Assembly (NCBI GenBank): GCA_903840435.1
Contig: CAIMFV010000060.1
Span: 78,130-142,129, forward strand
Length of the DNA stretch: 64,000 nucleotides
Reading direction: 5' to 3'
DNA from: an uncultured Caulobacterales bacterium
GTDB lineage: Bacteria > Pseudomonadota > Alphaproteobacteria > Caulobacterales > Caulobacteraceae
Shown here: in pieces, positions 1 through 64,000 of the stretch
Layout of the letters: each line of letters begins with the position of its first letter
How positions within the stretch are numbered: position 1 is the first letter of the stretch
Notes under the pieces: model-generated
Seen by the model: only the letters and a program-made list of their open reading frames with translations
The model's database searches: none
Told to the model about the DNA's origin: nothing
Made by a program: the position numbers and the translations under genes

Positions 1-1245
1 CGGCGCAATGATCGGGGTGGCTACACCGTGCCCACCGACGCCCTCTATCCGTTTCAGTGGAATTGGGACTCGGCCTTTTGCGCCATGGGCTTTGCCACCT
101 TCGACATTGACCGCGCCCTGACCGAGCTTGAATTCCTCTATAGCGGTCAATGGGCCAGCGGCCTTGTGCCTCACATCATTTTCCACCGCGACGCGGACAC
201 CTATTTTCCCGGGCCTCAGGTCTGGGGCACCCACCAAACGCCGCCGACATCGGGCATTAGCCAGCCTCCCGTCACCGCTTCGGCGCTGGCCTATATTCTG
301 GATATGGCCAGCACCGGTCCTGCGAGCCTTGACCCGGAGAGCGATGTCATGCGTCGCGCCCGCGCACTTTATGAGAAGATTTTAGCCTATCACCATTGGT
401 GGGCGAGGGAGCGGGACCCGGACGGAACCGGTATCGTGGCTATTCTCCACCCTTGGGAATCGGGATCGGACAATTCACCGGTCTGGGACGAGGCGCTTGG
501 CCAAGTGCCGGCGACCCAAACCCCCTTTCAACGTCGCGACGTCACCCTGGTCGATTCCGACATGCGGCCAAGGCAGTGGGAATATGACCGCTACATCTAT
601 TTGGTTGAGCTCTATCGGGCCTTGGGCTGGCAGGGTGATCGCATGTGGTCGGAAACGCCCTTCAAGGTGGCCGATGTCGGTCTGAACGCGATTTTGATGC
701 GCGATGAATTGGATCTGATCGCGCTGGCCGATCGCTTTGATGATCCTGCCAATGCCCAGGTTTTGCGCGCCCGCGCTGCCCGTCGCCGGCAGGGCTTTGA
801 TAAGCTTTGGAGCCTTGAGCGTGGGCTTTATCTGTCTCGCGACCTGCTGCGAGACCGTCTGGTGGATGTGCCCAGTCACGCAAGCTTTTTGCCCCTTTGG
901 GCCGGAACCGAGCCATTTGATCGCGCCGCCGCGCTCGCCAGTGAGTTGGCCCGTTGGATCAATCTCTCCCGCTTTGGCGTTCCGACCATAGCGCCAGACA
1001 CTGCCGAATTTGACCAGCGCCGCTACTGGCGCGGCCCCGTCTGGGGGATCATCAACTGGATGATTTCCGAAGGTCTGCGCCGTCATGGCTTCATCAAGCT
1101 CGCGGACGAGATCAAGGGCCATACGGCGGCGCTCATCCAAGATTCCGGCTTTTCGGAATATTTCGACCCGATCACCGGGGAAGGATTGGGCGGAGGCGAC
1201 TTCTCTTGGACGGCGGCTGTTGGCCTTGCCTGGGCACTGGACTAG
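1..1245 (+). CDS. MGH1-like glycoside hydrolase (GH63 clan; mannosyl-/glucosylglycerate hydrolase type), 5' end outside window
   Basis: The reading frame is open from base 1, and the codons before the GTG at 28 encode family-like sequence (NDRGGYTVP), so the true start lies upstream. The protein has the signature of GH63-type alpha/alpha-barrel hydrolases: FQWNWDSAF near the visible N-terminus, HPWESGSDNSPVWD with the probable catalytic Asp, YWRGPVWGIINWM, and a C-terminal EYFDPITGEG block carrying the probable second catalytic Glu. No signal peptide can be judged. A LacI regulator, a glycerate kinase and an MFS permease follow on the same strand. A hydrolase releasing glycerate from mannosyl- or glucosylglycerate fits that set. 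The substrate is inferred; the fold assignment is firm. Confidence 0.82.
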   Translation, partial: RRNDRGGYTVPTDALYPFQWNWDSAFCAMGFATFDIDRALTELEFLYSGQWASGLVPHIIFHRDADTYFPGPQVWGTHQTPPTSGISQPPVTASALAYILDMASTGPASLDPESDVMRRARALYEKILAYHHWWARERDPDGTGIVAILHPWESGSDNSPVWDEALGQVPATQTPFQRRDVTLVDSDMRPRQWEYDRYIYLVELYRALGWQGDRMWSETPFKVADVGLNAILMRDELDLIALADRFDDPANAQVLRARAARRRQGFDKLWSLERGLYLSRDLLRDRLVDVPSHASFLPLWAGTEPFDRAAALASELARWINLSRFGVPTIAPDTAEFDQRRYWRGPVWGIINWMISEGLRRHGFIKLADEIKGHTAALIQDSGFSEYFDPITGEGLGGGDFSWTAAVGLAWALD

Positions 1246-1306
1246 CGTGATGGCGCGCACTGCCTGTTCCGGTGCGCTCGTTCAGCAGCCGGACCCTCTA
1301 AGAGCC

Positions 1307-2317
1307 ATGGTTAGTATTCGTGACGTCTCTATCGCCGCTGGCGTCTCTATCGCCACCGTTTCCCGGGCGATTGGCAATCCCGACCGGGTTTCTAAGGCCA
1401 CCCGGGAAAAGGTGCTCCGGGTGGTCGATGCCCTGGGGTATAGCCCAAATCTTGTCGCCAGGAGCCTCAGGTCGCAGCAATCGAAGCTGATCATCGTGCT
1501 GGTGACCAATATTGCAAATCCGGTCCTGTCGGGCTGCATTCGCGGCATTGAGAAGGTTGCGCAGGGGCTTGGCTATTCGGTCTTGCTCGGCGACACGCAA
1601 AACGACGACACGATTGAGGCGAGATACCTGAACCTGCTCTCCGCCCGACAAGCGGATGGGGTTATCCAGTTGTCCTATCGTCAACATGGCAAGGTTGACG
1701 AACTCATCCTCAGCTCAAATCCCGACGCGGCGGTGGTCAATGCCTGCGCCTGCCTCGATGCCGCACCTTGCCCGTCCGTGGGTGTGGATGATGTGGGCGC
1801 CGCGCGCGCCATGACCGAGCACCTGCTTGGCCTTGGCCACAAGCGGATTGCGGTGATGACCGGACCGGACGAGAGCCCTCACTCCAGAGATCGGATGTTT
1901 GGCTACCGCCTGCAATTGCGAGCTGCGGGGATCGCGTTCGACGACGCCTTGGTGATCCGAGGCGAATTCACCATGAAGTCGGGATCTGAGGCGGCAGCCA
2001 AGATTCTCGAGCTGAAGGACCGACCCACCGCGCTGTTTTGCTTCAACGACGAAATGGCCATTGGCGCCATCCAAAAGCTGACGGGCCTTGGCCTGCGGGT
2101 GCCACAGGACATTTCGGTCGCCGGTTTCGATGACATCCCATTTTCGGCCTATGCAAATCCGGCCCTGACCACCATCTACCAGCCCGCCGAGGAGATGGGG
2201 GCCGTGGCGATGAAGTTGCTGGACCAACGGCTTTGCGGCGAAACCGAAATCAAGACCGTGACCTTGCCGACGGAATTGCGCGTCCGCCAAACCACGGCGC
2301 CGCCCGGAACGGCCTAG
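1307..2317 (+). CDS. LacI-family transcriptional regulator
   Basis: A 336-aa protein from ATG 1307; this start puts the LacI helix-turn-helix (IRDVSIAAGVSIATVSRAI) at residues 4-22, where the family has it, whereas the longer open frame adds an unrelated extension. A type-1 periplasmic-binding-protein sensor domain follows (about residues 60-330), with VAGFDDIPFSAYANPALTTI near the C-terminus as in LacI/GalR proteins. It lies between the MGH1-like hydrolase (61 bp gap) and the glycerate kinase (3 bp gap), so it is probably the local repressor of the glycosylglycerate operon, responding to the substrate or a breakdown product. The operator would lie upstream of the hydrolase, outside the window. 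Confidence 0.93.
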   Translation: MVSIRDVSIAAGVSIATVSRAIGNPDRVSKATREKVLRVVDALGYSPNLVARSLRSQQSKLIIVLVTNIANPVLSGCIRGIEKVAQGLGYSVLLGDTQNDDTIEARYLNLLSARQADGVIQLSYRQHGKVDELILSSNPDAAVVNACACLDAAPCPSVGVDDVGAARAMTEHLLGLGHKRIAVMTGPDESPHSRDRMFGYRLQLRAAGIAFDDALVIRGEFTMKSGSEAAAKILELKDRPTALFCFNDEMAIGAIQKLTGLGLRVPQDISVAGFDDIPFSAYANPALTTIYQPAEEMGAVAMKLLDQRLCGETEIKTVTLPTELRVRQTTAPPGTA

Positions 2318-2320
2318 AGC

Positions 2321-3625
2321 ATGCAACAGCTTGCCTCACCCAGCGAAGATCAGCGGGGCCTTCTCCTTCGGCTGTTTCACGCCGCCGTCCAATCGGTTCA
2401 GGCGGCGACGCTGTTGCCGGCCTTTCTGTCCGAGGTCCGCCCGGATCCACCGTCCGGCAAGGTCGCTGTCATCGCTCTCGGTAAGGCTGCCGCCGACATG
2501 GCCAAGGTGGCGTGCGACCATTTTGGCGACCAGTTGTTTGGCATGGTTGTCGCACCCTCCGGATATGAGGCGCCTGATGCGCACTTTCCCGCCGCGCTCA
2601 GCTATTTTGTCGCCGGCCACCCGACGCCGACCGAGGCCAGTCTCCAAGCTGGCGAGATGGCCCTGCGGATTTGCCATGGACTGCGGGACCATGACCACTT
2701 GCTGGCGCTGATCTCGGGCGGCGGGTCGGCGCTGATGGCGGCGCCCGCTGAGGGGCTTAGTCTGGCCGACAAGCAAGCGGTCAATCGGGCTCTGTTGCGC
2801 AGCGGTGCGGCAATCTCGGAGATGAATTGCGTTCGCAAACATCTGTCGCGGGTGAAGGGCGGGCGATTGGCCATTGCAGCCCGGCACGCCAAGGTGACCA
2901 CCTTTGTTCTGTCGGACGTGCCAGGAGATGACCCGGCCTTGGTTGCCTCAGGGCCAACCGTGGAAGACGCATCAGGCCTGCACAAGGCGCGCGCGATCAT
3001 CGCCAAATATGGCTTGCGCCTTGAGGCGCATGTGGCCGCGGCGCTCAATGACCCTGCCAATGAGACCCCGCGCTGGACCGACAGTGATCGCCAGCGCTGC
3101 AGGCTAAAAATTATCGCAACCGCGCGCACAGCCCTCGACGCCGCTGGCGCTCAGGCCAGGGCGGCCGGGCTTGAGGTCACCGATCTTGGCGATCAGATCG
3201 AAGGGGAAGCGCGCAGCCTTGGTGCGGAACATGCAGCACTCGCCCGGGCAATGCCATCTTCCCATGCGCGCCTTATTCTCTCCGGCGGCGAGACCACGGT
3301 GACGGTTACCAATCCGGCGGGCAAGGGAGGGCGCAACCTCGAATATCTCCTGGCCCTGGCGCTTGCGCTCGATGGCGCGCCGGACATTTGGGCGCTCGCC
3401 TGTGACACAGATGGGATTGACGGCACCGATGACGCGGCGGGGGCCTATGTGACGCCGGACACGCTGAAGCGGGCAGCTCAGCTCGGCCTCGACCCAAAAG
3501 CCATGTTAAATCAGAATGATGCCTATCGATTTTTTGCGGCGCTCGGCGATCTTGTCATCAGCGGACCGACCCGAACCAATGTCAACGACTTTAGAGCCAT
3601 CCTCATCGCGCCGGGAACCCCATAA
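2321..3625 (+). CDS. Glycerate 2-kinase (MOFRL family, GckA/TtuD type)
   Basis: 434 aa, the usual length of class II glycerate kinases. It has the DUF4147 N-terminal domain with the glycine-rich LISGGGSALMAAP block, DKQAVNRALLRSGA, MNCVRKHLSRVKGGRLA and SDVPGDDP motifs, then the MOFRL domain with LSGGETTVTV, GGRNLEYLLALAL and the CDTDGIDGTDDAAGA signature. The reaction is ATP-dependent phosphorylation of glycerate to 2-phosphoglycerate. The start lies 3 bp after the lacI stop, and the stop overlaps the next ATG (TAATG), so it is translationally coupled in one operon. It would process the glycerate released by the upstream hydrolase. Hydroxypyruvate or tartrate metabolism is the alternative context, but nothing here points to it. 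Confidence 0.93.
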   Translation: MQQLASPSEDQRGLLLRLFHAAVQSVQAATLLPAFLSEVRPDPPSGKVAVIALGKAAADMAKVACDHFGDQLFGMVVAPSGYEAPDAHFPAALSYFVAGHPTPTEASLQAGEMALRICHGLRDHDHLLALISGGGSALMAAPAEGLSLADKQAVNRALLRSGAAISEMNCVRKHLSRVKGGRLAIAARHAKVTTFVLSDVPGDDPALVASGPTVEDASGLHKARAIIAKYGLRLEAHVAAALNDPANETPRWTDSDRQRCRLKIIATARTALDAAGAQARAAGLEVTDLGDQIEGEARSLGAEHAALARAMPSSHARLILSGGETTVTVTNPAGKGGRNLEYLLALALALDGAPDIWALACDTDGIDGTDDAAGAYVTPDTLKRAAQLGLDPKAMLNQNDAYRFFAALGDLVISGPTRTNVNDFRAILIAPGTP

Positions 3626-4908
3626 TGTCCCAATCCCGCCCAGGCGATGATGGAAAATCCCGGTTCGGTAAGCACTATCCGTGGATGGCCTTGGGCATTT
3701 TGTGGACGGTGAGTTTCATCAACTAGGCTGACCGCTCGGTGTTGGTGACGGTTATGCCCGCCCTGCGCGATGAGTTTCACCTTAGCAACCTGCAACTCGC
3801 CCTCCTCAATTCGGGCTTCCTCTGGGCCTATGCCCTGTCTGCCATCTTCGCCGGATGGCTGGGAGATCGCCTGCCGCGCAGCCGCGTCATCCTGTTTGGC
3901 CTCGTCGCCTGGAGCCTCGCCACGGCGGGAGCGCCCTTGAGCACAAGCTTTGTCATGCTGCTTGGCTTGCGCGGTGTGACCGGCCTCTTTGAAGCGCTCT
4001 ATTACCCCTCCGGTACGGCGCTGATCGGCGAGTGGCACAAGGGCAAGACGCGAAGCTTTGCCCTGTCGGTCCACCAAACGGCGGTGTTCGCTGGACCCGC
4101 CCTTGGCGCCTACCTCGCAGGTGTCCTAGCGGACCGATTGGGCTGGCGCACGCCCTTTTGGGTGTTTTGCGGCGCGGGGCTGATCCTGGCCTTAGGCGTG
4201 GCGCGCTTCCTGCGAGACCCGGTCAAGTCGTCGGCGCCTAAAGCTAAAGCCCCTGCACCAGCCCGCCCTCTGGCGCCGGGCGCCTTACGGGCGGTCCTGA
4301 CCAATCCGGCAGCCATGATCCTCAGCCTCGCCTTTTTCTTCGCCACGGGGGCGAGCCAGGCGGTCATGGTTTGGGCCCCGACCTATGTGCACGACGCCTT
4401 GCATCTGAACCTGCAGGGCTCGGCCCTCTATAGTGTCGCGCCGATCTATCTTTCCGGATTTCTGGTCGTGCCAGTAAGCGGGTTCTTGGGCGACAAGCTC
4501 ACCACAAGGTTTACCCTTGGACGCATCACCCTGCTCACGGTTGGATGCGCCATTGCGGCGGTGTTTCTCTGCCTTCTGGCGGTTGCCCGAACCGGGCCCA
4601 CGGTCGCGGGGTGTCTCGCCCTTTGCTATGTCGGAAAAGGGCTATTCGACGGCTGCATCTATGCGGCCATGCAAGACGTGACGGCGCCACGCGTCCATGC
4701 CTCGGCGGTTGGTCTGATGACCTCGATTGGATTTCTAGGCGCGGGCATATTCCCAATTGTCGTCTCTGGCATCGCCGCCGTTTACGGCCTCGCCATTGGT
4801 CTGGCGGCCCTGAGCGCGCTCTTTGTCTGCGCCGTCCTCACCCTGATCGCCGCACGGGCGCAATTCGCCAGCGCAATCGGCCGATTGCCAGCGGAGATGA
4901 AATCCTAA
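3625..4908 (+). pseudogene. MFS transporter with an in-frame amber stop at codon 34
   Basis: The frame starts at ATG 3625, overlapping the glycerate kinase stop, and reads as a normal MFS N-terminus (HYPWMALGILWTVSFIN) up to a TAG at 3724-3726, then continues in the same frame as ADRSVLVTVMPALRDEF through twelve-helix MFS sequence to 4908. The family normally has N-Y-x-D-R at this spot, so the TAG most likely replaces a Tyr codon by one base. Later motifs are intact, for example GWLGDRLPRSRV between TM2 and TM3. A restart at GTG 3739 would give 389 aa without most of TM1. The gene probably imported the glycosylglycerate substrate. Options are a true nonsense mutation, a sequencing error or suppression. 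Confidence 0.85.
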
Positions 4909-4915
4909 GGTGGGA

Positions 4916-4931
4916 TGTCCGCGTTCGGACA
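4916..4931. terminator. Possible bidirectional terminator hairpin
   Basis: A perfect 6-bp inverted repeat (TGTCCG, loop CGTT, CGGACA) sits in the 53-bp gap between the convergent MFS and amidohydrolase genes. There is no clear U-run, so termination is inferred mainly from position. Confidence 0.3.
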
Positions 4932-4961
4932 GAATTCCCCGCCCCGCCTGCACAAGGCCTC

Positions 4962-6230
4962 TTAAGGCGTGACCACCAGCGCGCCCGCCTTCATGACCAA
5001 CCGGACGTGGCGCACGGCTGAGACGTCGCGGGTAGGGTCGGCCTCGACAACGATCAGATCGGCGAGCAGGCCTGTACGGATGCGACCGACCCGCTCGCTC
5101 ACGCCAAAATTTCGGGCATTGCCAGAGGTGGCCGCAATCAGTACCTGCGCTGCAGGCAGCCCGGCGGCCTGCATCAGCTCCATTTCCCGGGCATTGTCTC
5201 CATGTGCGAAGACGCCCACATCGCCCCCCATGCAGAGCGGCGTCCCGGCCGCCATCGCCATCCGAAAGGCCCGCACCGACTGCGCCACCCGCTCCGGCGG
5301 GGAGCCCTTTCCATCCCAGCCGTGGTAGCGGGCAATAGCGTCACTGGCCGCCAAGGTGGCGCAATAGGCGATATTGTGCTCGCGCATGGCTCGGAAGAGT
5401 TCAGGCGTGCCTTCATCGCCATGCTCAAGGGTGTCGACGCCCGCAGCGATTGCCCGGCGCATACCTTCTGCCGTCACGGCATGAACCGCCACCGGGCGGC
5501 CGGCATCATGGGCGACGGCGACCGCCGCGGCCATCTCGGCTTGGCTGAAGGTGGCTCGGCTCGGCTCGCCCCTTTGGAAATGATAATCGGCATAGAGTTT
5601 GATCACGTCCGCACCGGCGGCGATCTGGTTGCGGACCGCACGCACCACCTCGTCCACACCGGAGGCCTCTTCCGCCCCTTGCGGCACAGCGACGCCGGGC
5701 TCAAAGCCTTTGGGGCCATAGGCGCCCCGCGCCACGATGGCCCGCGTCGCCACCAACAGGCGTGGGCCCGGCACAATCCCTTGCGCAATTGCGTCCCTTA
5801 AGCCCACATCAGCATAGCCCGCCCCTTCGGTGCCCAGGTCGCGCGCGGTGGTAAATCCGGCCAACAGGGTCGTCCTGGCCTGGGCCACCGCCCGGGCCGT
5901 GCGCAGCGCCACGGATTCGTGCAGCACCTGATCGTCCCAGGCGGTTTCGTTATAGGGGTGGAGGAAGAGGTGGCTGTGCCCCTCGATCAATCCAGGCATT
6001 AGCGTCATGCCGGGAAGCGCGATGACGCGCGCTCCGGCAGGCGCGGTCACGTCCGGCCCGACGGCGACGATATGCTCCCCTTCCACCAGAACTCGCCAAC
6101 CGGGATGCGCCACGGGATCGGCGCCATCAAAAACTTGCGCCGGTTGCAATAGGATGGGCGCCGCCATCGAGGGCAGAGGCAAGAGGGCGATCAGGGCCGC
6201 GAAGGCGCGACGGGTCCAAACGGTCAACAT
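4962..6230 (-). CDS. Secreted metal-dependent amidohydrolase (imidazolonepropionase-like / Xaa-Pro dipeptidase group)
   Basis: 422 aa with an N-terminal signal peptide (TRRAFAALIALLPLPSMAAP, probable cleavage around residue 24), so probably periplasmic. Amidohydrolase-superfamily metal ligands are visible: the HSH motif in GLIEGHSHLF, a candidate carboxylated Lys in VIKLYADYH, His residues in VAVHAVTAEG and DTLEHGDEG, and a late Asp in CMGGDVGVFAHGDN. A C-terminal beta-sandwich returns with LIVVEADPTRDV. Members of this group cleave dipeptides or lactams, but the substrate cannot be read from sequence. It is convergent with the transporter pseudogene and appears to be monocistronic. Confidence 0.87.
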   Translation of the reverse strand: MLTVWTRRAFAALIALLPLPSMAAPILLQPAQVFDGADPVAHPGWRVLVEGEHIVAVGPDVTAPAGARVIALPGMTLMPGLIEGHSHLFLHPYNETAWDDQVLHESVALRTARAVAQARTTLLAGFTTARDLGTEGAGYADVGLRDAIAQGIVPGPRLLVATRAIVARGAYGPKGFEPGVAVPQGAEEASGVDEVVRAVRNQIAAGADVIKLYADYHFQRGEPSRATFSQAEMAAAVAVAHDAGRPVAVHAVTAEGMRRAIAAGVDTLEHGDEGTPELFRAMREHNIAYCATLAASDAIARYHGWDGKGSPPERVAQSVRAFRMAMAAGTPLCMGGDVGVFAHGDNAREMELMQAAGLPAAQVLIAATSGNARNFGVSERVGRIRTGLLADLIVVEADPTRDVSAVRHVRLVMKAGALVVTP

Positions 6231-6374
6231 GGTGCCATGCTAAGCCCTTGGCGGAACTGGTCAACCAATGGCCCCGCTTCGCGCCGCTCTGCGACTTCGG
6301 CAATGCCGCTCTTGCAAACGAAACTGTGCCGAGGGTGGCGAGACTTCCGCGATCCAGATCGCTAAACTCGCCGT

Positions 6375-6923
6375 ATGGATTTGAGTGATCGCATCATAAG
6401 TGCATTTCCGTCGGAGCTTAAGCGCAGCTCGGCCGCCTTGGCCGATCTGTTGGGTGCGGAAGGGGCGGCGCTTTCTCCGCACAGTTTCAGGGTGCTTGTG
6501 CAAGGCGAAACCCTCGAAATCCCGGAGCGGCTTTATGTCGCCCGAGCAGCCTTTGAAAACCGTGATGGCATAGGAAGCTGCCTGCTGACGCGTCATCACA
6601 ACGGATTTGTCCGCCAGCGTGCGCTGGAGGAGACTCTCTCCTTGAAGCAACCCTGGACGGCGCCGTTCATCGTACGATTAGTAGGGGAATACGTCATCGA
6701 GATCATTGAACAGATCGACGCTGCGTTTGACCAAATATCCGACGCTCAGTTGGGGGCTTTCGTCGGCACTAATCCCGCCTTCATCCGCCTGACGCGGGCG
6801 CGCGTCACGAGCTACTGGAACAGCTATTTTCGCAAGACTCCACCCGGCGAATATGTCGGTTTCCGCGTGATGGACCGCATCGAAGCGACCGGCCAACAAA
6901 GCCGAAAACGTGGTCCGCGCTGA
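6375..6923 (+). CDS. Hypothetical protein, 182 aa
   Basis: No family is recognised. The protein is soluble in character, with no signal peptide or membrane segment. It begins with an amphipathic region (MDLSDRIISAFPSELKR), has a helical middle (EYVIEIIEQIDAAFDQI) and a basic C-terminus. Codon use matches the GC-rich neighbourhood, which supports coding. The last 30 codons lie in repeat copy 1 (6829-6970), whose diverged partner at 8129-8276 has no intact gene. That suggests a paralogue once stood there and was lost. Confidence 0.6.
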   Translation: MDLSDRIISAFPSELKRSSAALADLLGAEGAALSPHSFRVLVQGETLEIPERLYVARAAFENRDGIGSCLLTRHHNGFVRQRALEETLSLKQPWTAPFIVRLVGEYVIEIIEQIDAAFDQISDAQLGAFVGTNPAFIRLTRARVTSYWNSYFRKTPPGEYVGFRVMDRIEATGQQSRKRGPR

Positions 6924-6970
6924 CTCCCCGTCGCGGGTTAAATGGCGAGCTTTCCAAAGGGCGGCGATGG
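6829..6970 (+). repeat. Diverged direct repeat, copy 1
   Basis: This stretch covers the 3' end of the 182-aa gene and its downstream flank. It aligns by eye along its length with 8129-8276. The shared blocks include ATGGACCGCATCGAAGCGAC, CCCCGTCGCGGG and TTCCAAAGGGCGG, separated by substitutions and small indels. Confidence 0.8.
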
Positions 6971-6987
6971 GGAAGGCTCAAGCGCGG

Positions 6988-7509
6988 CTATCGAGCACGA
7001 CCCGCAGTGAACACCTCTTGGTCTACTGGAAACATTTCCCGTATGGTTCGATTTATCATCGTGAGATTTACGTCAAATGCGGGTGTAACATCAGAAAAAT
7101 CTTCCCATACTATGGCTGCGCCACTATTTTCTGAGTGATAAAGCAGTGTCCACAGATAAGCCCTGAGATAATGAAGTTCATTTTTTCTTTCTTTTCGCGC
7201 GCCTTTTTCAATATATAATCCAATCTGATCTGCAGCCTTTCTAACGAAAACGGCTGTAATTTCATAATCACGCACATTCCATGCGATAAGTGCGTGCATG
7301 ATGTTTGCATACACTGGGACCTCTACGGCACGTGCACCATAGAGATCCAAGATGCGCTCGACCTTTCGTCGGGCTGATTCAATGTCGCCTTGGGCCAGCC
7401 GCGCCTTTGCTGATGCCAACAAAGACGCGGACAGGACTTTAAGCCAAAGGATGTGTAGGCCCATCCTCGAACCTGAGCTCAATTGCGCAACGCTGTCAAA
7501 CGTCCCCAT
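6988..7509 (-). CDS. Hypothetical helical protein, about 173 aa
   Basis: No recognised family. The sequence is rich in Ala, Arg and Lys helices (LLASAKARLAQGDIESARRKVERILDLYG) that look like TPR or other helical-repeat pairs, but no canonical repeat can be asserted. ATG 7509 is taken as the start; a TTG at 7527 would add six residues. The distal part has lower GC than its neighbours (AT-rich around 7170-7230), which hints at foreign origin. It runs opposite to the 182-aa gene and is the last of a run of minus-strand small genes in this patch. Confidence 0.55.
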   Translation of the reverse strand: MGTFDSVAQLSSGSRMGLHILWLKVLSASLLASAKARLAQGDIESARRKVERILDLYGARAVEVPVYANIMHALIAWNVRDYEITAVFVRKAADQIGLYIEKGARKERKNELHYLRAYLWTLLYHSENSGAAIVWEDFSDVTPAFDVNLTMINRTIREMFPVDQEVFTAGRAR

Positions 7510-7584
7510 GCGGACCGTGAGCGTCAATCGAAAGCGGACCCCAGCCGACGCTCGCGAGGGCGGTTGGGAGGGGAGCGCTGCCCG

Positions 7585-8103
7585 TTAGTCGTCCGATTTG
7601 AGTGTGATGCGATGATTGCTTGGTGAGCGGATCTGTATCAAACCCTTGAAGCTGCTTGCCGATCCTTCAGTTTTGGCTTTTAGGTGGGAACCGGTAACAC
7701 GAAGCTTTAAGCTGTCTCCATCGCAGGAAGCGGCTCCGAACTGAAGATGAAGGTGCTCGTGCCCAGGCCACCGCCTGCGGAGGGCAAGGTCGACTAACTT
7801 AACAAGGTCGATTGCTCGGTTCTGATCGGTAAAAAGCACCTGTGCCTGATCCTCAATCACACCGTTACCCAAGATCAGGAGTTTGTCGTAGCAACTCGTA
7901 GCCGCCCAACCGTGGCATAGGCCAGACATGGTCAAGCTGGGCTGACCTGCGGGAAGGCCACCATGAATTTCTGAGCACTCTCCATCGCGCTCTCGCTCGA
8001 TTTTGAGCGTCGCCATGACCGTTGGCTGCTCCAACGGCTCAGCGCGCACAACCGCTGAAGGCCTGAAGAGCCCGATGGCCAGAAAGAGCGCGAATAGCCG
8101 CAT
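7585..8103 (-). CDS. Hypothetical secreted protein, 172 aa
   Basis: The start ATG 8103 is preceded by AGGA at a good distance. The N-terminus is a clear signal peptide (MRLFALFLAIGLFRPSAVVRAEP, cleavage probably after VRA). The mature part is polar, with several Cys (GECSEIHG, LCHGWAATSCYDKL) that could form disulfides, in line with a periplasmic location. No domain is recognised. It stands between the two repeat copies and beside other small secreted or hypothetical genes, a pattern seen in accessory regions. Confidence 0.6.
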   Translation of the reverse strand: MRLFALFLAIGLFRPSAVVRAEPLEQPTVMATLKIERERDGECSEIHGGLPAGQPSLTMSGLCHGWAATSCYDKLLILGNGVIEDQAQVLFTDQNRAIDLVKLVDLALRRRWPGHEHLHLQFGAASCDGDSLKLRVTGSHLKAKTEGSASSFKGLIQIRSPSNHRITLKSDD

Positions 8104-8128
8104 CGGAAAATCCTAATGGATGAGTATC

Positions 8129-8276
8129 AATTTCTGCAATGGGCCACCCAGCGACCATGTCGGCTTTCGCTCGATGGACCGCATCGAAGCGACCGGCCAT
8201 CAAACCCGAAACCCGGTCCTCGCTGATCCCCGTCGCGGGGTCGAATAGCGTGCGTTCCAAAGGGCGGTTATGGGGT
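8129..8276 (+). repeat. Diverged direct repeat, copy 2
   Basis: This is the partner of 6829-6970, in the same orientation. Read in the right frame it gives HVGFRSMDRIEATGHQTR, matching the C-terminus of the 182-aa protein (YVGFRVMDRIEATGQQSR), but no open gene leads into it. It is probably the tail of a lost paralogue. Confidence 0.75.
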
Positions 8277-8281
8277 GGATG

Positions 8282-8554
8282 TCAGAGCTTGCGGACCGCG
8301 AGATAGGCTTCCTGCTGGGCGGCTTCGCCGTCTGTGTAGACGTGATCATCAATGCCCTCGGGAGGGGCGTATGCTCCATAGTCTAGACGCGCGTTGTAGA
8401 GCCGCATCGCCTCATACCAGGACGATGCTTGGAGTTCGAAAACCTTCCTGGAATTAGGCGTCAGACTTTGGCGCAGCTCGTCGGCGCGCTGACGCACCGG
8501 CCCAAATTCCCCGCCCTGATCGTTTTCCCAGTACTCGTGCAATAGCTCAGGCAT
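8282..8554 (-). CDS. Hypothetical protein, 90 aa
   Basis: ATG 8554 (MPELLHEYW) is chosen because the longer frame upstream is low-complexity and basic and would run toward the neighbouring gene. The protein is acidic with many aromatic residues (SSWYEAMRLYNARLDYGAY, PPEGIDDHVYTDGEAAQQEAYLAVRKL). It has no signal peptide and no family I recognise. Together with the putative immunity-like gene upstream it may belong to a toxin/immunity-rich patch, but that is only context. Confidence 0.5.
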   Translation of the reverse strand: MPELLHEYWENDQGGEFGPVRQRADELRQSLTPNSRKVFELQASSWYEAMRLYNARLDYGAYAPPEGIDDHVYTDGEAAQQEAYLAVRKL

Positions 8555-8679
8555 GGGCTTAATTTGCGACGAGGGCGCATAGTCTGCAATGGGGGAGTGC
8601 TTACTCCGATCCAGCACTCGGCTAAACTCAAGCTTGGTCGGCGAGGGCAGAGGTGGGGAGCGGTCATTCTGCTTCGAGT

Positions 8680-9048
8680 TTAACGAACCCGCGACGCCTC
8701 GACGACAGCGCCTGTGCACTTGTCCAGTTTCATCGTCAGGGCGATTGCTCCTTGGAGGGGTATGGGGCGGCCTCCTTGATCAGCAGGCGCATATTTCAAT
8801 CGCAATTCCCAATCTGTTCCGCGATCCACAACCTCCAAAAATTCGCTTTTCTCCGGAAGACGCCCGTCGATTGTCGCCAGATGTGCCACGAAGAGCCTTT
8901 TGGCCGCCACCTTATCAGGCACAAAAGGCCCTTGGATGTACCCGGGAATTTTTGGGCAAGTGAGACCGGATTGACCGCCATGCGCCACACTAACCCACGA
9001 CGTCGCAAGGCAAACGGACGCGATAAAACTGCCGATTTTGAGCGCCAT
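8680..9048 (-). CDS. Secreted protein resembling NTF2-fold immunity proteins
   Basis: 122 aa from ATG 9048, with CAGG upstream. A signal peptide (SFIASVCLATSWVSVAHGG) precedes a compact domain. Its order, FVPDKVAAKRLFVAHLA, then a W-containing strand (GTDWELRLKYAP), then a C-terminal LTMKLDKCTGAVVEASR, recalls the NTF2-fold immunity family of polymorphic-toxin systems. No toxin gene is visible beside it, so this would be an orphan immunity protein or a member of a general periplasmic family with the same fold. The family call is from pattern only. Confidence 0.5.
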   Translation of the reverse strand: MALKIGSFIASVCLATSWVSVAHGGQSGLTCPKIPGYIQGPFVPDKVAAKRLFVAHLATIDGRLPEKSEFLEVVDRGTDWELRLKYAPADQGGRPIPLQGAIALTMKLDKCTGAVVEASRVR

Positions 9049-9286
9049 CGATCAACCTGCCAGAATTGCCTGAGCCACGAGACCACGGGGCGGAAAACGA
9101 TGCAACCGGCGTCGCTTGTGACCACCTCTCTCACCACAGGACACCGACAAGCGGACCTTTTGAAGGACTGCTAAGGGTCGAATCCAGCCTCAATCGCCAT
9201 GCCAGAAATCGACCGATTGACGGCGACGGCCACTGCACCCGGAGGAGGACCAGCCCGACGTGCTACGGCGGGCTGCACAGCTCTTG

Positions 9287-9616
9287 TCAAACCGCTGGAG
9301 CGCCAATGGTAGCGACAACCAGCGCACTACCCGCCAGGGCTACGGCGGGCGCCACGGCATCTGCAAGGATCAACCAGGCCAAGGTCGCTACGGGTCGACC
9401 TCGCGCCAATGATACGACACTCATAATCACGCCTACGGAGGTCATCACAGCCCCTATAGCCAATGGCGCCAGGATGGCGCACACGCGCGGTTCGACACGA
9501 CCTAAAACTATCATAGACTGGACAGCGTAGATCGGATCACCCGCCTCCCAAAGTAGGAGGCATGCCGCAAGCAGGACCGCTAATCCTACCAGGATAATTC
9601 TTGCCCAATTCTTCAT
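9287..9616 (-). CDS. Small integral membrane protein, 109 aa
   Basis: Three hydrophobic segments are visible: IILVGLAVLLAACLLLW, AILAPLAIGAVMTSVGVIMSVVSLA, and TLAWLILADAVAPAVALAGSALVVATI. The start ATG 9616 has only a weak ribosome site. No family is recognised. It lies upstream, in the minus-strand sense, of the small secreted genes and may be part of the same accessory group. Confidence 0.5.
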   Translation of the reverse strand: MKNWARIILVGLAVLLAACLLLWEAGDPIYAVQSMIVLGRVEPRVCAILAPLAIGAVMTSVGVIMSVVSLARGRPVATLAWLILADAVAPAVALAGSALVVATIGAPAV

Positions 9617-9717
9617 CGCTCTAAACTTGTATAAGGCGGCGTCATGGTGTCAACGTCCGAGGTGGATCGCCAGCCGTCATGCGACCGGGGCCGATCTCTC
9701 CGCCTCATCCACCGCGC

Positions 9718-9933
9718 TCAGCCCTTTGACGGTTTTTCACGGCGAAGAATGTCGCCGGGTTCGCAGTTGAGATAGTCGCAAATGCCTTCGAGTGTCTCGA
9801 AGCGGACCCCCTTTACCTTGCCTTGCTTTAGGAGTGACAAATTCGCTTCGGTAATGCCGAGATAGGCGGCGAGGTCCTTCGACTTCACATTGCGCTCTGC
9901 CATCATCACATTCAACGCCACGCGGATGGGCAT
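9718..9933 (-). CDS. Cro/CI-type HTH regulator partnered with DUF2975 protein
   Basis: 71 aa, essentially one helix-turn-helix: VALNVMMAERNVKSKDLAAYLGITEANLSLLKQGKVKGVRFETLEGICDYLNCEPGDIL. This is the YozG-like small XRE type, ending in the usual LNCxPGDIL block. Its ATG overlaps the TGA of the upstream DUF2975 gene (TGATG), so the two are translationally coupled. This pairing is common in many phyla; the membrane protein is thought to act with the regulator, but its ligand is unknown. Confidence 0.88.
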   Translation of the reverse strand: MPIRVALNVMMAERNVKSKDLAAYLGITEANLSLLKQGKVKGVRFETLEGICDYLNCEPGDILRREKPSKG

Positions 9934-10802
9934 CAGATGATCTCAGCGTGGTCTTTGACAATCTTCGCCGCTTTGAACATTACCGTGGCGACCATCGTCA
10001 TGGTGAAGGCGTAGAGACAGATCATAAAACCATAGAATAGCTTCAGATCTCCAGTCGGAACAGTCATTTTCCAAGGATTAAATGAGGTGATGGAATAACT
10101 CCCTTCAGGAGGCCAAATCTTCCAGTAAATCTGTTCCGTTGAATTAGTTAAAAACGAAATTATATTGTAAATAACCGGCATACAAAGTGGCAATAAAACA
10201 CAAAAAAGTCCGGATAGCGCGAAGTTATACAGATGTTTCAGCGTTGCAGAGTCAAAATAGCGACCGAAAGCCAATCCATTCAGGCATCGCGATGCTTCCA
10301 TCAGGCCCGAAGCCAACAGGAAAACCGGGCAGCTCAAACACAATGAGGGAATGAAGGCCTTGAACAGATTGTAGGGTGTAAATTGGTATTTAAACTGTCC
10401 GGCGATCTCATCCCTGCTCAGCGTATGCGGCGTCCAGGTGCATTTTGAAAGGTTTTGATCTCTCGGCTTTTTTTGGAGTTCGGGACATTTCGCGTCTAGG
10501 CGATTTTCAATAGGCCATGGTTCAGTGATCTTAAGGGCCGCGCCAAGCAGCACTTGATCGAGCAAAACGATATTTTTAGGTGGAACCTTCGAGAGACAGT
10601 TCGTGCATGCGTAATCAATCAGCCAAGCAGTGGGCGCGAAGTAAAGCATCGTCCCAATACTGATCATTAAGACAGCGCATAACGCGACAAGGCCCCCAGC
10701 CAAGGCGGAAATGTAGCTCATTGCGCGCGCGGCCAAGGCAAGTTTGCCGTGCGGCGTTTCCTCAAGCGTCCCCCGCAAAATTGCACCGGTATTCTTGAAC
10801 AT
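9933..10802 (-). CDS. DUF2975-type integral membrane protein
   Basis: 289 aa from ATG 10802, chosen because GGAGGGG lies just upstream; a TTG four codons earlier is possible. Four hydrophobic segments are seen (ALAGGLVALCAVLMISIGTM, FIPSLCLSCPVFLLASGLM, ALSGLFCVLLPLCMPVIYN, FYGFMICLYAFTMTMVATVMF), the usual count for DUF2975. Between TM1 and TM2 there is a long extracytoplasmic loop with CTNCL and two further Cys, longer than in typical DUF2975 proteins. The gene is clearly lower in GC than its surroundings, consistent with acquisition. It is coupled to the XRE regulator downstream. Confidence 0.7.
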   Translation of the reverse strand: MFKNTGAILRGTLEETPHGKLALAARAMSYISALAGGLVALCAVLMISIGTMLYFAPTAWLIDYACTNCLSKVPPKNIVLLDQVLLGAALKITEPWPIENRLDAKCPELQKKPRDQNLSKCTWTPHTLSRDEIAGQFKYQFTPYNLFKAFIPSLCLSCPVFLLASGLMEASRCLNGLAFGRYFDSATLKHLYNFALSGLFCVLLPLCMPVIYNIISFLTNSTEQIYWKIWPPEGSYSITSFNPWKMTVPTGDLKLFYGFMICLYAFTMTMVATVMFKAAKIVKDHAEII

Positions 10803-11002
10803 CAGCCCCTCCAAATCCGCGATAAATTATCAAATAACAATAAATAATTTCTGTCAATAGCGAGTTTGTCTCGATCCCAAGCTGCGCGGCCAATTCGTGG
10901 GACCGCCAAAGGCCACGCTTGACTTCAGTCCGATCTTATCAAATCCTTCGTTCGGCAAGGTGTCGCCGGGCTTGAATGGGCTTCTCACACAGGGGAAATT
11001 TC

Positions 11003-11374
11003 ATGAGTCTTGCTTTTGAAATCCCACTGGCTGATGTGGTTTGGACGATCTTTGTCTTCCCCGCATTATTATGTCCGATGGCGGCAGGGGGTGATTTTTT
11101 CCTTCCGAGAGACTATCGAAAACATCAGCTATTACTGTCTGGCGACGGAAAGAAGCGCTATTGGGTGCAGGCCTATTTGGCGATGTTGACGCTTTCGCTG
11201 CCCGGGCAAACGCTGGGATACTTGGGTTTCCTGTATGCAAGGAGAAATCCGAGTTTAGACCTAAGCCCTATTCTGGCTGGCGTAATCGGAGGTGCCTGTG
11301 GCTTGCTCGTGTCCCTCCTGATCATCCAGGGGATACGAAAATCAGTTTCAGAAAGGCTGGTCACGCAACGCTAG
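11003..11374 (+). CDS. Small membrane protein, 123 aa
   Basis: ATG 11003 is preceded by AGGGG at 8 bp and is preferred over an in-frame codon at 10976. Three hydrophobic stretches (VVWTIFVFPALLCPMAAGG, AYLAMLTLSLPGQTLGYLGFLY, ILAGVIGGACGLLVSLLIIQGI) make it an integral membrane protein. No family is recognised. It is transcribed away from the DUF2975 gene, and the 200-bp gap between them is AT-rich near 10830 and could hold both promoters. Confidence 0.55.
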   Translation: MSLAFEIPLADVVWTIFVFPALLCPMAAGGDFFLPRDYRKHQLLLSGDGKKRYWVQAYLAMLTLSLPGQTLGYLGFLYARRNPSLDLSPILAGVIGGACGLLVSLLIIQGIRKSVSERLVTQR

Positions 11375-11435
11375 AAGGCTTGCCTGCGCATTTACTCTTT
11401 GGGCGCGGGTTTTTGCGTGGCCCGGCCGATCCCCG

Positions 11436-11837
11436 TTAATCGACTTCGGCGGCTAGGCGCTGGAATATGGCGATGACGTCTTCGGGGGTTGCGCGGTCCA
11501 GGGCTCCGGCGTCGATTTCTTCTGCGGTCCACATCCAGGAACGGGAGGGGTCATCGCGCATGGCCCAGTTTGGAAATAGCCGTTCGGTCACAGGCCGAAA
11601 GGCGCGCTTGACCACGTCGAGATGGCGCTTGTCGCGGGCGATGCTGGCATACCGCTTTTCCACGGCGGCTTGGGGGCCTTCGAGCAGTTGAAGATAGAGG
11701 TCGTGTCGGCAGATCAGCGCGCCGGTGATCGCCTCGCGCGGGTTGTTCCAGCGTGCAATGCTGAGGATGCCGTTTAGCGCCGCGTCGTCAAAGCCAAACG
11801 GCTTTGACGAATAGATCAGTTGGATCAGGTCTGTCAC
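11436..11837 (-). CDS. BLUF-domain blue-light photoreceptor
   Basis: 133 aa from GTG 11837, which has GGGAG 7 bp upstream; an ATG at 11936 would add 33 residues unlike the family. The BLUF fold spans about residues 3-95 and the flavin-site residues are present: Tyr9 (LIQLIYSS), Asn31/32 (ARWNNPREAITGAL), Gln50 (YLQLLEG) and a Trp/Met pair in LFPNWAMR. BLUF domains bind FAD and switch hydrogen bonding in blue light. No output domain is fused; a short C-terminal helix (TPEDVIAIFQRLAAEVD) probably contacts a partner. The partner is unknown, and the divergent neighbour at 11971 is one possibility. Confidence 0.92.
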   Translation of the reverse strand: MTDLIQLIYSSKPFGFDDAALNGILSIARWNNPREAITGALICRHDLYLQLLEGPQAAVEKRYASIARDKRHLDVVKRAFRPVTERLFPNWAMRDDPSRSWMWTAEEIDAGALDRATPEDVIAIFQRLAAEVD

Positions 11838-11970
11838 CGCATGGCTCCCGCAGTAAAGGTCAAGCCGACGGACCCCACACCTGGAGCGACGGATCCTCAC
11901 TGCCCCCTTCATAGGGGAGGCAAGCCTCAAAGTCATCGCACCTCAGCCGCTTTGTGGATAGGCTGGCGCG

Positions 11971-12402
11971 ATGACACATTCTGAAACGAGCCTACGACGC
12001 CTAATCGACCTTCCTGGAGTGCGCGAGCTCGAGTATCGCTCTGTCCTGAAGCGAGAGTTTGCCGAGCCGGAGGCCCGGGCCGAGTTTCCCGAGATCAACG
12101 CCTGTGTCACCGCACTCTTTGGCCTCACCGCCGATATGGCTGAAGAGGTTGAGCGGCCGACGGACTGGGACACTCCAGACACCAAGTCTCCGATCGTGCA
12201 GGTGGCGGCCTTTGAGGCGGAAGGCTGGGATGTGACCGACGACAAGCGTCGACCTTTGCGCGTCCTTGGACATTTCAGCGCACCCTTGTGGTTGGCTCTG
12301 CGCGGAGTGGCGGGAAGCCTGCCCTTCGACACCGAAAGCCCCGCGCCAGATGCCTGGGCCGCTAAACTTGCGGCGGAAGCCAATCGGTTCCGTAAGCGCT
12401 AG
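11971..12402 (+). CDS. Hypothetical protein, 143 aa, divergent from the BLUF gene
   Basis: A soluble, acidic protein with no signal peptide and no recognised family. It begins MTHSETSLRRLIDLPGVRELEYRSVLKREF, has a Trp-rich centre (TDWDTPDT, EAEGWDVTDDKRRPLRVLGHF) and ends in a basic helix. Codon use matches the GC-rich host. The 133-bp gap to the BLUF start would carry both promoters, so the two could be co-regulated, but nothing in the sequence proves it. The 187 bp after it hold no gene that I can support. Confidence 0.55.
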   Translation: MTHSETSLRRLIDLPGVRELEYRSVLKREFAEPEARAEFPEINACVTALFGLTADMAEEVERPTDWDTPDTKSPIVQVAAFEAEGWDVTDDKRRPLRVLGHFSAPLWLALRGVAGSLPFDTESPAPDAWAAKLAAEANRFRKR

Positions 12403-12589
12403 ACTATCGGGGAGGGTCAAGCCGCGTGGGAGTCCAAGTTCGGTCCTCGGCGACCCGTGTGTTGGTGCAAGTGACGCGCCTTGCCCCGCCGACAAATCAC
12501 TTCCGGCTTTTTGCCAGCTGATTTATGTCTGCAAGGCGGGGTCGCCTTGATCGGCGACACGCCTTTGGTCGCGCGCGAGAGAGGTGACA

Positions 12590-13126
12590 ATGGAACCCCG
12601 AAGTAAACTGGATCAGGACTTGCGCGATGCGGAGGCCCGGCTGCTGCACGAGCTTCGCGGCATCCGCCAACAGATGCGCTGTGTTCTCGGCCCCGATAAG
12701 CCGGCCAGCCAGCTGACCCTTGGCCAAAGGATCGCCGATACGGTCGCCGCCACCATGGGGTCTTGGCGGTTCATCATTATTCAGTCGATCCTGTTGACCG
12801 TCTGGATTGTGCTCAATGTCACCGCCTTTGTGCAGAAGTGGGACCCCTATCCCTTCATCCTGCTCAATTTAGCTCTGTCGTTTCAGGCCGCCTATGCCGC
12901 CCCCTTCATCATGATGGCGCAGAACCGCCAGCAGGATATTGACCGCAAGGAGGCCGAGAACGACTATCGGATCAATATCAAGGCCGAGCTGGAAATCGAG
13001 CTTTTGCACGAAAAGATTGACGCGCTCAGGGCCAAGGAGGTCAGCGCCCTTTCGCTCGCCGTCGCCGAACTGACCGCCCTTCTCAAGGCCCGTGAGGTGG
13101 CGTCCCCTCCTGCATCTGACGGATGA
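12590..13126 (+). CDS. DUF1003 membrane protein
   Basis: 178 aa; ATG 12590 is preceded by GAGAGAGGTG, and a GTG two codons earlier is also possible. The DUF1003 pattern is clear: TLGQRIADTVAATMGSWRFIIIQS, TM1 (FIIIQSILLTVWIVLNVTAF), DPYPFILLNLALSFQAAYAAPFIMMAQNRQ as TM2, then a charged coiled tail with DRKEAENDYRINIKAELEIELLHEKID. The function of the family is unknown; some members are cyclic-nucleotide-linked or magnesium-related, which cannot be judged here. Its stop overlaps the outer-membrane factor start by 4 bp, so it heads the efflux operon. Confidence 0.9.
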   Translation: MEPRSKLDQDLRDAEARLLHELRGIRQQMRCVLGPDKPASQLTLGQRIADTVAATMGSWRFIIIQSILLTVWIVLNVTAFVQKWDPYPFILLNLALSFQAAYAAPFIMMAQNRQQDIDRKEAENDYRINIKAELEIELLHEKIDALRAKEVSALSLAVAELTALLKAREVASPPASDG

Positions 13127-14637
13127 CCATGGGTCGGGGGCGATCTCTATCGCATCTGGGGAGGCGTTGCGGCGGGGTATTGGCGATGCTCGCCACCTTG
13201 GGAGGCTGTGCGCTTCACCCTGCCGCCCCTCTCGTCTCTAACGCCCCCGACCTCGGTGACGCGCGCTATACCCGCGACCCTCTGCCCGGTTTCGTGCCCA
13301 CAGCCGCCGGGGAGACGACGCAGACTTTTTCTATGGGCGAGGCGGTTAAGGGCCAATGGTGGAAAGCCTTCGGGTCAAGCCGCTTGGATACCTTCGAAGC
13401 CGAGGCCCTACGCGCCAATGCCGATCTGAAGGCGGCGCAGGCGGCGCTGCGTCTGGCGCGGGAAACCTTCCTCGCCCAGCGGGCAGCTTTCTTGCCCAAT
13501 ATCCAATTCGTCGGCGCGGCCAGCCGGTCGAAAAACTCGACCACCATCGCCCCACCGCTCAGTTCTAATGCGGAAATCTACTCTCTCAATAGCTTCGGCC
13601 TGAACGTCTCGTATCTGGTGGATGTTTTTGGCGTCAATGCCAAGACCGGCGAGGCCGCCGCCGCTCAGCTTGACGGGCAGAGATACCAGGAAAGCGCGGT
13701 CTATCTCACCCTCACGGCCAATGTCGCCAATGCCGTCTTGCAGCTGGCCAGCCTCAACACCCAGATGGACGACGCCCGTGGTGTCACGCAAGCCAACCAA
13801 AAAGCGCTCGACGTGATCTTGCACCGCCGCGCGCTTGGTGAAGCCTCGTCCAACGATGTCGCCTCGGCCCAGGCCATACTGGCCCAGTCGGGCCAACAGG
13901 AGGCGGCGTTGCAAAAACAGATCGATGCCGCCCGCGATCTCTTCGCTGTCTTGCTCGGTCGCCCGCCCGGCCAAGCGCCTGAGGTGCAGTTTCGGCTGGC
14001 GGATTTCCACCTGCCCCCATCCCTACCGGTTAGCCTTCCGGCGGTTTTGGTGCGGCGGCGTCCCGACGTGCTGGCAGCGGAGGCCAATGTCCGCGCAGCG
14101 GCGGCTTGGGCAGGCGTCGCGGCGGCGCAGCGTTATCCGAACGTCACCCTCACCGGTTCGTTAGGCGGCGCGTCTGGTAATCTCGCCGCCTTGCTAAACG
14201 GCTCGAATTCCTTGTGGACCTTTGGCGGGGCGGTGGCCCAAACGGTGTTTGATGGCGGCGCGCTCGCCCACAAACAGAAGGCCGCAGAGGCAGCTCTTGA
14301 ACAGGCCAAGGCCCAACATCGCAGCGCCGTCCTCGGCGCCCTGCAATCCACCGCCGATATCCTTCAGGCCATTGTCGATGACGGCGCTGCTGATGTGCAC
14401 GCTGCAGAGGTTGTGGAGGCGAGCAGGCGGGCGACAGAGATCGCCAAAAACCAGCATGACCAGGGTCAGGTGGGCGTCCTCGTCCTCTTGGCCGCCGAAG
14501 CCTCCCAGGCCCAGGCCCAACTCGCCCTGGATCAAGCCCGCGCCGGGCGTTTTACCGATACGGTCGCCCTTTATCAGGCGCTTGGCGGCGACTGGACGGC
14601 GTCGTCCCAACCCACCTCACAAACGGTGCGTCCATGA
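13123..14637 (+). CDS. NodT-family RND efflux outer-membrane lipoprotein (TolC-like)
   Basis: 504 aa. The N-terminus carries a lipoprotein signal (GGVLAMLATLGGC, lipobox LGGC). Two OEP repeats follow, the first with WWKAFGSSRLDTFEAEALRANADLKAAQAALRLARE, the second with PAVLVRRRPDVLAAEANVRAAAAWAGVAAAQRYPNVTLTGSLG, both standard NodT blocks. It forms the trimeric exit duct of a tripartite pump. ATG 13123 overlaps the DUF1003 stop (ATGA) and is preferred over ATG 13129. The stop overlaps the adaptor start by 4 bp, so pump assembly is translationally coupled. The exported substrate is unknown. Confidence 0.93.
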   Translation: MTMGRGRSLSHLGRRCGGVLAMLATLGGCALHPAAPLVSNAPDLGDARYTRDPLPGFVPTAAGETTQTFSMGEAVKGQWWKAFGSSRLDTFEAEALRANADLKAAQAALRLARETFLAQRAAFLPNIQFVGAASRSKNSTTIAPPLSSNAEIYSLNSFGLNVSYLVDVFGVNAKTGEAAAAQLDGQRYQESAVYLTLTANVANAVLQLASLNTQMDDARGVTQANQKALDVILHRRALGEASSNDVASAQAILAQSGQQEAALQKQIDAARDLFAVLLGRPPGQAPEVQFRLADFHLPPSLPVSLPAVLVRRRPDVLAAEANVRAAAAWAGVAAAQRYPNVTLTGSLGGASGNLAALLNGSNSLWTFGGAVAQTVFDGGALAHKQKAAEAALEQAKAQHRSAVLGALQSTADILQAIVDDGAADVHAAEVVEASRRATEIAKNQHDQGQVGVLVLLAAEASQAQAQLALDQARAGRFTDTVALYQALGGDWTASSQPTSQTVRP

Positions 14638-15560
14638 CCAGGTTTCGCGCTTTCTCGACCTTGGCGTTTCTGGCTGCCGTGCTGGTTACCACCCTCTTCG
14701 CCAGGGCAGGCCAGGCGGCGGACGTCAGTCTCGATGGCCAGGCGCAACAACGTCTAGGGCTTTCCTTCCAGCGCCTCGCCCCCGCCCATCAGGCTGGCGA
14801 GGTGGATGCCTTTGCCAAGGTGCTTGACCCGGAACCCTTGGTGCAACTCGTCTCCGATCTTGAGACGGCTGAAGCGGCTGCCCTCGCGTCTGGGGCCGAG
14901 GCGAAGCGGGCGGCGGCCCTCCATTCAGACGCGGGGGGCGTGGCGACCAAGGACCTGGAGGCGGCGGTGGCCCAGGCGAGGGCTGACGCCCTCAAGGTAG
15001 ACTTGTTGCATCGGCGGCTTTTCTTAGAGTGGGGCCCCGGCGTGGCGCGGTTGTCGCCTGCCGCCCGCAAGGCCCTGGTGGCGGATTTGACCAAGGGCGC
15101 CGCCGCCCTTGTGCATGTCGATACCCACAATAATGACGGGCAGGGGGGTGCCAAACATATCCGTATCGATGTTGGCGACGGATCGCTTCGCGGCGTGGTG
15201 CTGGGTCCCGCCCGTGCGGCCGAACCTCGGCTGCAATCCTCGGGCCTCATTGTTGAGGTCAAGGGCGCGTCGGCCATTCTCTTATCGGTTGGCCTGACCC
15301 AAAGCGCCCATATTGAGACCGCGAGCGCCCAAAGCGGCGTCATCGTGCCGCGCGCCGCGGTGATCCGCTATCAGGGCTCAGATTGGGTCTATGTGAAAAC
15401 CACCCCTGACAGATTTAGCCGCCGCCTCGTGCTCAATCCGGTTCCCGAGGCAGAGGGACTTTTCGTCGCCCAAGGCCTATTGGCAGGCGATGTGATCGTC
15501 AGCAAAGGCGCCGCCGCTGTTTTCGCCGCCGAGATGAGCTTAGCCCATGCGGTTCGCTGA
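14634..15560 (+). CDS. RND efflux periplasmic adaptor subunit, divergent and short
   Basis: 308 aa with a signal peptide (FSTLAFLAAVLVTTLFARAGQA). The start of the mature protein (RLGLSFQRLAPAHQAGEVDAFAKVLDPEPLVQLVSDLETAEAAA) and the helical hairpin (ATKDLEAAVAQARADALKVDLLHRRL) match the adaptor layout. The C-terminal membrane-proximal part shows GVIVPRAAVIRYQGSDWVYVKT and GLLAGDVIVSKGAAAVFAAEM. The lipoyl-like half-motifs around the hairpin are poorly conserved, so identification rests on both ends and on its place between the outer-membrane factor and the permease. It overlaps the permease gene by 14 bp. Confidence 0.83.
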   Translation: MTRFRAFSTLAFLAAVLVTTLFARAGQAADVSLDGQAQQRLGLSFQRLAPAHQAGEVDAFAKVLDPEPLVQLVSDLETAEAAALASGAEAKRAAALHSDAGGVATKDLEAAVAQARADALKVDLLHRRLFLEWGPGVARLSPAARKALVADLTKGAAALVHVDTHNNDGQGGAKHIRIDVGDGSLRGVVLGPARAAEPRLQSSGLIVEVKGASAILLSVGLTQSAHIETASAQSGVIVPRAAVIRYQGSDWVYVKTTPDRFSRRLVLNPVPEAEGLFVAQGLLAGDVIVSKGAAAVFAAEMSLAHAVR

Positions 15561-18500
15561 GGGTTTGGAAAGCGCCATGCGGTTTGCGGTTGGCCGCCCG
15601 CGGCTGATCGGGCTCGCCTGTGTCACCTTTTTGCTTTGGGCCGGATCGGAGGTGCGACAGCTGCCGCGCGATTTCATGCCCGACACGGCCCCAGCGGAAT
15701 TTACCTTGCGGACCAATGCGCCTGGACTGGTCGCCGAGCAGGTGGAGAATTTGGTCTCGCACCCGTTGGAAACCGCCCTGGTCGGCGCGCCGGGCGTGGC
15801 CCGTGTCCATTCTGACTCGCTCCAAGGCCTTTCCACCGTCACCGTCGGGTTTACCCCTGGCCTTGATCCCCTGCGCGCGCGCGCCACCTTGAACGAGCGC
15901 CTCGCCGCCTTGGCCGCCGCCCTGCCCAAAGGCGTGGCGACGCCCCAGATCCTGCCGCTTGAGCCCACCGATGCGGTGGTACTCAAGCTTGGCTTTACCA
16001 GCGACACAGCCGATGCCATGGCGCTGCGCGACGTCATTCTTTGGGAGGTGAGGCCAAGGCTCTTGGCCTCACCCGGTGTCGCCGAGGTCGTCCTGTTTGG
16101 CGGCGCGACCCGGCGTTATGAGGTGCAGGCTAGGCCCGGCGATCTGTCGGACAGCGATCTTGGCTTTTTGGACATTCTCAACGCCGTCAGACGCACCACG
16201 AGTGTGGCGGGCGCTGGCTTTATCGATACGGACAGCCAGCGCGTTCTGATCGACCCGCGCGGCCAGCCCTTGACCCCGGAGGATGTGGGCGCGGGCCAGA
16301 TCCAAAATCCTGGCGCAGCGCCTGTCCGGATAAGCGATGTCGCCGATGTGGTCGAGGCCCCGGCGCCTGCGACGGGAGACGCTTTGATCGACGGAAAGCC
16401 GGGCATCCTCGTCCTCGTCAAGCGCCAGTTTCAGGCCAATGGCCTAGAGACGACGCGCGCGCTGGAAAGGCGTCTCGCCGACCTTGCGCCGGTCTTGCGC
16501 GCCCACGGGATTAGCTTAAGGCCTGACCTCGACAGGCCCGCCACCTTTGCCGACATGGCGGTGCGCGGTGTCGCCTCCGATCTCCTCCTCGGCGTCGGGC
16601 TTGTGGCGGTCGCCCTGGTGTTCTTTTTCCGCGACCTCAGATCGGTGCTCATTTCCCTGATCGCCATCCCACTATCCTTCCTCGCGGCGACCCTCGCCTT
16701 GCGGGTTTGCGGCTGGTCCTTGAACGCCATGACGCTTGGCGGGATGGTGCTTGGGCTGGGCGTCGTCATCGATGACGCATTGATTGATGTTGAGAATATC
16801 CACTGGCGGCTCGGTGCGGCGGAAGGGCGGGGAGAGCCTCACCTCCTCACCGTATTGAAGGCGGCGCTCGAAGTGCGCGGACCGGTGATCATCGCGGCCC
16901 TGGCCTTTCTTTTGACCACCGCACCCTTGCTTGCCATTGCGGGACCGCAAGCATCCTTGGTGGCGCCGTTGGCCGTGTCAGCGCTGGCAGCGACCGGCGC
17001 ATCCTTGATCGTTTCCGTGCTGGTGACGCCCGCCCTGTGCAATCTCTTCCTGCAACATATCAAGCCGAAACCCGCCGCCGTCTCCCCATGGCGAGCACGC
17101 TTTACCCATGTCGCGTCGCAAGTGTCTGAGGCACCCTGGCCCGTGCTTGGCGTGGCGGCGGCGCTGACGGTCTTGGCCTTGGGCGGCCTCTGCCTCGATC
17201 GGTTTGAAGGCGTGCCCAGCATTGCCGACGGTCATATTCTGATCGATGCGCGCGCGCCCGCCGCCACCTCACTCAGCAGCATGGTCGATTATGGCGTGCG
17301 CCTCACCCACGCCTTGGCGCCCCTTCCCGGTGTTCGGGCGGTGAGCCAGAGGGTCGGACGCGACGAAACCGGAGGCGAGGCCTTTGGCATCGAGCATGCC
17401 GTCTTTGATCTTGCGCTGGACCCCGGGCTTGGGACCCAGCGACAAAGGGACTTGGCGGAGACACTGCGGGCCCGCCTCAAGGCGTTTCCAGGCCTGATGA
17501 CCGACGTGCAGACGCGCTTTGATGCGGGTCATGGTCGCGAACGGGCGGCCGCCTCGGTGCGCATTGTCCTTTCGGGCCGCGATCTCGATGGGCTGGAAGC
17601 CCGCGCCGATCAGTTGGCTGAGGCTCTGCGCAGCTTGCCTGAGGCGAAGGCAGTCCAGGTGGAAAAGGCGGCGCGCGCGCCCGCCGTGCGGGTCGATGTC
17701 AATTTCCAGCGCCTGGCTCTATACGGGCTTTCCACCGCCGATGTGCTCGACACGGTTCAGGCGGCGTTCGCGGGCGAAGAGGTTGGCCAGATCTATCGCG
17801 ACGGGCGCGCCATTGGCTTGGCGGTCAGCGGCCAACCGTCCTTGCGCCGCGACCCGGAGGCTGTGGGTCAGCTATTGTTGCGTTCCGCGTCTGGATTTTC
17901 GGTCCGACTGTCATCAGTTGCAAATGTCTATTTGACGGAGGAAAGGGCGGTCATCGCCCATGACGGGGCCCTGCGTCGGGTGGTCATTACCGCCAATCCC
18001 GACCATTCCGACGCCTTTGTCGCCGCCGCCCGCCGGGTCATCGCCGCCCACGCCGCCGATTTAACTGGCGCGGTCGTTGAGGTCAGTCGCGAGGATCAAG
18101 CCAATTCCGAGGCGAAGGCGGGCCTCGCCCTCAGCTATGGAATGGCCCTGTTGGCGGTCGGCGCCTTACTGAGCCTTGCGTTTGACGGACGGACCGCGGC
18201 AATTCTTTTAGCGTGCGCCGCCTTCAGTTTTGTCGGCGCATCAGCGGTTGTCTTCCTGATGGGCGGTGTCTTGACGCTTGGAGCCTCAGTCGGCCTCATC
18301 GCTGTGTTCGGCCTTTCGCTGCGCGGCGCGATCCTTATCATCGGGCGTTTGGAGGACCTCGTCCTGCCAGGTCGGCGCCCGCTCTCTAGCGCCACAATTG
18401 CCAGGGCCGCTGGTGAGCGCGCCCTGCCCGTCTTGATGACAAGTGCCCTGGTGGCCTTGGCGGTTGCGCCTGTGGCCTTGCGCCTCGATGCGCCTGGACA

Positions 18501-18636
18501 TGAGGTGGTCGGGCCCATGGCCCTGGTGATCCTTGGCGGATTGGTCAGCAGTGCGGTCGGCGCGCTGGTGCTCCTGCCCGCCTTGATCAAGCTGTTCTGG
18601 CGTCCAGGTTACGCCCGCCTCGCACGGCGCAGCTGA
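15547..18636 (+). CDS. RND efflux permease (AcrB/CusA-like inner-membrane pump)
   Basis: 1029 aa, normal for RND permeases. It has a TM1 followed by the porter region (DTAPAEFTLRTNAPGLVAEQVENLVSHPLE), a first helix bundle with the proton-relay pair Asp409-Asp410 in GVVIDDALIDVENI, a second porter half and a second bundle ending LPALIKLFWRP. The DD pair corresponds to AcrB D407/D408, and the DVENI context is that of the HAE1-like/MMPL-type permeases common in alphaproteobacteria. The Met clusters typical of CusA metal pumps are not evident, so drug or metabolite export is more likely than metal export. It is the last gene of the DUF1003-OMF-adaptor-permease operon. Confidence 0.93.
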   Translation: MRFAEGLESAMRFAVGRPRLIGLACVTFLLWAGSEVRQLPRDFMPDTAPAEFTLRTNAPGLVAEQVENLVSHPLETALVGAPGVARVHSDSLQGLSTVTVGFTPGLDPLRARATLNERLAALAAALPKGVATPQILPLEPTDAVVLKLGFTSDTADAMALRDVILWEVRPRLLASPGVAEVVLFGGATRRYEVQARPGDLSDSDLGFLDILNAVRRTTSVAGAGFIDTDSQRVLIDPRGQPLTPEDVGAGQIQNPGAAPVRISDVADVVEAPAPATGDALIDGKPGILVLVKRQFQANGLETTRALERRLADLAPVLRAHGISLRPDLDRPATFADMAVRGVASDLLLGVGLVAVALVFFFRDLRSVLISLIAIPLSFLAATLALRVCGWSLNAMTLGGMVLGLGVVIDDALIDVENIHWRLGAAEGRGEPHLLTVLKAALEVRGPVIIAALAFLLTTAPLLAIAGPQASLVAPLAVSALAATGASLIVSVLVTPALCNLFLQHIKPKPAAVSPWRARFTHVASQVSEAPWPVLGVAAALTVLALGGLCLDRFEGVPSIADGHILIDARAPAATSLSSMVDYGVRLTHALAPLPGVRAVSQRVGRDETGGEAFGIEHAVFDLALDPGLGTQRQRDLAETLRARLKAFPGLMTDVQTRFDAGHGRERAAASVRIVLSGRDLDGLEARADQLAEALRSLPEAKAVQVEKAARAPAVRVDVNFQRLALYGLSTADVLDTVQAAFAGEEVGQIYRDGRAIGLAVSGQPSLRRDPEAVGQLLLRSASGFSVRLSSVANVYLTEERAVIAHDGALRRVVITANPDHSDAFVAAARRVIAAHAADLTGAVVEVSREDQANSEAKAGLALSYGMALLAVGALLSLAFDGRTAAILLACAAFSFVGASAVVFLMGGVLTLGASVGLIAVFGLSLRGAILIIGRLEDLVLPGRRPLSSATIARAAGERALPVLMTSALVALAVAPVALRLDAPGHEVVGPMALVILGGLVSSAVGALVLLPALIKLFWRPGYARLARRS

Positions 18637-18648
18637 GGGCAGGCGCGC

Positions 18649-19527
18649 TCACCGCTTGGCGAACTGCCAATAAAGTGCCCGCGCCCGCTTGGCCATTGGC
18701 CCGACGCTTAAGGGTCGGTCGTCTATGCCGGTAATCGCCGTGACCTTGGAAAAATTGCCGACCATCAAGATCTCGTCGGCGGACTGAAAGTCCTCATAGC
18801 CAAGTTTGGCCTCTTCCACCGTGACGCCGTCCTCGCGCAACAAGGTCATGACGCGCAAGCGGGTGATCCCGGCGAGGAACATGCCTGTGGCGAGGGGCGT
18901 CTTCACCTGTCCATCCTTAACCAGAAAGACATTGGCATTGGCGAGCTCGGCCACATAGCCGGTCGCGTCGCGCATCAGGCAATTGCCGAAGCCTCGTGCG
19001 GCGGCCTCGGCCAGGGCGCGGCCATTATTCGGATAGAGACAGCCCGCCTTGGCCTCGACGGGGGCCATATCCGGCGTGGGCTTTAGATAGGGCGACAAGG
19101 TGATGGTGGGGCCTTCTATTGGCGGCATTGGGGCTTCGTAGAGGCAAAGCGCCCAGCGCGTGCTGTCGGGATCAGGGCGGACGCCGCCGCCAGCCCCGCC
19201 TGCCTCTGCCCAATACATGGGACGAATATAGAGCGCCGCGTCCGGGGCGAACTTGGCCGCGCCTTCATAGACAAGCTCTGCCCAGCGCGCTTCGGAGGTC
19301 AAGGCCTTCATGCCCATGGTCACAGCAGAGCGATTGACGCGAACGAGGTGGCGATCAAGGTCCGGCGCCTTGCCCTCGAACCAACGGGCGCCATCAAATA
19401 CGGTCGAGCCTAGCCAGGCGGCATGGGTTCTTGGACCCATGATCGCGACATTGCCCTCGCCCCAGGTCCCGTTGAAATAGGTCCAGGTCTGGCTGATCGG
19501 CGCCAAGGGGGTCACGGTTGCAGTCAT
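18649..19527 (-). CDS. Class IV PLP aminotransferase (branched-chain aminotransferase-like)
   Basis: 292 aa, the fold-type IV length. The probable PLP lysine is in VEAKAGCLYPNNGRA, followed by GYVAELANANVFLVKDGQVKTPLATGMFLAGITR, the E-x-A-N-x-F and GITR signatures of IlvE-like enzymes. GSTVFDGARWFEGKAPDLDRHLVRVNRSA is the usual N-terminal block. It transfers amino groups between branched-chain or aromatic amino acids and 2-oxoglutarate; D-amino-acid aminotransferase and 4-amino-4-deoxychorismate lyase share the fold but fit less well. It lies 27 bp after the acyl-CoA synthetase stop on the same strand. Confidence 0.88.
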   Translation of the reverse strand: MTATVTPLAPISQTWTYFNGTWGEGNVAIMGPRTHAAWLGSTVFDGARWFEGKAPDLDRHLVRVNRSAVTMGMKALTSEARWAELVYEGAAKFAPDAALYIRPMYWAEAGGAGGGVRPDPDSTRWALCLYEAPMPPIEGPTITLSPYLKPTPDMAPVEAKAGCLYPNNGRALAEAAARGFGNCLMRDATGYVAELANANVFLVKDGQVKTPLATGMFLAGITRLRVMTLLREDGVTVEEAKLGYEDFQSADEILMVGNFSKVTAITGIDDRPLSVGPMAKRARALYWQFAKR

Positions 19528-19554
19528 GGTCGGCTCCGGGGCGGAGAGCGGGGA

Positions 19555-21369
19555 TTAAAGAGCCTGCTCGCCATTTAAGATTTTTGCATATACCGCGCTG
19601 TCGAGCCGTTGGTAACTCTGAAGACTGGGATGACGCCAAAAGAGCTCGCCCTCGGAGGTCTTGGGGTCGAAGCCAAGTTTCTGGTGGTCCACGGTCCTGA
19701 CCTTAAAGGTGTCCGTATGGGCAAGCGCGCGTACCCGCTTCACAAAGACCGGTTGGGCATAGGCGGGCAGGGTTTGGCGCAACACCGCCCCAAGCGCGTC
19801 GGGGTCAAAGCTGTCGTCGGCGACAATGGCGGCCATGCCTGCCCGACCGTCACGCCCTGGGATCTGAACACCATAGACTGCCGCCTCGACAATGCCGGGC
19901 ACAGCCGCCAGGGCCTGCGCCACCTCGGTGGTGGCGACGTTTTCGCCCTTCCAGCGGAAGGTGTCGCCAATTCGATCAACAAAGGAAAAATACCCTTGCC
20001 TGTCTTGGCGCATGAGATCGCCAGTGCGGAACCAAGCATCGCCCGCTTCAAAGAGGTCGCGCATCAGCTTGGCCTCTGTCGCTGCTCCATCGGCATAGCC
20101 CTCGAAGGGATGGGAGGGATCGATGCGGCCTAGGGCTTCGCCGACCTCGCCGTGGGAACAGAGGACGCCTCGACCGTCTGCATCGCGTGAAATTCGAAGC
20201 GTTTCCGGGTCAACCTGCACCAAGACTGCGGGCGGGCGGCGCTGGAGCAGCGGCGGGAAGCGGCCCAGCACACCGGGTCGGCCTTCGACATTGTAAAGCG
20301 AGAAGGTTCCTTCGGTGGCGGCATAGAATTCCACAATGCGCGGAAGGGCGAAGCGAGCTTGGAAGTCCGACCAAATCTCGGGCCTCAGGCCATTGCCAAT
20401 CATGAGCCGAAGCCCGTGGTCGCCATCGCGGTCCGAACGCGGCGCGGCAAGCAGATAGCGGCACATCTCGCCAATATATTGCACCAGGGTGCAGCCTTCT
20501 GCGCGGACGTCGTCCCAGAACTTACGGGCTGAAAATCCTTGCCGCAGCACCACCCGCCCGCCACGCAACAAGACCGAGCCAGCGGCGACCACGCCGCCGA
20601 CGCTATGGAAAAGCGGCAGGCAATCATACATGACATCGGTAGCCTGGATATTGGCGAGGCCAGCGAACCACCCAGCCCAGGAAAGCACCCGGCGGTGACT
20701 GACCCGTGCGGCCTTTGGCAGGCCCGTGGTGCCGCTGGTGAAAATATAGAGCGCCGTTTCCGAGAGCGCGACCGCCCGCGCTTCGCTGGCAAAGGGCGCG
20801 CCCGAGAGGCGGGCGAGGGCTTGATCAAGCTTTTCCTCGCCCGCGCCGAGCGGCCAGAGCTCGGGTGGATTGTCCAAAAGGGCGCAGGCGGCCAGGACGG
20901 TTGCGTGGTAGCGCACATGATAGATCAGCCATTGGACCTTGGCGGCGCTTAAACTGTGCGCCAGGCTGGGCGCAGGCAGGTGAGGGTTGAGGAGGGCGGT
21001 GGCGTGCCCGCTGCGGCTGACACCCATCCACCCCGCCAGATAGTCAGGTCCATTGGGCGCCAAGAGGCCGACGACGCCTGCAGCACGACAATCAAGTCCG
21101 TGCGCCCAACGGGTATAGCGCCGCGCCCGCTCAGCTAACGCACCATAGGTCAAGACGCTGGTTTCGTCGCTAAGGGCGATCTGGTCCTCATAGGTCTCCG
21201 CCAGCCCGTCGAGGATCTGCCCGAAAGTACGGCCAGCGCGGAGGAGGGCGCCAACGCTTTCCATCGCCCGCGCCCAGGCCTTGGCGGAGGTGTCCTGCGC
21301 CGGTGCGTCCGGGCTCTCTGTGTGCGCATGCGACGCGTCTTTGGCGAGCAAGGGGCTGAAACTGTTCAT
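19555..21369 (-). CDS. Long-chain/very-long-chain acyl-CoA synthetase (FATP/FadD6-like)
   Basis: 604 aa from ATG 21369 (MNSFSPLL); an upstream in-frame start at 21456 would add 29 residues with no family match. The AMP-binding P-loop is YIFTSGTTGLPKAARVSHRR, and later ANL-superfamily motifs are EFYAATEGTFSLYNVEGRPG, WFRTGDLMRQDRQGYFSFVDRIGDTFRWKGENVATTEV and a C-terminal FKVRTVDHQKLGFDP. The overall spacing, including the DTFRWKGENV motif, is that of the very-long-chain/FATP branch, including bacterial FadD6. It activates fatty acids with ATP and CoA. It is divergent from metY across a 191-bp gap. Confidence 0.9.
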   Translation of the reverse strand: MNSFSPLLAKDASHAHTESPDAPAQDTSAKAWARAMESVGALLRAGRTFGQILDGLAETYEDQIALSDETSVLTYGALAERARRYTRWAHGLDCRAAGVVGLLAPNGPDYLAGWMGVSRSGHATALLNPHLPAPSLAHSLSAAKVQWLIYHVRYHATVLAACALLDNPPELWPLGAGEEKLDQALARLSGAPFASEARAVALSETALYIFTSGTTGLPKAARVSHRRVLSWAGWFAGLANIQATDVMYDCLPLFHSVGGVVAAGSVLLRGGRVVLRQGFSARKFWDDVRAEGCTLVQYIGEMCRYLLAAPRSDRDGDHGLRLMIGNGLRPEIWSDFQARFALPRIVEFYAATEGTFSLYNVEGRPGVLGRFPPLLQRRPPAVLVQVDPETLRISRDADGRGVLCSHGEVGEALGRIDPSHPFEGYADGAATEAKLMRDLFEAGDAWFRTGDLMRQDRQGYFSFVDRIGDTFRWKGENVATTEVAQALAAVPGIVEAAVYGVQIPGRDGRAGMAAIVADDSFDPDALGAVLRQTLPAYAQPVFVKRVRALAHTDTFKVRTVDHQKLGFDPKTSEGELFWRHPSLQSYQRLDSAVYAKILNGEQAL

Positions 21370-21479
21370 CGGCGGCACACTTTCTGGCGGCGAGGTCCGA
21401 CCTCCGGTCCCGACCAGCAAGTCTGGCGCCGAGGTGCAGCCGTTTCGCACCTGCACAAGACTTGCTTGACGTGAGAGGC

Positions 21480-21536
21480 GTCGCTGCGAGCTGTCCCAAA
21501 AGGAACCAAGCGGGCGGGGGCGTTCTAAAAAGCGAC
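21480..21536 (+). promoter_or_regulatory. Possible structured leader upstream of metY
   Basis: A 6-bp inverted pair (GTCGCT at 21480, AGCGAC at 21531) encloses about 45 bases in the leader of the metY-metA operon, with a second A-rich patch (CCCAAAAGG) inside. Methionine genes in alphaproteobacteria are often preceded by SAM riboswitches, but the conserved SAM-II loop sequences are not present as I know them. This is therefore only a candidate leader structure. Confidence 0.2.
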
Positions 21537-21560
21537 TGACGGTTCGGAGATCCCCACCCC

Positions 21561-22841
21561 ATGCGTCTGGAAACCCAAGCCTTACACAGCGGGTTTGACC
21601 ATGATCCGGCGACCCACGCCGTGGCCGTGCCGATCTATCAAACCGCCTCCTATGATTTCGATAGCGCCGACCATGGCGCGGCCCTGTTTAATCTTGAGGC
21701 CGAAGGTTTTCGCTATACACGGATCAATAATCCCACCGTCGCTGTTCTCGAAGCCCGCGTGGCGGCCCTCGAAGGCGGAACCGCGGGTCTGGCGACGGCC
21801 TCTGGCCAAGCCGCCTTGCACCTTGCCTTTGTCACCTTGGCCGATCACGGGGGCAATATTGTCTGTACGCCACAGCTCTATGGCGCCACCTATACCTTGC
21901 TCACCAGCGTGCTCGCCCGCCAAGGTATTCAGGCCCGCTTCGCCGAGGATGATAGCCCCGCTGCCATTGCGCGCTTGATTGATGCCGAGACCCGCGCCGT
22001 CTTTTGCGAAAGCATTGGCAATCCCGCGGGCAATATTTGTGACATTGCCGGCTTGGCTGCAGTCGCCCATGCGCGGGGCGTGCCTTTGATCGTCGACAAT
22101 ACGGTGGCGACGCCCGTCCTATTACGCCCCATCGACCACGGCGCCGATATTGTCGTGCATTCCCTGACCAAATTCATGGGCGGCCACGGCTCGACGCTCG
22201 GCGGCTGCATCGTCGAGTCCGGTCGGTTTGATTGGCGCGCGGCGGCGACGCGGTTTCCAGGCTTTACCCAGCCGGACATGTCCTATCACGGCCTTGTCTA
22301 TGCCGAGCGATTTGGCGCCTCCGCCTTCACCGCACGGGCCCGAGCGGTTTATCAGCGCACCATGGGCGCCGTCCTCGCGCCCATGAATGCGTTTTTGCTT
22401 TTGCAAGGGATTGAGACGGTGGCGCTGCGCATGGAGCGGCACGTTGAGAATGGGCGCAAGGTGGCGGAATTTTTGCAGCGCGACCCGCGCGTCGCCTGGG
22501 TCGCCTATGCCGGGTTCGCCGACAGCCCCTATTTTGCTCTGGCGCAGAAATACTTGAACGGCCAAGGATCGTCGCTGCTGACCTTCGGCGTGGAGGGCGG
22601 TCTCGTCGCGGGGAAGGCGTTTTACGACCGCCTGAAACTGGTCAAGCGCTTGGTCAATATTGGCGACGCCAAGTCACTCGCCTGCCACCCGGCCTCGACC
22701 ACCCATAGCCAAATGTCGCCAGAAGCCATGGCCCGGGCTGGCGTGCGTCCGGAAATGATCCGGCTGAGTGTCGGCATTGAGCATATCGACGATATTTTGG
22801 CCGATCTCGACCAGGCCCTTCGCCCAGTAGCGGAGGTTTAA
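21561..22841 (+). CDS. metY: O-acetyl-/O-succinylhomoserine sulfhydrylase (MetY-type)
   Basis: 426 aa, the length typical of MetY (cystathionine gamma-synthases are about 380-400). It starts MRLETQALHSGFDHDPATHAVAVPIYQTASYDF, the MetY N-terminus, and has RYTRINNPTVAVLEARVAALEGG, the PLP lysine K204 in HSLTKFMGGHG and SLACHPASTTHSQM near the C-terminus. It joins activated homoserine and sulfide to make homocysteine. The next gene (2 bp away) is a MetA-like homoserine acyltransferase that would supply the substrate, so the pair encodes direct sulfhydrylation. Whether the acyl group is acetyl or succinyl is not settled. Confidence 0.92.
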   Translation: MRLETQALHSGFDHDPATHAVAVPIYQTASYDFDSADHGAALFNLEAEGFRYTRINNPTVAVLEARVAALEGGTAGLATASGQAALHLAFVTLADHGGNIVCTPQLYGATYTLLTSVLARQGIQARFAEDDSPAAIARLIDAETRAVFCESIGNPAGNICDIAGLAAVAHARGVPLIVDNTVATPVLLRPIDHGADIVVHSLTKFMGGHGSTLGGCIVESGRFDWRAAATRFPGFTQPDMSYHGLVYAERFGASAFTARARAVYQRTMGAVLAPMNAFLLLQGIETVALRMERHVENGRKVAEFLQRDPRVAWVAYAGFADSPYFALAQKYLNGQGSSLLTFGVEGGLVAGKAFYDRLKLVKRLVNIGDAKSLACHPASTTHSQMSPEAMARAGVRPEMIRLSVGIEHIDDILADLDQALRPVAEV

Positions 22842-22843
22842 AA

Positions 22844-23731
22844 ATGCGCGTCGGCTTAATCAATAATATGCCCGCCGCCGCCCGGCTCGCGACCGAGCGG
22901 CAGTTCACCGATCTGGTGTTCGAGGCCGTCGCGCCACAGAGCCTCGACCTCGTCCGCTTGCACTTACCAAGCCTGGGCCACCCGCTGGACACGACCTCCC
23001 AGCCGGCCGAGGCCTTGGCCGAGCTTGACCTTGATCTCCTGATCGTCACGGGGGCCGAGCCTCGCACAGAGAATTTGCGCGACGAAGCCTATTGGGGAGA
23101 TTTCGCTCAAGCCGTCGATCTGGCGACTGATGCGGGCCTACCTGTGCTCTATTCCTGCCTTGCGGCGCATGCGGCTGTGCAACATCTGTTTGGCGTCACG
23201 CGGCGGCGGTTGCGCCGGAAACTCAGCGGCGTTTTTCAATTTCCCGTCCTGCCCGATCACCCCTGGGCCCTTGGTCTGCCGGACCGATTAATGGCCCCCC
23301 ATTCGCGGTGGAATGCCCTTCCCGTCGATGCGCTTCGGCGGGTCGGCGCTTCGGTTCTGAGCCAGGCCCCGACGGGTGGGGTGGACGCCTTCACCTTTGG
23401 CCACCTTCCAGGAGCGCTCTTTTTACAAGGGCACCCCGAATATGGCGCCGATACCTTGTTGCGCGAGTATAAGCGCGACCTGTCTCGCCATTTGACCGAT
23501 CCCGCGCTTCCCGCGCCCACCTTGCCCAAGCATCTCCTCAGCGCAAAAGCTTCGGCGGCGCTTGCGGGGAGACTTGAGGTCTGCGAAGCGGCGCTGCGGG
23601 CCTCCATGCCCATTGCGCCTTGGCGGGCGTCCGCCGCGGCTCTGTTTCGGCGTTGGTTGATGCCGTTGACGTCGCCGCACCGCACCCATGTCGCCGACCG
23701 ATTGCCGGTGCTGGACGCCTCGCCCGGCTGA
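22844..23731 (+). CDS. metA: Homoserine O-acyltransferase, MetA family (divergent)
   Basis: 295 aa. The MetA start LINNMP and TERQF are present, then LIVTGAEP, the nucleophile Cys105 in VLYSCLAAHAA, a substrate-site block MAPHSRWN, and the His/Glu pair H197 and E199 in LFLQGHPEYGADTLLREY. These match the catalytic Cys-His-Glu of MetA. The fit is looser than in enterobacterial MetA (TGAEPR rather than TGAPVE), so it belongs to the divergent branch that often accompanies MetY. It acylates homoserine and is translated just after metY. The acyl donor (acetyl- or succinyl-CoA) cannot be read with certainty. Confidence 0.87.
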   Translation: MRVGLINNMPAAARLATERQFTDLVFEAVAPQSLDLVRLHLPSLGHPLDTTSQPAEALAELDLDLLIVTGAEPRTENLRDEAYWGDFAQAVDLATDAGLPVLYSCLAAHAAVQHLFGVTRRRLRRKLSGVFQFPVLPDHPWALGLPDRLMAPHSRWNALPVDALRRVGASVLSQAPTGGVDAFTFGHLPGALFLQGHPEYGADTLLREYKRDLSRHLTDPALPAPTLPKHLLSAKASAALAGRLEVCEAALRASMPIAPWRASAAALFRRWLMPLTSPHRTHVADRLPVLDASPG

Positions 23732-23760
23732 TCCTATGGTCGTTGGCGGAAGGGCTGAGC

Positions 23761-24549
23761 ATGACCCCAAGCCGTGAGCTTTCCGCAAAATCTGCCGCAG
23801 GCGATGCCGACTACGGCAAGATCGGCGGGACCTATTCGCGCTTTCGTCAACCCGACCCGCGCATCGCGGCTCAGATTGTTACCGCCCTGGGCGCCGCTGA
23901 AACCGTGCTCAATGTCGGAGCAGGCGCCGGGTCTTATGAGCCCACAGATCGATGGGTCGTTGCTGTCGAGCCTGCAGCCGCGATGCGCGTTCAGCGACCG
24001 GCACACTTGGCGCGGGCTATCGCGGCCGTCGCCGAAGCCTTGCCATTCAAAAGCGGCGCGGTGGACGCAGCGCTCGCCACCTTTACCGTCCACCAGTGGC
24101 GAGACCTTTCGCGAGGTCTTGCGGAAATGCGCAGAGTTGCGCGCGGCCCCGTCATCATCCTCACTTGCGACCCCGACGCGCTTGATCGCTTTTGGTTGAC
24201 GGACTATGCCGCCGAGGTCTTGAGGGTCGAGGCGTCGCGATACCCGCCCATCTCGACCCTGGTTGAGAAGCTGGGAGGCCAGTGCCAAGTCATTGAGGTT
24301 CCCATTCCGCTCGACTGCCGCGACGGGTTCAATGAGGCCTATTATGGACGCCCTGAAATGCTTTTGAACCCCGACGCCCGGCTTGCCTGTTCCAGTTGGA
24401 GCCTTGTTCCGTCCGACGTCGTCGCGCGCTTCGTCTCGAGACTGGCCGAAGACTTGGCCAGCGGGGCTTGGGACCGCAAATTTGGAGGGCTGCGCACCCA
24501 GTCTTTGTTCAAAGGCCCGTTGAGGTTGGTTGTCGCGCCGGCTGCATAG
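23761..24549 (+). CDS. Class I SAM-dependent methyltransferase
   Basis: 262 aa from ATG 23761, which has GGAAGGG upstream; the longer open frame overlaps metA and is not family-like. The Rossmann SAM motifs are motif I VLNVGAGAGSYEP, an acidic strand-2 end WVVAVEPAAAM, AEALPFKSGAVDAALATFTVHQW for motif III/IV, and a LAEMRRVARGPVIIL block. This is the UbiE/Methyltransf_11 layout. The substrate is unknown. It follows metA by 29 bp and may be read from the same transcript, where it would consume SAM derived from the methionine pathway, but that link is only positional. Confidence 0.85.
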   Translation: MTPSRELSAKSAAGDADYGKIGGTYSRFRQPDPRIAAQIVTALGAAETVLNVGAGAGSYEPTDRWVVAVEPAAAMRVQRPAHLARAIAAVAEALPFKSGAVDAALATFTVHQWRDLSRGLAEMRRVARGPVIILTCDPDALDRFWLTDYAAEVLRVEASRYPPISTLVEKLGGQCQVIEVPIPLDCRDGFNEAYYGRPEMLLNPDARLACSSWSLVPSDVVARFVSRLAEDLASGAWDRKFGGLRTQSLFKGPLRLVVAPAA

Positions 24550-24711
24550 AAAATAGGCGATAAGGCTGCACTAGACAGTCTTGGCAAATCTCTTTCAAAT
24601 GTTCAGGCGATTTACGAGGGGGCGCCTGAAAAATTGCGATCATATAGTTTCAAATTTAATCGTCTTTCCACCTGTTTCCGCTGAAGTCAGTTTGATCTGG
24701 AGGCGTAAACC

Positions 24712-26808
24712 ATGCGGCGGTTAGCGAAAGGATTGCTGCGGTGGCGGTCGCCGACCTTTTGGTTGGTCGCGGTCTGCGTCTCTTTGATCCTGGTCCTGGT
24801 GACGAGCGTCGTCATGACCACAGCGAAAATCGAGCAGGAGTCGGACGCGCGCGAGGAGCAACTGATCTCCAATGGCATTCATATCGCCATTGAGCGCTTG
24901 AACGCCGGTATTGAAAGCCAGACCCTGTGGGATGACGCAGTGGTCAATCTCGACACGCAGTTCGACGCGAAATGGGCGACCCAATATCTGACCGAATATC
25001 TCTGGGCGAACGGTCAATATAATTTGATTTATCTTTTGAATTCAGACGATCAGCCCATCTATGCGTCCCAAGATCGCAAGACGATCAATCCTTCGGGCTT
25101 TGCCACCCTTCGCGCGCGATTGGACCCGGTGATCAGGGCCGTCCGCGCCGGAGAACGCCATCGCGGCCCGCTGGTTCGCGGAGACGCGCGGGTGCCCACC
25201 CCCATTCGCGGCTATACGATTGTTCGCCAAGGCCCAGACATCTTTATGGTCACCGCAGGCCTCGTTCAGCCGGACAATAGCCGAGGCGTGGCGCCATCGC
25301 AGCGCGGCGCGATTGTCGTCGCCGGTCAGAGGATCGACGGGGTCTTCTTGGCGCGGCTCGCGCACCTCTATCTCATCCATGATCTACGGCGCGACGCGGT
25401 TGACGCCCCCACCGATGCCGGTCGCCTGGGCCTCGTCGTTGGCCAGCCAGGAGATCCGGCGGCATTCCGCTTAACCTGGAAGCGCAACAGTCCCACCTCC
25501 AAGCTGATCCTAACCGCCGGACCAGCTCTGGCGGCGGTCTTTCTGGCGCTTGCCTGCGCGCCGTTTCTTGTTCTGCATAATGGGCGTCGAAACCAGGAGC
25601 TGAAAACGGCCTCCGAAGCGGCAAAGCTTGCATCACAAGCCAAGAGTTCATTTCTCGCCACCATGAGTCATGAAATTCGCACGCCGATGAATGGGATTAT
25701 TGGTCTTGCCCATATTATGAAATTCAATGACCTGTCCGAGCCGCAGCGCGAGCGGCTCGAGATCATCTTGACCTCCAGCAAGGCCTTGGTTTCCATTCTT
25801 AATGACGCGCTTGATCTGTCAAAAATCGAGTCGGGTAAGCTCGAACTGGAGCATGAGCCCTTCGACCTCGGCGACCTGGCACGGTCGGCCCGCGATGCCT
25901 TCGCCGCAATTGCCATCCAAAAGGGCTTTGACCTTTCTTTGGATGTCGCGCCAGAGGCCGACGCCGCCTTTGTCGGCGACGCGGTTCGCGTGCGGCAAAT
26001 CATCCACAACCTCGTCGCCAACGCGGTTAAGTTCACCGACACAGGCGGTGTGGCGCTCAAGATTGAGGTTTGTCCGGGCGGGGTGCGTATTTTGGTTTCC
26101 GACACGGGTTGCGGCATTGCGCCAAACCGGATTTCGCGGCTCTTCGAACGCTTTGTCCAAGAAGACAATTCCACGACCCGCAGATATGGCGGCACCGGCT
26201 TGGGCCTCGCGATCTGCCGTGATCTCTGCGCGGCGATGCAGGGCTCGATTTCTGTCGAGAGCGAGCTTGGTCGCGGCACCCGTTTCACTGTCACACTGCC
26301 GCTCGAAAAGAGTGCAGTGAAACCGGTTGCGGTCGTTGAGGATTTAGCGCTTGAGACCAGCCTCAGCGGTCAGGAGACCCGCCCCTTGCGCGTCTTGGTG
26401 GCCGAGGACAATGTCATCAACCAGCGGGTCATCTCGGCCCTGCTTGAGCAGGTTGGCATCACTCCGGCCATTGTCGATGATGGCGTCAAGGCGGTCGAGG
26501 CCTGGAGTTCGGGCGCTTGGGACCTGATTTTCCTCGATGTGTGTATGCCGGTGATGGACGGGCCAACGGCGGCGCGGCGAATCCGCGGTCGAGAGATAAT
26601 GGAAGGTCGCCCGCGCACGCCCATCATTGCACTCACCGCCAATGTAATGAACCATCAGATCGAGGACTATACCCAGGCGGGTATGGATGAAGTGGTGGCC
26701 AAACCGATTGAAGTTGGCGCCCTTTTTCGAACCATGGAGGCAGCGCTCGCGCTCGCCTCGACCGAGGCGGCTGAAATCCTGCTTGACGATCAGGTTGGAA
26801 ATGCCTGA
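24712..26808 (+). CDS. Hybrid sensor histidine kinase with CHASE4-like sensor
   Basis: 698 aa; ATG 24712 follows TCTGGAGG. TM1 is about residues 17-36, followed by a periplasmic CHASE4-like domain (LNAGIESQTLWDDAVVNLD, the usual N-terminal WDDAV motif) to about 200, TM2 near 264-285, HisKA with phospho-acceptor His320 in FLATMSHEIRTPMNGIIG, HATPase with NLVANAVKFTDTGG, DTGCGI and GGTGLGLAI, and a C-terminal receiver with Asp609 in LIFLDVCMPVMDG. It is an orphan hybrid kinase: no output regulator or Hpt gene is adjacent. It is followed by a sugar porter 53 bp later, so a link to sugar sensing is possible but unproven. Confidence 0.92.
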   Translation: MRRLAKGLLRWRSPTFWLVAVCVSLILVLVTSVVMTTAKIEQESDAREEQLISNGIHIAIERLNAGIESQTLWDDAVVNLDTQFDAKWATQYLTEYLWANGQYNLIYLLNSDDQPIYASQDRKTINPSGFATLRARLDPVIRAVRAGERHRGPLVRGDARVPTPIRGYTIVRQGPDIFMVTAGLVQPDNSRGVAPSQRGAIVVAGQRIDGVFLARLAHLYLIHDLRRDAVDAPTDAGRLGLVVGQPGDPAAFRLTWKRNSPTSKLILTAGPALAAVFLALACAPFLVLHNGRRNQELKTASEAAKLASQAKSSFLATMSHEIRTPMNGIIGLAHIMKFNDLSEPQRERLEIILTSSKALVSILNDALDLSKIESGKLELEHEPFDLGDLARSARDAFAAIAIQKGFDLSLDVAPEADAAFVGDAVRVRQIIHNLVANAVKFTDTGGVALKIEVCPGGVRILVSDTGCGIAPNRISRLFERFVQEDNSTTRRYGGTGLGLAICRDLCAAMQGSISVESELGRGTRFTVTLPLEKSAVKPVAVVEDLALETSLSGQETRPLRVLVAEDNVINQRVISALLEQVGITPAIVDDGVKAVEAWSSGAWDLIFLDVCMPVMDGPTAARRIRGREIMEGRPRTPIIALTANVMNHQIEDYTQAGMDEVVAKPIEVGALFRTMEAALALASTEAAEILLDDQVGNA

Positions 26809-26861
26809 AAATCCGAGACAATAAGAAGCGAACGCTGTGGCGTCGCGGTCGAGGAAACCCC

Positions 26862-28247
26862 ATGCAATCACCGCCTCAAGGCGCGACGGCGTCCGTGAAA
26901 ACTTCGTTTGTGGCGCTGGTATGCGTGATTGCGCTATTTTTTATCTGGGCCTTCGTCACCAATCTGATCGACCCCTTGGTCAAGAGCATGAAGGTCATCT
27001 ATGCGCTGGGTGACCGCGAAGCTCAGCTAACCCAATTCGCTTTTTTCATCGGCTATGGCCTCACCTCAATCCCAGCCGCCATGTTGCTGGCGCGAATTGG
27101 CTATGCCCAATCGGTCTTGGTTGGCCTTGGCGGCATTGCCACCGGGTGCTTGATCGCTTGGAGCACCTCTCTCTCCCACAGCTATCTTACGGTGCTGACG
27201 GGGCTCTTTGTCGCGGCTTCCGGTATTGCGCTCCTTCAAGTGGCGGCCAATCCCTTGATCGCCGCCATGGGAGATCCCAAGACTTCCCATTTTCGACTGA
27301 ACTTCGCCCAAGCTTTCAATTCTTTAGCGGCATTTTTAGGCGGCGTGGTGGGCGCGGTTTTTCTGTTGAAAGGCCCCTTGTTTGATAAGAACGTCGTCGT
27401 CACGGACGCGATGAAATCGGTTGGTCTGTCCTTTGTCACCTCCGCCTATTTCGAGCTGGCGGTCGCGATTGTGGTGTTTATGGGCGTGGTCTTCCTGGTC
27501 CGAGGCGCTATTGCCGCCTCTGCTCCGCAAATCTCCCAGGCCCATGTTCCGGTCCTATCGTCGCTGTCGTCCAAGTGGGCCAAGCTCGGGGCGCTCGGCA
27601 TCTTCTTCTATGTCGGGGCCGAGGTCTGTGTGCTGTCGGGCATGATCTTCTTCCTGGAACAAAAGGAAATTCTCAATGTTCCTTCCCAGGCGGCGGGCAT
27701 GGTGGGGCCAGCCTTTATGCTGTTTGCCATGGTCGGGCGGTTTGTGGGGAGTTGGTTGACCACCCGCTTTCGCGCCACGGGTCTCCTCGCCCTCTGCGCC
27801 GGTTCGGCGGCTTTGCTTTGCCTGGTGGTGATCGCAACCTACCACATGGCGCCAACCCCTTTGGCGGGCGTCTTGCCGATTCCCACCTTTCCGGGAGTCT
27901 ATTATGCCGCTGTGACCACGGGTTTCATTCCCGGCTTTGCGGCCATTTCCATCGGCCTCTTTAACTCCATCATGTTCCCAACCATTTTCACTATTACTTT
28001 GGAGCGGTCGTCTGCCCCCGCCTCGGCGACCTCGGGTTTGATGTGTATGGCGATTTCTGGCGGTGGATTTGTGTCAGTGGCCTATGGGGCGGCGGTCGAT
28101 GCGTTGAACCACAGCTTCCCGGTCGGGGCGCGCTCCATAGCATTCCTAGTTCCGCTGGCCTGCTATCTCTATATTGCTTGGTTCGCCGTTGCGGCGACCT
28201 CGGCGCCAACCCACCAGATCGATGAAGGCGCAAGCCTTGGGCACTAG
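26862..28247 (+). CDS. FucP/GluP-family sugar:proton symporter (MFS)
   Basis: 461 aa, twelve hydrophobic helices. The N-terminal half matches the fucose/glucose-galactose permease branch: FFIWAFVTNLIDPLVKSMKVIYALGDREAQLTQFAFFIGYGLTSIPAAMLL and GIALLQVAANPLIAAMGDPKTSHFRLNFAQAFNSLAAFLGG. The second half has the NSIMFPTIFTITLE block of this family. It imports a monosaccharide (glucose, galactose, fucose or mannose) with protons. Given the glucan and glycosylglycerate enzymes elsewhere in the window, glucose or mannose is a sensible guess. It follows the hybrid kinase and may be co-transcribed with it. Confidence 0.9.
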   Translation: MQSPPQGATASVKTSFVALVCVIALFFIWAFVTNLIDPLVKSMKVIYALGDREAQLTQFAFFIGYGLTSIPAAMLLARIGYAQSVLVGLGGIATGCLIAWSTSLSHSYLTVLTGLFVAASGIALLQVAANPLIAAMGDPKTSHFRLNFAQAFNSLAAFLGGVVGAVFLLKGPLFDKNVVVTDAMKSVGLSFVTSAYFELAVAIVVFMGVVFLVRGAIAASAPQISQAHVPVLSSLSSKWAKLGALGIFFYVGAEVCVLSGMIFFLEQKEILNVPSQAAGMVGPAFMLFAMVGRFVGSWLTTRFRATGLLALCAGSAALLCLVVIATYHMAPTPLAGVLPIPTFPGVYYAAVTTGFIPGFAAISIGLFNSIMFPTIFTITLERSSAPASATSGLMCMAISGGGFVSVAYGAAVDALNHSFPVGARSIAFLVPLACYLYIAWFAVAATSAPTHQIDEGASLGH

Positions 28248-28349
28248 ATGCTAGGCCAAGCCCTTAAGATGCGGTGAGACGCGCGCGGCTTGCGATTGAC
28301 AGAGCCCGCCGATTGGTTGGCAAATAGCTGAACCATAAGTCTTAGGGAG

Positions 28350-29240
28350 ATGACCTTGGCCAATCCAGAAATCGCCATGCTGCGCACTTTGTTGGCCGCC
28401 TCACCCGCCAATCCAAGCTTGCAGGAACTGCGGGTCATCTATGATGGTTTGGGCGAGCAGTTTCCAACGGCCACAGATGTCGTGGTCACGCAGGATTTGG
28501 GCGCGGGGCGACCGGGGGAATGGACGGCGACGCCCAAGGCCGCCTCTGACAAGGTGCTGCTCTATTTGCATGGCGGCGGCTATGTCATTGGATCGATCCT
28601 CAGTCATCGCCATCTGGCCTCCGAACTGGGCCGGGCGGCGGGAGTGCGCAGCTTTGCGGTGGATTATCGCCTGGCGCCGGAGCATCCCTTTCCGGCTGCT
28701 GTCGATGACGCATTGGCCGCCTATCGCTACCTGCTTCAGGCCGGTTTCAAGCCCGACCACATCGCCATTGCGGGCGATAGTGCGGGCGGTGGACTGACGG
28801 TCGCCACCCTTATCGCGGCAAAGGAGGCGGGCTTGCCGCAACCGGCGTGCGCCGTCTGCATCTCACCTTGGGTTGATCTGGAGGGTCTCGGCGCCACCAT
28901 GGTTTCAAAAGCGCAGGTCGATCCGATGATCCAGGCCGAAGCTCTCAAGGCTTGGGGCGCGCTCTATCTCGAGGGTGCAGACGCCAAGACTGCGCTCGCG
29001 GCGCCCATCTATGGCGACCTAACCGGTCTGGCGCCGATGCTCATCCAGGTCGGGTCCAGCGAGACCTTGCTCGATGACAGTCTTCGCCTGGCGAGCGTCG
29101 CGGGTGCGGCTGAGGTGGCGGTCAGATTGGAAATCTGGCCGGAAATGATCCATGTTTGGCACTTCTTCCATCCGCTGCTCTCTGACGCCCGGGCTGCCAT
29201 CACCAAGGCCGGGGCCTTCATGCGCGACCACCTGGCTTAA
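28350..29240 (+). CDS. Alpha/beta hydrolase of the hormone-sensitive-lipase family
   Basis: 296 aa, no signal peptide. It carries the HSL oxyanion-hole motif HGGGYVIGS, the nucleophile elbow GDSAGGG (Ser) and a late Asp/His region (SSETLLDDSLRLA, MIHVWHFF). These enzymes cleave short-chain esters in the cytoplasm; the substrate is unknown. Its last 4 bp overlap the stop of the convergent ThiE/TenI-like gene, so the two 3' ends share sequence. Upstream is the sugar porter, 102 bp away. Confidence 0.9.
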   Translation: MTLANPEIAMLRTLLAASPANPSLQELRVIYDGLGEQFPTATDVVVTQDLGAGRPGEWTATPKAASDKVLLYLHGGGYVIGSILSHRHLASELGRAAGVRSFAVDYRLAPEHPFPAAVDDALAAYRYLLQAGFKPDHIAIAGDSAGGGLTVATLIAAKEAGLPQPACAVCISPWVDLEGLGATMVSKAQVDPMIQAEALKAWGALYLEGADAKTALAAPIYGDLTGLAPMLIQVGSSETLLDDSLRLASVAGAAEVAVRLEIWPEMIHVWHFFHPLLSDARAAITKAGAFMRDHLA

Positions 29241-29884
29241 GGGCGGCGGTTCGCCGGTTTTTCGATGGCCCCTTTGGCCAATTCCTCCACGGCGGCGAGG
29301 CCGTAGGCACCGGACTGGCGAAGCCGCTTTGCGGTTGTGACAGTGACACCGCCAAGCGCCACCACAGGTGTTTGGCTCTGTCTGCTCAAGGCGGAAAACC
29401 GGGTTGCGCCCCAGGCCTGCTTGGCAGATGGGCTGTTGGAGGCGAAGGCGGCCGAGAGAAAAACCAGGTCCGGTTTCACGCTGGCGCATCGGGAAATGCC
29501 CATTGCCCCGTGGGCGGCCATTGTGAAAATGGCCCCTCGCCACGGACGCCTTTGCAGACCAAGCTGGACCTTCTCGGGAAAATGCACACCGTCTGCGCCA
29601 ATGGCGCGAGCAAGGTGCACATCGCGACCGACGAGCAGGGTCAGGCCGCGCTGACGTGCCAGCTTGGCCAGGCGCCTGCCTTCACTGACGGCATCTGGCC
29701 TGCCAAAGGCGCGATAAACGACCCCAGCCCCACGAGGCAAACCTGCCAGGATCGGGCCTGGATCAGGTATTCGGTGCGGATCGGTGAACAGCCAAAGTGC
29801 CGGAAGCCGCTTCACCCCCTTTCCCTTTTTTGCGTGTCGGCGCAAGAAGGTGGCTTCCCGCGCCAGTCGCTCAATTATCGTCAC
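29237..29884 (-). CDS. Thiamine-phosphate-synthase-like protein (ThiE/TenI fold)
   Basis: 215 aa. The barrel signatures of the ThiE/TenI group are visible: LPALWLFTDPHRIPDP at the start, GLTLLVGRDVHLARAIGADGVHFPEK (GADGVH replaces the ThiE GxDGVH motif) and VVALGGVTVTTAKRLRQSGAYGLAAVEEL at the end. The ThiE pyrophosphate-binding residues are only partly recognisable, so it may be a TenI-like or another thiazole-related enzyme rather than a full synthase. It is divergent from yggS, with 5 bp between the two starts. Confidence 0.75.
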   Translation of the reverse strand: MTIIERLAREATFLRRHAKKGKGVKRLPALWLFTDPHRIPDPGPILAGLPRGAGVVYRAFGRPDAVSEGRRLAKLARQRGLTLLVGRDVHLARAIGADGVHFPEKVQLGLQRRPWRGAIFTMAAHGAMGISRCASVKPDLVFLSAAFASNSPSAKQAWGATRFSALSRQSQTPVVALGGVTVTTAKRLRQSGAYGLAAVEELAKGAIEKPANRRP

Positions 29885-29889
29885 CGTTC

Positions 29890-30573
29890 ATGACCTCAGA
29901 CGTCGCCGCTGCACTCGAACCGACACTGGCTTGGCGGGCCATTCTCAACCGTATCGCCGCTGCCGCCAAGGCCGCAAACCGGGAAAGCCTGCCGCAATTG
30001 GTGGCGGTGTCCAAACTGCAAGATTGGGCGGCCGTGGAACCGGTGCTGCAAGCTGGACAACGGGTGTTTGGCGAAAATCGGGTCCAGGAGGCCAAGGGTC
30101 GATGGGGCGATCAGCGTCTGACCTGGCCGGGACTCGAGCTGCGGCTGATTGGCCCCTTGCAAACCAATAAGGCTCGCGAGGCGTTGGAATTTTTTGACGT
30201 GATCGAAACCTTAGACCGCGACCGTTTGGCCGAGACCATTGCGCGCGAAGTTGCAAAGGGGGCGCCTCTGCCGCGCCTCTATGTTCAGGTGAATACGGGG
30301 GAGGAGCCGCAAAAGGCTGGCATTGCGCCGCGAGAGGTCGATGCCTTCCTTGCCCGGCTGCGGCGGGATTATGACCTGCACCCGCAAGGGTTGATGTGCA
30401 TACCCCCCGCCGCTGATCTTCCGGGGCCGCATTTCGCCCTGACCGCAAAACTTGCCGAACGCAACGGACTGACGGCGCTTTCCATGGGCATGAGCGGAGA
30501 TTTTGAAACCGCGATCCGATTTGGCGCCACCTCGGTGCGGGTGGGATCGGCTTTGTTTGGAGCGCGGGCTTGA
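29890..30573 (+). CDS. YggS-family PLP-binding protein
   Basis: 227 aa from ATG 29890; a longer frame exists upstream but overlaps the divergent gene. PLP lysine K42 lies in LVAVSKLQ, followed by GENRVQEAKGRW, LRLIGPLQTNKAREAL, LYVQVNTGEEPQKAGIAP, GLMCIPP and SMGMSGDFETAIRFGATSVRVGSALFG, all standard for the family. The protein keeps PLP and amino/keto-acid balance and has no clear catalytic reaction. Its stop overlaps the TTG start of moeB (TTGA), so the two are coupled. Confidence 0.95.
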   Translation: MTSDVAAALEPTLAWRAILNRIAAAAKAANRESLPQLVAVSKLQDWAAVEPVLQAGQRVFGENRVQEAKGRWGDQRLTWPGLELRLIGPLQTNKAREALEFFDVIETLDRDRLAETIAREVAKGAPLPRLYVQVNTGEEPQKAGIAPREVDAFLARLRRDYDLHPQGLMCIPPAADLPGPHFALTAKLAERNGLTALSMGMSGDFETAIRFGATSVRVGSALFGARA

Positions 30574-31349
30574 GTTTCTCTCCCCTGGAGGTTGAACGCT
30601 ATGCCCGCCACTTGGTGTTGCGCGAAATCGGCGGGCCGGGGCAACAGAGATTAAGGGCGGCCCGTGTGCTCATTGTTGGCCTCGGCGGCCTTGGAGCGCC
30701 TGCAGCGCTTTATCTTGCAGCGGCAGGGGTTGGTCGGCTCGGACTGATTGACCCCGACCAGGTCGGTCTGTCCAATCTGCAAAGGCAAATCCTCTATCGA
30801 ACCGCTGATATCGGCAAGGATAAGGTCGAGGTGGCGTCTGAGCGTTTGGCGGCCCAGAACCCCCATGTGGAGCTTGTTTCCTATCCAACGCGGTTTGAGG
30901 CAAAGACCTGGCGTGAGGGATTGAAGGACTATGATCTCGTGCTCGACGGCACGGACAATTTCGCCACTCGCTTTGCCGTCAATGCGGCTTGCCTTGCGGC
31001 AAAAAAGCCTTTGATTTCTGGCGCGCTCGGCCGCTGGACCGGACAGGTGGCGCTTTTTGAGCCAAGCGGTCGTCCCTGCTATCGCTGCCTCGTGCCTGAC
31101 ATTCCCCCGGACGCCGAAACCTGTTCGGCGGTGGGTGTCGTTGGCGCGCTATCCGGCGTCATTGGCGCGATGATGGCGCTTGAGGCCATTAAACACCTGT
31201 GCGGGACCGAGCCGCGTTTCGCAGCGCGGCTGCTGATCTATGACGGCCTTTCCGCCCAAGCGCGCACGGTGCGCATTCTGCCGGACCCGAGCTGTCCCGC
31301 CTGCGGATCGCCCCTGCCGGACGAAAACCTCTCCTGGCATAGAAATTGA
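30570..31349 (+). CDS. HesA/MoeB/ThiF-family adenylyltransferase
   Basis: 259 aa from TTG 30570, which overlaps the yggS stop. The E1-like nucleotide site is VLIVGLGGLGAPAALYLAAAGVGRLGLIDPDQVGLSNLQRQILY, with LVLDGTDNFATRFAVN after it, and two CxxC pairs for zinc (CYRC and CPAC). A crossover/active-site region ETCSAVGVVGALSGVIGAMMALEAIK follows. It adenylates the C-terminus of a ubiquitin-like sulfur carrier (MoaD or ThiS). Its carrier protein is not in the window, so molybdopterin and thiamine roles cannot be told apart; the nearby ThiE-like gene slightly favours thiamine. No fused rhodanese domain is present. Confidence 0.92.
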   Translation: MSFSPLEVERYARHLVLREIGGPGQQRLRAARVLIVGLGGLGAPAALYLAAAGVGRLGLIDPDQVGLSNLQRQILYRTADIGKDKVEVASERLAAQNPHVELVSYPTRFEAKTWREGLKDYDLVLDGTDNFATRFAVNAACLAAKKPLISGALGRWTGQVALFEPSGRPCYRCLVPDIPPDAETCSAVGVVGALSGVIGAMMALEAIKHLCGTEPRFAARLLIYDGLSAQARTVRILPDPSCPACGSPLPDENLSWHRN

Positions 31350-31372
31350 GTTTTAGCCTCCGAAACGAAACC

Positions 31373-31393
31373 GCGGTCTCAAACTGGGACCGC
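31373..31393 (+). promoter_or_regulatory. Hairpin in the leader of the epimerase gene
   Basis: GCGGTCTC, loop AAACT, GGGACCGC forms an 8-bp stem (one G-T pair) 20 bp before the epimerase ATG. It could end moeB transcription or lie in the epimerase leader; there is no U-run. Confidence 0.3.
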
Positions 31394-31413
31394 CTCTTCT
31401 CGGAGCAGAGTTC

Positions 31414-32382
31414 ATGCGTACGGCGATTGTGTGCGGAGCGGGCGGCTTTATCGGCGGCCACTTGGTGAAACGACTGAAGGCCGAGGGCTTTTGGGTGCGC
31501 GGCGTCGATTTGAAGTTCAATGAATATGCCGAGACCGAGGCCGATGACTTTGTCATTGGCGATCTGCGCGACCCAATGTTCGTGCGCGAAATGTTCGATC
31601 GGCGCTTTGACGAGGTCTATCAACTGGCGGCCGATATGGGCGGCGCGGGATATATCTTCACCGGCGCCAATGATGCCGACATCATGCACAACTCGGCCAC
31701 CATCAATCTCAATGTGCTCGAAGCTGCGCGCCGTCGCGCTGCCCGTCGTGTCTTCTATTCGTCATCGGCGTGCATCTATCCCGCCTATACCCAAGGAGAC
31801 GCAGACCATCCCAATTGCTCGGAAGATGCGGCCTATCCCGCGGCACCGGACAGCGAATATGGTTGGGAAAAGCTGTTCTCCGAGCGGCTCTATATGGCCT
31901 ATGCTCGCAATCATGGCATGGTCTGCCGCATTGCCCGCTATCACAATATTTTTGGACCCGAAGGCACCTGGAATGGTGGCAAGGAAAAGGCCCCCGCCGC
32001 TATGTGCCGCAAGGTTGCGGCGGTTCCGAATGGCGGCGAGATCGAGATCTGGGGCGATGGCGAGCAAACCCGCTCCTTCCTCTTCGTCGACGAATGTATT
32101 GAAGGCACCTTGCGTTTGATGCGCTCGGACTTTTGCCACCCGGTCAATATCGGCTCAGAGGAAATGGTGACGATCAACAAGTTGGCCGAGATGGTGGCTG
32201 ATATTGCCGGCAAGCGGATCCGCAAACGCCATATTCCAGGTCCCCTGGGCGTGCGCGGGCGCAATTCCGACAACCGCTTGATCCGCTCCTCCATCGGTTG
32301 GGCCCCTGAGCGTCCGTTGCGCCAAGGTTTGGAGCGCACCTATAGCTGGGTCGAGCGTCAACTGTACCGTAACGCTGCCTAA
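31414..32382 (+). CDS. GDP-mannose 3,5-epimerase homologue (extended SDR)
   Basis: 322 aa. It follows plant GME closely by eye: the NAD site GAGGFIGGHLVKRL, LAADMGGAGYI, the catalytic Cys120 in SSSACIYPAY, Tyr149 and Lys153 in EYGWEK, Lys192 in GGKEKAPAAMCRK, and DGEQTRSFLFVDECIEG, VNIGSEEMVTINKLAEMV, PGPLGVRGRNSDNRLI. All four catalytic positions sit exactly 25 residues before Arabidopsis C145, Y174, K178 and K217. The enzyme interconverts GDP-mannose with GDP-L-galactose/GDP-L-gulose. In bacteria the product would go to exopolysaccharide, matching the glycosyltransferases that follow. A strong terminator stands 32 bp after the stop. Confidence 0.9.
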   Translation: MRTAIVCGAGGFIGGHLVKRLKAEGFWVRGVDLKFNEYAETEADDFVIGDLRDPMFVREMFDRRFDEVYQLAADMGGAGYIFTGANDADIMHNSATINLNVLEAARRRAARRVFYSSSACIYPAYTQGDADHPNCSEDAAYPAAPDSEYGWEKLFSERLYMAYARNHGMVCRIARYHNIFGPEGTWNGGKEKAPAAMCRKVAAVPNGGEIEIWGDGEQTRSFLFVDECIEGTLRLMRSDFCHPVNIGSEEMVTINKLAEMVADIAGKRIRKRHIPGPLGVRGRNSDNRLIRSSIGWAPERPLRQGLERTYSWVERQLYRNAA

Positions 32383-32413
32383 TACCTCCGCCCTCTACCC
32401 CGTTTGCATGAAG

Positions 32414-32443
32414 CCCCCGCAGGTCCAGGCCTGCGGGGGTTTT
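32414..32443 (+). terminator. Rho-independent terminator after the GDP-mannose epimerase gene
   Basis: A perfect 10-bp stem (CCCCCGCAGG / CCTGCGGGGG) with loop TCCAGG, followed by TTTT. It ends the epimerase transcript and separates it from the convergent minus-strand glycosyltransferase operon. Confidence 0.88.
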
Positions 32444-32551
32444 CATATCTGGCGCTGAAAAAAAGCGGACAGCCGCTCTCGGCCGCGTGGAGCCACGTTG
32501 CCGAGACAAACGACGAGGGGTCAAACTCGGAGTGCGTCGGTCTGAAAAAGT

Positions 32552-33691
32552 CTAATGGAGGCTTTGGCGACCTGCGGCGCGCGCGATCGCCGCCTGATAG
32601 GCGGCCTCGGTGCAGGCCCAGATGCGATCTGGCGACAGGGCGTCGACCGCGGCAGCGGCCGAAAGGGCGCCGAGCTGGGCGCGCTGTTGCGGGTCTGAGA
32701 GCAGCTGCGCCAAGGCGCTTGCCAGGGCTTGCGCATTGCCAGGCGGCACCAAGAGACCCATACCGGTCTTGCGCACCACGTCACCGATCTCGCCAATATC
32801 GCTGGCGACTACCGGCAAGCCAAAGCTTGGGGCAATGTTCAGCACACCGCTCTGGGAGGCCTCAATATAGGGGAGCACGAGCACGTCAGCGTCCAAAAAC
32901 ACTTGTGCCGTTTCGACATCGTCGATGCGCCGTGGGCGAAGGTCAAACCTGTCTGGATGGGCGGCGGCGGCGGCTTCAGCCGGGCTCATGTCGCCCCGTC
33001 CCGCCACGACCATGCGCCGCTGGGGGATCTCGTCTCCCAAGAGGACGTCCGCCTGGGTCAAATAGCCCAAACCCTTGTAGTGAAAGATCCGGCCGAAAAA
33101 CAGCAGCCGCAAACGCCCATCGGCAACCCGCGTGAGGCCTTCAGCGTCGGCAATCTGGCGATAGCGCCACGACACGGGATGGATGCTGGCGAAAACACGC
33201 TGGGGCGCGAGGCCAAGGCTAAGTTCGGCGTCGCGCTTCAGGCCTTCCCCATGGACGATGATGGTGTCCGCGCTGCGCACAAAGGCGTTGATCAGAGGCC
33301 TTGGGATGATTTGGCTGTCGCGGTCGCCAGGATGGGTGTGCACGTCGTGCAAGGTGACGACCAAGGGACGCCGGCCCAGCCATGCCTTCAGGGTCGCGAA
33401 CCAGACCTGACCTTCGGCCACCACGTGCACCACATCGGGATTAAAGGCGTCAATCGCCGCCTTGATCTGTGACAGGTGACGCAGGTTGCCGGAAATGTCG
33501 CGGTGACGCGGCCAGGTCAGCCGTGCGACCGATTTGGCGCCAATCGGCGCAAGGTCGGCTTCACTGACCGTATCTTCAATAATCAGCAGAAGGTCGGCGC
33601 GTTCGGCCAGCAGGCGGCCAAAGGCCAACACATAGTCGCGATGGCCAGGACTTGAGATGAAGCATATTTTGGGCAGGCTTTGATGCGCCAT
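32552..33691 (-). CDS. Glycosyltransferase family 4
   Basis: 379 aa, GT-B fold. The C-terminal domain shows LRLLFFGRIFHYKGLGYL, VLVLPYIEASQSGVLNIAPSFGLPVVASDIGEIGDVV, and GMGLLVPPGNAQALASALAQLLSD, with E and G positions as in GT4 donor sites. The N-terminal domain has the VVHVVAEGQVWFATLKAWLGRRPLVVTLHDVH acceptor-side pattern. It is the third gene of the minus-strand operon (sugar transferase, beta-helix protein, GT4), 5 bp after the beta-helix stop. Donor and acceptor sugars cannot be read. Confidence 0.9.
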   Translation of the reverse strand: MAHQSLPKICFISSPGHRDYVLAFGRLLAERADLLLIIEDTVSEADLAPIGAKSVARLTWPRHRDISGNLRHLSQIKAAIDAFNPDVVHVVAEGQVWFATLKAWLGRRPLVVTLHDVHTHPGDRDSQIIPRPLINAFVRSADTIIVHGEGLKRDAELSLGLAPQRVFASIHPVSWRYRQIADAEGLTRVADGRLRLLFFGRIFHYKGLGYLTQADVLLGDEIPQRRMVVAGRGDMSPAEAAAAAHPDRFDLRPRRIDDVETAQVFLDADVLVLPYIEASQSGVLNIAPSFGLPVVASDIGEIGDVVRKTGMGLLVPPGNAQALASALAQLLSDPQQRAQLGALSAAAAVDALSPDRIWACTEAAYQAAIARAAGRQSLH

Positions 33692-33696
33692 CGGGA

Positions 33697-34944
33697 TCAG
33701 CGGTCCTTGTGTGCGTCCAGGAGTGCGCCGGGGACTTCATCCGCTGTCAAGCCCAGCGGCACAACGTGGTTTGGCTCAAGGATCACGGTTCCGTTCGGAC
33801 CAAGGTGAAAGCCAATGCCTGCGTGGCGCGCCGTGCTATCCGATCGCAGGTGAAAATCACCCCCTGGCGTCAGGCTTGGGCGGACAAAAGACGGGGCACC
33901 GTTAAAATTCGTCGGGTCAAACGTGGTGGGGGACTCCTCCGCCCGAGGACCAAGGGTCGCCTGATAGAGGTTGTGGGTCCATCGGGTGGGCGCCTTGTCC
34001 CAGCCATCCATCATCGGCAGGGCGCCTGGGCGGGCCACAACAATATTGTTGATGAATGTCACCCGCCGGGCAATCGCGGCGGAAAGCTCAGAAGCGGGTC
34101 CTTGCAGCTTCGGGTCCTTTAAGTCTTCAAAGGCCACATTGTGCGCCACGACCACATTGGCGGTGTGAAAGACATGAATTCCCCGTCCGCCATTATCGAA
34201 CACCAGATTTCCAACAATCAGACTGAGCTCTTCATAAGGCGGAACCGCGCTTTCGGCTTGGCTATGATCGCCGTCATCAAGGGTTATGCCATTGCCGTCG
34301 GTGGTGTGGCCATGGGATTGGGATATCCCTTCGTCCACCAGCTCGTTTTGGTTGTCATAGGAAATATTGGCCTCGATGACATTATGCGCCCCTGGCGCGT
34401 GATCAAAGGCTTCCGGATGATAAAGCGATATGCCTGAACACTGCCAGGGTGAGCGCCGGGCATTGCCAAAAACGGTGTTATGGCGGACGACCAAATAGTC
34501 CATATATTGGGCGCTGACCCCACCGCATCCCGAATCGTGCAGGATATTGTCGGTAATGGTCACGTGGTGATTGTGCTTGCCAACCGCGACGGCGCTGCCC
34601 CAGTCGGTCGAGTGGGCGTCGAAGCCGCGAAGGCTGACATAGCTCCCGGTGATCGAGATGGCGTCTCCGGAGGCTTCGATGTGCGGTCGATGCTCGCCGA
34701 CCACCCGGATGGGGGCATTGGGGGTGCCTGACCGGGTTAGGTTGAGCGGCGTGTGATAGACGCCACCGCGTATCCTCACCTCATCGCCGGGAAGCAGGTC
34801 GGCGACGGCCCGGTCGAAGGTGCGAAAGGGCGCCGACGACGTGCCAGGACCCCGGTCGTCCCCGGTTGCCCCGTCGACATAATAGATGTGGGCGGGACTG
34901 GCTGCGACGAGGGCGGCCGCGACGGCAAGACTTTGGAGGATCAT
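33697..34944 (-). CDS. Secreted right-handed parallel beta-helix protein
   Basis: 415 aa with a short signal peptide (MILQSLAVAAALVAASPAHI). After IYYVDGATGDDRGPGTSSAPFRTFDRAVADLLPGDEVRIRGGVYH, the classic entry of DUF1565/PL-type beta-helices, it has successive turns with NxI, VxxN and HNxVFGN-like motifs (NILHDSGCGGVSA, HNTVFGNARRS, HNVIEANISYDNQ, VVAHNVAFEDL). The fold is used by polysaccharide lyases, mannuronan epimerases and EPS-linked proteins. No catalytic triad can be named. Its start overlaps the sugar transferase stop (ATGA), so it probably trims or modifies the exopolymer in the periplasm. Confidence 0.85.
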   Translation of the reverse strand: MILQSLAVAAALVAASPAHIYYVDGATGDDRGPGTSSAPFRTFDRAVADLLPGDEVRIRGGVYHTPLNLTRSGTPNAPIRVVGEHRPHIEASGDAISITGSYVSLRGFDAHSTDWGSAVAVGKHNHHVTITDNILHDSGCGGVSAQYMDYLVVRHNTVFGNARRSPWQCSGISLYHPEAFDHAPGAHNVIEANISYDNQNELVDEGISQSHGHTTDGNGITLDDGDHSQAESAVPPYEELSLIVGNLVFDNGGRGIHVFHTANVVVAHNVAFEDLKDPKLQGPASELSAAIARRVTFINNIVVARPGALPMMDGWDKAPTRWTHNLYQATLGPRAEESPTTFDPTNFNGAPSFVRPSLTPGGDFHLRSDSTARHAGIGFHLGPNGTVILEPNHVVPLGLTADEVPGALLDAHKDR

Positions 34945-35633
34945 CTGGGCACAGACTGGGTGACGAGGCGAACGGGGGTCAGGAGGAGAATTTTCAAATC
35001 TTGGGCCAATGACCAGGTCTCAATATATTCAAGGTCTGACTCCACCCGCGCCACCAGCTGGTCCGAAGACGACATGGGTCCACGGTGCCCGCGGATTTGT
35101 GCCAATCCGGTCATGCCCGGCTTGACCCGATATCTCTGCATATATTTGGGGGTGATATCGAGGCTCAACCGGCCCTCAGTTCGCATGCTCAAGGGGTGGG
35201 GCCGGGGTCCGACAAGGGACAAGTCTCCGCGCAAAACATTAAACAGCTGCGGCAGTTCGTCAATGCTCGAGGCACGCAAGAACCGACCGATGCGGGTCAC
35301 GCGCGGGTCTTGTCGGCAAACCTGGCGGATGCCGCTCAAATCCTGCTGATGCGCGTGCAGGGTGCGAAACTTATAGATGCGAAAGAGCCGCCCGCCTTCG
35401 CCAAACCGATATTGGGTAAAGATCACCGGGCCACCGCTATCCAAATAGATTAGGATCGGCACAACAAGAAAGATCGGCAAACAGACAAAGATCAGGCTGA
35501 GCGCGCCGAGGAAATCCACCGCGTCCTTCATCAGCCGTTCGAAGCCTTGGATCGGCGATGGCCCGACCTGTTGGATCGGGTTGCGGTGCAGCGGGATGGC
35601 GCTGGCGCGAAATCCGAGAAAGGTCATGTGCAT
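34941..35633 (-). CDS. Initiating sugar transferase (WcaJ/ExoY-type, Bac_transf)
   Basis: 230 aa from ATG 35633, with GGGTGAG upstream; ATG 35627 or a longer start up to 35870 cannot be ruled out, but the extension has no family match. One membrane segment (LGALSLIFVCLPIFLVVPILIYLD) precedes the catalytic domain: GPVIFTQYRFGEGGRLFRIYKFRTLH, RVTRIGRFLRASSIDELPQLFNVLRGDLSLVGPRP and RYRVKPGMTGLAQIRG. It moves a sugar-1-phosphate onto undecaprenyl phosphate to start EPS repeat-unit assembly. It heads the minus-strand operon and is divergent from the GT26 gene. Confidence 0.9.
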   Translation of the reverse strand: MHMTFLGFRASAIPLHRNPIQQVGPSPIQGFERLMKDAVDFLGALSLIFVCLPIFLVVPILIYLDSGGPVIFTQYRFGEGGRLFRIYKFRTLHAHQQDLSGIRQVCRQDPRVTRIGRFLRASSIDELPQLFNVLRGDLSLVGPRPHPLSMRTEGRLSLDITPKYMQRYRVKPGMTGLAQIRGHRGPMSSSDQLVARVESDLEYIETWSLAQDLKILLLTPVRLVTQSVPR

Positions 35634-35842
35634 CTGTCTCACCCTGGGACATGGGACCACGTCGATTGTCCCCCCGGCAGCAACAAGCGTGCCGCAGGTG
35701 TTGGCGTCGCCGCCGCGACGAAAACCTGTCTGCAGTCCCGTTGTTGGCCCTTCGCTGGCCCAGGGCTGGCCCAGGGCTGGCATGACCTTTGCGGAAACCT
35801 CGCCACCAAGGTCCTCAACTGTCCAAAGGCGAGACGCACTCC

Positions 35843-36640
35843 ATGTCCGAACCTTCCTTCGCTCCCCCACCGCCCCGCGCGCACAGAACGAATATATTGG
35901 GGGTCGGCGTCACCCACGGCGATATTCCCAACGCGCTGGCGCGCATCGAGGGCTGGGTGAGTTCCAAGGCCAAGGCCTATGTCTGCGTGCCTGACGTCCA
36001 CCTGATCATGCAATGTCAGTGGGATGCCGGTCTGCGACACATTCTCAATTCCGCATCCATGACCGTCACCGACGGTATGCCCTTGGTGTGGTTTTGTCGT
36101 TTGGCTGGGCGTCCTAAAACCCAACGGGTCTATGGTCCTGACCTCTTGCTCGCCGCCTGCGAAGCGGGCCTTGCCCAAGGGCGGCGGCACTTTTTCTATG
36201 GTGGCGCAGATGGCGTGGCAGAAACCTTGGCCGAACGGCTAAAAGCCCGCTATCCCGGACTTCAGGTGGCAGGAACCTATTGTCCGCCGTTCCGGCCGCT
36301 GAGCGCCGACGAGGAGATGGACGTCGCCGCCCAGATTGATGCGGCTGCGCCGGACATTGTTTGGGTGGGGCTTGGAGCGCCAAAACAGGAATATTGGATG
36401 CAGCGCTTTCGTGGGCTCTTGAAGGCGCCGGTTTTGATCGGGGTCGGGGCGGCCTTCGATTTCCACTCGGGGGCCAAACCCCAGGCGCCAAAACTGATGC
36501 AGTCGGCCGGGCTGGAATGGGTTTTTCGCTTGGCGACGGAGCCAAAGCGCCTTTGGCCACGATATCGCAAGGTTATCCCCGCCTTCTTAGCGGGCGCGGT
36601 TTTGCAAGGTTTGGGGCTGCGCACCTATGTCCTCGATTGA
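35843..36640 (+). CDS. WecG/TagA/CpsF-family glycosyltransferase (GT26)
   Basis: 265 aa from ATG 35843 (AAAGGCGAG upstream); the longer frame adds a leader with no match. GT26 blocks are clear: LGVGVTHGDIPNALARIEGWV, VCVPDVHLIMQCQWD, TVTDGMPLVWFCRLAG, RVYGPDLLLAACEAGLAQGRRHFFYGGADGVAETLAERLKARYPGLQVAGTYCPPF, PDIVWVGLGAPKQEYWMQRF, GVGAAFDFHSGAKPQAPKLMQSAGLEWVFRLATEPKRLWPRYRK. It adds the second sugar to the lipid carrier in EPS or enterobacterial-common-antigen-like pathways. In the 210 bp before it a directly repeated CCCAGGGCTGG is seen near 35759. Confidence 0.94.
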   Translation: MSEPSFAPPPPRAHRTNILGVGVTHGDIPNALARIEGWVSSKAKAYVCVPDVHLIMQCQWDAGLRHILNSASMTVTDGMPLVWFCRLAGRPKTQRVYGPDLLLAACEAGLAQGRRHFFYGGADGVAETLAERLKARYPGLQVAGTYCPPFRPLSADEEMDVAAQIDAAAPDIVWVGLGAPKQEYWMQRFRGLLKAPVLIGVGAAFDFHSGAKPQAPKLMQSAGLEWVFRLATEPKRLWPRYRKVIPAFLAGAVLQGLGLRTYVLD

Positions 36641-36668
36641 TACCGTCGGGTTTGAGAAAGAGGTCAGC

Positions 36669-37802
36669 ATGCGAAAACCGTCTAGCCTTCGGCAAAAGCA
36701 GGTCTTGGTATTCACCGCGGGCGGATTAGAGCATGGCGGTGGGATTGGCCGGATGATCGGCTATATGTGCGAGGCTTGGCCTGCAGCGGCCAATTGGCCA
36801 AAGCCAGAGGTGGTTGACACTCGTGGGCCAGCGCGAAAGGCGACGGCGCCGGTGTTTTTTGCGAAGGCCATTTTGCGGTTGATCGTCGCCGGTCTCACCG
36901 TGCGTCCCTTGGTGCATATCCACATCGCTGGTCGCGGCTCCAGCCTACGCAAGGGGATCCTTGTGGGTGTGGCGAGGCTCTTTGGGCTTCAGGTTGTCTT
37001 GCATCAGCACGACTTTGATTATCGCAGGTTTTTGTCCAAGCTGCCAAAGCCGGTCGTGTCCTTGCTGCGCTGGACCTTTCAGGCAGCCGAGGCCGTTGTG
37101 GTGCTCGGCGAGGCGGACCGTCGCACGGCGACTGAAATCCTGGGGGTGAGCCCGGACCGGGTCATGATCGTGGCCAATGCGGTTCCTGCGCCACGGCTTG
37201 CCAAACAGCCACGCCAAGCTTCCGAGGCTGTACGCCTCGTCTTTCTCGGCGACCCCAGCCGCCGAAAGGGGGTTCATGATCTGTTGGACGCCCTTAGCCA
37301 TCCGCTTCTAACAGAAGCCGAAGGTGCGCCGGACTGGCGGGCGACCATCGCCGGCGGCGGCGGCGAACTCGAGGGATTCCGGGGGACAGCCATTGAGCTC
37401 GGACTGGAGGATCGGGTCAGTTTTCCAGGATGGGTCAACCAGGAGGGGGCGCAAGCGCTATTGGCGGCGTCGGATGTGCTGATCCTGCCCTCCTATGGCG
37501 AAGGCATGGCCATGTCAGTTCTGGAGGCCATGTCCTTTGGTTTGGCCATTGTCTGCACCCCCGTGGGGGCGCTCGCCGAAGTGATTGAGGATGGGTCGAC
37601 GGGACTTCTCATTCAGCCCGGCGATGTCAATGGCTTGGCGCACGCCTTGCGACGGGTGCTCGATGATCAGGACCTGCGCCACAGACTTGGCCAAGCTGCC
37701 CAGGCGCGCTACGTCCAATCCTATGATGCACGCACCTATCCAGAGCGCATCTGCGCCGTTTTTGATGCTGTTCACGGGCGCGCGCGGTTTGGCGTCGGTT
37801 GA
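36669..37802 (+). CDS. Glycosyltransferase family 4
   Basis: 377 aa from ATG 36669, which has AAGAGG 6 bp upstream; an ATG at 36627 overlapping the GT26 3' end would add 14 residues. It has VFTAGGLEHGGGIGRMI at the start, ILVGVARLFGLQVVLHQHDFDYRRF, then LVFLGDPSRRKGVHDLLDAL and the C-terminal donor site DVLILPSYGEGMAMSVLEAMSFGLAIVCTPVGALAEVIEDGSTGLLIQPGD. This is the standard GT4 pattern. It follows the GT26 gene in one plus-strand operon with the hexapeptide acetyltransferase. Confidence 0.92.
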   Translation: MRKPSSLRQKQVLVFTAGGLEHGGGIGRMIGYMCEAWPAAANWPKPEVVDTRGPARKATAPVFFAKAILRLIVAGLTVRPLVHIHIAGRGSSLRKGILVGVARLFGLQVVLHQHDFDYRRFLSKLPKPVVSLLRWTFQAAEAVVVLGEADRRTATEILGVSPDRVMIVANAVPAPRLAKQPRQASEAVRLVFLGDPSRRKGVHDLLDALSHPLLTEAEGAPDWRATIAGGGGELEGFRGTAIELGLEDRVSFPGWVNQEGAQALLAASDVLILPSYGEGMAMSVLEAMSFGLAIVCTPVGALAEVIEDGSTGLLIQPGDVNGLAHALRRVLDDQDLRHRLGQAAQARYVQSYDARTYPERICAVFDAVHGRARFGVG

Positions 37803-37864
37803 AAAATGATATTCAATCCGAATCGAAATGAAAAATCTTCCCGAACACCCTGCTGCGAGGGAAA

Positions 37865-38464
37865 ATGAAAAGCCTGTTTAAGCAGATATTTCTCGCAATC
37901 AGTGCGATTCGACTGCTTCCGTCCGCCGCCATTTTTGCGCTGGCGTCAAAGGAGGGGGTGATAAAGGCTGATATCTGTAGATGGCATCAAATAAACCATC
38001 AATTCACATTGTCCGGATTTCCGCGATCCATTTACTATTTTCTCTATTTGATGACCTATGTCCGCGAATATAGAAACGTATTCTATCTCAGATTGGGGTG
38101 GAGGGCGAGATTCATTTCCTGGCTTTGCCCGCCGATCGCAACGCTTGAAATTGATGCGCTGAGTATTGGGCCAGGATTATTTGTCCAACATGGTGTGGCC
38201 AGCCTGATTTCTGCCGAAACCATCGGGGCAAATTTTTGGGTCAATCAACAGGTCTCCATTGGCTATTCCAATCCAAAGGATCGACCGACCATTGGTGACA
38301 ATGTGACTGTGCGCCCCGGCGCGAAGATCATTGGCAAGATCCGCATCGGCGATAACGCCACGGTTGGCCTAAATACCGTTGTAGTCTCCGATGTGCCTGA
38401 CGGCGCCACGGTCTTTGGGGTTCCGGCCAAAATCATTTGGCGCGGTCCCCCGCCCGCGCCCTAG
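37865..38464 (+). CDS. Hexapeptide-repeat acetyltransferase (serine-acetyltransferase-like)
   Basis: 199 aa. A helical, partly hydrophobic N-terminus (to about residue 90) precedes a left-handed beta-helix of hexapeptides: IGPGLFVQHGVASLISAETIGANFWVNQQVSIGYSN, PTIGDNVTVRPGAKIIGKIRIGDNATVGLNTVVVSDVPDGATVFGVPAKII. The candidate catalytic His lies in FVQHGVAS. Such enzymes O-acetylate EPS sugars in clusters like this. The first 60 codons are AT-richer than the flanks, which may be a sign of transfer. No serine-biosynthesis gene is close, so a polysaccharide role is preferred. Confidence 0.87.
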   Translation: MKSLFKQIFLAISAIRLLPSAAIFALASKEGVIKADICRWHQINHQFTLSGFPRSIYYFLYLMTYVREYRNVFYLRLGWRARFISWLCPPIATLEIDALSIGPGLFVQHGVASLISAETIGANFWVNQQVSIGYSNPKDRPTIGDNVTVRPGAKIIGKIRIGDNATVGLNTVVVSDVPDGATVFGVPAKIIWRGPPPAP

Positions 38465-38497
38465 ACTCTGTCGGGGTCAGTTTGAACCTGAGCGGCT

Positions 38498-39091
38498 TTA
38501 GAGCGTCAGTGCCAGTGAGCCGATCAGCAGGGCCGCCATGCTCCAATTGAAGGCGCGCAGCCGCCAAGGCGTGGTCAAAGCCTGCCGCATCAAGGTCCCC
38601 ATGGCCGCCCAACTGCTCACCGAAGGCAGATTGACCGCGCCGAACACCAGGGCGACGGTGAGCACCGCAGGAATGTCGTGCTTTGGGGCGTAAACGGTGA
38701 TCGCCGTGAGGGCCATGGTCCAGGCTTTTGGATTGACCCACTGAAACATCGCCGCCTGGAAAAAGGTCATGGGTCGGGCCTTGCCAGGGTCTTGCACCAG
38801 ACTTGGCGGGGCGCTGTGGGCGATCTTCCAGGCGAGCCAAAGCATGTAGCCGACGCTCACGACTTTTAAGACGGTGAGCGCCGGTGGCCAGAGCTCGAAC
38901 ACGCCGACCAATCCAATCCCCACGAGGAAGATCATCAGGGCGAAACCCAGCCCGACGCCCAGCATATGGGGTACGGTTCGCAGAACGCCGAAATTGGCCC
39001 CAGAGGCCATCAACATCAAATTGTTCGGACCCGGCGTGAGGGATGACACCAGGGCAAAGGCGACGAGGGCGAGGATGGGTGCATTGATCAT
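38498..39091 (-). CDS. LysE-family amino-acid exporter
   Basis: 197 aa from ATG 39091; a longer frame upstream overlaps the divergent regulator region and is not family-like. The LysE/RhtB motif SSLTPGPNNLMLMASGANFG opens the protein, followed by GVGLGFALMIFLVGIGL, MLWLAWKIA and FFQAAMFQWVNPKAWTMALTAI. Six membrane segments are expected. It exports amino acids or their analogues; the regulator across the 74-bp gap is Lrp-like, as is common for such pairs. Confidence 0.92.
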   Translation of the reverse strand: MINAPILALVAFALVSSLTPGPNNLMLMASGANFGVLRTVPHMLGVGLGFALMIFLVGIGLVGVFELWPPALTVLKVVSVGYMLWLAWKIAHSAPPSLVQDPGKARPMTFFQAAMFQWVNPKAWTMALTAITVYAPKHDIPAVLTVALVFGAVNLPSVSSWAAMGTLMRQALTTPWRLRAFNWSMAALLIGSLALTL

Positions 39092-39165
39092 GGGCACAAT
39101 TATGGTGCAAGTTACGCGGCGTGTGATTGCATATTTTCGGTAAAAACCCCCCTTCGGAGCAATAT

Positions 39166-39618
39166 ATGTCGGAAATGGACGCGATAGGCGCTGCAATATT
39201 GCGCGAGCTGTCTCGCGATGGCCGCCTGAGCAATATTGAGCTGGCCGAACGGGTCGGGCTGTCGCCATCCGCCTGCCTGCGGCGGGTTCAGGACCTAGAG
39301 CGCCGCGGCATCATTCGTGGCTATCGCGCCGTCCTCGACCGCACCCTGCTTGACGGAGGCTTCGTGGCCTATCTCGGCGTTGGCCTCTCCCACCATACCA
39401 AGGCCGCCCAGGAAGCCTTCGAGGCGGCGGTGACGCGGGCCAAGGAAGTGCGCGAATGCCATAATGTCACGGGCACGGTGGAATACATCCTGCGGGTCGA
39501 GGCCGCCGACCTCGTGGCGTTCAAACACTTTCACACCGAGATCCTAGGGGTCATTCCGTTCGTAAGCTCGATTACGTCCTACGTCGTCATGGACTCACCA
39601 AAAGACGAACGCGCGTGA
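39166..39618 (+). CDS. Lrp/AsnC-family transcriptional regulator
   Basis: 150 aa from ATG 39166, preceded by GGAGC. N-terminal HTH: ILRELSRDGRLSNIELAERVGLSPSACLRRVQDLERRGIIRGYRAVLD, then the RAM effector domain (AYLGVGLSHHT, ECHNVTGTVEYILRVEAADLVAFKHFHTEILGVIPFVSSITSYVVM). Divergent to the LysE exporter, so it probably switches export in response to an amino acid. The 74-bp intergenic region, AT-rich around GCATATTTTCGG, would carry the operator. Confidence 0.94.
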   Translation: MSEMDAIGAAILRELSRDGRLSNIELAERVGLSPSACLRRVQDLERRGIIRGYRAVLDRTLLDGGFVAYLGVGLSHHTKAAQEAFEAAVTRAKEVRECHNVTGTVEYILRVEAADLVAFKHFHTEILGVIPFVSSITSYVVMDSPKDERA

Positions 39619-39711
39619 GGGCGAAGGGGGGGGAGGGGCAGACTTGGCACACTCCGCGGTCCGACTCCCGCGCCCTCAGCCTGAACTGGAAATTTCGGTG
39701 TGAGTCCTGGC

Positions 39712-41406
39712 TTAGGTTGGCACGTCTGTGATTGGAGACAACCAGCCCCGGTAGTGGACAATCAAACCAACTCCAGGGAGCGAGATCGGAACATCGAAAT
39801 GAAATCGCTGATCCACTTCAGACTCCTCTGCAACGCCTTTTGGCCCGAATGGGAGTGGCATCGGCACGGGCCCGCACCACCAACGACGTAGGTGCATGCC
39901 AAAGCCGTTGGAGGTTTCGCGCAATTCAAATCCGAACCGCAATACACCGAACCGTTCAATCAACACCTCCCCATCGAAAGAGAGCTCGCTGGCGAAAGTC
40001 CTATCGCCGAAGCGGCGCTCCCAAGTCTCGCGCCCGTCGCGTTCAAAAAAACGAACAGATAGAGGGATATTGTCTCCAGCGGCTGGAAAACCGAAAACCC
40101 GCGCTACCATCCGGGCGATTGGGTTTGTCCCCCGTGTCACTGACGCGCGCCCCTCCGCCAATCCGGCTCCAGCAAAGGTATGGATTTGGCGAACAGTATT
40201 CGGGAGGCGGTCGAAGGCGTCGCCCATAACACGCCGATAGAGCGGCGCACGCCCGGCGGGCTCGATTATTTCGGTTTCGAAGCCCAAGGCCCTGAACTGG
40301 GCTTCAAAGGCGTCGACAGACAGAATTCCGAGAGCGGCGTAAGCGCCAATCTCAAGTGTGCCCGCCGCCAATCTTTGCGCGAGCAGAGGTGTCGCGAGGC
40401 ACGGGGTGAAGGGGCCCTGACCCTTGTCAGCAATTAAGGTCCAACAGCGTTCAATAACCTGGTCACCACGCAATCCGACCAGTCGGACCGCCATGGCCGA
40501 TCGGTCGCCCCCGAGCTTGGAGGTCAGTGAGCGCAGTCGAAGCAGCACGCCCGCAAAGGGCCGCAGGTCGGAGACAAGTCCCCACTGAACCCACCAACTC
40601 ATCAGCCAAAGCGCCGCATTTTCGAGGGCAAGCTCAGCCCCGGCGCGGAAAATCACTAGCGGTCGGCCAGGCAAGGTGTCCGACAGCAACGCGAGGTCGG
40701 GAACGTCACAAAGTGCGACCCAACGCATCGCGAGCGGGCGCGACCGCGCAGTGCCGTAGGTTTGGAGACGTATGTTTCGCCAGCCTCTGGCGACGACCCA
40801 CCGCCCCGCTTGCTTAAGGGTCACAGGCTTTCCGACGTAGGAAAGAATGGCTCGCATCACGGAAAGGCCGACCGTGGCACGGTGGCTTGCAGAGATCGAT
40901 GTCTCGACACACCCAACGGAATCCAGCCCCCGGGCGAGTTGGGTCACCACCGCGCTTGACAAAGCAGGTACGCTGCTGGCCCCAGAAATTAGGGTCAAGC
41001 CGGCAGTTCGGGCTTGAGCGTCGAGGTCGCGGAAATTTTCAACAAAGGCCCTGCCGTCGGCAATGTCGAAATAGTGGCTACCCGACAAGATGCAGGCCTG
41101 CGCAACGTCATAGGTCGCTTCCTGAAAGGGCCCAGCCGCGTCGATGACCAGCCACGGTCGAAGGCGGAGGAGGTCCGCAGCAAATCCTCTGTCGCGATCA
41201 ATGCGAAGGGGCATTAGGCTGAGGTCGGATTGGGAACGGCAAAAGGCTTCTGCCTTTTCCAGACTGCGGCCTCCAACCCAGATCTCAAACTGCCCCGCCT
41301 TCGCCAAAAGCTGGCTAATGCGGGCGCCGAAGCTTCCATAACCGCCGAGCACAAGAACCCGTTTCAAATCACGCGATCCAAATAACCAGGGCGCGGTAGC
41401 CAGCAC
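39712..41406 (-). CDS. Saccharopine-dehydrogenase-like NAD(P)-binding protein with DUF4166
   Basis: 564 aa as written. The N-terminal Rossmann site is RVLVLGGYGSFGARISQLLAKAGQFEIWVGGRS; the middle is saccharopine-dehydrogenase-like (VIDAAGPFQEATYDVAQACILSGSHYFDIADGRAFV), and the C-terminal 190 residues (ARMVARVFGFPAAGDNIPLSVRFFERDGRETWERRFG onward) resemble DUF4166. The start is uncertain: ATG 41406 overlaps the DCC gene by 43 bp, while a TTG at 41367 would begin just before the Rossmann strand and overlap the upstream stop as TTGA. The pair DCC + saccharopine-dehydrogenase-like recurs in proteobacteria; its substrate is unknown. Confidence 0.83.
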   Translation of the reverse strand: MLATAPWLFGSRDLKRVLVLGGYGSFGARISQLLAKAGQFEIWVGGRSLEKAEAFCRSQSDLSLMPLRIDRDRGFAADLLRLRPWLVIDAAGPFQEATYDVAQACILSGSHYFDIADGRAFVENFRDLDAQARTAGLTLISGASSVPALSSAVVTQLARGLDSVGCVETSISASHRATVGLSVMRAILSYVGKPVTLKQAGRWVVARGWRNIRLQTYGTARSRPLAMRWVALCDVPDLALLSDTLPGRPLVIFRAGAELALENAALWLMSWWVQWGLVSDLRPFAGVLLRLRSLTSKLGGDRSAMAVRLVGLRGDQVIERCWTLIADKGQGPFTPCLATPLLAQRLAAGTLEIGAYAALGILSVDAFEAQFRALGFETEIIEPAGRAPLYRRVMGDAFDRLPNTVRQIHTFAGAGLAEGRASVTRGTNPIARMVARVFGFPAAGDNIPLSVRFFERDGRETWERRFGDRTFASELSFDGEVLIERFGVLRFGFELRETSNGFGMHLRRWWCGPVPMPLPFGPKGVAEESEVDQRFHFDVPISLPGVGLIVHYRGWLSPITDVPT

Positions 41407-41864
41407 GACTCGCGCTTGCCAAAAAGGCGGTATCTATTCGCGGCAACGAGATCGTAAAGCCAGTTCTGTACGCGCCAAGGTAGGACGGAAAATATCAGAC
41501 TGGCTCGCCATATTCCCCCGAGGCGGCTTGCTACTTGCACGAAGGCACCAAGTTTTCCGTAAACCATCCCATCAATCACAACCAGGTTGGTTTCAAAATT
41601 TACGAGGTCCATGTGGAGGTCGGCATAAATCGCTTGACCCACCTGGCCCTGGGCGGCGGTGAACCAGAAAAGACCTTTATGGTCGCGGGCCAGCACCCAT
41701 TGGACAAATCCAGAACAAAGAACGCACACATTGTCAAAAACGATGAGCCCAGCCGACGGCGGCAGGTTTGGCGCGAGGCCGCTTAAGCGTTCGAAATCAT
41801 AGCTCTGAGGTTTCACGAGCTCACCGGGTTCATCATCGCTTTCGTATGCGAGATGAAGGCCCAA
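41364..41864 (-). CDS. DCC-family thiol-disulfide oxidoreductase-like protein (DUF393)
   Basis: 166 aa. The DxxCxxC hallmark is Asp44-Cys47-Cys50 in LIVFDNVCVLCSGFVQW, followed by the usual RDHKGLFWFTAAQGQVGQAIY, GKLGAFVQVASRLGG and VAANRYRLFGKRESCWLP blocks. The first 38 residues are an extra, weakly conserved leader. DCC proteins are probable thiol redox enzymes. The gene overlaps the downstream dehydrogenase-like gene, indicating a two-gene operon. Confidence 0.88.
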   Translation of the reverse strand: MGLHLAYESDDEPGELVKPQSYDFERLSGLAPNLPPSAGLIVFDNVCVLCSGFVQWVLARDHKGLFWFTAAQGQVGQAIYADLHMDLVNFETNLVVIDGMVYGKLGAFVQVASRLGGIWRASLIFSVLPWRVQNWLYDLVAANRYRLFGKRESCWLPRPGYLDRVI

Positions 41865-41949
41865 GTTGGAAAAATGTCAAAGCCTCCGCGCCGGGGCAGC
41901 GCCCTTTGCGTCTAGGAGATGACCTTTCAGGATTTTTCAGGATAATCTT

Positions 41950-42024
41950 TGGTGGACGCGACTGGGATTGAACCAGTGACCCCTACGATGTCAACGTAGT
42001 GCTCTCCCGCTGAGCTACGCGTCC
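41950..42024 (-). tRNA. tRNA-Val (anticodon GAC)
   Basis: On the minus strand a full cloverleaf can be drawn: acceptor GGACGCG paired with CGCGTCC, D arm GCTC/GAGC, anticodon arm CTACG-TTGACAT-CGTAG with anticodon GAC, T arm with GGTTCAATCC, discriminator A and an encoded CCA end at 41950-41952. Confidence 0.95.
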
Positions 42025-42214
42025 GTTCCAAAGCGAAGCCGCAGCGTATAAGCGGCGAAGCGATTTCAGACAAGCCCCTTCTCGCACCGCACGCGCGTGG
42101 ACCCGTCGGCAAGAGGCTTAAGCTTTTTTGCGCTTTCCTGATATAGAGCGGAAAGTCAATCGGCCTGCGCGGCTTAGACCTTCGCGCGGGGGGCTTTTGA
42201 GGACGACGAGACGC

Positions 42215-43582
42215 ATGACCAAGGCGAAGAGCGCGCGGCGTTATTTTGGCACGGACGGTATTCGCGGCCGGGCCAACGCCCATCCGATGACCGCCGAGGT
42301 GGCGCTGCGGGTCGGGCTGGCGGCGGGAAAGCTGTTTCGTCGTGATCCGGACCGGCGCCATTTGGTGGTGATCGGCAAGGACACGCGCCTGTCGGGCTAT
42401 ATGATCGAACCGGCTCTGGTGGCGGGCTTTACCAGTGTTGGCATGGATGTCCGCCTGTTCGGCCCGCTGCCCACGCCTGCGGTTGCGATGATGACCCGCT
42501 CCATGCGCGCCGATCTCGGGGTCATGGTGTCGGCCTCGCACAATTCCTCGGCCGATAATGGCATTAAGCTGTTTGGCCCGGACGGCTATAAGCTGTCCGA
42601 CGCCCGCGAGAGCGAGATCGAGGCCTTGATGGATGATGGCCTGCAAGACGGCTTGGCCGCGCCCGCCGATCTTGGTCGTGTCACCCGCATCGACGATGCC
42701 CAGGCCCGCTATGTCGAGATCGCCAAGGCCGCCTTTCCGCGCAATCTAACTTTGAACGGCCTAAGGGTGGTGATCGATTGCGCCCATGGCGCCGCCTATA
42801 AGGTTGCCCCGCTCGCCCTTTACGAATTGGGGGCTGAAGTCATCCCGGTCGGCGTGTCGCCTAATGGCTTCAATATCAATGAGGACTGCGGCTCGACCCA
42901 TCCGGAGGCCATGGTGCGGGCCGTGAAGCAGTATCGCGCCGATATTGGCATTGCCCTCGACGGCGATGCGGATCGTTTGACCATTTGCGACGAAACCGGC
43001 CAGCCTGTTGATGGCGATCAGATCATGGCCATCATCGCCCGCGCCTTGGTCGAGGCAGACCGCTTAAAGGGCGGCGGCGTGGTGGCCACGGTCATGTCAA
43101 ACCTTGGCTTTCAGCGGTTTCTCGAAGGTTTGGGCCTAAGCCTGGAGCGCACCCAGGTCGGCGACCGCTATGTGGTCGAGCGCATGCGCCAGGGGGGCTT
43201 TAATCTCGGCGGTGAGCCGTCTGGCCATGTGGTCTTGGCCGACTTTTCCACCACCGGCGATGGCCTGATTGCCGCCTTGCAAGTGCTGGCGGTCTTGGTC
43301 AAGTCGGGCAAGCGGATGAGCGAATTGTCGCGCGCCTTTACGCCTGTGCCCCAGCGGCTGGAAAATGTCCGCTATGCGGGCGGCGATCCCCTGCACTCCG
43401 ATCAGGTCCAGGCCGCCATTCGTGATGGCGAGGCAAGGCTGAATGGCTCTGGCCGCCTGCTGGTGCGGCCTTCGGGCACCGAGCCGTTAATCCGGGTCAT
43501 GGCCGAGGGCGATGACGAGGCCATGGTCCGCGCCGTCATCCACGATATCTCCACCGCCGTCCGGGCGGCGGCGGGCAGCTAG
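42215..43582 (+). CDS. glmM: Phosphoglucosamine mutase
   Basis: 455 aa from ATG 42215; upstream frame is not family-like. N-terminus [14 protein letters not shown], phospho-Ser loop [19 protein letters not shown] (Ser108 corresponds to the phosphorylated Ser), metal loop [14 protein letters not shown], sugar loop [10 protein letters not shown] and phosphate loop [15 protein letters not shown]. It makes glucosamine-1-phosphate for peptidoglycan and outer-membrane precursors. It is preceded by a tRNA-Val on the other strand and followed directly by an intergenic repeat, then cpdR on the other strand. Confidence 0.97.
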
Positions 43583-43681
43583 CGTATTTTCCGACGAAGT
43601 GGTGGCCGGTTCGTCGCAGAAAATGCTCTATTTATAAAGATTTATGAGCAAAATCCGATCCAATGAAATCGGATTTTGCTC
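43583..43681 (-). repeat. Dispersed palindromic repeat, copy A
   Basis: The gap between glmM and cpdR is filled by a repeat that recurs at 63538-63623. Read on the minus strand, both copies contain, in order, a TCATTGGATCG block, AATAGAGCATTTTCTG and AACCGGCCACC followed by CTTCG. The distal part is itself a palindrome (CATTTTC...GAAAATA arms around CCGGCC). No coding capacity is seen. Confidence 0.85.
43646..43681. terminator. Strong hairpin between convergent glmM and cpdR
   Basis: A perfect 14-bp stem (GAGCAAAATCCGAT paired with ATCGGATTTTGCTC, loop CCAATGAA) is part of repeat copy A. Symmetric A and T tracts in the arms make it a plausible bidirectional terminator for the two convergent genes. 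Confidence 0.65.
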
Positions 43682-44040
43682 TAGGCGGCGACCATCTTCT
43701 CCACCTCGGCGACGATCTCGCGCAGGTGGACGGGTTTCGATAAGACCTTGGCCCCTTCCGGCGCGCGATTGGCGCCGGACAGCGCCACGGCGGCGAAACC
43801 TGTAATGAACATGATGGGCAGACCTGGCGTGCGGGCGGCCGCCTCGCGCGCCACTTCAATGCCATCGGCGCCGGGCATGACAATGTCGGTCAACAGAAGA
43901 TCATAGGGGCCTTCATCCAGAGCCGCCATGGCCTCGTCGCCATCGGCGCAAGAGCGCACCTCATAGCCCGCCCGTTGCAGGGCGCGGGTCAAAAATCCGC
44001 GGAGGGAATCGTCGTCTTCGGCGAGGAGAATGCGGCTCAT
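43681..44040 (-). CDS. cpdR: CpdR-type single-domain response regulator
   Basis: 119 aa, a receiver domain alone. RILLAEDDDSLRGFLTRALQRAGYEV holds the acidic pocket, Asp52 in LLLTDIVMPGADGIEVAREAAAR is the phosphorylation site, and IMFITGFAAVALSG and KVLSKPVHLREIVAEVEKM complete the domain. The FITGFAAVAL and KPxHLRxxVAEVEKM segments are those of Caulobacter CpdR, which when unphosphorylated primes the ClpXP protease for cell-cycle substrates. The chromosomal CckA/ChpT relay that would control it is not in this window. Confidence 0.92.
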   Translation of the reverse strand: MSRILLAEDDDSLRGFLTRALQRAGYEVRSCADGDEAMAALDEGPYDLLLTDIVMPGADGIEVAREAAARTPGLPIMFITGFAAVALSGANRAPEGAKVLSKPVHLREIVAEVEKMVAA

Positions 44041-44184
44041 GCGCGGGGTCTATCCCAAACGAGAAAGGTGTGTGCGGGGGGCACCGTCAAAATCAACCCT
44101 AGCCCGGATGGGTAAACCGCGTCTAAAAAAATCGTTGCGAACCTCGCCATTGACCGCGCCAAGCGCGACGCCTTTACTTGGGCC

Positions 44185-45090
44185 ATGAACTACGAAAGCC
44201 AGGTTGTCGCGCCTGAAGGCCCATGTCCTCCCTTCCGCCTGACCCGCGCGGCCCAAGGCGTCTCGCCTCTGATCTTCGCCGTTCCCCATGCGGGGCGCAC
44301 CTATCCGAAGGATATGGGCCATCAAAGGCGGTTGATTGACCTGCGCCGCCTGGAAGACGGTCTGGTGGACCAGTTGGTCGCGCAAAGCCCCAGCTGCGGC
44401 GCAACCCTGATCGCGGCCACCATTGCGCGCACCTATATCGACCTCAACCGCGACGTGCGCGAACTGGATCGCGATTTCGTCACGCCACCGCCCGGCGCGG
44501 CTGTGGTGCGCAGCGCCCGGGTCGAGGCCGGGCTAGGCCTTTTCCCGCGCTATGCGGAGGGCCTGTCCATCTATGGCCGAAGCTTGAGCGCTGAGGAGGT
44601 GGCGGCTCGGATCGCTTGCGTCCACCAACCCTATCATCAGGGGCTTCGCGCCAGTTTGACCGACGCCCAGAACAGGTTTGGCCTGGCTGTGTTGATCGAT
44701 TGGCACTCCATGCCGCGATCTTCGGCCTCTGCCGCCGCCAAGCCGGGCATGCGCGGCGCCGACATGGTGCTTGGCGACCGGCATGGGGCGGCGTGTGATC
44801 CAAAGCTGACCGGCTGGATGGAGGGGGCGCTAACACGCCTTGGCTATCGCGTGGCGCGCAACCACCCCTTTGCGGGCGGCTATGTCACCGAGACCTATGG
44901 CCGACCGGCGCAAGGCGTGCACGCCCTGCAAATCGAAATCAACCGGGCCCTCTATCTCGACGAGGCGAAGGTTGAGCCGAACGCCGGGTTCCAAAGGCTA
45001 AGGGCTGACCTCAACCGCCTGACCGCTGATCTGGCGCAGCAGACCCACATCTGGGCCAGCCAAGCAACGCCCGCGGGCGATCTTGCCTGA
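44185..45090 (+). CDS. N-formylglutamate amidohydrolase family protein
   Basis: 301 aa; ATG 44185. FGase motifs: PLIFAVPHAGRTYP near the start, ARTYIDLNRDVRELDRDFV, YHQGLRASLTDAQNRFGLAVLIDWHSMP, and NHPFAGGYVTETYGRPAQGVHALQIEINRALYLDE. These carry the Zn-peptidase-like His, Asp and Glu. The family removes formate from N-formylglutamate in histidine breakdown, but no hut genes are nearby, so the true substrate may differ. It lies between cpdR and tRNA-Ser. Confidence 0.9.
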   Translation: MNYESQVVAPEGPCPPFRLTRAAQGVSPLIFAVPHAGRTYPKDMGHQRRLIDLRRLEDGLVDQLVAQSPSCGATLIAATIARTYIDLNRDVRELDRDFVTPPPGAAVVRSARVEAGLGLFPRYAEGLSIYGRSLSAEEVAARIACVHQPYHQGLRASLTDAQNRFGLAVLIDWHSMPRSSASAAAKPGMRGADMVLGDRHGAACDPKLTGWMEGALTRLGYRVARNHPFAGGYVTETYGRPAQGVHALQIEINRALYLDEAKVEPNAGFQRLRADLNRLTADLAQQTHIWASQATPAGDLA

Positions 45091-45206
45091 GGCCCCACCC
45101 AAAACCACCCTTGCCAGATAAGGCCTGGGCGGCTAGGTATCCGCCCTTCGCTCACCCTGCGCTTCCCGGCCCCGCCCCCGAAGCGCCGCTGCGGCAACGC
45201 GCACCT

Positions 45207-45296
<90 letters not shown>

Positions 45297-45442
45297 TTAA
45301 TGTTTTGATTTTTAAGCGTATTTTATCTTGAGACTCTTCCCAGGCGAAGGGAAGAAGACATGGATGGTTTAGCCGTCAAGGTCATCCGCTTCATTGCAGA
45401 GCGGGACACCACGCCGCGAGAAGGGCGATGCGTGAAAACGAA

Positions 45443-45460
45443 AATCATGAGTTCATGATT
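45443..45460. promoter_or_regulatory. Palindromic operator-like site
   Basis: AATCATGA, GT, TCATGATT: a perfect 8-bp inverted repeat with a 2-bp centre, the size of a dimeric HTH or RHH operator. It lies just upstream of the antitoxin-like remnant. Confidence 0.35.
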
Positions 45461-45476
45461 AGGTGCGCCATTGTTA

Positions 45477-45570
45477 GTGACGGAAGCCGAGCGCGATCAT
45501 CTCGCCCAGCTGGCGGCACAGCCTGAGGCAGCTATCGACAGGAGCGATATCCCTGAACGTTCAGACGCTG
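45477..45570 (+). pseudogene. Remnant of a BrnA/CopG-type antitoxin
   Basis: The translation VTEAERDHLAQLAAQPEAAIDRSDIPE matches the conserved LTxExRAELxALAALPDxxIDTSDIPE segment of CopG-type BrnA-like antitoxins. After this it runs into unrelated sequence and lacks the RHH C-terminal part. No toxin gene is beside it. The call is by pattern only. Confidence 0.42.
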
Positions 45571-45724
45571 CACGGAGTATGGGCGTCCGAGTACCCTTTC
45601 CAGCCTTTGCAGCGATAGAACACCCCCGGGGGGCGCACCCAAGTGTTGGATTGGTAGAAGGCGAGGGGAAGGGGATATCAGGGCCACCTTAACGCCATTC
45701 TTAGGCTGGCGATGCTGGTCTCTA

Positions 45725-46717
45725 TCAAGAACGCGCGGCTTGCCTAGGCGCTTTGATCGTCGCTGCAATACGATTTTTTAAGCTTACCCGAAGGTCAGCC
45801 GGATTGTCCCAAACGATATGGGAAAACTGACGTGTGTCGAAATGAAGAAAGTCCAATCGATCACGGCGACAGCAAAAAATCACATTCATTCCAAGTCCGT
45901 GGGCAAGCCCCGCTTCGTAGTAGACGCCCCCCCGTGGAAGCGGTTGAAAGGAGTCTCCCTCAGACACTCCGCCGCAGGTGAAATCAGCAACGAGAAACCG
46001 TGAACGCTTAATCTCCGCGACAATCGCATCATCGATTTTGCCATTGTGTTCGAGTTCATCGATTCGGAAAGGCTCATATCCGGCGTCGCGAATGCCAGGG
46101 CTAAAGCCGTCACGCCACGCGCCCAACATCTGTGGATCAAACCACATTGCGACAAAGGCTTGCAACGAGTCAGCCGGGGAATTTGTTACGGCGTCGAGAC
46201 GGTCAAACCCAGCGGCTGTGAGGCGATATGTGCCTGATTGTTCCACCACCAATTTTTGATCTTCCAGCAAGTCGAATAGGCGGGATATCTCATCAGGCCC
46301 ACCGCACTCCGTCCACGCGGACAGATAGTCCGCCCAACGAACCTCGCCGTCCGGCAATATTGCCCCGATATGGATACGCGTCGCAGGTCCTATCCGCAGC
46401 TCGCTCAAAGCCAAGAAGAGCCGGTCAAGCCGATCCCGTACCGTCATAGGTCTCGCCGACGCGGCTTGTTCGACCGCATCGAGGGTCACAATCGGCGACA
46501 CCTCTCCGGCTCGCCTCTGGTCGATGATCCAAGTCGTCAAGCGGGCTTTCGCCAGTGGATGGAGTAGGCTCACTGGGCCGCGCATTAACGCCGGGATACG
46601 ATAACTTCCCCCCGCCCGCTCGGATTTGATTTTGGCGTCACGACCATGATTGCCGCTTTCAAGGACCGCTTGGGTGTTCCAAATCGCGCATTCAGTTGAT
46701 TCCACCGACATCTCCAT
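45725..46717 (-). CDS. Protein with C-terminal nucleoside-2-deoxyribosyltransferase/TIR-like domain
   Basis: 330 aa. The C-terminal 150 residues read QAFVAMWFDPQMLGAW, IDDAIVAEIKRSRFLVADFTC, RGGVYYEAGLAHGLGMNVIFCCRRD and HFDTRQFSHIVW, the order of the nucleoside deoxyribosyltransferase-like fold, with the candidate catalytic Glu in GGVYYEAGLA and an Asp in VADFT. This fold is related to TIR NADases. The N-terminus (ECAIWNTQAVLES, then RDAKIKSERAGGSYRI) follows the pattern of a zinc ribbon (CxxC ... CPRCGRYRI) but has lost most of the Cys. The middle has winged-helix character. It is the last gene of a minus-strand set after tRNA-Ser. NAD or nucleotide cleavage in a defence context is inferred. 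Confidence 0.68.
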   Translation of the reverse strand: MEMSVESTECAIWNTQAVLESGNHGRDAKIKSERAGGSYRIPALMRGPVSLLHPLAKARLTTWIIDQRRAGEVSPIVTLDAVEQAASARPMTVRDRLDRLFLALSELRIGPATRIHIGAILPDGEVRWADYLSAWTECGGPDEISRLFDLLEDQKLVVEQSGTYRLTAAGFDRLDAVTNSPADSLQAFVAMWFDPQMLGAWRDGFSPGIRDAGYEPFRIDELEHNGKIDDAIVAEIKRSRFLVADFTCGGVSEGDSFQPLPRGGVYYEAGLAHGLGMNVIFCCRRDRLDFLHFDTRQFSHIVWDNPADLRVSLKNRIAATIKAPRQAARS

Positions 46718-47090
46718 TCAGACGGCATCTGTGGCGGTCGCGGGAAGGAAGTATCCAGGGACCTCGGATGTTGATCCAAACAGCTTTTAGCACGTTGAAA
46801 AAATCTGGAACCATTGATGGCCCGAAGTCCCAGAATTCGTCGCTAAGAGCGCTGTGCTTGAGGTGGGCACGGTCGTGCGCGATAGGATATTCTAGGAACA
46901 TTTTTCGCGAGAACACGAGGTGATTACTGAAAAGTAGATCGAAAATGTAGCCCTTGAGCATTCCGGATTCGACGTGACTATTCAGGAAGTCCGCGGTGCC
47001 TAAGAGGCATCGTTTAAATTTTGACTGTGTGTATTTCGCTATACATAACCCCTTTGAACAATTCAATTCTTGCGAATGGTCAGGATACAT
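46692..47090 (-). CDS. Possible small protein, 132 aa, between the two main genes of the set
   Basis: ATG 47090 lies 23 bp after the stop of the 350-aa gene, and the 3' end overlaps the start of the NDT/TIR-like gene by 26 bp. The sequence is protein-like, with hydrophobic and aromatic clusters (LKGYIFDLLFSNHLVFSRKMFLEYP, SALSDEFWDFGPSMVPDFFNVLKAVW). No family is recognised. The frame extends to 47237 but that part overlaps the preceding gene out of frame. GC is clearly below the genome level. Its reality depends on a modest ribosome site. Confidence 0.4.
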   Translation of the reverse strand: MYPDHSQELNCSKGLCIAKYTQSKFKRCLLGTADFLNSHVESGMLKGYIFDLLFSNHLVFSRKMFLEYPIAHDRAHLKHSALSDEFWDFGPSMVPDFFNVLKAVWINIRGPWILPSRDRHRCRLNGDVGGIN

Positions 47091-47113
47091 TGAATTTGCT
47101 CTTGGAGCAGCAA

Positions 47114-48166
47114 TCAAGCAGTTCGGAAGTTGAGTGGGAGGCAGATAAACTTCGTCCCAGTCAACCGAATCGGCTTGATTCCCTTTCCGAGATGGACCCC
47201 ACCCTCGCTGTTGGCGATCCAGAATGGATGGGGGCACTCTTTGTGCTGGCCCCAGCGGGACAGAACGGCGAGGCTCTCAATGGTCAGCAGATTCCGAAGC
47301 TCGTCATTCAAAGCAGAAGCCTCCTCAACAACTTTGAACAAACGACGGATTTCCTGCGCGGCATTAATCGCTTCTCTCGGCGTAAGTTTTTCGAGTAGCC
47401 CTGTTCGATCGTCCCGCACGATGCTGAGGTCATCAACGATCTCACTAAACGGCCTTTCAAGAGCTAACAAGATGTCCGCCCCTCCCACGAGAGACTTACC
47501 GCCACTCACCTGCCCCAAGACGCGTTTTTCAATGACAGCTCGACCTTGATGATCTTTACTTCCCGAGTTGACATCAATTGTCAGAGTGCCGTTGGAGGCA
47601 AGACTACGGGTTAATCGATGTACCGCCTTTTTCGTCAACGATGCCACGAGTTCGTCTCGCGTTCGGAGACGGGCGCAGAGTTCAATGCGAATGACCCATC
47701 GTTCAACGAGCAGGCGGGATAGCTTATGGCAGGAGGCCAGCAAAAAATCGCGTTCTGCTCTTTCGACCTGTTCCGCCTCATACAGATTGACTGAATCTGA
47801 AAATGAGTCGCCTTCGAAGAACTCACGTCCACATTCATGTCCAATCGCTCGGATCAGTCCATCGTCTGGATGCCACGCCAAATATCCGCTCTCGTATTTG
47901 GGTGAAAATGGGCAACAAATCGGACAGGGTGCTCTCGATTGCAGTCCATTTCGAAATCTGTCGGGTAGCCGGAATTTCTGCAATAAAATCGGGGGAGTTA
48001 TGCTTGAAGGAGTTGTTGTTGAGATCAATGGCCACAGGTGCGGGGCACCCGTTTCGGCAATGTGTCGAATAAACGCCTCGACATGTTTTTGAGCAGGCCG
48101 CTCTCGAAAACGGCGGCCCCTTCGCAGCTCATCAAGAACGCGCTCTACTCTAACTGGGCGTGCCAT
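47114..48166 (-). CDS. Unrecognised 350-aa protein with Cys-rich zinc-ribbon-like segment
   Basis: ATG 48166 has AGGAG 6 bp upstream, a strong start. A basic N-terminus (ARPVRVERVLDELRRGRRFRERP) is followed by APCPICCPFSPKYESGYLAWHPDDGLIRAIGHECGREFF, a CPIC ... GHEC arrangement that could bind zinc. The rest is helical and soluble (LVASLTKKAVHRLTRSLAS, PREAINAAQEIRRLFKVVEEA). I do not recognise the family. It heads a minus-strand set with the NDT/TIR-like gene downstream, so it may sense or recruit for that effector. GC is lower than in flanking genes. Confidence 0.62.
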   Translation of the reverse strand: MARPVRVERVLDELRRGRRFRERPAQKHVEAFIRHIAETGAPHLWPLISTTTPSSITPPILLQKFRLPDRFRNGLQSRAPCPICCPFSPKYESGYLAWHPDDGLIRAIGHECGREFFEGDSFSDSVNLYEAEQVERAERDFLLASCHKLSRLLVERWVIRIELCARLRTRDELVASLTKKAVHRLTRSLASNGTLTIDVNSGSKDHQGRAVIEKRVLGQVSGGKSLVGGADILLALERPFSEIVDDLSIVRDDRTGLLEKLTPREAINAAQEIRRLFKVVEEASALNDELRNLLTIESLAVLSRWGQHKECPHPFWIANSEGGVHLGKGIKPIRLTGTKFICLPLNFRTA

Positions 48167-48529
48167 AAGCTCTCCTCAAGAGGTGAATGCGATTCGATAA
48201 GTTCTCGTTTTATTCTATCACATATCGCCTCAAATGACGCGCAGCAGATCGTCCTAGGAGTGGCTTAATCGAAGTCCCCCGTTACGGGGCTCGAGAAACT
48301 TCCGGATCAGGTTCCGGTGCTCTAGCGGGCTAGCGCTTAATGCTCAGACACCCCGCCGGAGACCCTGGTGGCGGTCAAACGGCGGGCAGAAGCTTGGCGC
48401 TGGAGCGACTCGGCGGCGCAGATCAACGATGACTATAGTGCGCCTTGAAGATGACCGGGCTCATGTGTGAGAGTTGCGCAGCGCAAGAATTGGAATGCCC
48501 TACGGTTCAGTGTGTGATGGGAGGCCGCA
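48167..48529. other. 363-bp region upstream of the island operon, no intact gene
   Basis: The part next to 48166 is AT-rich and should hold the promoter of the minus-strand set. The remainder is GC-rich and full of stops in all frames. One open piece near 48367-48447 (VAVKRRAEAWRWSDSAAQINDDYSAP) looks like a gene fragment, but no family can be named. Confidence 0.5.
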
Positions 48530-49027
48530 ATGTCTGGTCGCGAAATCGTCTGGGCGCTGGGCCTTCTTGGTGTGTTGCTGGCAGCGCTCACTAGATTCAG
48601 AAGGCTTCGTAGGCCAACTGTTGACTATCAACAAAGCGCAGTGGTCCAAGCCCGTTTGCCGAAGTGGGTTAAGCTTTTCGAGTCCTCGATGATTTGTGCG
48701 TTTGTCGTTGCGAGCATGATCGGAGCGACCTTGCTCGTCTGTCGTTTTAGCCCGGGGCTCCTGCGTGAGCCGAACGGGGTGACGGGAGCATCAGCGATCT
48801 ACTTTTTCGTTGGAACCACTTCGATTGCAATCCCCCTCAGTTTTCTCTGCGCAAATGTCGTGGGTTGGTTAATCCCTCCGGTGCGCGAGGCCAACCTAGC
48901 CGCAATGGACGGCACTTCGGTTTCTTACTGGAGTGCCAACAGAGGGTTGCTACTGTATTCCGCAGTGTCGATGCCTCTGGGACTCTTGCTCACGTTCATC
49001 GCGGTCCTTTCGCCTTGGCGCACCTGA
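48530..49027 (+). CDS. Four-helix membrane protein, 165 aa
   Basis: ATG 48530 is preceded by GGGAGG. Four hydrophobic segments are visible: IVWALGLLGVLLAAL, SSMICAFVVASMIGATLLVC, AIYFFVGTTSIAIPLSFLCANVVGWL, and LLLYSAVSMPLGLLLTFIAVL. No signal peptide or family is recognised. It is divergent from the 350-aa gene and may or may not be part of the same island. The 274 bp between it and hppD carry no gene I can support. Confidence 0.6.
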   Translation: MSGREIVWALGLLGVLLAALTRFRRLRRPTVDYQQSAVVQARLPKWVKLFESSMICAFVVASMIGATLLVCRFSPGLLREPNGVTGASAIYFFVGTTSIAIPLSFLCANVVGWLIPPVREANLAAMDGTSVSYWSANRGLLLYSAVSMPLGLLLTFIAVLSPWRT

Positions 49028-49301
49028 AGCCCAGCGGCGTCGGTTTCCAGACCGTTCCTCAGGTCGCCCAGCAGAAGGCCCAGACGGATCAGGGCGGCTG
49101 TCAGAGTTTTCCCGACAGCGATGCCATTCTGCGATTTTGCCAGCACAGGTAGGTGGCAGCCATTCATCGGCGCGTTGGGGTGCGGTGATAATGGCCCTAA
49201 TTCTAATCCTGATGCGCGCCACAACACCCCCCCGCCCTTGCATCGCAGCCTCGATTGCCGTATCCAACTAGTATCATTTGCAACTAACTGCGGAGGCGGC
49301 C

Positions 49302-50384
49302 ATGGCTGATCTGTTCGACAATCCGGCGGGCTTGGCCGGGGTTGAGTTTATCGAATTCGCCGCGCCGCAGCGGGGGCTGTTGGAGCCTGTGTTTCAGGGC
49401 ATGGGCTTTACCCATGTGGCCACCCATCGCTCGAAGGATGTCGATCTCTGGCGCCAGGGCGGCATTAATCTGATCGCCAATTATGAAAAGCGCTCTCCGG
49501 CCCAGTATTTCGCCGCCGAACATGGGCCCGCGGCCTGTGGCATGGGCTTTCGGGTTCGGGACGCCAATCAGGCCTATGCCCATGCTTTGGAAAAGGGCGC
49601 AGAGCCGGTCGAGGTGCCCACCGGCTTTATGGAGCTTCGGCTGCCGGCCATTCGCGGCATTGGCGGCTCGCTGATCTATTTGATCGACCGTTATGAGGAT
49701 GGTGCGTCCATCTATGACATCGACTTCAAATTCTTGCCCGGCGTGGGGCGCAAGCCTGAGGGCGTTGGCTTTTCGGTCATCGATCACCTGACCCACAATG
49801 TCTATGGCGGGCGGATGGAGCACTGGGCCAAGTTCTATGAGCGCGTGTTCAATTTCCGCGAGATCCGCTATTTCGACATCAAGGGCGAATATACCGGCCT
49901 GACCTCAAAGGCCATGACCGCGCCGGACGGGCTGATCCGCATTCCGATGAATGAGGAGGGCGCGGGCGGTAAGGGCCAGATCCAGGAATTTCTAAGAGAT
50001 TTCAATGGCGAGGGCATTCAGCACATCGCCTTTCTTTGCGACGACCTGTTGGGCGCCTGGGACCGGCTCAAGGCGCTTGGCACGCCGTTCATGAGCCCGC
50101 CACCGGCCAGCTATTATGAGATGCTCGACGAGCGCCTGCCCGGTCATGGAGAGCCTGTGCAGGAATTGCAGTCCCGGGGCATCTTGCTCGACGGCTCGAC
50201 CGAGAACGGCGACCCACGGCTGTTGTTGCAGATCTTCTCTGAGACCATGATCGGCCCGGTGTTTTTTGAGTTCATCCAACGTAAAAAAGATGAGGGCTTT
50301 GGCGAGGGCAATTTCACCGCCCTGTTTAAGTCGATCGAGCGCGACCAGATGCGGCGCGGCGTCCTTGAGGCGGAACCCGCATGA
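49302..50384 (+). CDS. hppD: 4-hydroxyphenylpyruvate dioxygenase
   Basis: 360 aa from ATG 49302, with GGAGG 6 bp upstream; a start at 49278 is weaker. The iron ligands of HPPD are seen: His in [14 protein letters not shown], His in [13 protein letters not shown] and Glu in [10 protein letters not shown]. The C-terminal [25 protein letters not shown] is the family signature. The enzyme turns 4-hydroxyphenylpyruvate into homogentisate in tyrosine breakdown. The next gene overlaps by 4 bp (ATGA). Homogentisate dioxygenase is not in the window. Confidence 0.96.
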
Positions 50385-50959
50385 CCCCGTCCCCAACCTT
50401 GAACGGCGTCCACCACGTCGCCTATCGCTGCAAGAACGCCAAGGAGACGGTGGCGTTTTATGAGCGGGTGCTTGGCATGGAATTTTTACTCGCCATTGCC
50501 GAAAATCAGGTGCCGTCGACCAAGGCGCCGGACCCCTATATGCATGTCTTTCTCGATGCCGGTCGCAATAATGTCTTGGCCTTTTTCGAGATCCCCAACA
50601 GTCCGCCCATGGGCCGCGATGAAAATACGCCGCAATGGGTGCAGCACATCGCCTTTCAGGTGGAGACGCGGGAAGCGCTGCTGACGGCGCTGGCTAAGAT
50701 CAAGGCCGAGGGGCTCGATGTCATCGGTCCCACCGACCACACCCTGTTTGAATCGATCTATTTCTTCGATCCGAACGGCCACAGGCTGGAGCTCGCCTGG
50801 AATAAGGGCACGCCGGACCAGTATGCTGAGCTGAAACGCGTCGCGCGCGACATGCTCGACGAATGGGACCAAACCAAGAAGGCGCCGCAGCACGCCGCCT
50901 GGTTGCATGTGACCGAATTGTCACACTCGCCCCTTCGCACCGATCTGGTGGACGGGTAG
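50381..50959 (+). CDS. VOC-family dioxygenase/glyoxalase-like protein
   Basis: 192 aa, one VOC module pair: [65 protein letters not shown] and [16 protein letters not shown]. Metal ligands likely are the His in HHVA, the His in QHIAF and the Glu in RLELAW. Translationally coupled to hppD, so a role in aromatic amino-acid breakdown is suggested, but the substrate is unknown. Confidence 0.88.
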
Positions 50960-51020
50960 GGGGCTGGCAAACCCACCGCGCCACCTTGACACCGCCACGC
51001 GGCTTGCCAGCAATGGCCCG

Positions 51021-51623
51021 ATGGAGAGGTTTGATCGCGGGAGGGCGGTTTGGCTCGCAAGGTTCGTGTTGCCGCACGAGCCAGCGCTGCGCGCATGGCT
51101 GCAACGCCGTCGCCATTTGCCGATCGAGACAGACGATATTGTGCAAGAGTCCTATGCCATCCTGGCCGGGCTTGCGTCAGTTGATCACATCCAAAACCCC
51201 AGGGCCTATCTCTTCACCACCGCTAATTCTTTAGTGCTACGCGAGCTGCGGCGGGCGCGGGTGGTATCGATCCGGGCCGTCGATGATCTCGACGCCTTGG
51301 GGGCGATTTCCGATATGCCCTCGCCGGAGGCCGAGGCGGCCAGTCGCCAAGAATTGGCCCAACTCGCGCAGGCGATGAACAAATTGCCCAAGCAATGTCG
51401 CGAAGCTTTCAAGCTTAGGAAGATTGAAGGCTATTCTCAACGCGAGATTGCCGAACAGATGGGCGTCGCGGAGAGCACGGTTGAAAAACATGTGGCAAAA
51501 GCGATTCGATTATTGATGGATGCATTCGGGCGTGGCGGAAAACCCTCGCTTCGTGCATCTAGCCTCCATAGTGAACATTTCCAGCCAGACCATGCCGAAA
51601 CGCGAGACAAGCAGCGAGATTGA
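51021..51623 (+). CDS. ECF sigma factor, FecI-like
   Basis: 200 aa. Region 2 includes HLPIETDDIVQESYAILAG and PRAYLFTTANSLVLRELRRARV; region 4 includes KLPKQCREAFKLRKIEGYSQREIAEQMGVAESTVEKHVAKAIRLLMDAF. It is the FecI type. The fecR gene starts inside its 3' end (32-bp overlap), and a TonB receptor with an STN domain follows. This is a cell-surface signalling cascade: substrate binding at the receptor releases the sigma factor through FecR. The target promoters cannot be defined from the window. Confidence 0.93.
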   Translation: MERFDRGRAVWLARFVLPHEPALRAWLQRRRHLPIETDDIVQESYAILAGLASVDHIQNPRAYLFTTANSLVLRELRRARVVSIRAVDDLDALGAISDMPSPEAEAASRQELAQLAQAMNKLPKQCREAFKLRKIEGYSQREIAEQMGVAESTVEKHVAKAIRLLMDAFGRGGKPSLRASSLHSEHFQPDHAETRDKQRD

Positions 51624-52581
51624 CGAGGCCGCCGCCCGTTGGGCCGCGCGGCTGGATCGTGCGCCCTTGTCGCATGACGAGGATGCCGCGCTTGAAGCCT
51701 GGCTTTCCGCCGATATCCGCAGGCGTGGCGCCTTTGCCAAGGCCCATGCGGTGATGGCCCATACCGACCGCGCCCGGGCGCTGGGCTCCGGCAGCGTTGA
51801 TGTGCCGAGCGCCCCTCCCCATCGGCGGCGGGCCCTGCTGTTGGGTGCGAGCGCCTTGGCAGCCGGCTTGGCCGGGGTCTTTGTCGCCAGCGAGATCGTC
51901 CTGCGCCAAACTGCCGAGCTGAAAACCGCCAAGGGCGAGGTGCGACACGTTCCCTTAAGCGACGGCTCCAGCGTCACCCTCAACACCGACACGGTTTTAC
52001 GCGTGAATTTCTCGCCAGCGACCCGCGATGTCGAACTCGTGGCCGGGGAAGCGCTTTTTAATGTCGCCAAGGACAAGCAAAGGCCCTTTATCGTCACGGC
52101 GGGCGACACCCGCGTGCGGGCGGTGGGCACCAGCTTCACCGTGCGCTGCCAAAAGGACCTTTCCGTTCGGGTCGTGGTCAGTGAAGGCGTGGTTGAGGTG
52201 TCAAAACCCGGCCAACCGCGACCGGTGCGCGTGGCGGCCAATGTGGTTGCGGTCACCGCCGCCAGCGCCGGTGTGGCCGTGCCTTTGGCCGCCAGCGTCG
52301 CCCCGGTCCGCACCCAAACCCTCGGCCCCAATGAAGTGGTGCGCGGTCTCGCCTGGCGCGAAGGGATGCTGTCCTTTGATGGCGAAACCTTAGCCGAAGC
52401 GGCGGCTGAATTTGATCGCTATTCGACCACCCGGATTGTCATTGACGATCCCGAACTTGGCCACGAGACCGTAACGGGCCTGTTCTCCGCCAGCGATCCG
52501 CAAGGGTTTGCTAAGGCGGTCGCCATCAGTTTCAATGGCCAGGTGAAGGTGAAGGGCGATCAGGTCCATCTGTCGCGCTAA
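51592..52581 (+). CDS. FecR-family anti-sigma regulator
   Basis: 329 aa from ATG 51592. N-terminal DUF4880-like part (IDEAAARWAARLDRAPLSHDEDAALEAWLSADIRRRGAFAKAHAVM) that binds sigma, one membrane segment around residues 82-100 (LLLGASALAAGLAGVFVAS), and the periplasmic FecR domain (VRHVPLSDGSSVTLNTDTVLRVNFSPATRDVELVAGEALFNVAKDKQRPFIVTAGDTRVRAVGTSFTVR) ending in an STN-like DUF4974 part (ATFDR-type: AEAAAEFDRYSTTRIVIDDPELG). It overlaps the sigma gene, so both are made together. Confidence 0.94.
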   Translation: MPKRETSSEIDEAAARWAARLDRAPLSHDEDAALEAWLSADIRRRGAFAKAHAVMAHTDRARALGSGSVDVPSAPPHRRRALLLGASALAAGLAGVFVASEIVLRQTAELKTAKGEVRHVPLSDGSSVTLNTDTVLRVNFSPATRDVELVAGEALFNVAKDKQRPFIVTAGDTRVRAVGTSFTVRCQKDLSVRVVVSEGVVEVSKPGQPRPVRVAANVVAVTAASAGVAVPLAASVAPVRTQTLGPNEVVRGLAWREGMLSFDGETLAEAAAEFDRYSTTRIVIDDPELGHETVTGLFSASDPQGFAKAVAISFNGQVKVKGDQVHLSR

Positions 52582-52720
52582 AGACCGCCTACGCGTTTCA
52601 GGCGCAATTTGCACAAAAACTTCACCAAGAATGGCGGAAATCTGTTCGCGGCGCATCTAGCCCCCCAAGGAACCGGGAAAACCGGCTGTCCGGGCGCAAG
52701 AACCTCAAAGGGGGAAACTT

Positions 52721-55654
52721 ATGAAGGGGCGCAAATCCGTCATCGCTTTTGGCGTCGCCATATCGGCGCTGATCATTGCTACGAGCGCAACCGCGCAACA
52801 GCGAAATTTCGACGTGCCGGGTGGTCCGGCGGTGAAATCCATTCCAGAATTCGCGCGCCAAGCGGGCATTCAAATCGTCGCCCCGGCGGATCAGCTGAAG
52901 GGCGTCTCCACCCCTGCCGTGTCTGGGCCTAAGGACGCGCGCGAAGCGCTGAAGGCGCTGATCGCGGGCACAGGTCTGGTGATCGCCTCAGACGACGGTT
53001 CGGTGATCTCCCTCAAGGTCGAGACTGCGGCCAAGCCCTTACCCCAACGGGTCAGCCAAAATGACACGGCTGCCGATGTCGCCCAGGTGACGGTGACGGC
53101 CCTGAAGCGCGAAACCCAATTGATGCGGACGGCGGTGGCGGTGACGGCGGTCACGGCCGATTCGCTTGATCGCAATGGCATCAAGGATGTGCGAGATTTA
53201 GGCGCCATGGTGCCCGCCATGCAGGTCGGCTTCTCGCCCTTGGATTCGGGCGTTCAGGTGACAATTCGCGGCATCACCTCGAACAATTTCACCGAGCTTG
53301 GCGACCCGGCCGTCGGTATCCATTTTGACGGCGTCTATTCGCCGCGCCCCCAGTCGGGCATGACCTTGAACAACGATGTCAGCCGGGTTGAAGTGCTGCG
53401 CGGACCGCAAGGAACGCTGTTTGGACGGAACTCGACCGCTGGCGCGATCAATATCTTGGCCAATCGGCCGAACTTCTCCAGCACCTCGATGACGATGGGC
53501 GGCGGCGTCGGCAATTATAATGAGCGCAACCTCAACTTCGTCATCAACCGGCCCTTGAATGACGTCTTGGCCGTGCGCGTCTCGTTCAATGGCGAAAAGA
53601 GCGACGGCTATCTGGATCAGGTGCAAGACAAGTACGCCCTTAACTGGCCTCTGGCGGGTTTTAACGGGACTGGCGCGCCCAACACCAACCAATTGCAAAA
53701 CGTGCCTGTCGGACGCGGTCATCAATATACCGCCGTCGACCGTTGGGCCGGACGCGCCAGCTTCTTCTTCAAGCCGACTGCTAAATTCGATTGGCTGATG
53801 ACCGTCGAGCGGTTTGAAGATCGCAGCCCCGGCAATGTCGCCATTCCTGACTGTCAAAAGCTGCAAAGCACGCCTTTTGCCTGCCACACGCCAACCCTCT
53901 ATACGGCGATCAATACGCCCGGCGTCATGCACTTGGGCACCGATACCTACCGCTCCTTGATGGAATACCGTCCAATGGAGGGGGTGAAGCTGGAATGGCG
54001 CTCGTCCTTTACCCGTGAACGGCGTTCGCAACAGGCCGATGGCGACGGCGGCGCCAATGCCAATCCAAACGACCCCGCCTATGGCATGGCCATCCGCACC
54101 TGCTGCGGTGGCGTGAATTTCGGCCCTCTGACCGGCTTTTCGGCCAATAGCGCCAACCTCATCACTTCACTTGGCTTTTCGCCTGCCAATGTGGCGGTGT
54201 TTCCGTTCTCAGACGATGAGGAACGCACCCGCTGGTCGCGCTATGATTCCTATGTCAACGAGTTTCAGATCAAGTCAGACGGCGAAGGCAAGCTGAAATG
54301 GGTCGCGGGCATTTTCGACCTGCGGGAAAAGAACGCCATTGACTATACGGTCGACCAACCCTGGTGCTGTGGCGCAGGCCTGCCACTGGCGGAAGCCTTT
54401 GTGCAACCGGACCGGCGCTCCATCACCACTGCTGGCTTTGCGCAACTCGACTATGAAGTGGTCGACAAGCTCAACCTGACCGCAGGGGTTCGCTACAATG
54501 CCGACGAAAAGAGCGACAAGGGCGGCTCCAACCACGAAACCATCGGCTATTGGGTCAATCCGGGCGCCTTTGATCCGGGTGGCAGCTGGCTGGAAAGCTG
54601 GGGCTTTGTCGGTCCTGGCACCTATGTGCCCAATTGGACGGGGACCTACCCCAATGGCCCGGCGGGCTCGGCGTGGCTGACCAGCGCCATGGGCACCAAC
54701 TCGCCAACCTTCCTCAGCCGCACCTCGGGCACCAATAATACTGCCAAGGCCCACTGGACCCATACCACCTGGAAGGCGGGCTTCGACTATACGGCGACCG
54801 AGGACCTCTTCATCTATGGATCGATCTCGACCGGCTATAAGGCGGGCGGGTTTGGCGACAAGGTCGATGTCTGCAATTGCGGCGTCTTCTCCACCTTTGC
54901 CTATAAGCCCGAAACCGACACCAATTATGAGGTCGCGGCCAAGGCGCGGTTCTTCAACCACACGCTCAACACCATCTTCACCCTCTATGACACCCAGTTC
55001 GTCAATATGCAGAAGACGGGCTATGCGATCATCGGCCAGGACTCCAACACCCACCAATATATTGGCACCGAATTGACCACCAATCTCGCCGCTGCCCGTA
55101 TTCGCGGTGCGGAATTTGAAGTCGACTGGACCCCTTATCGCGGCGGCCGAGTGACCGGTTGGGTAAGCTGGAATGACGCCATCATCACCAAGGATCCCGG
55201 CCAGTCGGACGGTTTCTTCTGCTTCGAACGGGCCTATCTAGGCTATGCTAAGTGCCCAGCGCTTGACGCAAATGGCAACCGGCCCGTCTCCTATGTCGGA
55301 CACCATTTGGCCTGGGCACCAGAATGGTCTGCAACGGTCAATTACGAGCATAATTGGTATCTGTCGAACGGCCTGCGGGTCAGCCCCTATGCGTCTGTCC
55401 ACTGGCAAGGGGTTGAATATCTCGACGATAGCAACCTGAATGCCGGGCCGTTCAACTACCAGCAGCCAGCCTTTATGACGGTCAACCTCTCCATGCGCCT
55501 GATTGATGAAAAGGCGCACTGGGGCCTGGAGGCCTATGTTAACAATGCGGGTGATCAGCTGGTCAGGGCTTGGGAACAACCCGGTCCTGGCTATATGAAG
55601 GCGGCGTTCTGGTCGCCTCGCACCTTCGGCGTCAAAGCCAACCGAACCTTCTAG
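52721..55654 (+). CDS. TonB-dependent receptor with STN signalling domain
   Basis: 977 aa; signal peptide to about residue 25 (SATA|QQ). Residues about 27-90 are an STN domain (FDVPGGPAVKSIPEFARQAGIQIVAPADQLKGV), used for FecR contact. The plug has AVAVTAVTADSLDRNGIKDVRDLGAMVPAMQV and VEVLRGPQGTLFGRNSTAGAINILANRP; the barrel ends SPRTFGVKANRTF with terminal Phe. It is a transducer-type outer-membrane receptor. The GH3 and GH16 enzymes downstream make a beta-glucan oligosaccharide the likely ligand rather than iron. Confidence 0.94.
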   Translation: MKGRKSVIAFGVAISALIIATSATAQQRNFDVPGGPAVKSIPEFARQAGIQIVAPADQLKGVSTPAVSGPKDAREALKALIAGTGLVIASDDGSVISLKVETAAKPLPQRVSQNDTAADVAQVTVTALKRETQLMRTAVAVTAVTADSLDRNGIKDVRDLGAMVPAMQVGFSPLDSGVQVTIRGITSNNFTELGDPAVGIHFDGVYSPRPQSGMTLNNDVSRVEVLRGPQGTLFGRNSTAGAINILANRPNFSSTSMTMGGGVGNYNERNLNFVINRPLNDVLAVRVSFNGEKSDGYLDQVQDKYALNWPLAGFNGTGAPNTNQLQNVPVGRGHQYTAVDRWAGRASFFFKPTAKFDWLMTVERFEDRSPGNVAIPDCQKLQSTPFACHTPTLYTAINTPGVMHLGTDTYRSLMEYRPMEGVKLEWRSSFTRERRSQQADGDGGANANPNDPAYGMAIRTCCGGVNFGPLTGFSANSANLITSLGFSPANVAVFPFSDDEERTRWSRYDSYVNEFQIKSDGEGKLKWVAGIFDLREKNAIDYTVDQPWCCGAGLPLAEAFVQPDRRSITTAGFAQLDYEVVDKLNLTAGVRYNADEKSDKGGSNHETIGYWVNPGAFDPGGSWLESWGFVGPGTYVPNWTGTYPNGPAGSAWLTSAMGTNSPTFLSRTSGTNNTAKAHWTHTTWKAGFDYTATEDLFIYGSISTGYKAGGFGDKVDVCNCGVFSTFAYKPETDTNYEVAAKARFFNHTLNTIFTLYDTQFVNMQKTGYAIIGQDSNTHQYIGTELTTNLAAARIRGAEFEVDWTPYRGGRVTGWVSWNDAIITKDPGQSDGFFCFERAYLGYAKCPALDANGNRPVSYVGHHLAWAPEWSATVNYEHNWYLSNGLRVSPYASVHWQGVEYLDDSNLNAGPFNYQQPAFMTVNLSMRLIDEKAHWGLEAYVNNAGDQLVRAWEQPGPGYMKAAFWSPRTFGVKANRTF

Positions 55655-55663
55655 GTCTAATCC

Positions 55664-55700
55664 GGGCCGACGGCGCAGACGCTGTCGGCCCGTTTTCTTT
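55664..55700 (+). terminator. Rho-independent terminator after the TonB receptor
   Basis: 8-bp stem GGGCCGAC / GTCGGCCC (55664-55671 with 55684-55691), 12-base loop, then GTTTTCTTTT. The glycosidase genes downstream may therefore use their own promoter or depend on read-through. Confidence 0.85.
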
Positions 55701-55771
55701 TCCACCTCCCTTACCACCGCCGCCTGACTTGCGCCGACGCGATAGGGCGGCCGTTGATTGGAAGCTTGGCG

Positions 55772-58309
55772 ATGCGTTCTTCTCGATTGACCCGCCTGAT
55801 CGCGCTGGCGGCGTGCCTCGTCCCCGGCCTGGCCAACACCGCCCCTGCGGCGGAAATGGGCCCCGTCACATGGCCGCGCGCCGAGATCGCCAAGCGCCCG
55901 GCGAGCGGACCCCAATCGGACTCCGCCATCGCCGCCCGGGTGGCCGAGCTCTTGTCCCATCTGAGCCTTGAACAAAAAATTGGCCAGATGATCCAGGCGG
56001 AGATCAAATCGGCCTCGCCCGCCGACGTGCGCGCCTTCCATTTGGGCTCGGTCCTGAATGGCGGCGGCTCGACGCCAAACGGCGATCTGCATGCTTCGGT
56101 GAGCGACTGGGCCAACCTCGCAGACAAGTATTACGCGGCCGCGATGACGCCGGAAGGCGGCGGTCCGGGCGTACCGATCCTGTGGGGGGTTGATGCTGTC
56201 CACGGCCATAACAACCTTTTTGGCGCCGTGCTCTATCCCCACAATATCGGTCTTGGGGCCGCCAATGATCCCGACCTGACCGCCCGTATCGGCGCAGCCG
56301 TTGGGCAGGACGTGCGCGCCAGCGGCTTGAACTGGGCCTTTGCCCCCACCTTGGCTGTGGTGCAAAATCCCCGCTGGGGCCGGACCTATGAGGGCTTTAG
56401 CCAGGACCCGGCCATTGTCGCCACCCTTGGTGAGGCCATGGTGCGCGGTCTGCAAGGCGCGCCAAATAGCGCCGATTGGCTGAGCACGGGCCATGTACTG
56501 GCCACCGCCAAACATTTCATCGCCGATGGGGCGACCACCGATGGCATAGATCAGGGCGACGCCGCCGTCAGCGAAACGACCCTGCGCGATGTACATGCGG
56601 CGGGCTATTACGGCGCGCTGAAGGCCGATGTGCAAACCGTCATGGTGTCCTTCTCCAGTTGGAACGGCGAGAAGATGCACGTCCAACGCCACCTGATCAC
56701 CGAGGTGTTGAAGGGAGAGATGGGATTTGACGGCTTCGTCGTCTCCGACTGGAACGCCATTGCCCAGGCGCCGGGCTGCTCGGTGTCTGACTGTCCCGCC
56801 GCCATCAATGCCGGGATCGATATGGTCATGGCGCCCAATGACTGGCGCGCCCTCTACGCCAATATGCTGGCCGAGGCGCGCAGTGGCGTCATCCCCATGT
56901 CGCGCATTGACGATGCGGTCAGCCGGATCTTGGGGGTCAAGCTCCGGGCGGGCCTATTTGAGGCGGGAAAGCCCTCCGACGCCCTGGCCGCCCATCGCAC
57001 CGCCGCCCAATCCGAGGCCCGGGCCCTGGCGAGACAGGCCGTAGCAGAATCGCTTGTTCTGTTAAAAAACAAGGGTCATGTGCTGCCCTTAGAGCGCAAG
57101 CTGACCCTATTGGTCGCTGGCGACGCCGCTGACAGTGTGCCTCGCCAATCCGGCGGTTGGTCCCTGACCTGGCAAGGCAGCGAGACCTCCAATCTCGACT
57201 TTCCCGGCGCTCAAACCGTCTTCCAAGGCGTCAAGCACGTGGTCGAGGAGGTTGGCGGAACCGCAAGCTTGAGCCAAGACGGCACCTTTACTGTCAAGCC
57301 GGACGCGGCCCTGGTGGTCTTTGGCGAGAGCCCCTATGCCGAAGGCCAAGGCGATATTCGCGATCTGGGCTGGTCGATCCACAATGCCAAGGCGCTGACG
57401 CTGATCAAAAAACTCAAGGCCGAAGGCGTGCCGGTCGTCTCGGTCTTTCTCAGCGGCAGGCCCCGGTGGGTGAACCCCGAAATCAACGCCTCCGACGCCT
57501 TTATCGCTGCCTTCCTGCCGGGGACCGAGGGCGAGGGTGTCGCCGATGTGCTGTTCAAAGCCAAACCGGGCGCTCCGGCGACCGAGTTTAAGGGCCGTTT
57601 GCCGTTTGCCTGGCCCTCGACCGCCCTCCCACCCCAGGGCACGGGCCAAGGCGCGCCCGGCGTGCAGTTTCCCTTAGGCTATGGCTTGCGCCTCGCTGGT
57701 CAGGATGAGGGCGCATCGCTGCTGCCAGAAGACCCGGGCGTGGCGGTGGGCCAAGACCTCGCCTTGACCAATTTCTTCATTCGTGGACCCATTTCACCGT
57801 GGCGGGTCTTCCTCGGCGATCCGTCAGGGTGGCAAACCCCACTCACTGCCGCCCGTTCGGTCTCGGCCAGCAAGATCTTGACCGTCGAAAAGGTCGATCA
57901 CCGGGTGCAGGAAGACGCGCTGCATGCCCGCTGGAACGGCGCAGGCTTGGCGCAAATCTATTTGCAATCGGCGGGTGGGTTTGATTGGACCGACATGCTC
58001 AAACATCGCCAAATGCTTGCCTTCAGCCTCCGCCTTCACGTGCGTCCAACCGCCCAAACCTTTTTGCGCCAGGACTGTATTTATCCCTGCGGGGCGCGGG
58101 CCGACGTCACACGGCTATTGAACGCCGTGCCGATGAACCAATGGGTGAGGGTCTCGATCGACCAGCGCTGCTTTGTCAAAAACGGCCTTGACCCCAAGAA
58201 GGTGGAGACGCCGTTCTTGATCGCCACAGAGGGCAAGCTCGACCTCGATATCTCCTATATCGATTTGGAACCTGTCACGACGACGGCGCCGACGATCCAG
58301 TGTGAGTGA
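55772..58309 (+). CDS. Glycoside hydrolase family 3, exo-beta-glucosidase (ExoP-like)
   Basis: 845 aa from ATG 55772 (GGAAG upstream); signal peptide RLTRLIALAACLVPGLANTAPAA. GH3 N-terminal barrel: LSLEQKIGQMIQAE, VPILWGVDAVHGHNNLFGAVLYPHNIGLGA, NPRWGRTYEGFSQDP, KHFIADGATTDGIDQGDA, and the nucleophile Asp326 in GFVVSDWNAI. The C-terminal GH3 domain and a further beta-sandwich of about 170 residues (MLKHRQMLAFSLRLHVRPT) follow, as in exo-1,3/1,4-beta-glucanases such as ExoP. It releases glucose from beta-glucans in the periplasm. The GH16 gene starts within 2 bp. Confidence 0.93.
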   Translation: MRSSRLTRLIALAACLVPGLANTAPAAEMGPVTWPRAEIAKRPASGPQSDSAIAARVAELLSHLSLEQKIGQMIQAEIKSASPADVRAFHLGSVLNGGGSTPNGDLHASVSDWANLADKYYAAAMTPEGGGPGVPILWGVDAVHGHNNLFGAVLYPHNIGLGAANDPDLTARIGAAVGQDVRASGLNWAFAPTLAVVQNPRWGRTYEGFSQDPAIVATLGEAMVRGLQGAPNSADWLSTGHVLATAKHFIADGATTDGIDQGDAAVSETTLRDVHAAGYYGALKADVQTVMVSFSSWNGEKMHVQRHLITEVLKGEMGFDGFVVSDWNAIAQAPGCSVSDCPAAINAGIDMVMAPNDWRALYANMLAEARSGVIPMSRIDDAVSRILGVKLRAGLFEAGKPSDALAAHRTAAQSEARALARQAVAESLVLLKNKGHVLPLERKLTLLVAGDAADSVPRQSGGWSLTWQGSETSNLDFPGAQTVFQGVKHVVEEVGGTASLSQDGTFTVKPDAALVVFGESPYAEGQGDIRDLGWSIHNAKALTLIKKLKAEGVPVVSVFLSGRPRWVNPEINASDAFIAAFLPGTEGEGVADVLFKAKPGAPATEFKGRLPFAWPSTALPPQGTGQGAPGVQFPLGYGLRLAGQDEGASLLPEDPGVAVGQDLALTNFFIRGPISPWRVFLGDPSGWQTPLTAARSVSASKILTVEKVDHRVQEDALHARWNGAGLAQIYLQSAGGFDWTDMLKHRQMLAFSLRLHVRPTAQTFLRQDCIYPCGARADVTRLLNAVPMNQWVRVSIDQRCFVKNGLDPKKVETPFLIATEGKLDLDISYIDLEPVTTTAPTIQCE

Positions 58310-58310
58310 G

Positions 58311-59117
58311 ATGCGCAAATCGTGTCGGTGCCTTGGCCTCGTCCTGCTGACCAGTCTCGCCGCATCCGCCCACGCTGAACAGCCGCTTTTAAGCTTGAGC
58401 TTCGCAGCCAGCGATGGGGCGCTCGACCCTGCCCAATTTGAAATCATTACCGGAACCGGTGCGCCCGACCTGCCCGGCTGGGGCAATCGCGAGCTGGAAA
58501 CCTATCGCGCCGATCCGGCCAATCTCTTTGTCCGCGACGGTAAGCTCCACATCGTCGCGCGGTTAGCGGACAAGGCCGCCCAAGGCCCAAGTCAAGCTAC
58601 CTCGGCGCGGATCATGACCCGACCCGGCGTCTTGCCGCAATATGGCGCCTATGAAATTCGGGCCCGGCTTCCCTGCGGTCGGGGATATTGGCCCGCCATC
58701 TGGATGTTGGGTGAAAAGGGCGCGTGGCCAGCGCGAGGTGAGATCGACATTGTCGAGTGGTCGGGTCGCTATTTCAACGAAAACGAGCTGCAATCGGCCC
58801 TGCACGCCCCGGCCTATTTCGCCGCCAATGCCAAGGTCGCACGGCGGGCGGTTCGGGCGGCATGTGGCGCGACCCACACCTATCAACTCCTATGGGCCCC
58901 TGACCGCATCGGTTTTGGCGTCGATGGCGACCCGCTGCATCCGACAGTCCTGTTTCGCAAACCAAAGGACGCGCGGGCTGAAGACTGGCCATTTGACCAA
59001 GCCTTTCAGCTGATTTTCAATGTCGCCGTCGGAGGAGATTTAGGCGGCGATCCGGACCCGCGCCATCCTACAGCCGAGATGGTGGTTGAGTGGGTCAGGG
59101 TGTGGGCGTTGAAATAG
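58311..59117 (+). CDS. Glycoside hydrolase family 16 (laminarinase-like endo-beta-glucanase)
   Basis: 268 aa from ATG 58311; a GTG at 58302 overlapping the GH3 stop would add three residues. Signal peptide LGLVLLTSLAASAHA. Catalytic box E144-I-D146-I-V-E149 in ARGEIDIVEW, framed by YGAYEIRARLPCGRGYWPAIWMLGE and HTYQLLWAPDRIGFGVDGDPL; NVAVGGDLGG near the end is typical of bacterial laminarinases. It cuts internal beta-1,3 (or mixed beta-1,3/1,4) glucan bonds. Together with GH3 it completes hydrolysis to glucose. Confidence 0.93.
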   Translation: MRKSCRCLGLVLLTSLAASAHAEQPLLSLSFAASDGALDPAQFEIITGTGAPDLPGWGNRELETYRADPANLFVRDGKLHIVARLADKAAQGPSQATSARIMTRPGVLPQYGAYEIRARLPCGRGYWPAIWMLGEKGAWPARGEIDIVEWSGRYFNENELQSALHAPAYFAANAKVARRAVRAACGATHTYQLLWAPDRIGFGVDGDPLHPTVLFRKPKDARAEDWPFDQAFQLIFNVAVGGDLGGDPDPRHPTAEMVVEWVRVWALK

Positions 59118-59144
59118 GCTAGACCGAAACGCCGTCAAAATCGC

Positions 59145-59160
59145 GGCCAGAGCCCTGGCC
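59145..59160 (+). terminator. Possible terminator after the GH16 gene
   Basis: GGCCAG, AGCC, CTGGCC hairpin followed by a weak T-rich stretch (TTGCCTTT) 27 bp after the GH16 stop. Confidence 0.35.
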
Positions 59161-59271
59161 TTGCCTTTACCCTGATCCGAAAAACATCTTAAGGCTTGCG
59201 GGATGGCAAGATTGCGAGCTCAAACCCGGCTTCGTCCTCATGCCTGTCGACGCTCCTTGTGAGGTGATCAG

Positions 59272-61071
59272 ATGTCCACTCCCACGCCCGCCCGCAAGCT
59301 TCGCTCTCGCGCCTGGTTCGATGACGCGACCAATCCCGACATGACCGCCCTCTATTTAGAGCGCTATCTGAATTTTGGTCTGACCGCGGAAGAGCTGCAG
59401 TCCGGCAAGCCGATCATTGGCATTGCGCAAACGGGATCGGACCTATCCCCCTGTAACCGGCACCATCTGGTGCTGGCCGAACGGATTCGCGAGGGCATCA
59501 GGACGGCGGGCGGCATTGCGCTGGAATTTCCTGTCCATCCCATCCAGGAGACCGGCAAGCGGCCAACCGCTGGCCTTGACCGCAATCTCGCCTATCTTGG
59601 CTTGGTTGAGGTGCTACATGGCTATCCGCTGGACGGGGTGGTGCTGACCACAGGCTGCGACAAGACCACGCCCGCCTGCTTGATGGCGGCGGCCACGGTC
59701 AATCTTCCGGCCATTTCGCTTTCTGTCGGGCCGATGCTGAACGGCTGGTATAAGGGCGAGCGCACGGGCTCTGGCGCCATTGTCTGGAAGGCCCGCGAAC
59801 TCTTGGCCGAAGGCAAGATCGACTATCCGCGTTTCATTGAGATGGTGTCGTCATCCGCCCCTTCGACTGGCTTTTGCAATACCATGGGCACCGCCTCGAC
59901 CATGAACGCCTTGGCCGAGGTTTTGGGCATGTCGCTCACCGGTTCGGCCGCCATTCCAGCCCCCTATCGTGACCGACAGGAAGCGGCCTATCGCACCGGA
60001 CTTCGGATCGTCGAGATGGTGCACGAGGATCTGAAACCCTCCGACATTTTGACCCGCGACGCCTTCTTGAACGCCATTGCCGTCAATTCCGCCATTGGCG
60101 GCTCGACCAATGCGCCGATCCATTTGGCGGCCATTGCCCGCCATGCGGGCGTTGAGCTCAGCCTTGAGGATTGGCAGGAGGTCGGACTTAACATCCCCCT
60201 CCTGGTCAATCTGCAACCGGCGGGCCAATATCTCGGTGAGGACTATTACCGGGCTGGTGGAACGCCTGCGGTGGTACGCCAACTGCTCGATCAGGGCCTT
60301 ATTCGCGAAAACACGCTGACTGTTACCGGCAAGAGCTTGGCCGACAATTGTCGTCAGGCTGAAATCGAAGACCCCGATGTGATCCGCAGCTTCGCCGCGC
60401 CGTTGAAGCCTGTGTCCGGCTTTCTGGTCTTGCGCGGCAACCTATTTTCCAGCGCCATTATGAAGCTCAGCGTCATCTCGGAGACCTTCCGGAAAACCTA
60501 TCTCGAAAATCCGGCTGATCCGAACGCCTTTGAGGGCGATGTGGTGGTGTTCGACGGACCAGAAGACTATCACGCCCGCATCGATGATCCGGCGCTTGGG
60601 GTGACGGCCTCGACCATCCTCGTCATGCGCGGCGCCGGACCCGTCGGCTATCCTGGGGCGGCGGAGGTGGTGAATATGCGCCCGCCCGCACACCTTTTAA
60701 ATGCCGGGATCGAGGCCCTTCCCTGTCTTGGCGACGGGCGTCAATCGGGCACCTCGGGATCGCCCTCCATCCTCAATGTTTCCCCCGAAGCCGCAATCCA
60801 AGGGGGGCTGGCGATTGTGCGGACGGGCGACCGACTGCGCATCGATCTGAACCAGCGCACGGTCACTTTGAATGTGACTGCGGCTGAGATTGACCGCCGC
60901 CGGGCCGAGCTCGCGGCAGCGGGTGGCTATGCCTATCCCGAAAGTGCGACCCCGTGGCAGGATATTCAACGCGCCTTAGTCGGACAGTTGGAGACAGGCG
61001 CCATCCTCGAGGGCGCGGAAAAGTATCAGCGCATCGCCCAAAACCGCCCCCTGCCGCGCAATAGCCATTAG
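59272..61071 (+). CDS. IlvD/Edd-family sugar-acid dehydratase (xylonate/arabonate dehydratase type)
   Basis: 599 aa. Fe-S ligands are likely C in [10 protein letters not shown] in [11 protein letters not shown] and C in [13 protein letters not shown]. Long blocks match Caulobacter XylD by eye: [32 protein letters not shown], [53 protein letters not shown], and a C-terminus NRPLPRNSH like XylD's KLPRHNH. The enzyme removes water from an aldonic acid to give 2-keto-3-deoxy acid. The substrate may be xylonate, arabonate or a gluconate-like acid; the nearby glucan genes make a sugar-acid route plausible, but no dehydrogenase or aldolase is adjacent. Confidence 0.9.
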
Positions 61072-61170
61072 GGCCGCGACAAACGCCATCTGCACCGAGG
61101 TGCATTGCCGCCCGCGCGCGCATCTTCTAGGCTCATGCGAGCGTGATCCTAGGATGAAAGGGCTGCACCC

Positions 61171-62388
61171 ATGGACCTGAAATTTTCCGCTGAAGACGAG
61201 GCCTTTCGCGATGAGGTCAAGGCCTGGATCGCGGCCGAGTTTGATGAGGATTTGCGCCAGGCCATGTCGCAAACCAAGAACGGCTATCTCGACAAGGACA
61301 GGCTGACCCGCTGGCAGAAAAAGCTCGCGACCAAGGGTTGGTTGGCGGTCGACTGGCCCGTGGAATATGGCGGTCCAGGCTTCACTCCGACTCAACGCTA
61401 TTTGTGGGGGGTTGAGATGGCCGCAGCCCACGTCCCTCCCACCATTCCTTTTGGCGTGCGGATGTGTGCGCCTGTGCTGATGGCCTTTGGCAGCGAAGCG
61501 CAGAAGGCTGAGCACCTTCCGGCAATGCGCAATTTTGACCGCTGGTGGTGCCAAGGCTATTCCGAGCCGGGCTCCGGCTCTGACCTCGCCGCCTTGCAGA
61601 TGCGCGCTGATCGCGACGGCGAGGACTATATTCTCAACGGCTCCAAAATCTGGACGACGCTCGCCCAACACGCCGACTGGATCTTTTGTCTGGTGCGCAC
61701 CAGCCAGGAGGCGAAACGCCAAGACGGCATCTCCTTTGTGCTGGTCGACATGACCACGCCGGGCATTTCGGTGCGACCCTTGCCGACCCTCGAAGGGCCG
61801 CTGGAAGGGTTGCAGGAGATCAATCAGGTGTTTTTCGACAATGTTCGGGTTCCGGTGAAGAACCGTGTTGGCGAAGAGGGCAAGGGCTGGACCTATGCCA
61901 AGTATCTGCTCGAATTCGAGCGCGGCAACGCCTATGCGCCAGGCCTCAGCGCCCAGCTGAAAAAGGTCAAGGCCATTGCGGCCAAGGCCCCCGGCGACGG
62001 GGGAGAGCCGATCCTGAAGGACCCGGACTTCCGCCGGAAGCTCGCAGATATGGAAATCCGGATCGAGGGATTAAACGCTACCGAACTCTTGGCCTTTTCA
62101 GGCCGCGAATCCGGCGCGCGGATGGGCGCCATCTCGTCCATGCTGAAATGCCAAGGCTCCGAGACGCAACAGGCGATCACTGAACTGGCCCTCGAAGCGG
62201 TTGGCCTCTATGCCTCCCCCTATGTTGGCGACGGTCTTGCCGAACTGATGTCGAACCAAATGCATCCCGGACCCAGCTATGCTTGGCCGGTCGCAGGCTC
62301 CTATTTCAACTATCGCAAGACCTCGATCTATGCCGGATCAAACGAGATCCAGCACAATATTATGGCCAAGGCGATCCTCGGCCTCTAG
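61171..62388 (+). CDS. Acyl-CoA dehydrogenase
   Basis: 405 aa. Usual three-domain layout: MDLKFSAEDEAFRDEVKAWIAAEFDEDL; WWCQGYSEPGSGSDLAALQMRADRDGEDYILNGSKIWTTLAQHADWIFCLVRTS as the FAD/acyl-CoA middle domain; and a C-terminal helical bundle ending YFNYRKTSIYAGSNEIQHNIMAKAILGL. It oxidises acyl-CoA to enoyl-CoA with FAD. The type is the FadE-like group with a long ALxGL loop; chain length is unknown. It is 64 bp before the glutathione peroxidase gene. Confidence 0.94.
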   Translation: MDLKFSAEDEAFRDEVKAWIAAEFDEDLRQAMSQTKNGYLDKDRLTRWQKKLATKGWLAVDWPVEYGGPGFTPTQRYLWGVEMAAAHVPPTIPFGVRMCAPVLMAFGSEAQKAEHLPAMRNFDRWWCQGYSEPGSGSDLAALQMRADRDGEDYILNGSKIWTTLAQHADWIFCLVRTSQEAKRQDGISFVLVDMTTPGISVRPLPTLEGPLEGLQEINQVFFDNVRVPVKNRVGEEGKGWTYAKYLLEFERGNAYAPGLSAQLKKVKAIAAKAPGDGGEPILKDPDFRRKLADMEIRIEGLNATELLAFSGRESGARMGAISSMLKCQGSETQQAITELALEAVGLYASPYVGDGLAELMSNQMHPGPSYAWPVAGSYFNYRKTSIYAGSNEIQHNIMAKAILGL

Positions 62389-62452
62389 GCGATCGGCCAA
62401 ATTGCGGCGCAGACAGGGCCTTGAGCCGGCCTATCGCGAAGGGAAGAAGGTA

Positions 62453-62932
62453 ATGTCGTCAATCTACGGGTTTTCCGCCGAGGACATAAGCGGTCAGACC
62501 GTTCCGCTGGAGCGTTATCGTGGCAAGGTGCTATTGATCGTCAACACCGCCTCGAAATGCGGCTTTACTCCCCAGTATGAAGGCCTGGAAAGCCTGTATC
62601 GCGATCTGCAATCCAAAGGCTTGGTGGTGCTGGGATTTCCCTGCAACCAATTCGGGGCACAAGAACCGGGCGACGCGGCCGAAATCGCCAATTTCTGCAA
62701 GCTGACCTATGATGTGAGCTTTCCAATGTTTTCTAAGATCGAGGTCAACGGGCCCCAGACCCACCCGCTCTATGCTTGGTTGAAGGCCTCTGCCCCGGGG
62801 CTCTTGGGCACCCAAGCCATCAAGTGGAATTTCACCAAATTCCTCGTCGACGGCTCCGGCAAGGTCGTGGGGCGCTTTGCCCCCGCAGATACGCCCGAAA
62901 CCCTGCGCAAGGCGATTTTGGCGCTTCTCTAG
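62453..62932 (+). CDS. Glutathione peroxidase family protein
   Basis: 159 aa from ATG 62453, with GAAGGGAAGAAGG upstream. Peroxidatic Cys36 in NTASKCGFTPQ, Gln in FPCNQFGAQEPG, and the WNF block KWNFTKFLVDGSGKVVGRF. As a Cys (not Sec) form it probably reduces peroxides with thioredoxin more than glutathione. Cytoplasmic; no signal peptide. Confidence 0.96.
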   Translation: MSSIYGFSAEDISGQTVPLERYRGKVLLIVNTASKCGFTPQYEGLESLYRDLQSKGLVVLGFPCNQFGAQEPGDAAEIANFCKLTYDVSFPMFSKIEVNGPQTHPLYAWLKASAPGLLGTQAIKWNFTKFLVDGSGKVVGRFAPADTPETLRKAILALL

Positions 62933-63030
62933 GGTCTGGGTTCGCCCCTTGTGGAAGCCGATCCGCGTCCCCACTTCCGGCCCTCTGCGTTTCGTCTGAA
63001 GCGCCCATCCCTGGATTGAGACCAAACCCC

Positions 63031-63534
63031 ATGACCTTGTCCCTGCACGCGCTGACGGTTCCGCCATTGGTTCGCGCCTTGAAGGCGCTCTCAACCCTCC
63101 TGACCAAGGCCGAAGACTCAGCCAAGGCGCGGGGCTTTGATCCAGCCAACCTGTTGTCGGCGCGTCTGGCCCCCGACATGTTTGCGCTGACCCGTCAGGT
63201 GCAAATCGTTAGCGATGGCGCCAAGGGCGGCGCGGCGCGGCTCGCCGGGGTTGAGGCGCCGTCTTTTCCTGACACCGAAACAAGCTTTGCCGAGCTGCAC
63301 CAAAGGATCGACAACACCATCGCGTTTTTGGAAAGCCTTGACCCGGTGAAATTCGACGGCGACCCGGACAGACCCCTGACCCTAAAGATGGGCGGGCAGG
63401 AATTTACCTTCACCGCGCTGTCCTTCTTGCAGACCTTCGTCCTGCCAAACCTCTATTTCCACGTCAGCACCGCCTATGCCATTCTGCGCCACAACGGGGT
63501 TCCAGTCGGCAAGCGAGACTATTTGGGGGCCTAG
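63031..63534 (+). CDS. DUF1993 family protein
   Basis: 167 aa from ATG 63031; the longer open frame overlaps the peroxidase gene and is not family-like. Blocks of DUF1993 are visible: LSLHALTVPPLVRALKALSTLLTKAEDSA, SARLAPDMFALTRQVQIVSDGAKGGAARLAGVEAP, SFAELHQRIDNTIAFLESL, FLQTFVLPNLYFHVSTAYAILRHNGVPVGKRDYLG. It resembles DinB-like four-helix proteins. Function is not known. A dispersed repeat follows directly after the stop. Confidence 0.93.
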   Translation: MTLSLHALTVPPLVRALKALSTLLTKAEDSAKARGFDPANLLSARLAPDMFALTRQVQIVSDGAKGGAARLAGVEAPSFPDTETSFAELHQRIDNTIAFLESLDPVKFDGDPDRPLTLKMGGQEFTFTALSFLQTFVLPNLYFHVSTAYAILRHNGVPVGKRDYLGA

Positions 63535-63537
63535 ACT

Positions 63538-63623
63538 AAAATCCGAACTCATTGGATCGAGTTTGGCTCCTAACTCTCTAGAAATAGAGCATTTTCTGAG
63601 ACAAACCGGCCACCGCTTCGGCC
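63538..63623 (+). repeat. Dispersed palindromic repeat, copy B
   Basis: Partner of 43583-43681 in the opposite orientation. Shared blocks in order: a TCATTGGATCG centre, AATAGAGCATTTTCTG, then AACCGGCCACC and CTTCG. The first inverted pair is less perfect here than in copy A. Like copy A, it lies directly 3' of a gene. Confidence 0.82.
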
Positions 63624-63677
63624 AGAAGACCTGTGATTTCAGCACCGAAGCGGTGGGTGCGCCCTGAATAAGACGCC

Positions 63678-63862
63678 CTAAGGGCTCACATGAACAATAA
63701 TCCGGCGATAGCGCGTCAGGGGTGGTGTCCCGTTATCGGTGACGCTGAGGATGAGGTGAGCCTCGCCCGGGCTCGGACACTGCGGCACCCCAAGCCAGGT
63801 CTCACGACAGGCAGACTGAGCTGTAACCTGGACCAAGGGGCCGTCCTCGGCACTTAGCTCTA
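63678..63862 (-). pseudogene. C-terminal fragment of a gene (DUF1593-like), cut by the IS element
   Basis: On the minus strand an open frame ends at TAG 63680-63678 with LSVTDNGTPPLTRYRRIIVHV, and reads back through ETWLGVPQCPSPGEAHLIL and LELSAEDGPLVQVTAQS to the TA at 63861. The end matches, as I recall them, the C-termini of DUF1593 (nucleoside-hydrolase-like, secreted) proteins. The rest is displaced by the IS element; the 5' part should lie beyond the element. Confidence 0.55.
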
Positions 63863-64000
63863 GAGTTGGTCAGGTTTAATCTGAATCGAAAAGCTATTTT
63901 CGTCGAATCCAAATCGTGATTCATCATGGATGCTGGACGGGAGGCCAGCCTCCATGACCAGACCCCTTTCTTTGGATATCCGCGTACGTGTGGCTGCCGC
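63861..64000 (+). mobile_element. IS630-family insertion sequence, left end
   Basis: The element begins at or just after TA 63861-63862, the usual target dinucleotide of IS630/Tc1-type elements, and continues beyond the window. About 90 bp of noncoding left end (TTGGTCAGGTTTAATCTGAA) precede the transposase start. Assignment rests on the transposase N-terminus and the TA boundary. Confidence 0.7.
63954..64000 (+). CDS. IS630-family transposase, N-terminal fragment (runs off the window)
   Basis: From ATG 63954, with GGAGG upstream, the visible residues MTRPLSLDIRVRVAA match the typical IS630 start (xxRPLSxDLRERVVAA). Only the first 15 residues are in the window, so the helix-turn-helix and DDE catalytic parts are not visible. 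Confidence 0.75.
   Translation, partial: MTRPLSLDIRVRVAA

Follow-up and report, generated by a model that had tools for sequence, protein, structure and literature searches.

A variable site beside tRNA-Ser(CGA) in an uncultured Caulobacterales bacterium with a putative DrHyd/TIR-type effector and a candidate zinc-finger protein

Do the genes that follow a tRNA-Ser in an uncultured Caulobacterales bacterium make up one anti-phage module, or has unrelated cargo collected at this site? A sequence-only reading of the window, the whole 64,000-nucleotide stretch of DNA analysed here, had proposed the former: a minus-strand set of three genes, encoding a CPIC...GHEC protein, a small protein and an effector with a C-terminal nucleoside deoxyribosyltransferase (NDT)/TIR-like domain. 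The tRNA is confirmed as tRNA-Ser(CGA), and two of the three genes are intact, but the small protein does not stand as a working gene. The features are collected in Table 1.

Table 1. Positions of features in the window
Feature	Position	Strand	Basis
tRNA-Ser (anticodon CGA)	45207..45296	+	ARAGORN, Rfam; left border of variable spot
Low-GC variable segment, tRNA-Ser to hydroxyphenylpyruvate dioxygenase gene	45300..49270		GC 0.544 against 0.61; dioxygenase by Pfam
Effector gene, 326 aa	45725..46705	-	ORF list; homologue P0001
DrHyd/TIR-type N-glycosidase domain (residues 178-325)	45731..46174	-	Fold match
Codon of Glu264, predicted catalytic	45914..45916	-	Invariant; aligned with Glu of Rcl/DNPH1 and NDT
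Putative helix-helix-hairpin, winged-helix-like (residues 124-162)	46220..46336	-	Secondary structure of model; weak Pfam
Eroded zinc ribbon at the N-terminus (residues 1-40)	46586..46705	-	Columns of 15-row alignment
Decayed tail of YgjP/SprT metalloprotease	46761..46940	-	Inside open frame 46692-47237
CPIC protein gene, 350 aa	47114..48166	-	ORF list; homologues in databases
Predicted zinc finger of CPIC protein (C81, C84, H110, C112)	47831..47926	-	Conservation

Between the tRNA and the effector gene lie 428 bases in which no gene was recognised, and the effector gene, an open frame and the CPIC gene then follow on the minus strand. The effector likely starts at GTG 46705, which gives the same 326 aa as the database entry P0001; the alternative ATG at 46717 gives 330 codons and a gene of 45725-46717. 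The lower GC content reported earlier is borne out, with 0.531 across 45725-48166 against 0.61 in the remainder of the window. Third-position GC is 0.57 in the effector gene and 0.52 in the CPIC gene, compared with 0.75-0.77 in three flanking genes, and both genes were likely imported. The same segment holds a 165-aa plus-strand ORF (48530-49027), hydrophobic by eye, which has no match in Pfam, NCBIfam or PADLOC. Another low-GC stretch occupies positions 7001-11000 of the window, falling to 0.52 at 7-8 kb and to 0.476 at 10-11 kb.

Pfam identifies the neighbours in the window as an N-formylglutamate amidohydrolase on the left and a hydroxyphenylpyruvate dioxygenase on the right. The amidohydrolase has a close match in two of five same-genus relatives (G003, 55%; G005, 50%), and the matches in the other three are distant (31-35%). 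In G003 (L015), tRNA-Ser(CGA) adjoins the orthologous amidohydrolase gene, while in G005 (L016) one gene lies between them. Past the tRNA, the genes of both relatives, compared by eye, are unlike those of the window, so the right side of tRNA-Ser looks variable. A search of the window for the last 25 bases of the tRNA, allowing up to three mismatches, found no second copy.

The middle frame (46692-47237) shares 124 bases with the CPIC gene and 26 with the effector gene, which leaves a unique part of 396 bases. In 128 of 5,000 order-1 resampled sequences some frame was also fully open across this part. The one similarity that searches returned is that of residues 100-159 to the end of SprT/YgjP proteases (28% over 60 residues; tblastn E = 1), and the Pfam YgjP-like model reaches E 0.0025, under its cut-off. 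Unlike YgjP/SprT metalloproteases, the frame keeps this tail only, and their H-E-x-x-H metal-binding motif is broken: H-D-R-A-H stands in place of H-E-L-S-H, and Leu in place of the third His. The frame is most readily explained as what is left of a dead YgjP-type protease gene.

Fold comparison of the predicted model gives the C-terminal half of the effector an NDT/TIR-type, Rossmann-like N-glycosidase fold, in agreement with the domain first proposed. A Foldseek search against the PDB gave no match at E ≤ 0.001, and the enzyme models of Pfam, NCBIfam and PADLOC gave none at E ≤ 1. A total of 2,996 homologues were scored; conservation was counted in the 120 listed, 28 of which form alignment A2. 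Among these listed homologues the catalytic-type Glu264 is kept in 120 of 120, a result that had been set beforehand as a test, and Asp241, His288 and Asp290 are likewise invariant. A profile of 15 divergent sequences aligns Glu264 with the Glu of nucleoside deoxyribosyltransferase and Rcl/DNPH1, at E values of only 0.008-0.04. Fold and residues place the effector in the DrHyd/TIR kind, and it is predicted to cleave a nucleotide, for example NAD. It has the fold and the catalytic-type Glu in common with the DrHyd enzymes (DNPH1/Rcl, MilB/BcmB and nucleoside 2-deoxyribosyltransferases), but adds an N-terminal half of about 177 residues and is marked by invariant A-M-W-F and H-F-D-T stretches of its own.

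The fold list is headed by DNPH1 and MilB, and its top match is a nucleotide hydrolase rather than an NADase. This ranking speaks for an alternative that we regard as unlikely, though the best placed of those considered: a nucleotide-sanitising N-glycosidase of the DNPH1/MilB type, which would cut (hydroxymethylated) nucleoside monophosphates and either starve phages with modified DNA or serve housekeeping. 5-Hydroxymethyl-dUMP is a substrate of DNPH1 (PMC10483697) and hydroxymethyl-CMP one of MilB (PMC4081090). NAD+ as the substrate of the effector is a tentative assignment, and a nucleoside monophosphate is its main alternative.

At the N-terminus, six of the 15 rows of the wide effector alignment carry a zinc ribbon, C-x-x-C...C-x-x-C-G. 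In these columns the window effector reads C-A-I-W...S-E-R-A-G-G, with three of the four Cys lost. Within its clade, the first Cys is found in 99 and the Trp in 105 of the 120 homologues listed, so the ribbon is eroded yet the N-terminal region is still conserved. The hairpin region further along draws weak matches from Pfam winged-helix models (E 0.05-0.26). We infer that this half of the protein senses an infection cue. Its winged-helix-like part would also suit a non-catalytic nucleotide-binding regulator, for example a transcription switch of a prophage or plasmid, and inactive members of the TIR-DrHyd-SLOG group bind nucleotides as sensors, according to PMC9503650. Invariance of a catalytic-type Glu and three polar residues in 120 listed sequences would be unusual for a mere sensor, however, and we consider such a regulator improbable.

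The effector was also compared with named systems. Among TIR NADase effectors (SPARTA, SARM1, PADLOC PDLC00733), the PDLC00733 model does not match the window effector at E ≤ 1, whereas it matches six of six divergent relatives; in the ORF list, no Argonaute or CBASS partner adjoins the effector. The CD-NTase SMODS model PF18144 had no match in the genome (control matches in 3 of 14 genomes, over the cut-off in two). Retron-Eco1, a type II retron, has an NDT-like effector domain as the window effector does, and retrons pair a DNA-binding winged helix with NDT, as PMC12548924 states. The window effector is instead fronted by a zinc-ribbon remnant, and the reverse transcriptase model PF00078 found no match in its genome, while the control was positive in 3 of 14 genomes. 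A retron effector is thus ruled out in this genome. In the open-licence literature searched, neither the effector family nor the CPIC family was found described as a system.

The effector family is present in 17 of 385 genomes of the class, the window's own included (E ≤ 1e-15). Among 60 relatives searched at E ≤ 0.001, six genomes, again including its own, gave matches; the five same-genus relatives gave none at that threshold. The copy in G370 (L089, 6620-7635) is broken by a stop and is decaying. At 18 chromosomal loci the nearest neighbours are, by eye, mostly housekeeping-like or hypothetical. In L033 (6484-11242), a single effector-family gene is flanked within the complex I operon by nuoF on one side and nuoG on the other. 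These two are among five chromosomal neighbours tested with Pfam; the other three are a DNA methylase in each of L032 and L096 and an AbiEii-like AAA gene in L097. Plasmid relatives lie near a SEFIR gene in Leptospira, NACHT in Hymenobacter, ATP-binding/HNH in Hydrogenimonas and TIR/TRAFs-binding in Aliarcobacter, and a ThiF-type gene and a helicase gene are found near the Bradyrhizobium one. The suggested enrichment near defence genes holds for the plasmid relatives (4/5) but only thinly for the chromosomal ones.

Relatives are also found in prophages. The family is carried by 19 loci of IMG/VR, a collection whose contigs can include host DNA, and is matched by phrog_16139. A terminase-type gene lies within 4 kb of the effector in nine loci, near-duplicates included, and four of these nine, when tested, were terminase large subunits. 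Packaging or tail genes lie on the strand opposite the effector gene in L048, L049 and L056, and in L051, L054 and L058 the effector is co-directional with the terminase. Viruses, according to PMC9503650, have no DrHyd versions other than predicted cyclases; the 19 loci together with phrog_16139 suggest another phage-borne DrHyd branch. The prophage and plasmid settings fit mobile cargo that is probably defensive.

Many members of the family appear to be single genes, but others have partners. Distant relatives adjoin a gene annotated with a TRAFs-binding domain in L028 (5899-7847) and a partner of the same type in L094 (4724-7017), across a 2-bp gap and a 4-bp overlap, respectively. These partners, of 424 and 441 aa, are 44% identical to each other, and the arrangement is a recurrent two-gene pair in two bacteria. 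In L091, the effector relative shares 4 bases with a 361-aa gene and is separated by 10 bases from a 260-aa gene, and it appears to be the central gene of an operon of three. Because of these three loci, the single-gene arrangement is common but not the sole one.

The CPIC protein bears the expected motifs, CPIC at residues 81-84 and GHEC at 109-112. A first search returned 12 proteins, itself included, at about 52-63% identity, and a profile search returned 30, of which 22 form alignment A6. Holders include Agrobacterium, Hyphomicrobium, Rhizobium, Bradyrhizobium, Rhodopseudomonas, Aureimonas, Devosia and Camelimonas; in the class sample only two of 385 genomes, its own and G118, have the gene. 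All 22 rows have C81, C84 and C112. H110 is found in six of them, including that of the window, and these six lack H-x-H at 48/50; the remaining 16 carry H48 and H50 but not H110. Such a swap is expected if the fourth zinc ligand is a His that moved, and this conservation suggests that the protein likely binds zinc. The predicted model (mean pLDDT 88.0) consists of a beta finger and long helices, and a fold search with it matched nothing well. Two PHROGs without assigned function, 33379 and 7003, match the protein, and in L040 its gene has a tape-measure gene on one side and an integrase on the other. In Camelimonas (L043, 7309-12960), the CPIC gene and a resolvase gene (Pfam) sit inside what appear, by eye, to be the halves of a ComM/YifB-type gene. 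The ORF that follows the CPIC gene in L039 (11108-11980) joins a ribosomal L30 domain (residues 24-74) to about 200 further residues and may be an assembly oddity.

Are the CPIC protein and the effector partners? Every ORF of every locus examined was scanned with HMMs of the two families, and not one of the 13 other CPIC loci or the 44 other effector loci contained members of both. Among the 44 are some near-duplicates (L052-L055, L061-L064), two distant members (L035, L036) and contigs as short as 3.4 kb (L081) and 5.6 kb (L098); L076, which had no ORF match, was left out. Since the two families co-occur in no other locus examined, the proposed three-gene defence module is unsupported. We take the CPIC protein for separate cargo; what survives of the sensor-and-effector idea is the kind of effector, indicated by fold and residues.

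Two CPIC loci do have a possible effector next to them. In Bradyrhizobium Rc3b (L037, 10001-11766), a TIR gene (Pfam TIR_2, E 1.4e-15) follows the CPIC gene on the same strand after a 5-bp gap, a candidate pair of its own. In Rhizobium (L023), a 204-aa gene lies 73 bp downstream on the same strand and contains R-N-N-I-V-H, which by our own reading may be a HEPN-type motif under the rule given in PMC3710099. These neighbours would fit a true two-gene system, in which a CPIC zinc-finger sensor or adaptor would have exchangeable effector partners, the DrHyd enzyme being the one in the window. We consider this hardly probable, as only the window, L037 and L023 among 14 loci show such a gene, L038 has no TIR gene downstream although its CPIC protein and the L037 one share 66% identity, Pfam finds nothing on the L023 gene, and the window genes stand 396 to 408 bases apart with a dead remnant between them. 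The other 11 CPIC loci have, by eye, no TIR/HEPN-type gene directly downstream; possible nuclease genes beside CPIC in L039 and L044 were not confirmed by Pfam. Least likely of all is that the CPIC family is a new zinc-finger phage sensor that works with a range of effectors cutting NAD or RNA (a DrHyd enzyme in the window, a TIR protein in Bradyrhizobium and a HEPN-like one in Rhizobium) and, at loci lacking such a neighbour, sets off an effector whose gene lies elsewhere.

On balance, we favour a variable cargo spot beside tRNA-Ser(CGA) whose two genes co-occur in no other locus examined, the 326-aa one likely encoding a lone DrHyd/TIR-type enzyme that would stop phage growth. The N-terminal half would hold the effector silent until an infection cue is sensed, and Glu264 would then cut the glycosidic bond in NAD+ or a related nucleotide. 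The outcome would be growth arrest of the infected cell. Against this explanation count the missing PDB match at E ≤ 0.001 and curated-model match at E ≤ 1, a top fold match to a nucleotide hydrolase, the partners in L028, L094 and L091, the Pfam-tested chromosomal neighbours, the terminase strand in L051 and L058, the weak winged-helix matches and the eroded zinc ribbon.

The effector family is widespread and, as far as the searches reached, unstudied, with a likely defensive role. It is large, with its 2,996 scored homologues, and the window member has no match to a curated enzyme model. As a one-gene candidate it would be easy to assay. The main value of the window is a correction: this is a variable spot with unrelated cargo, not a module.
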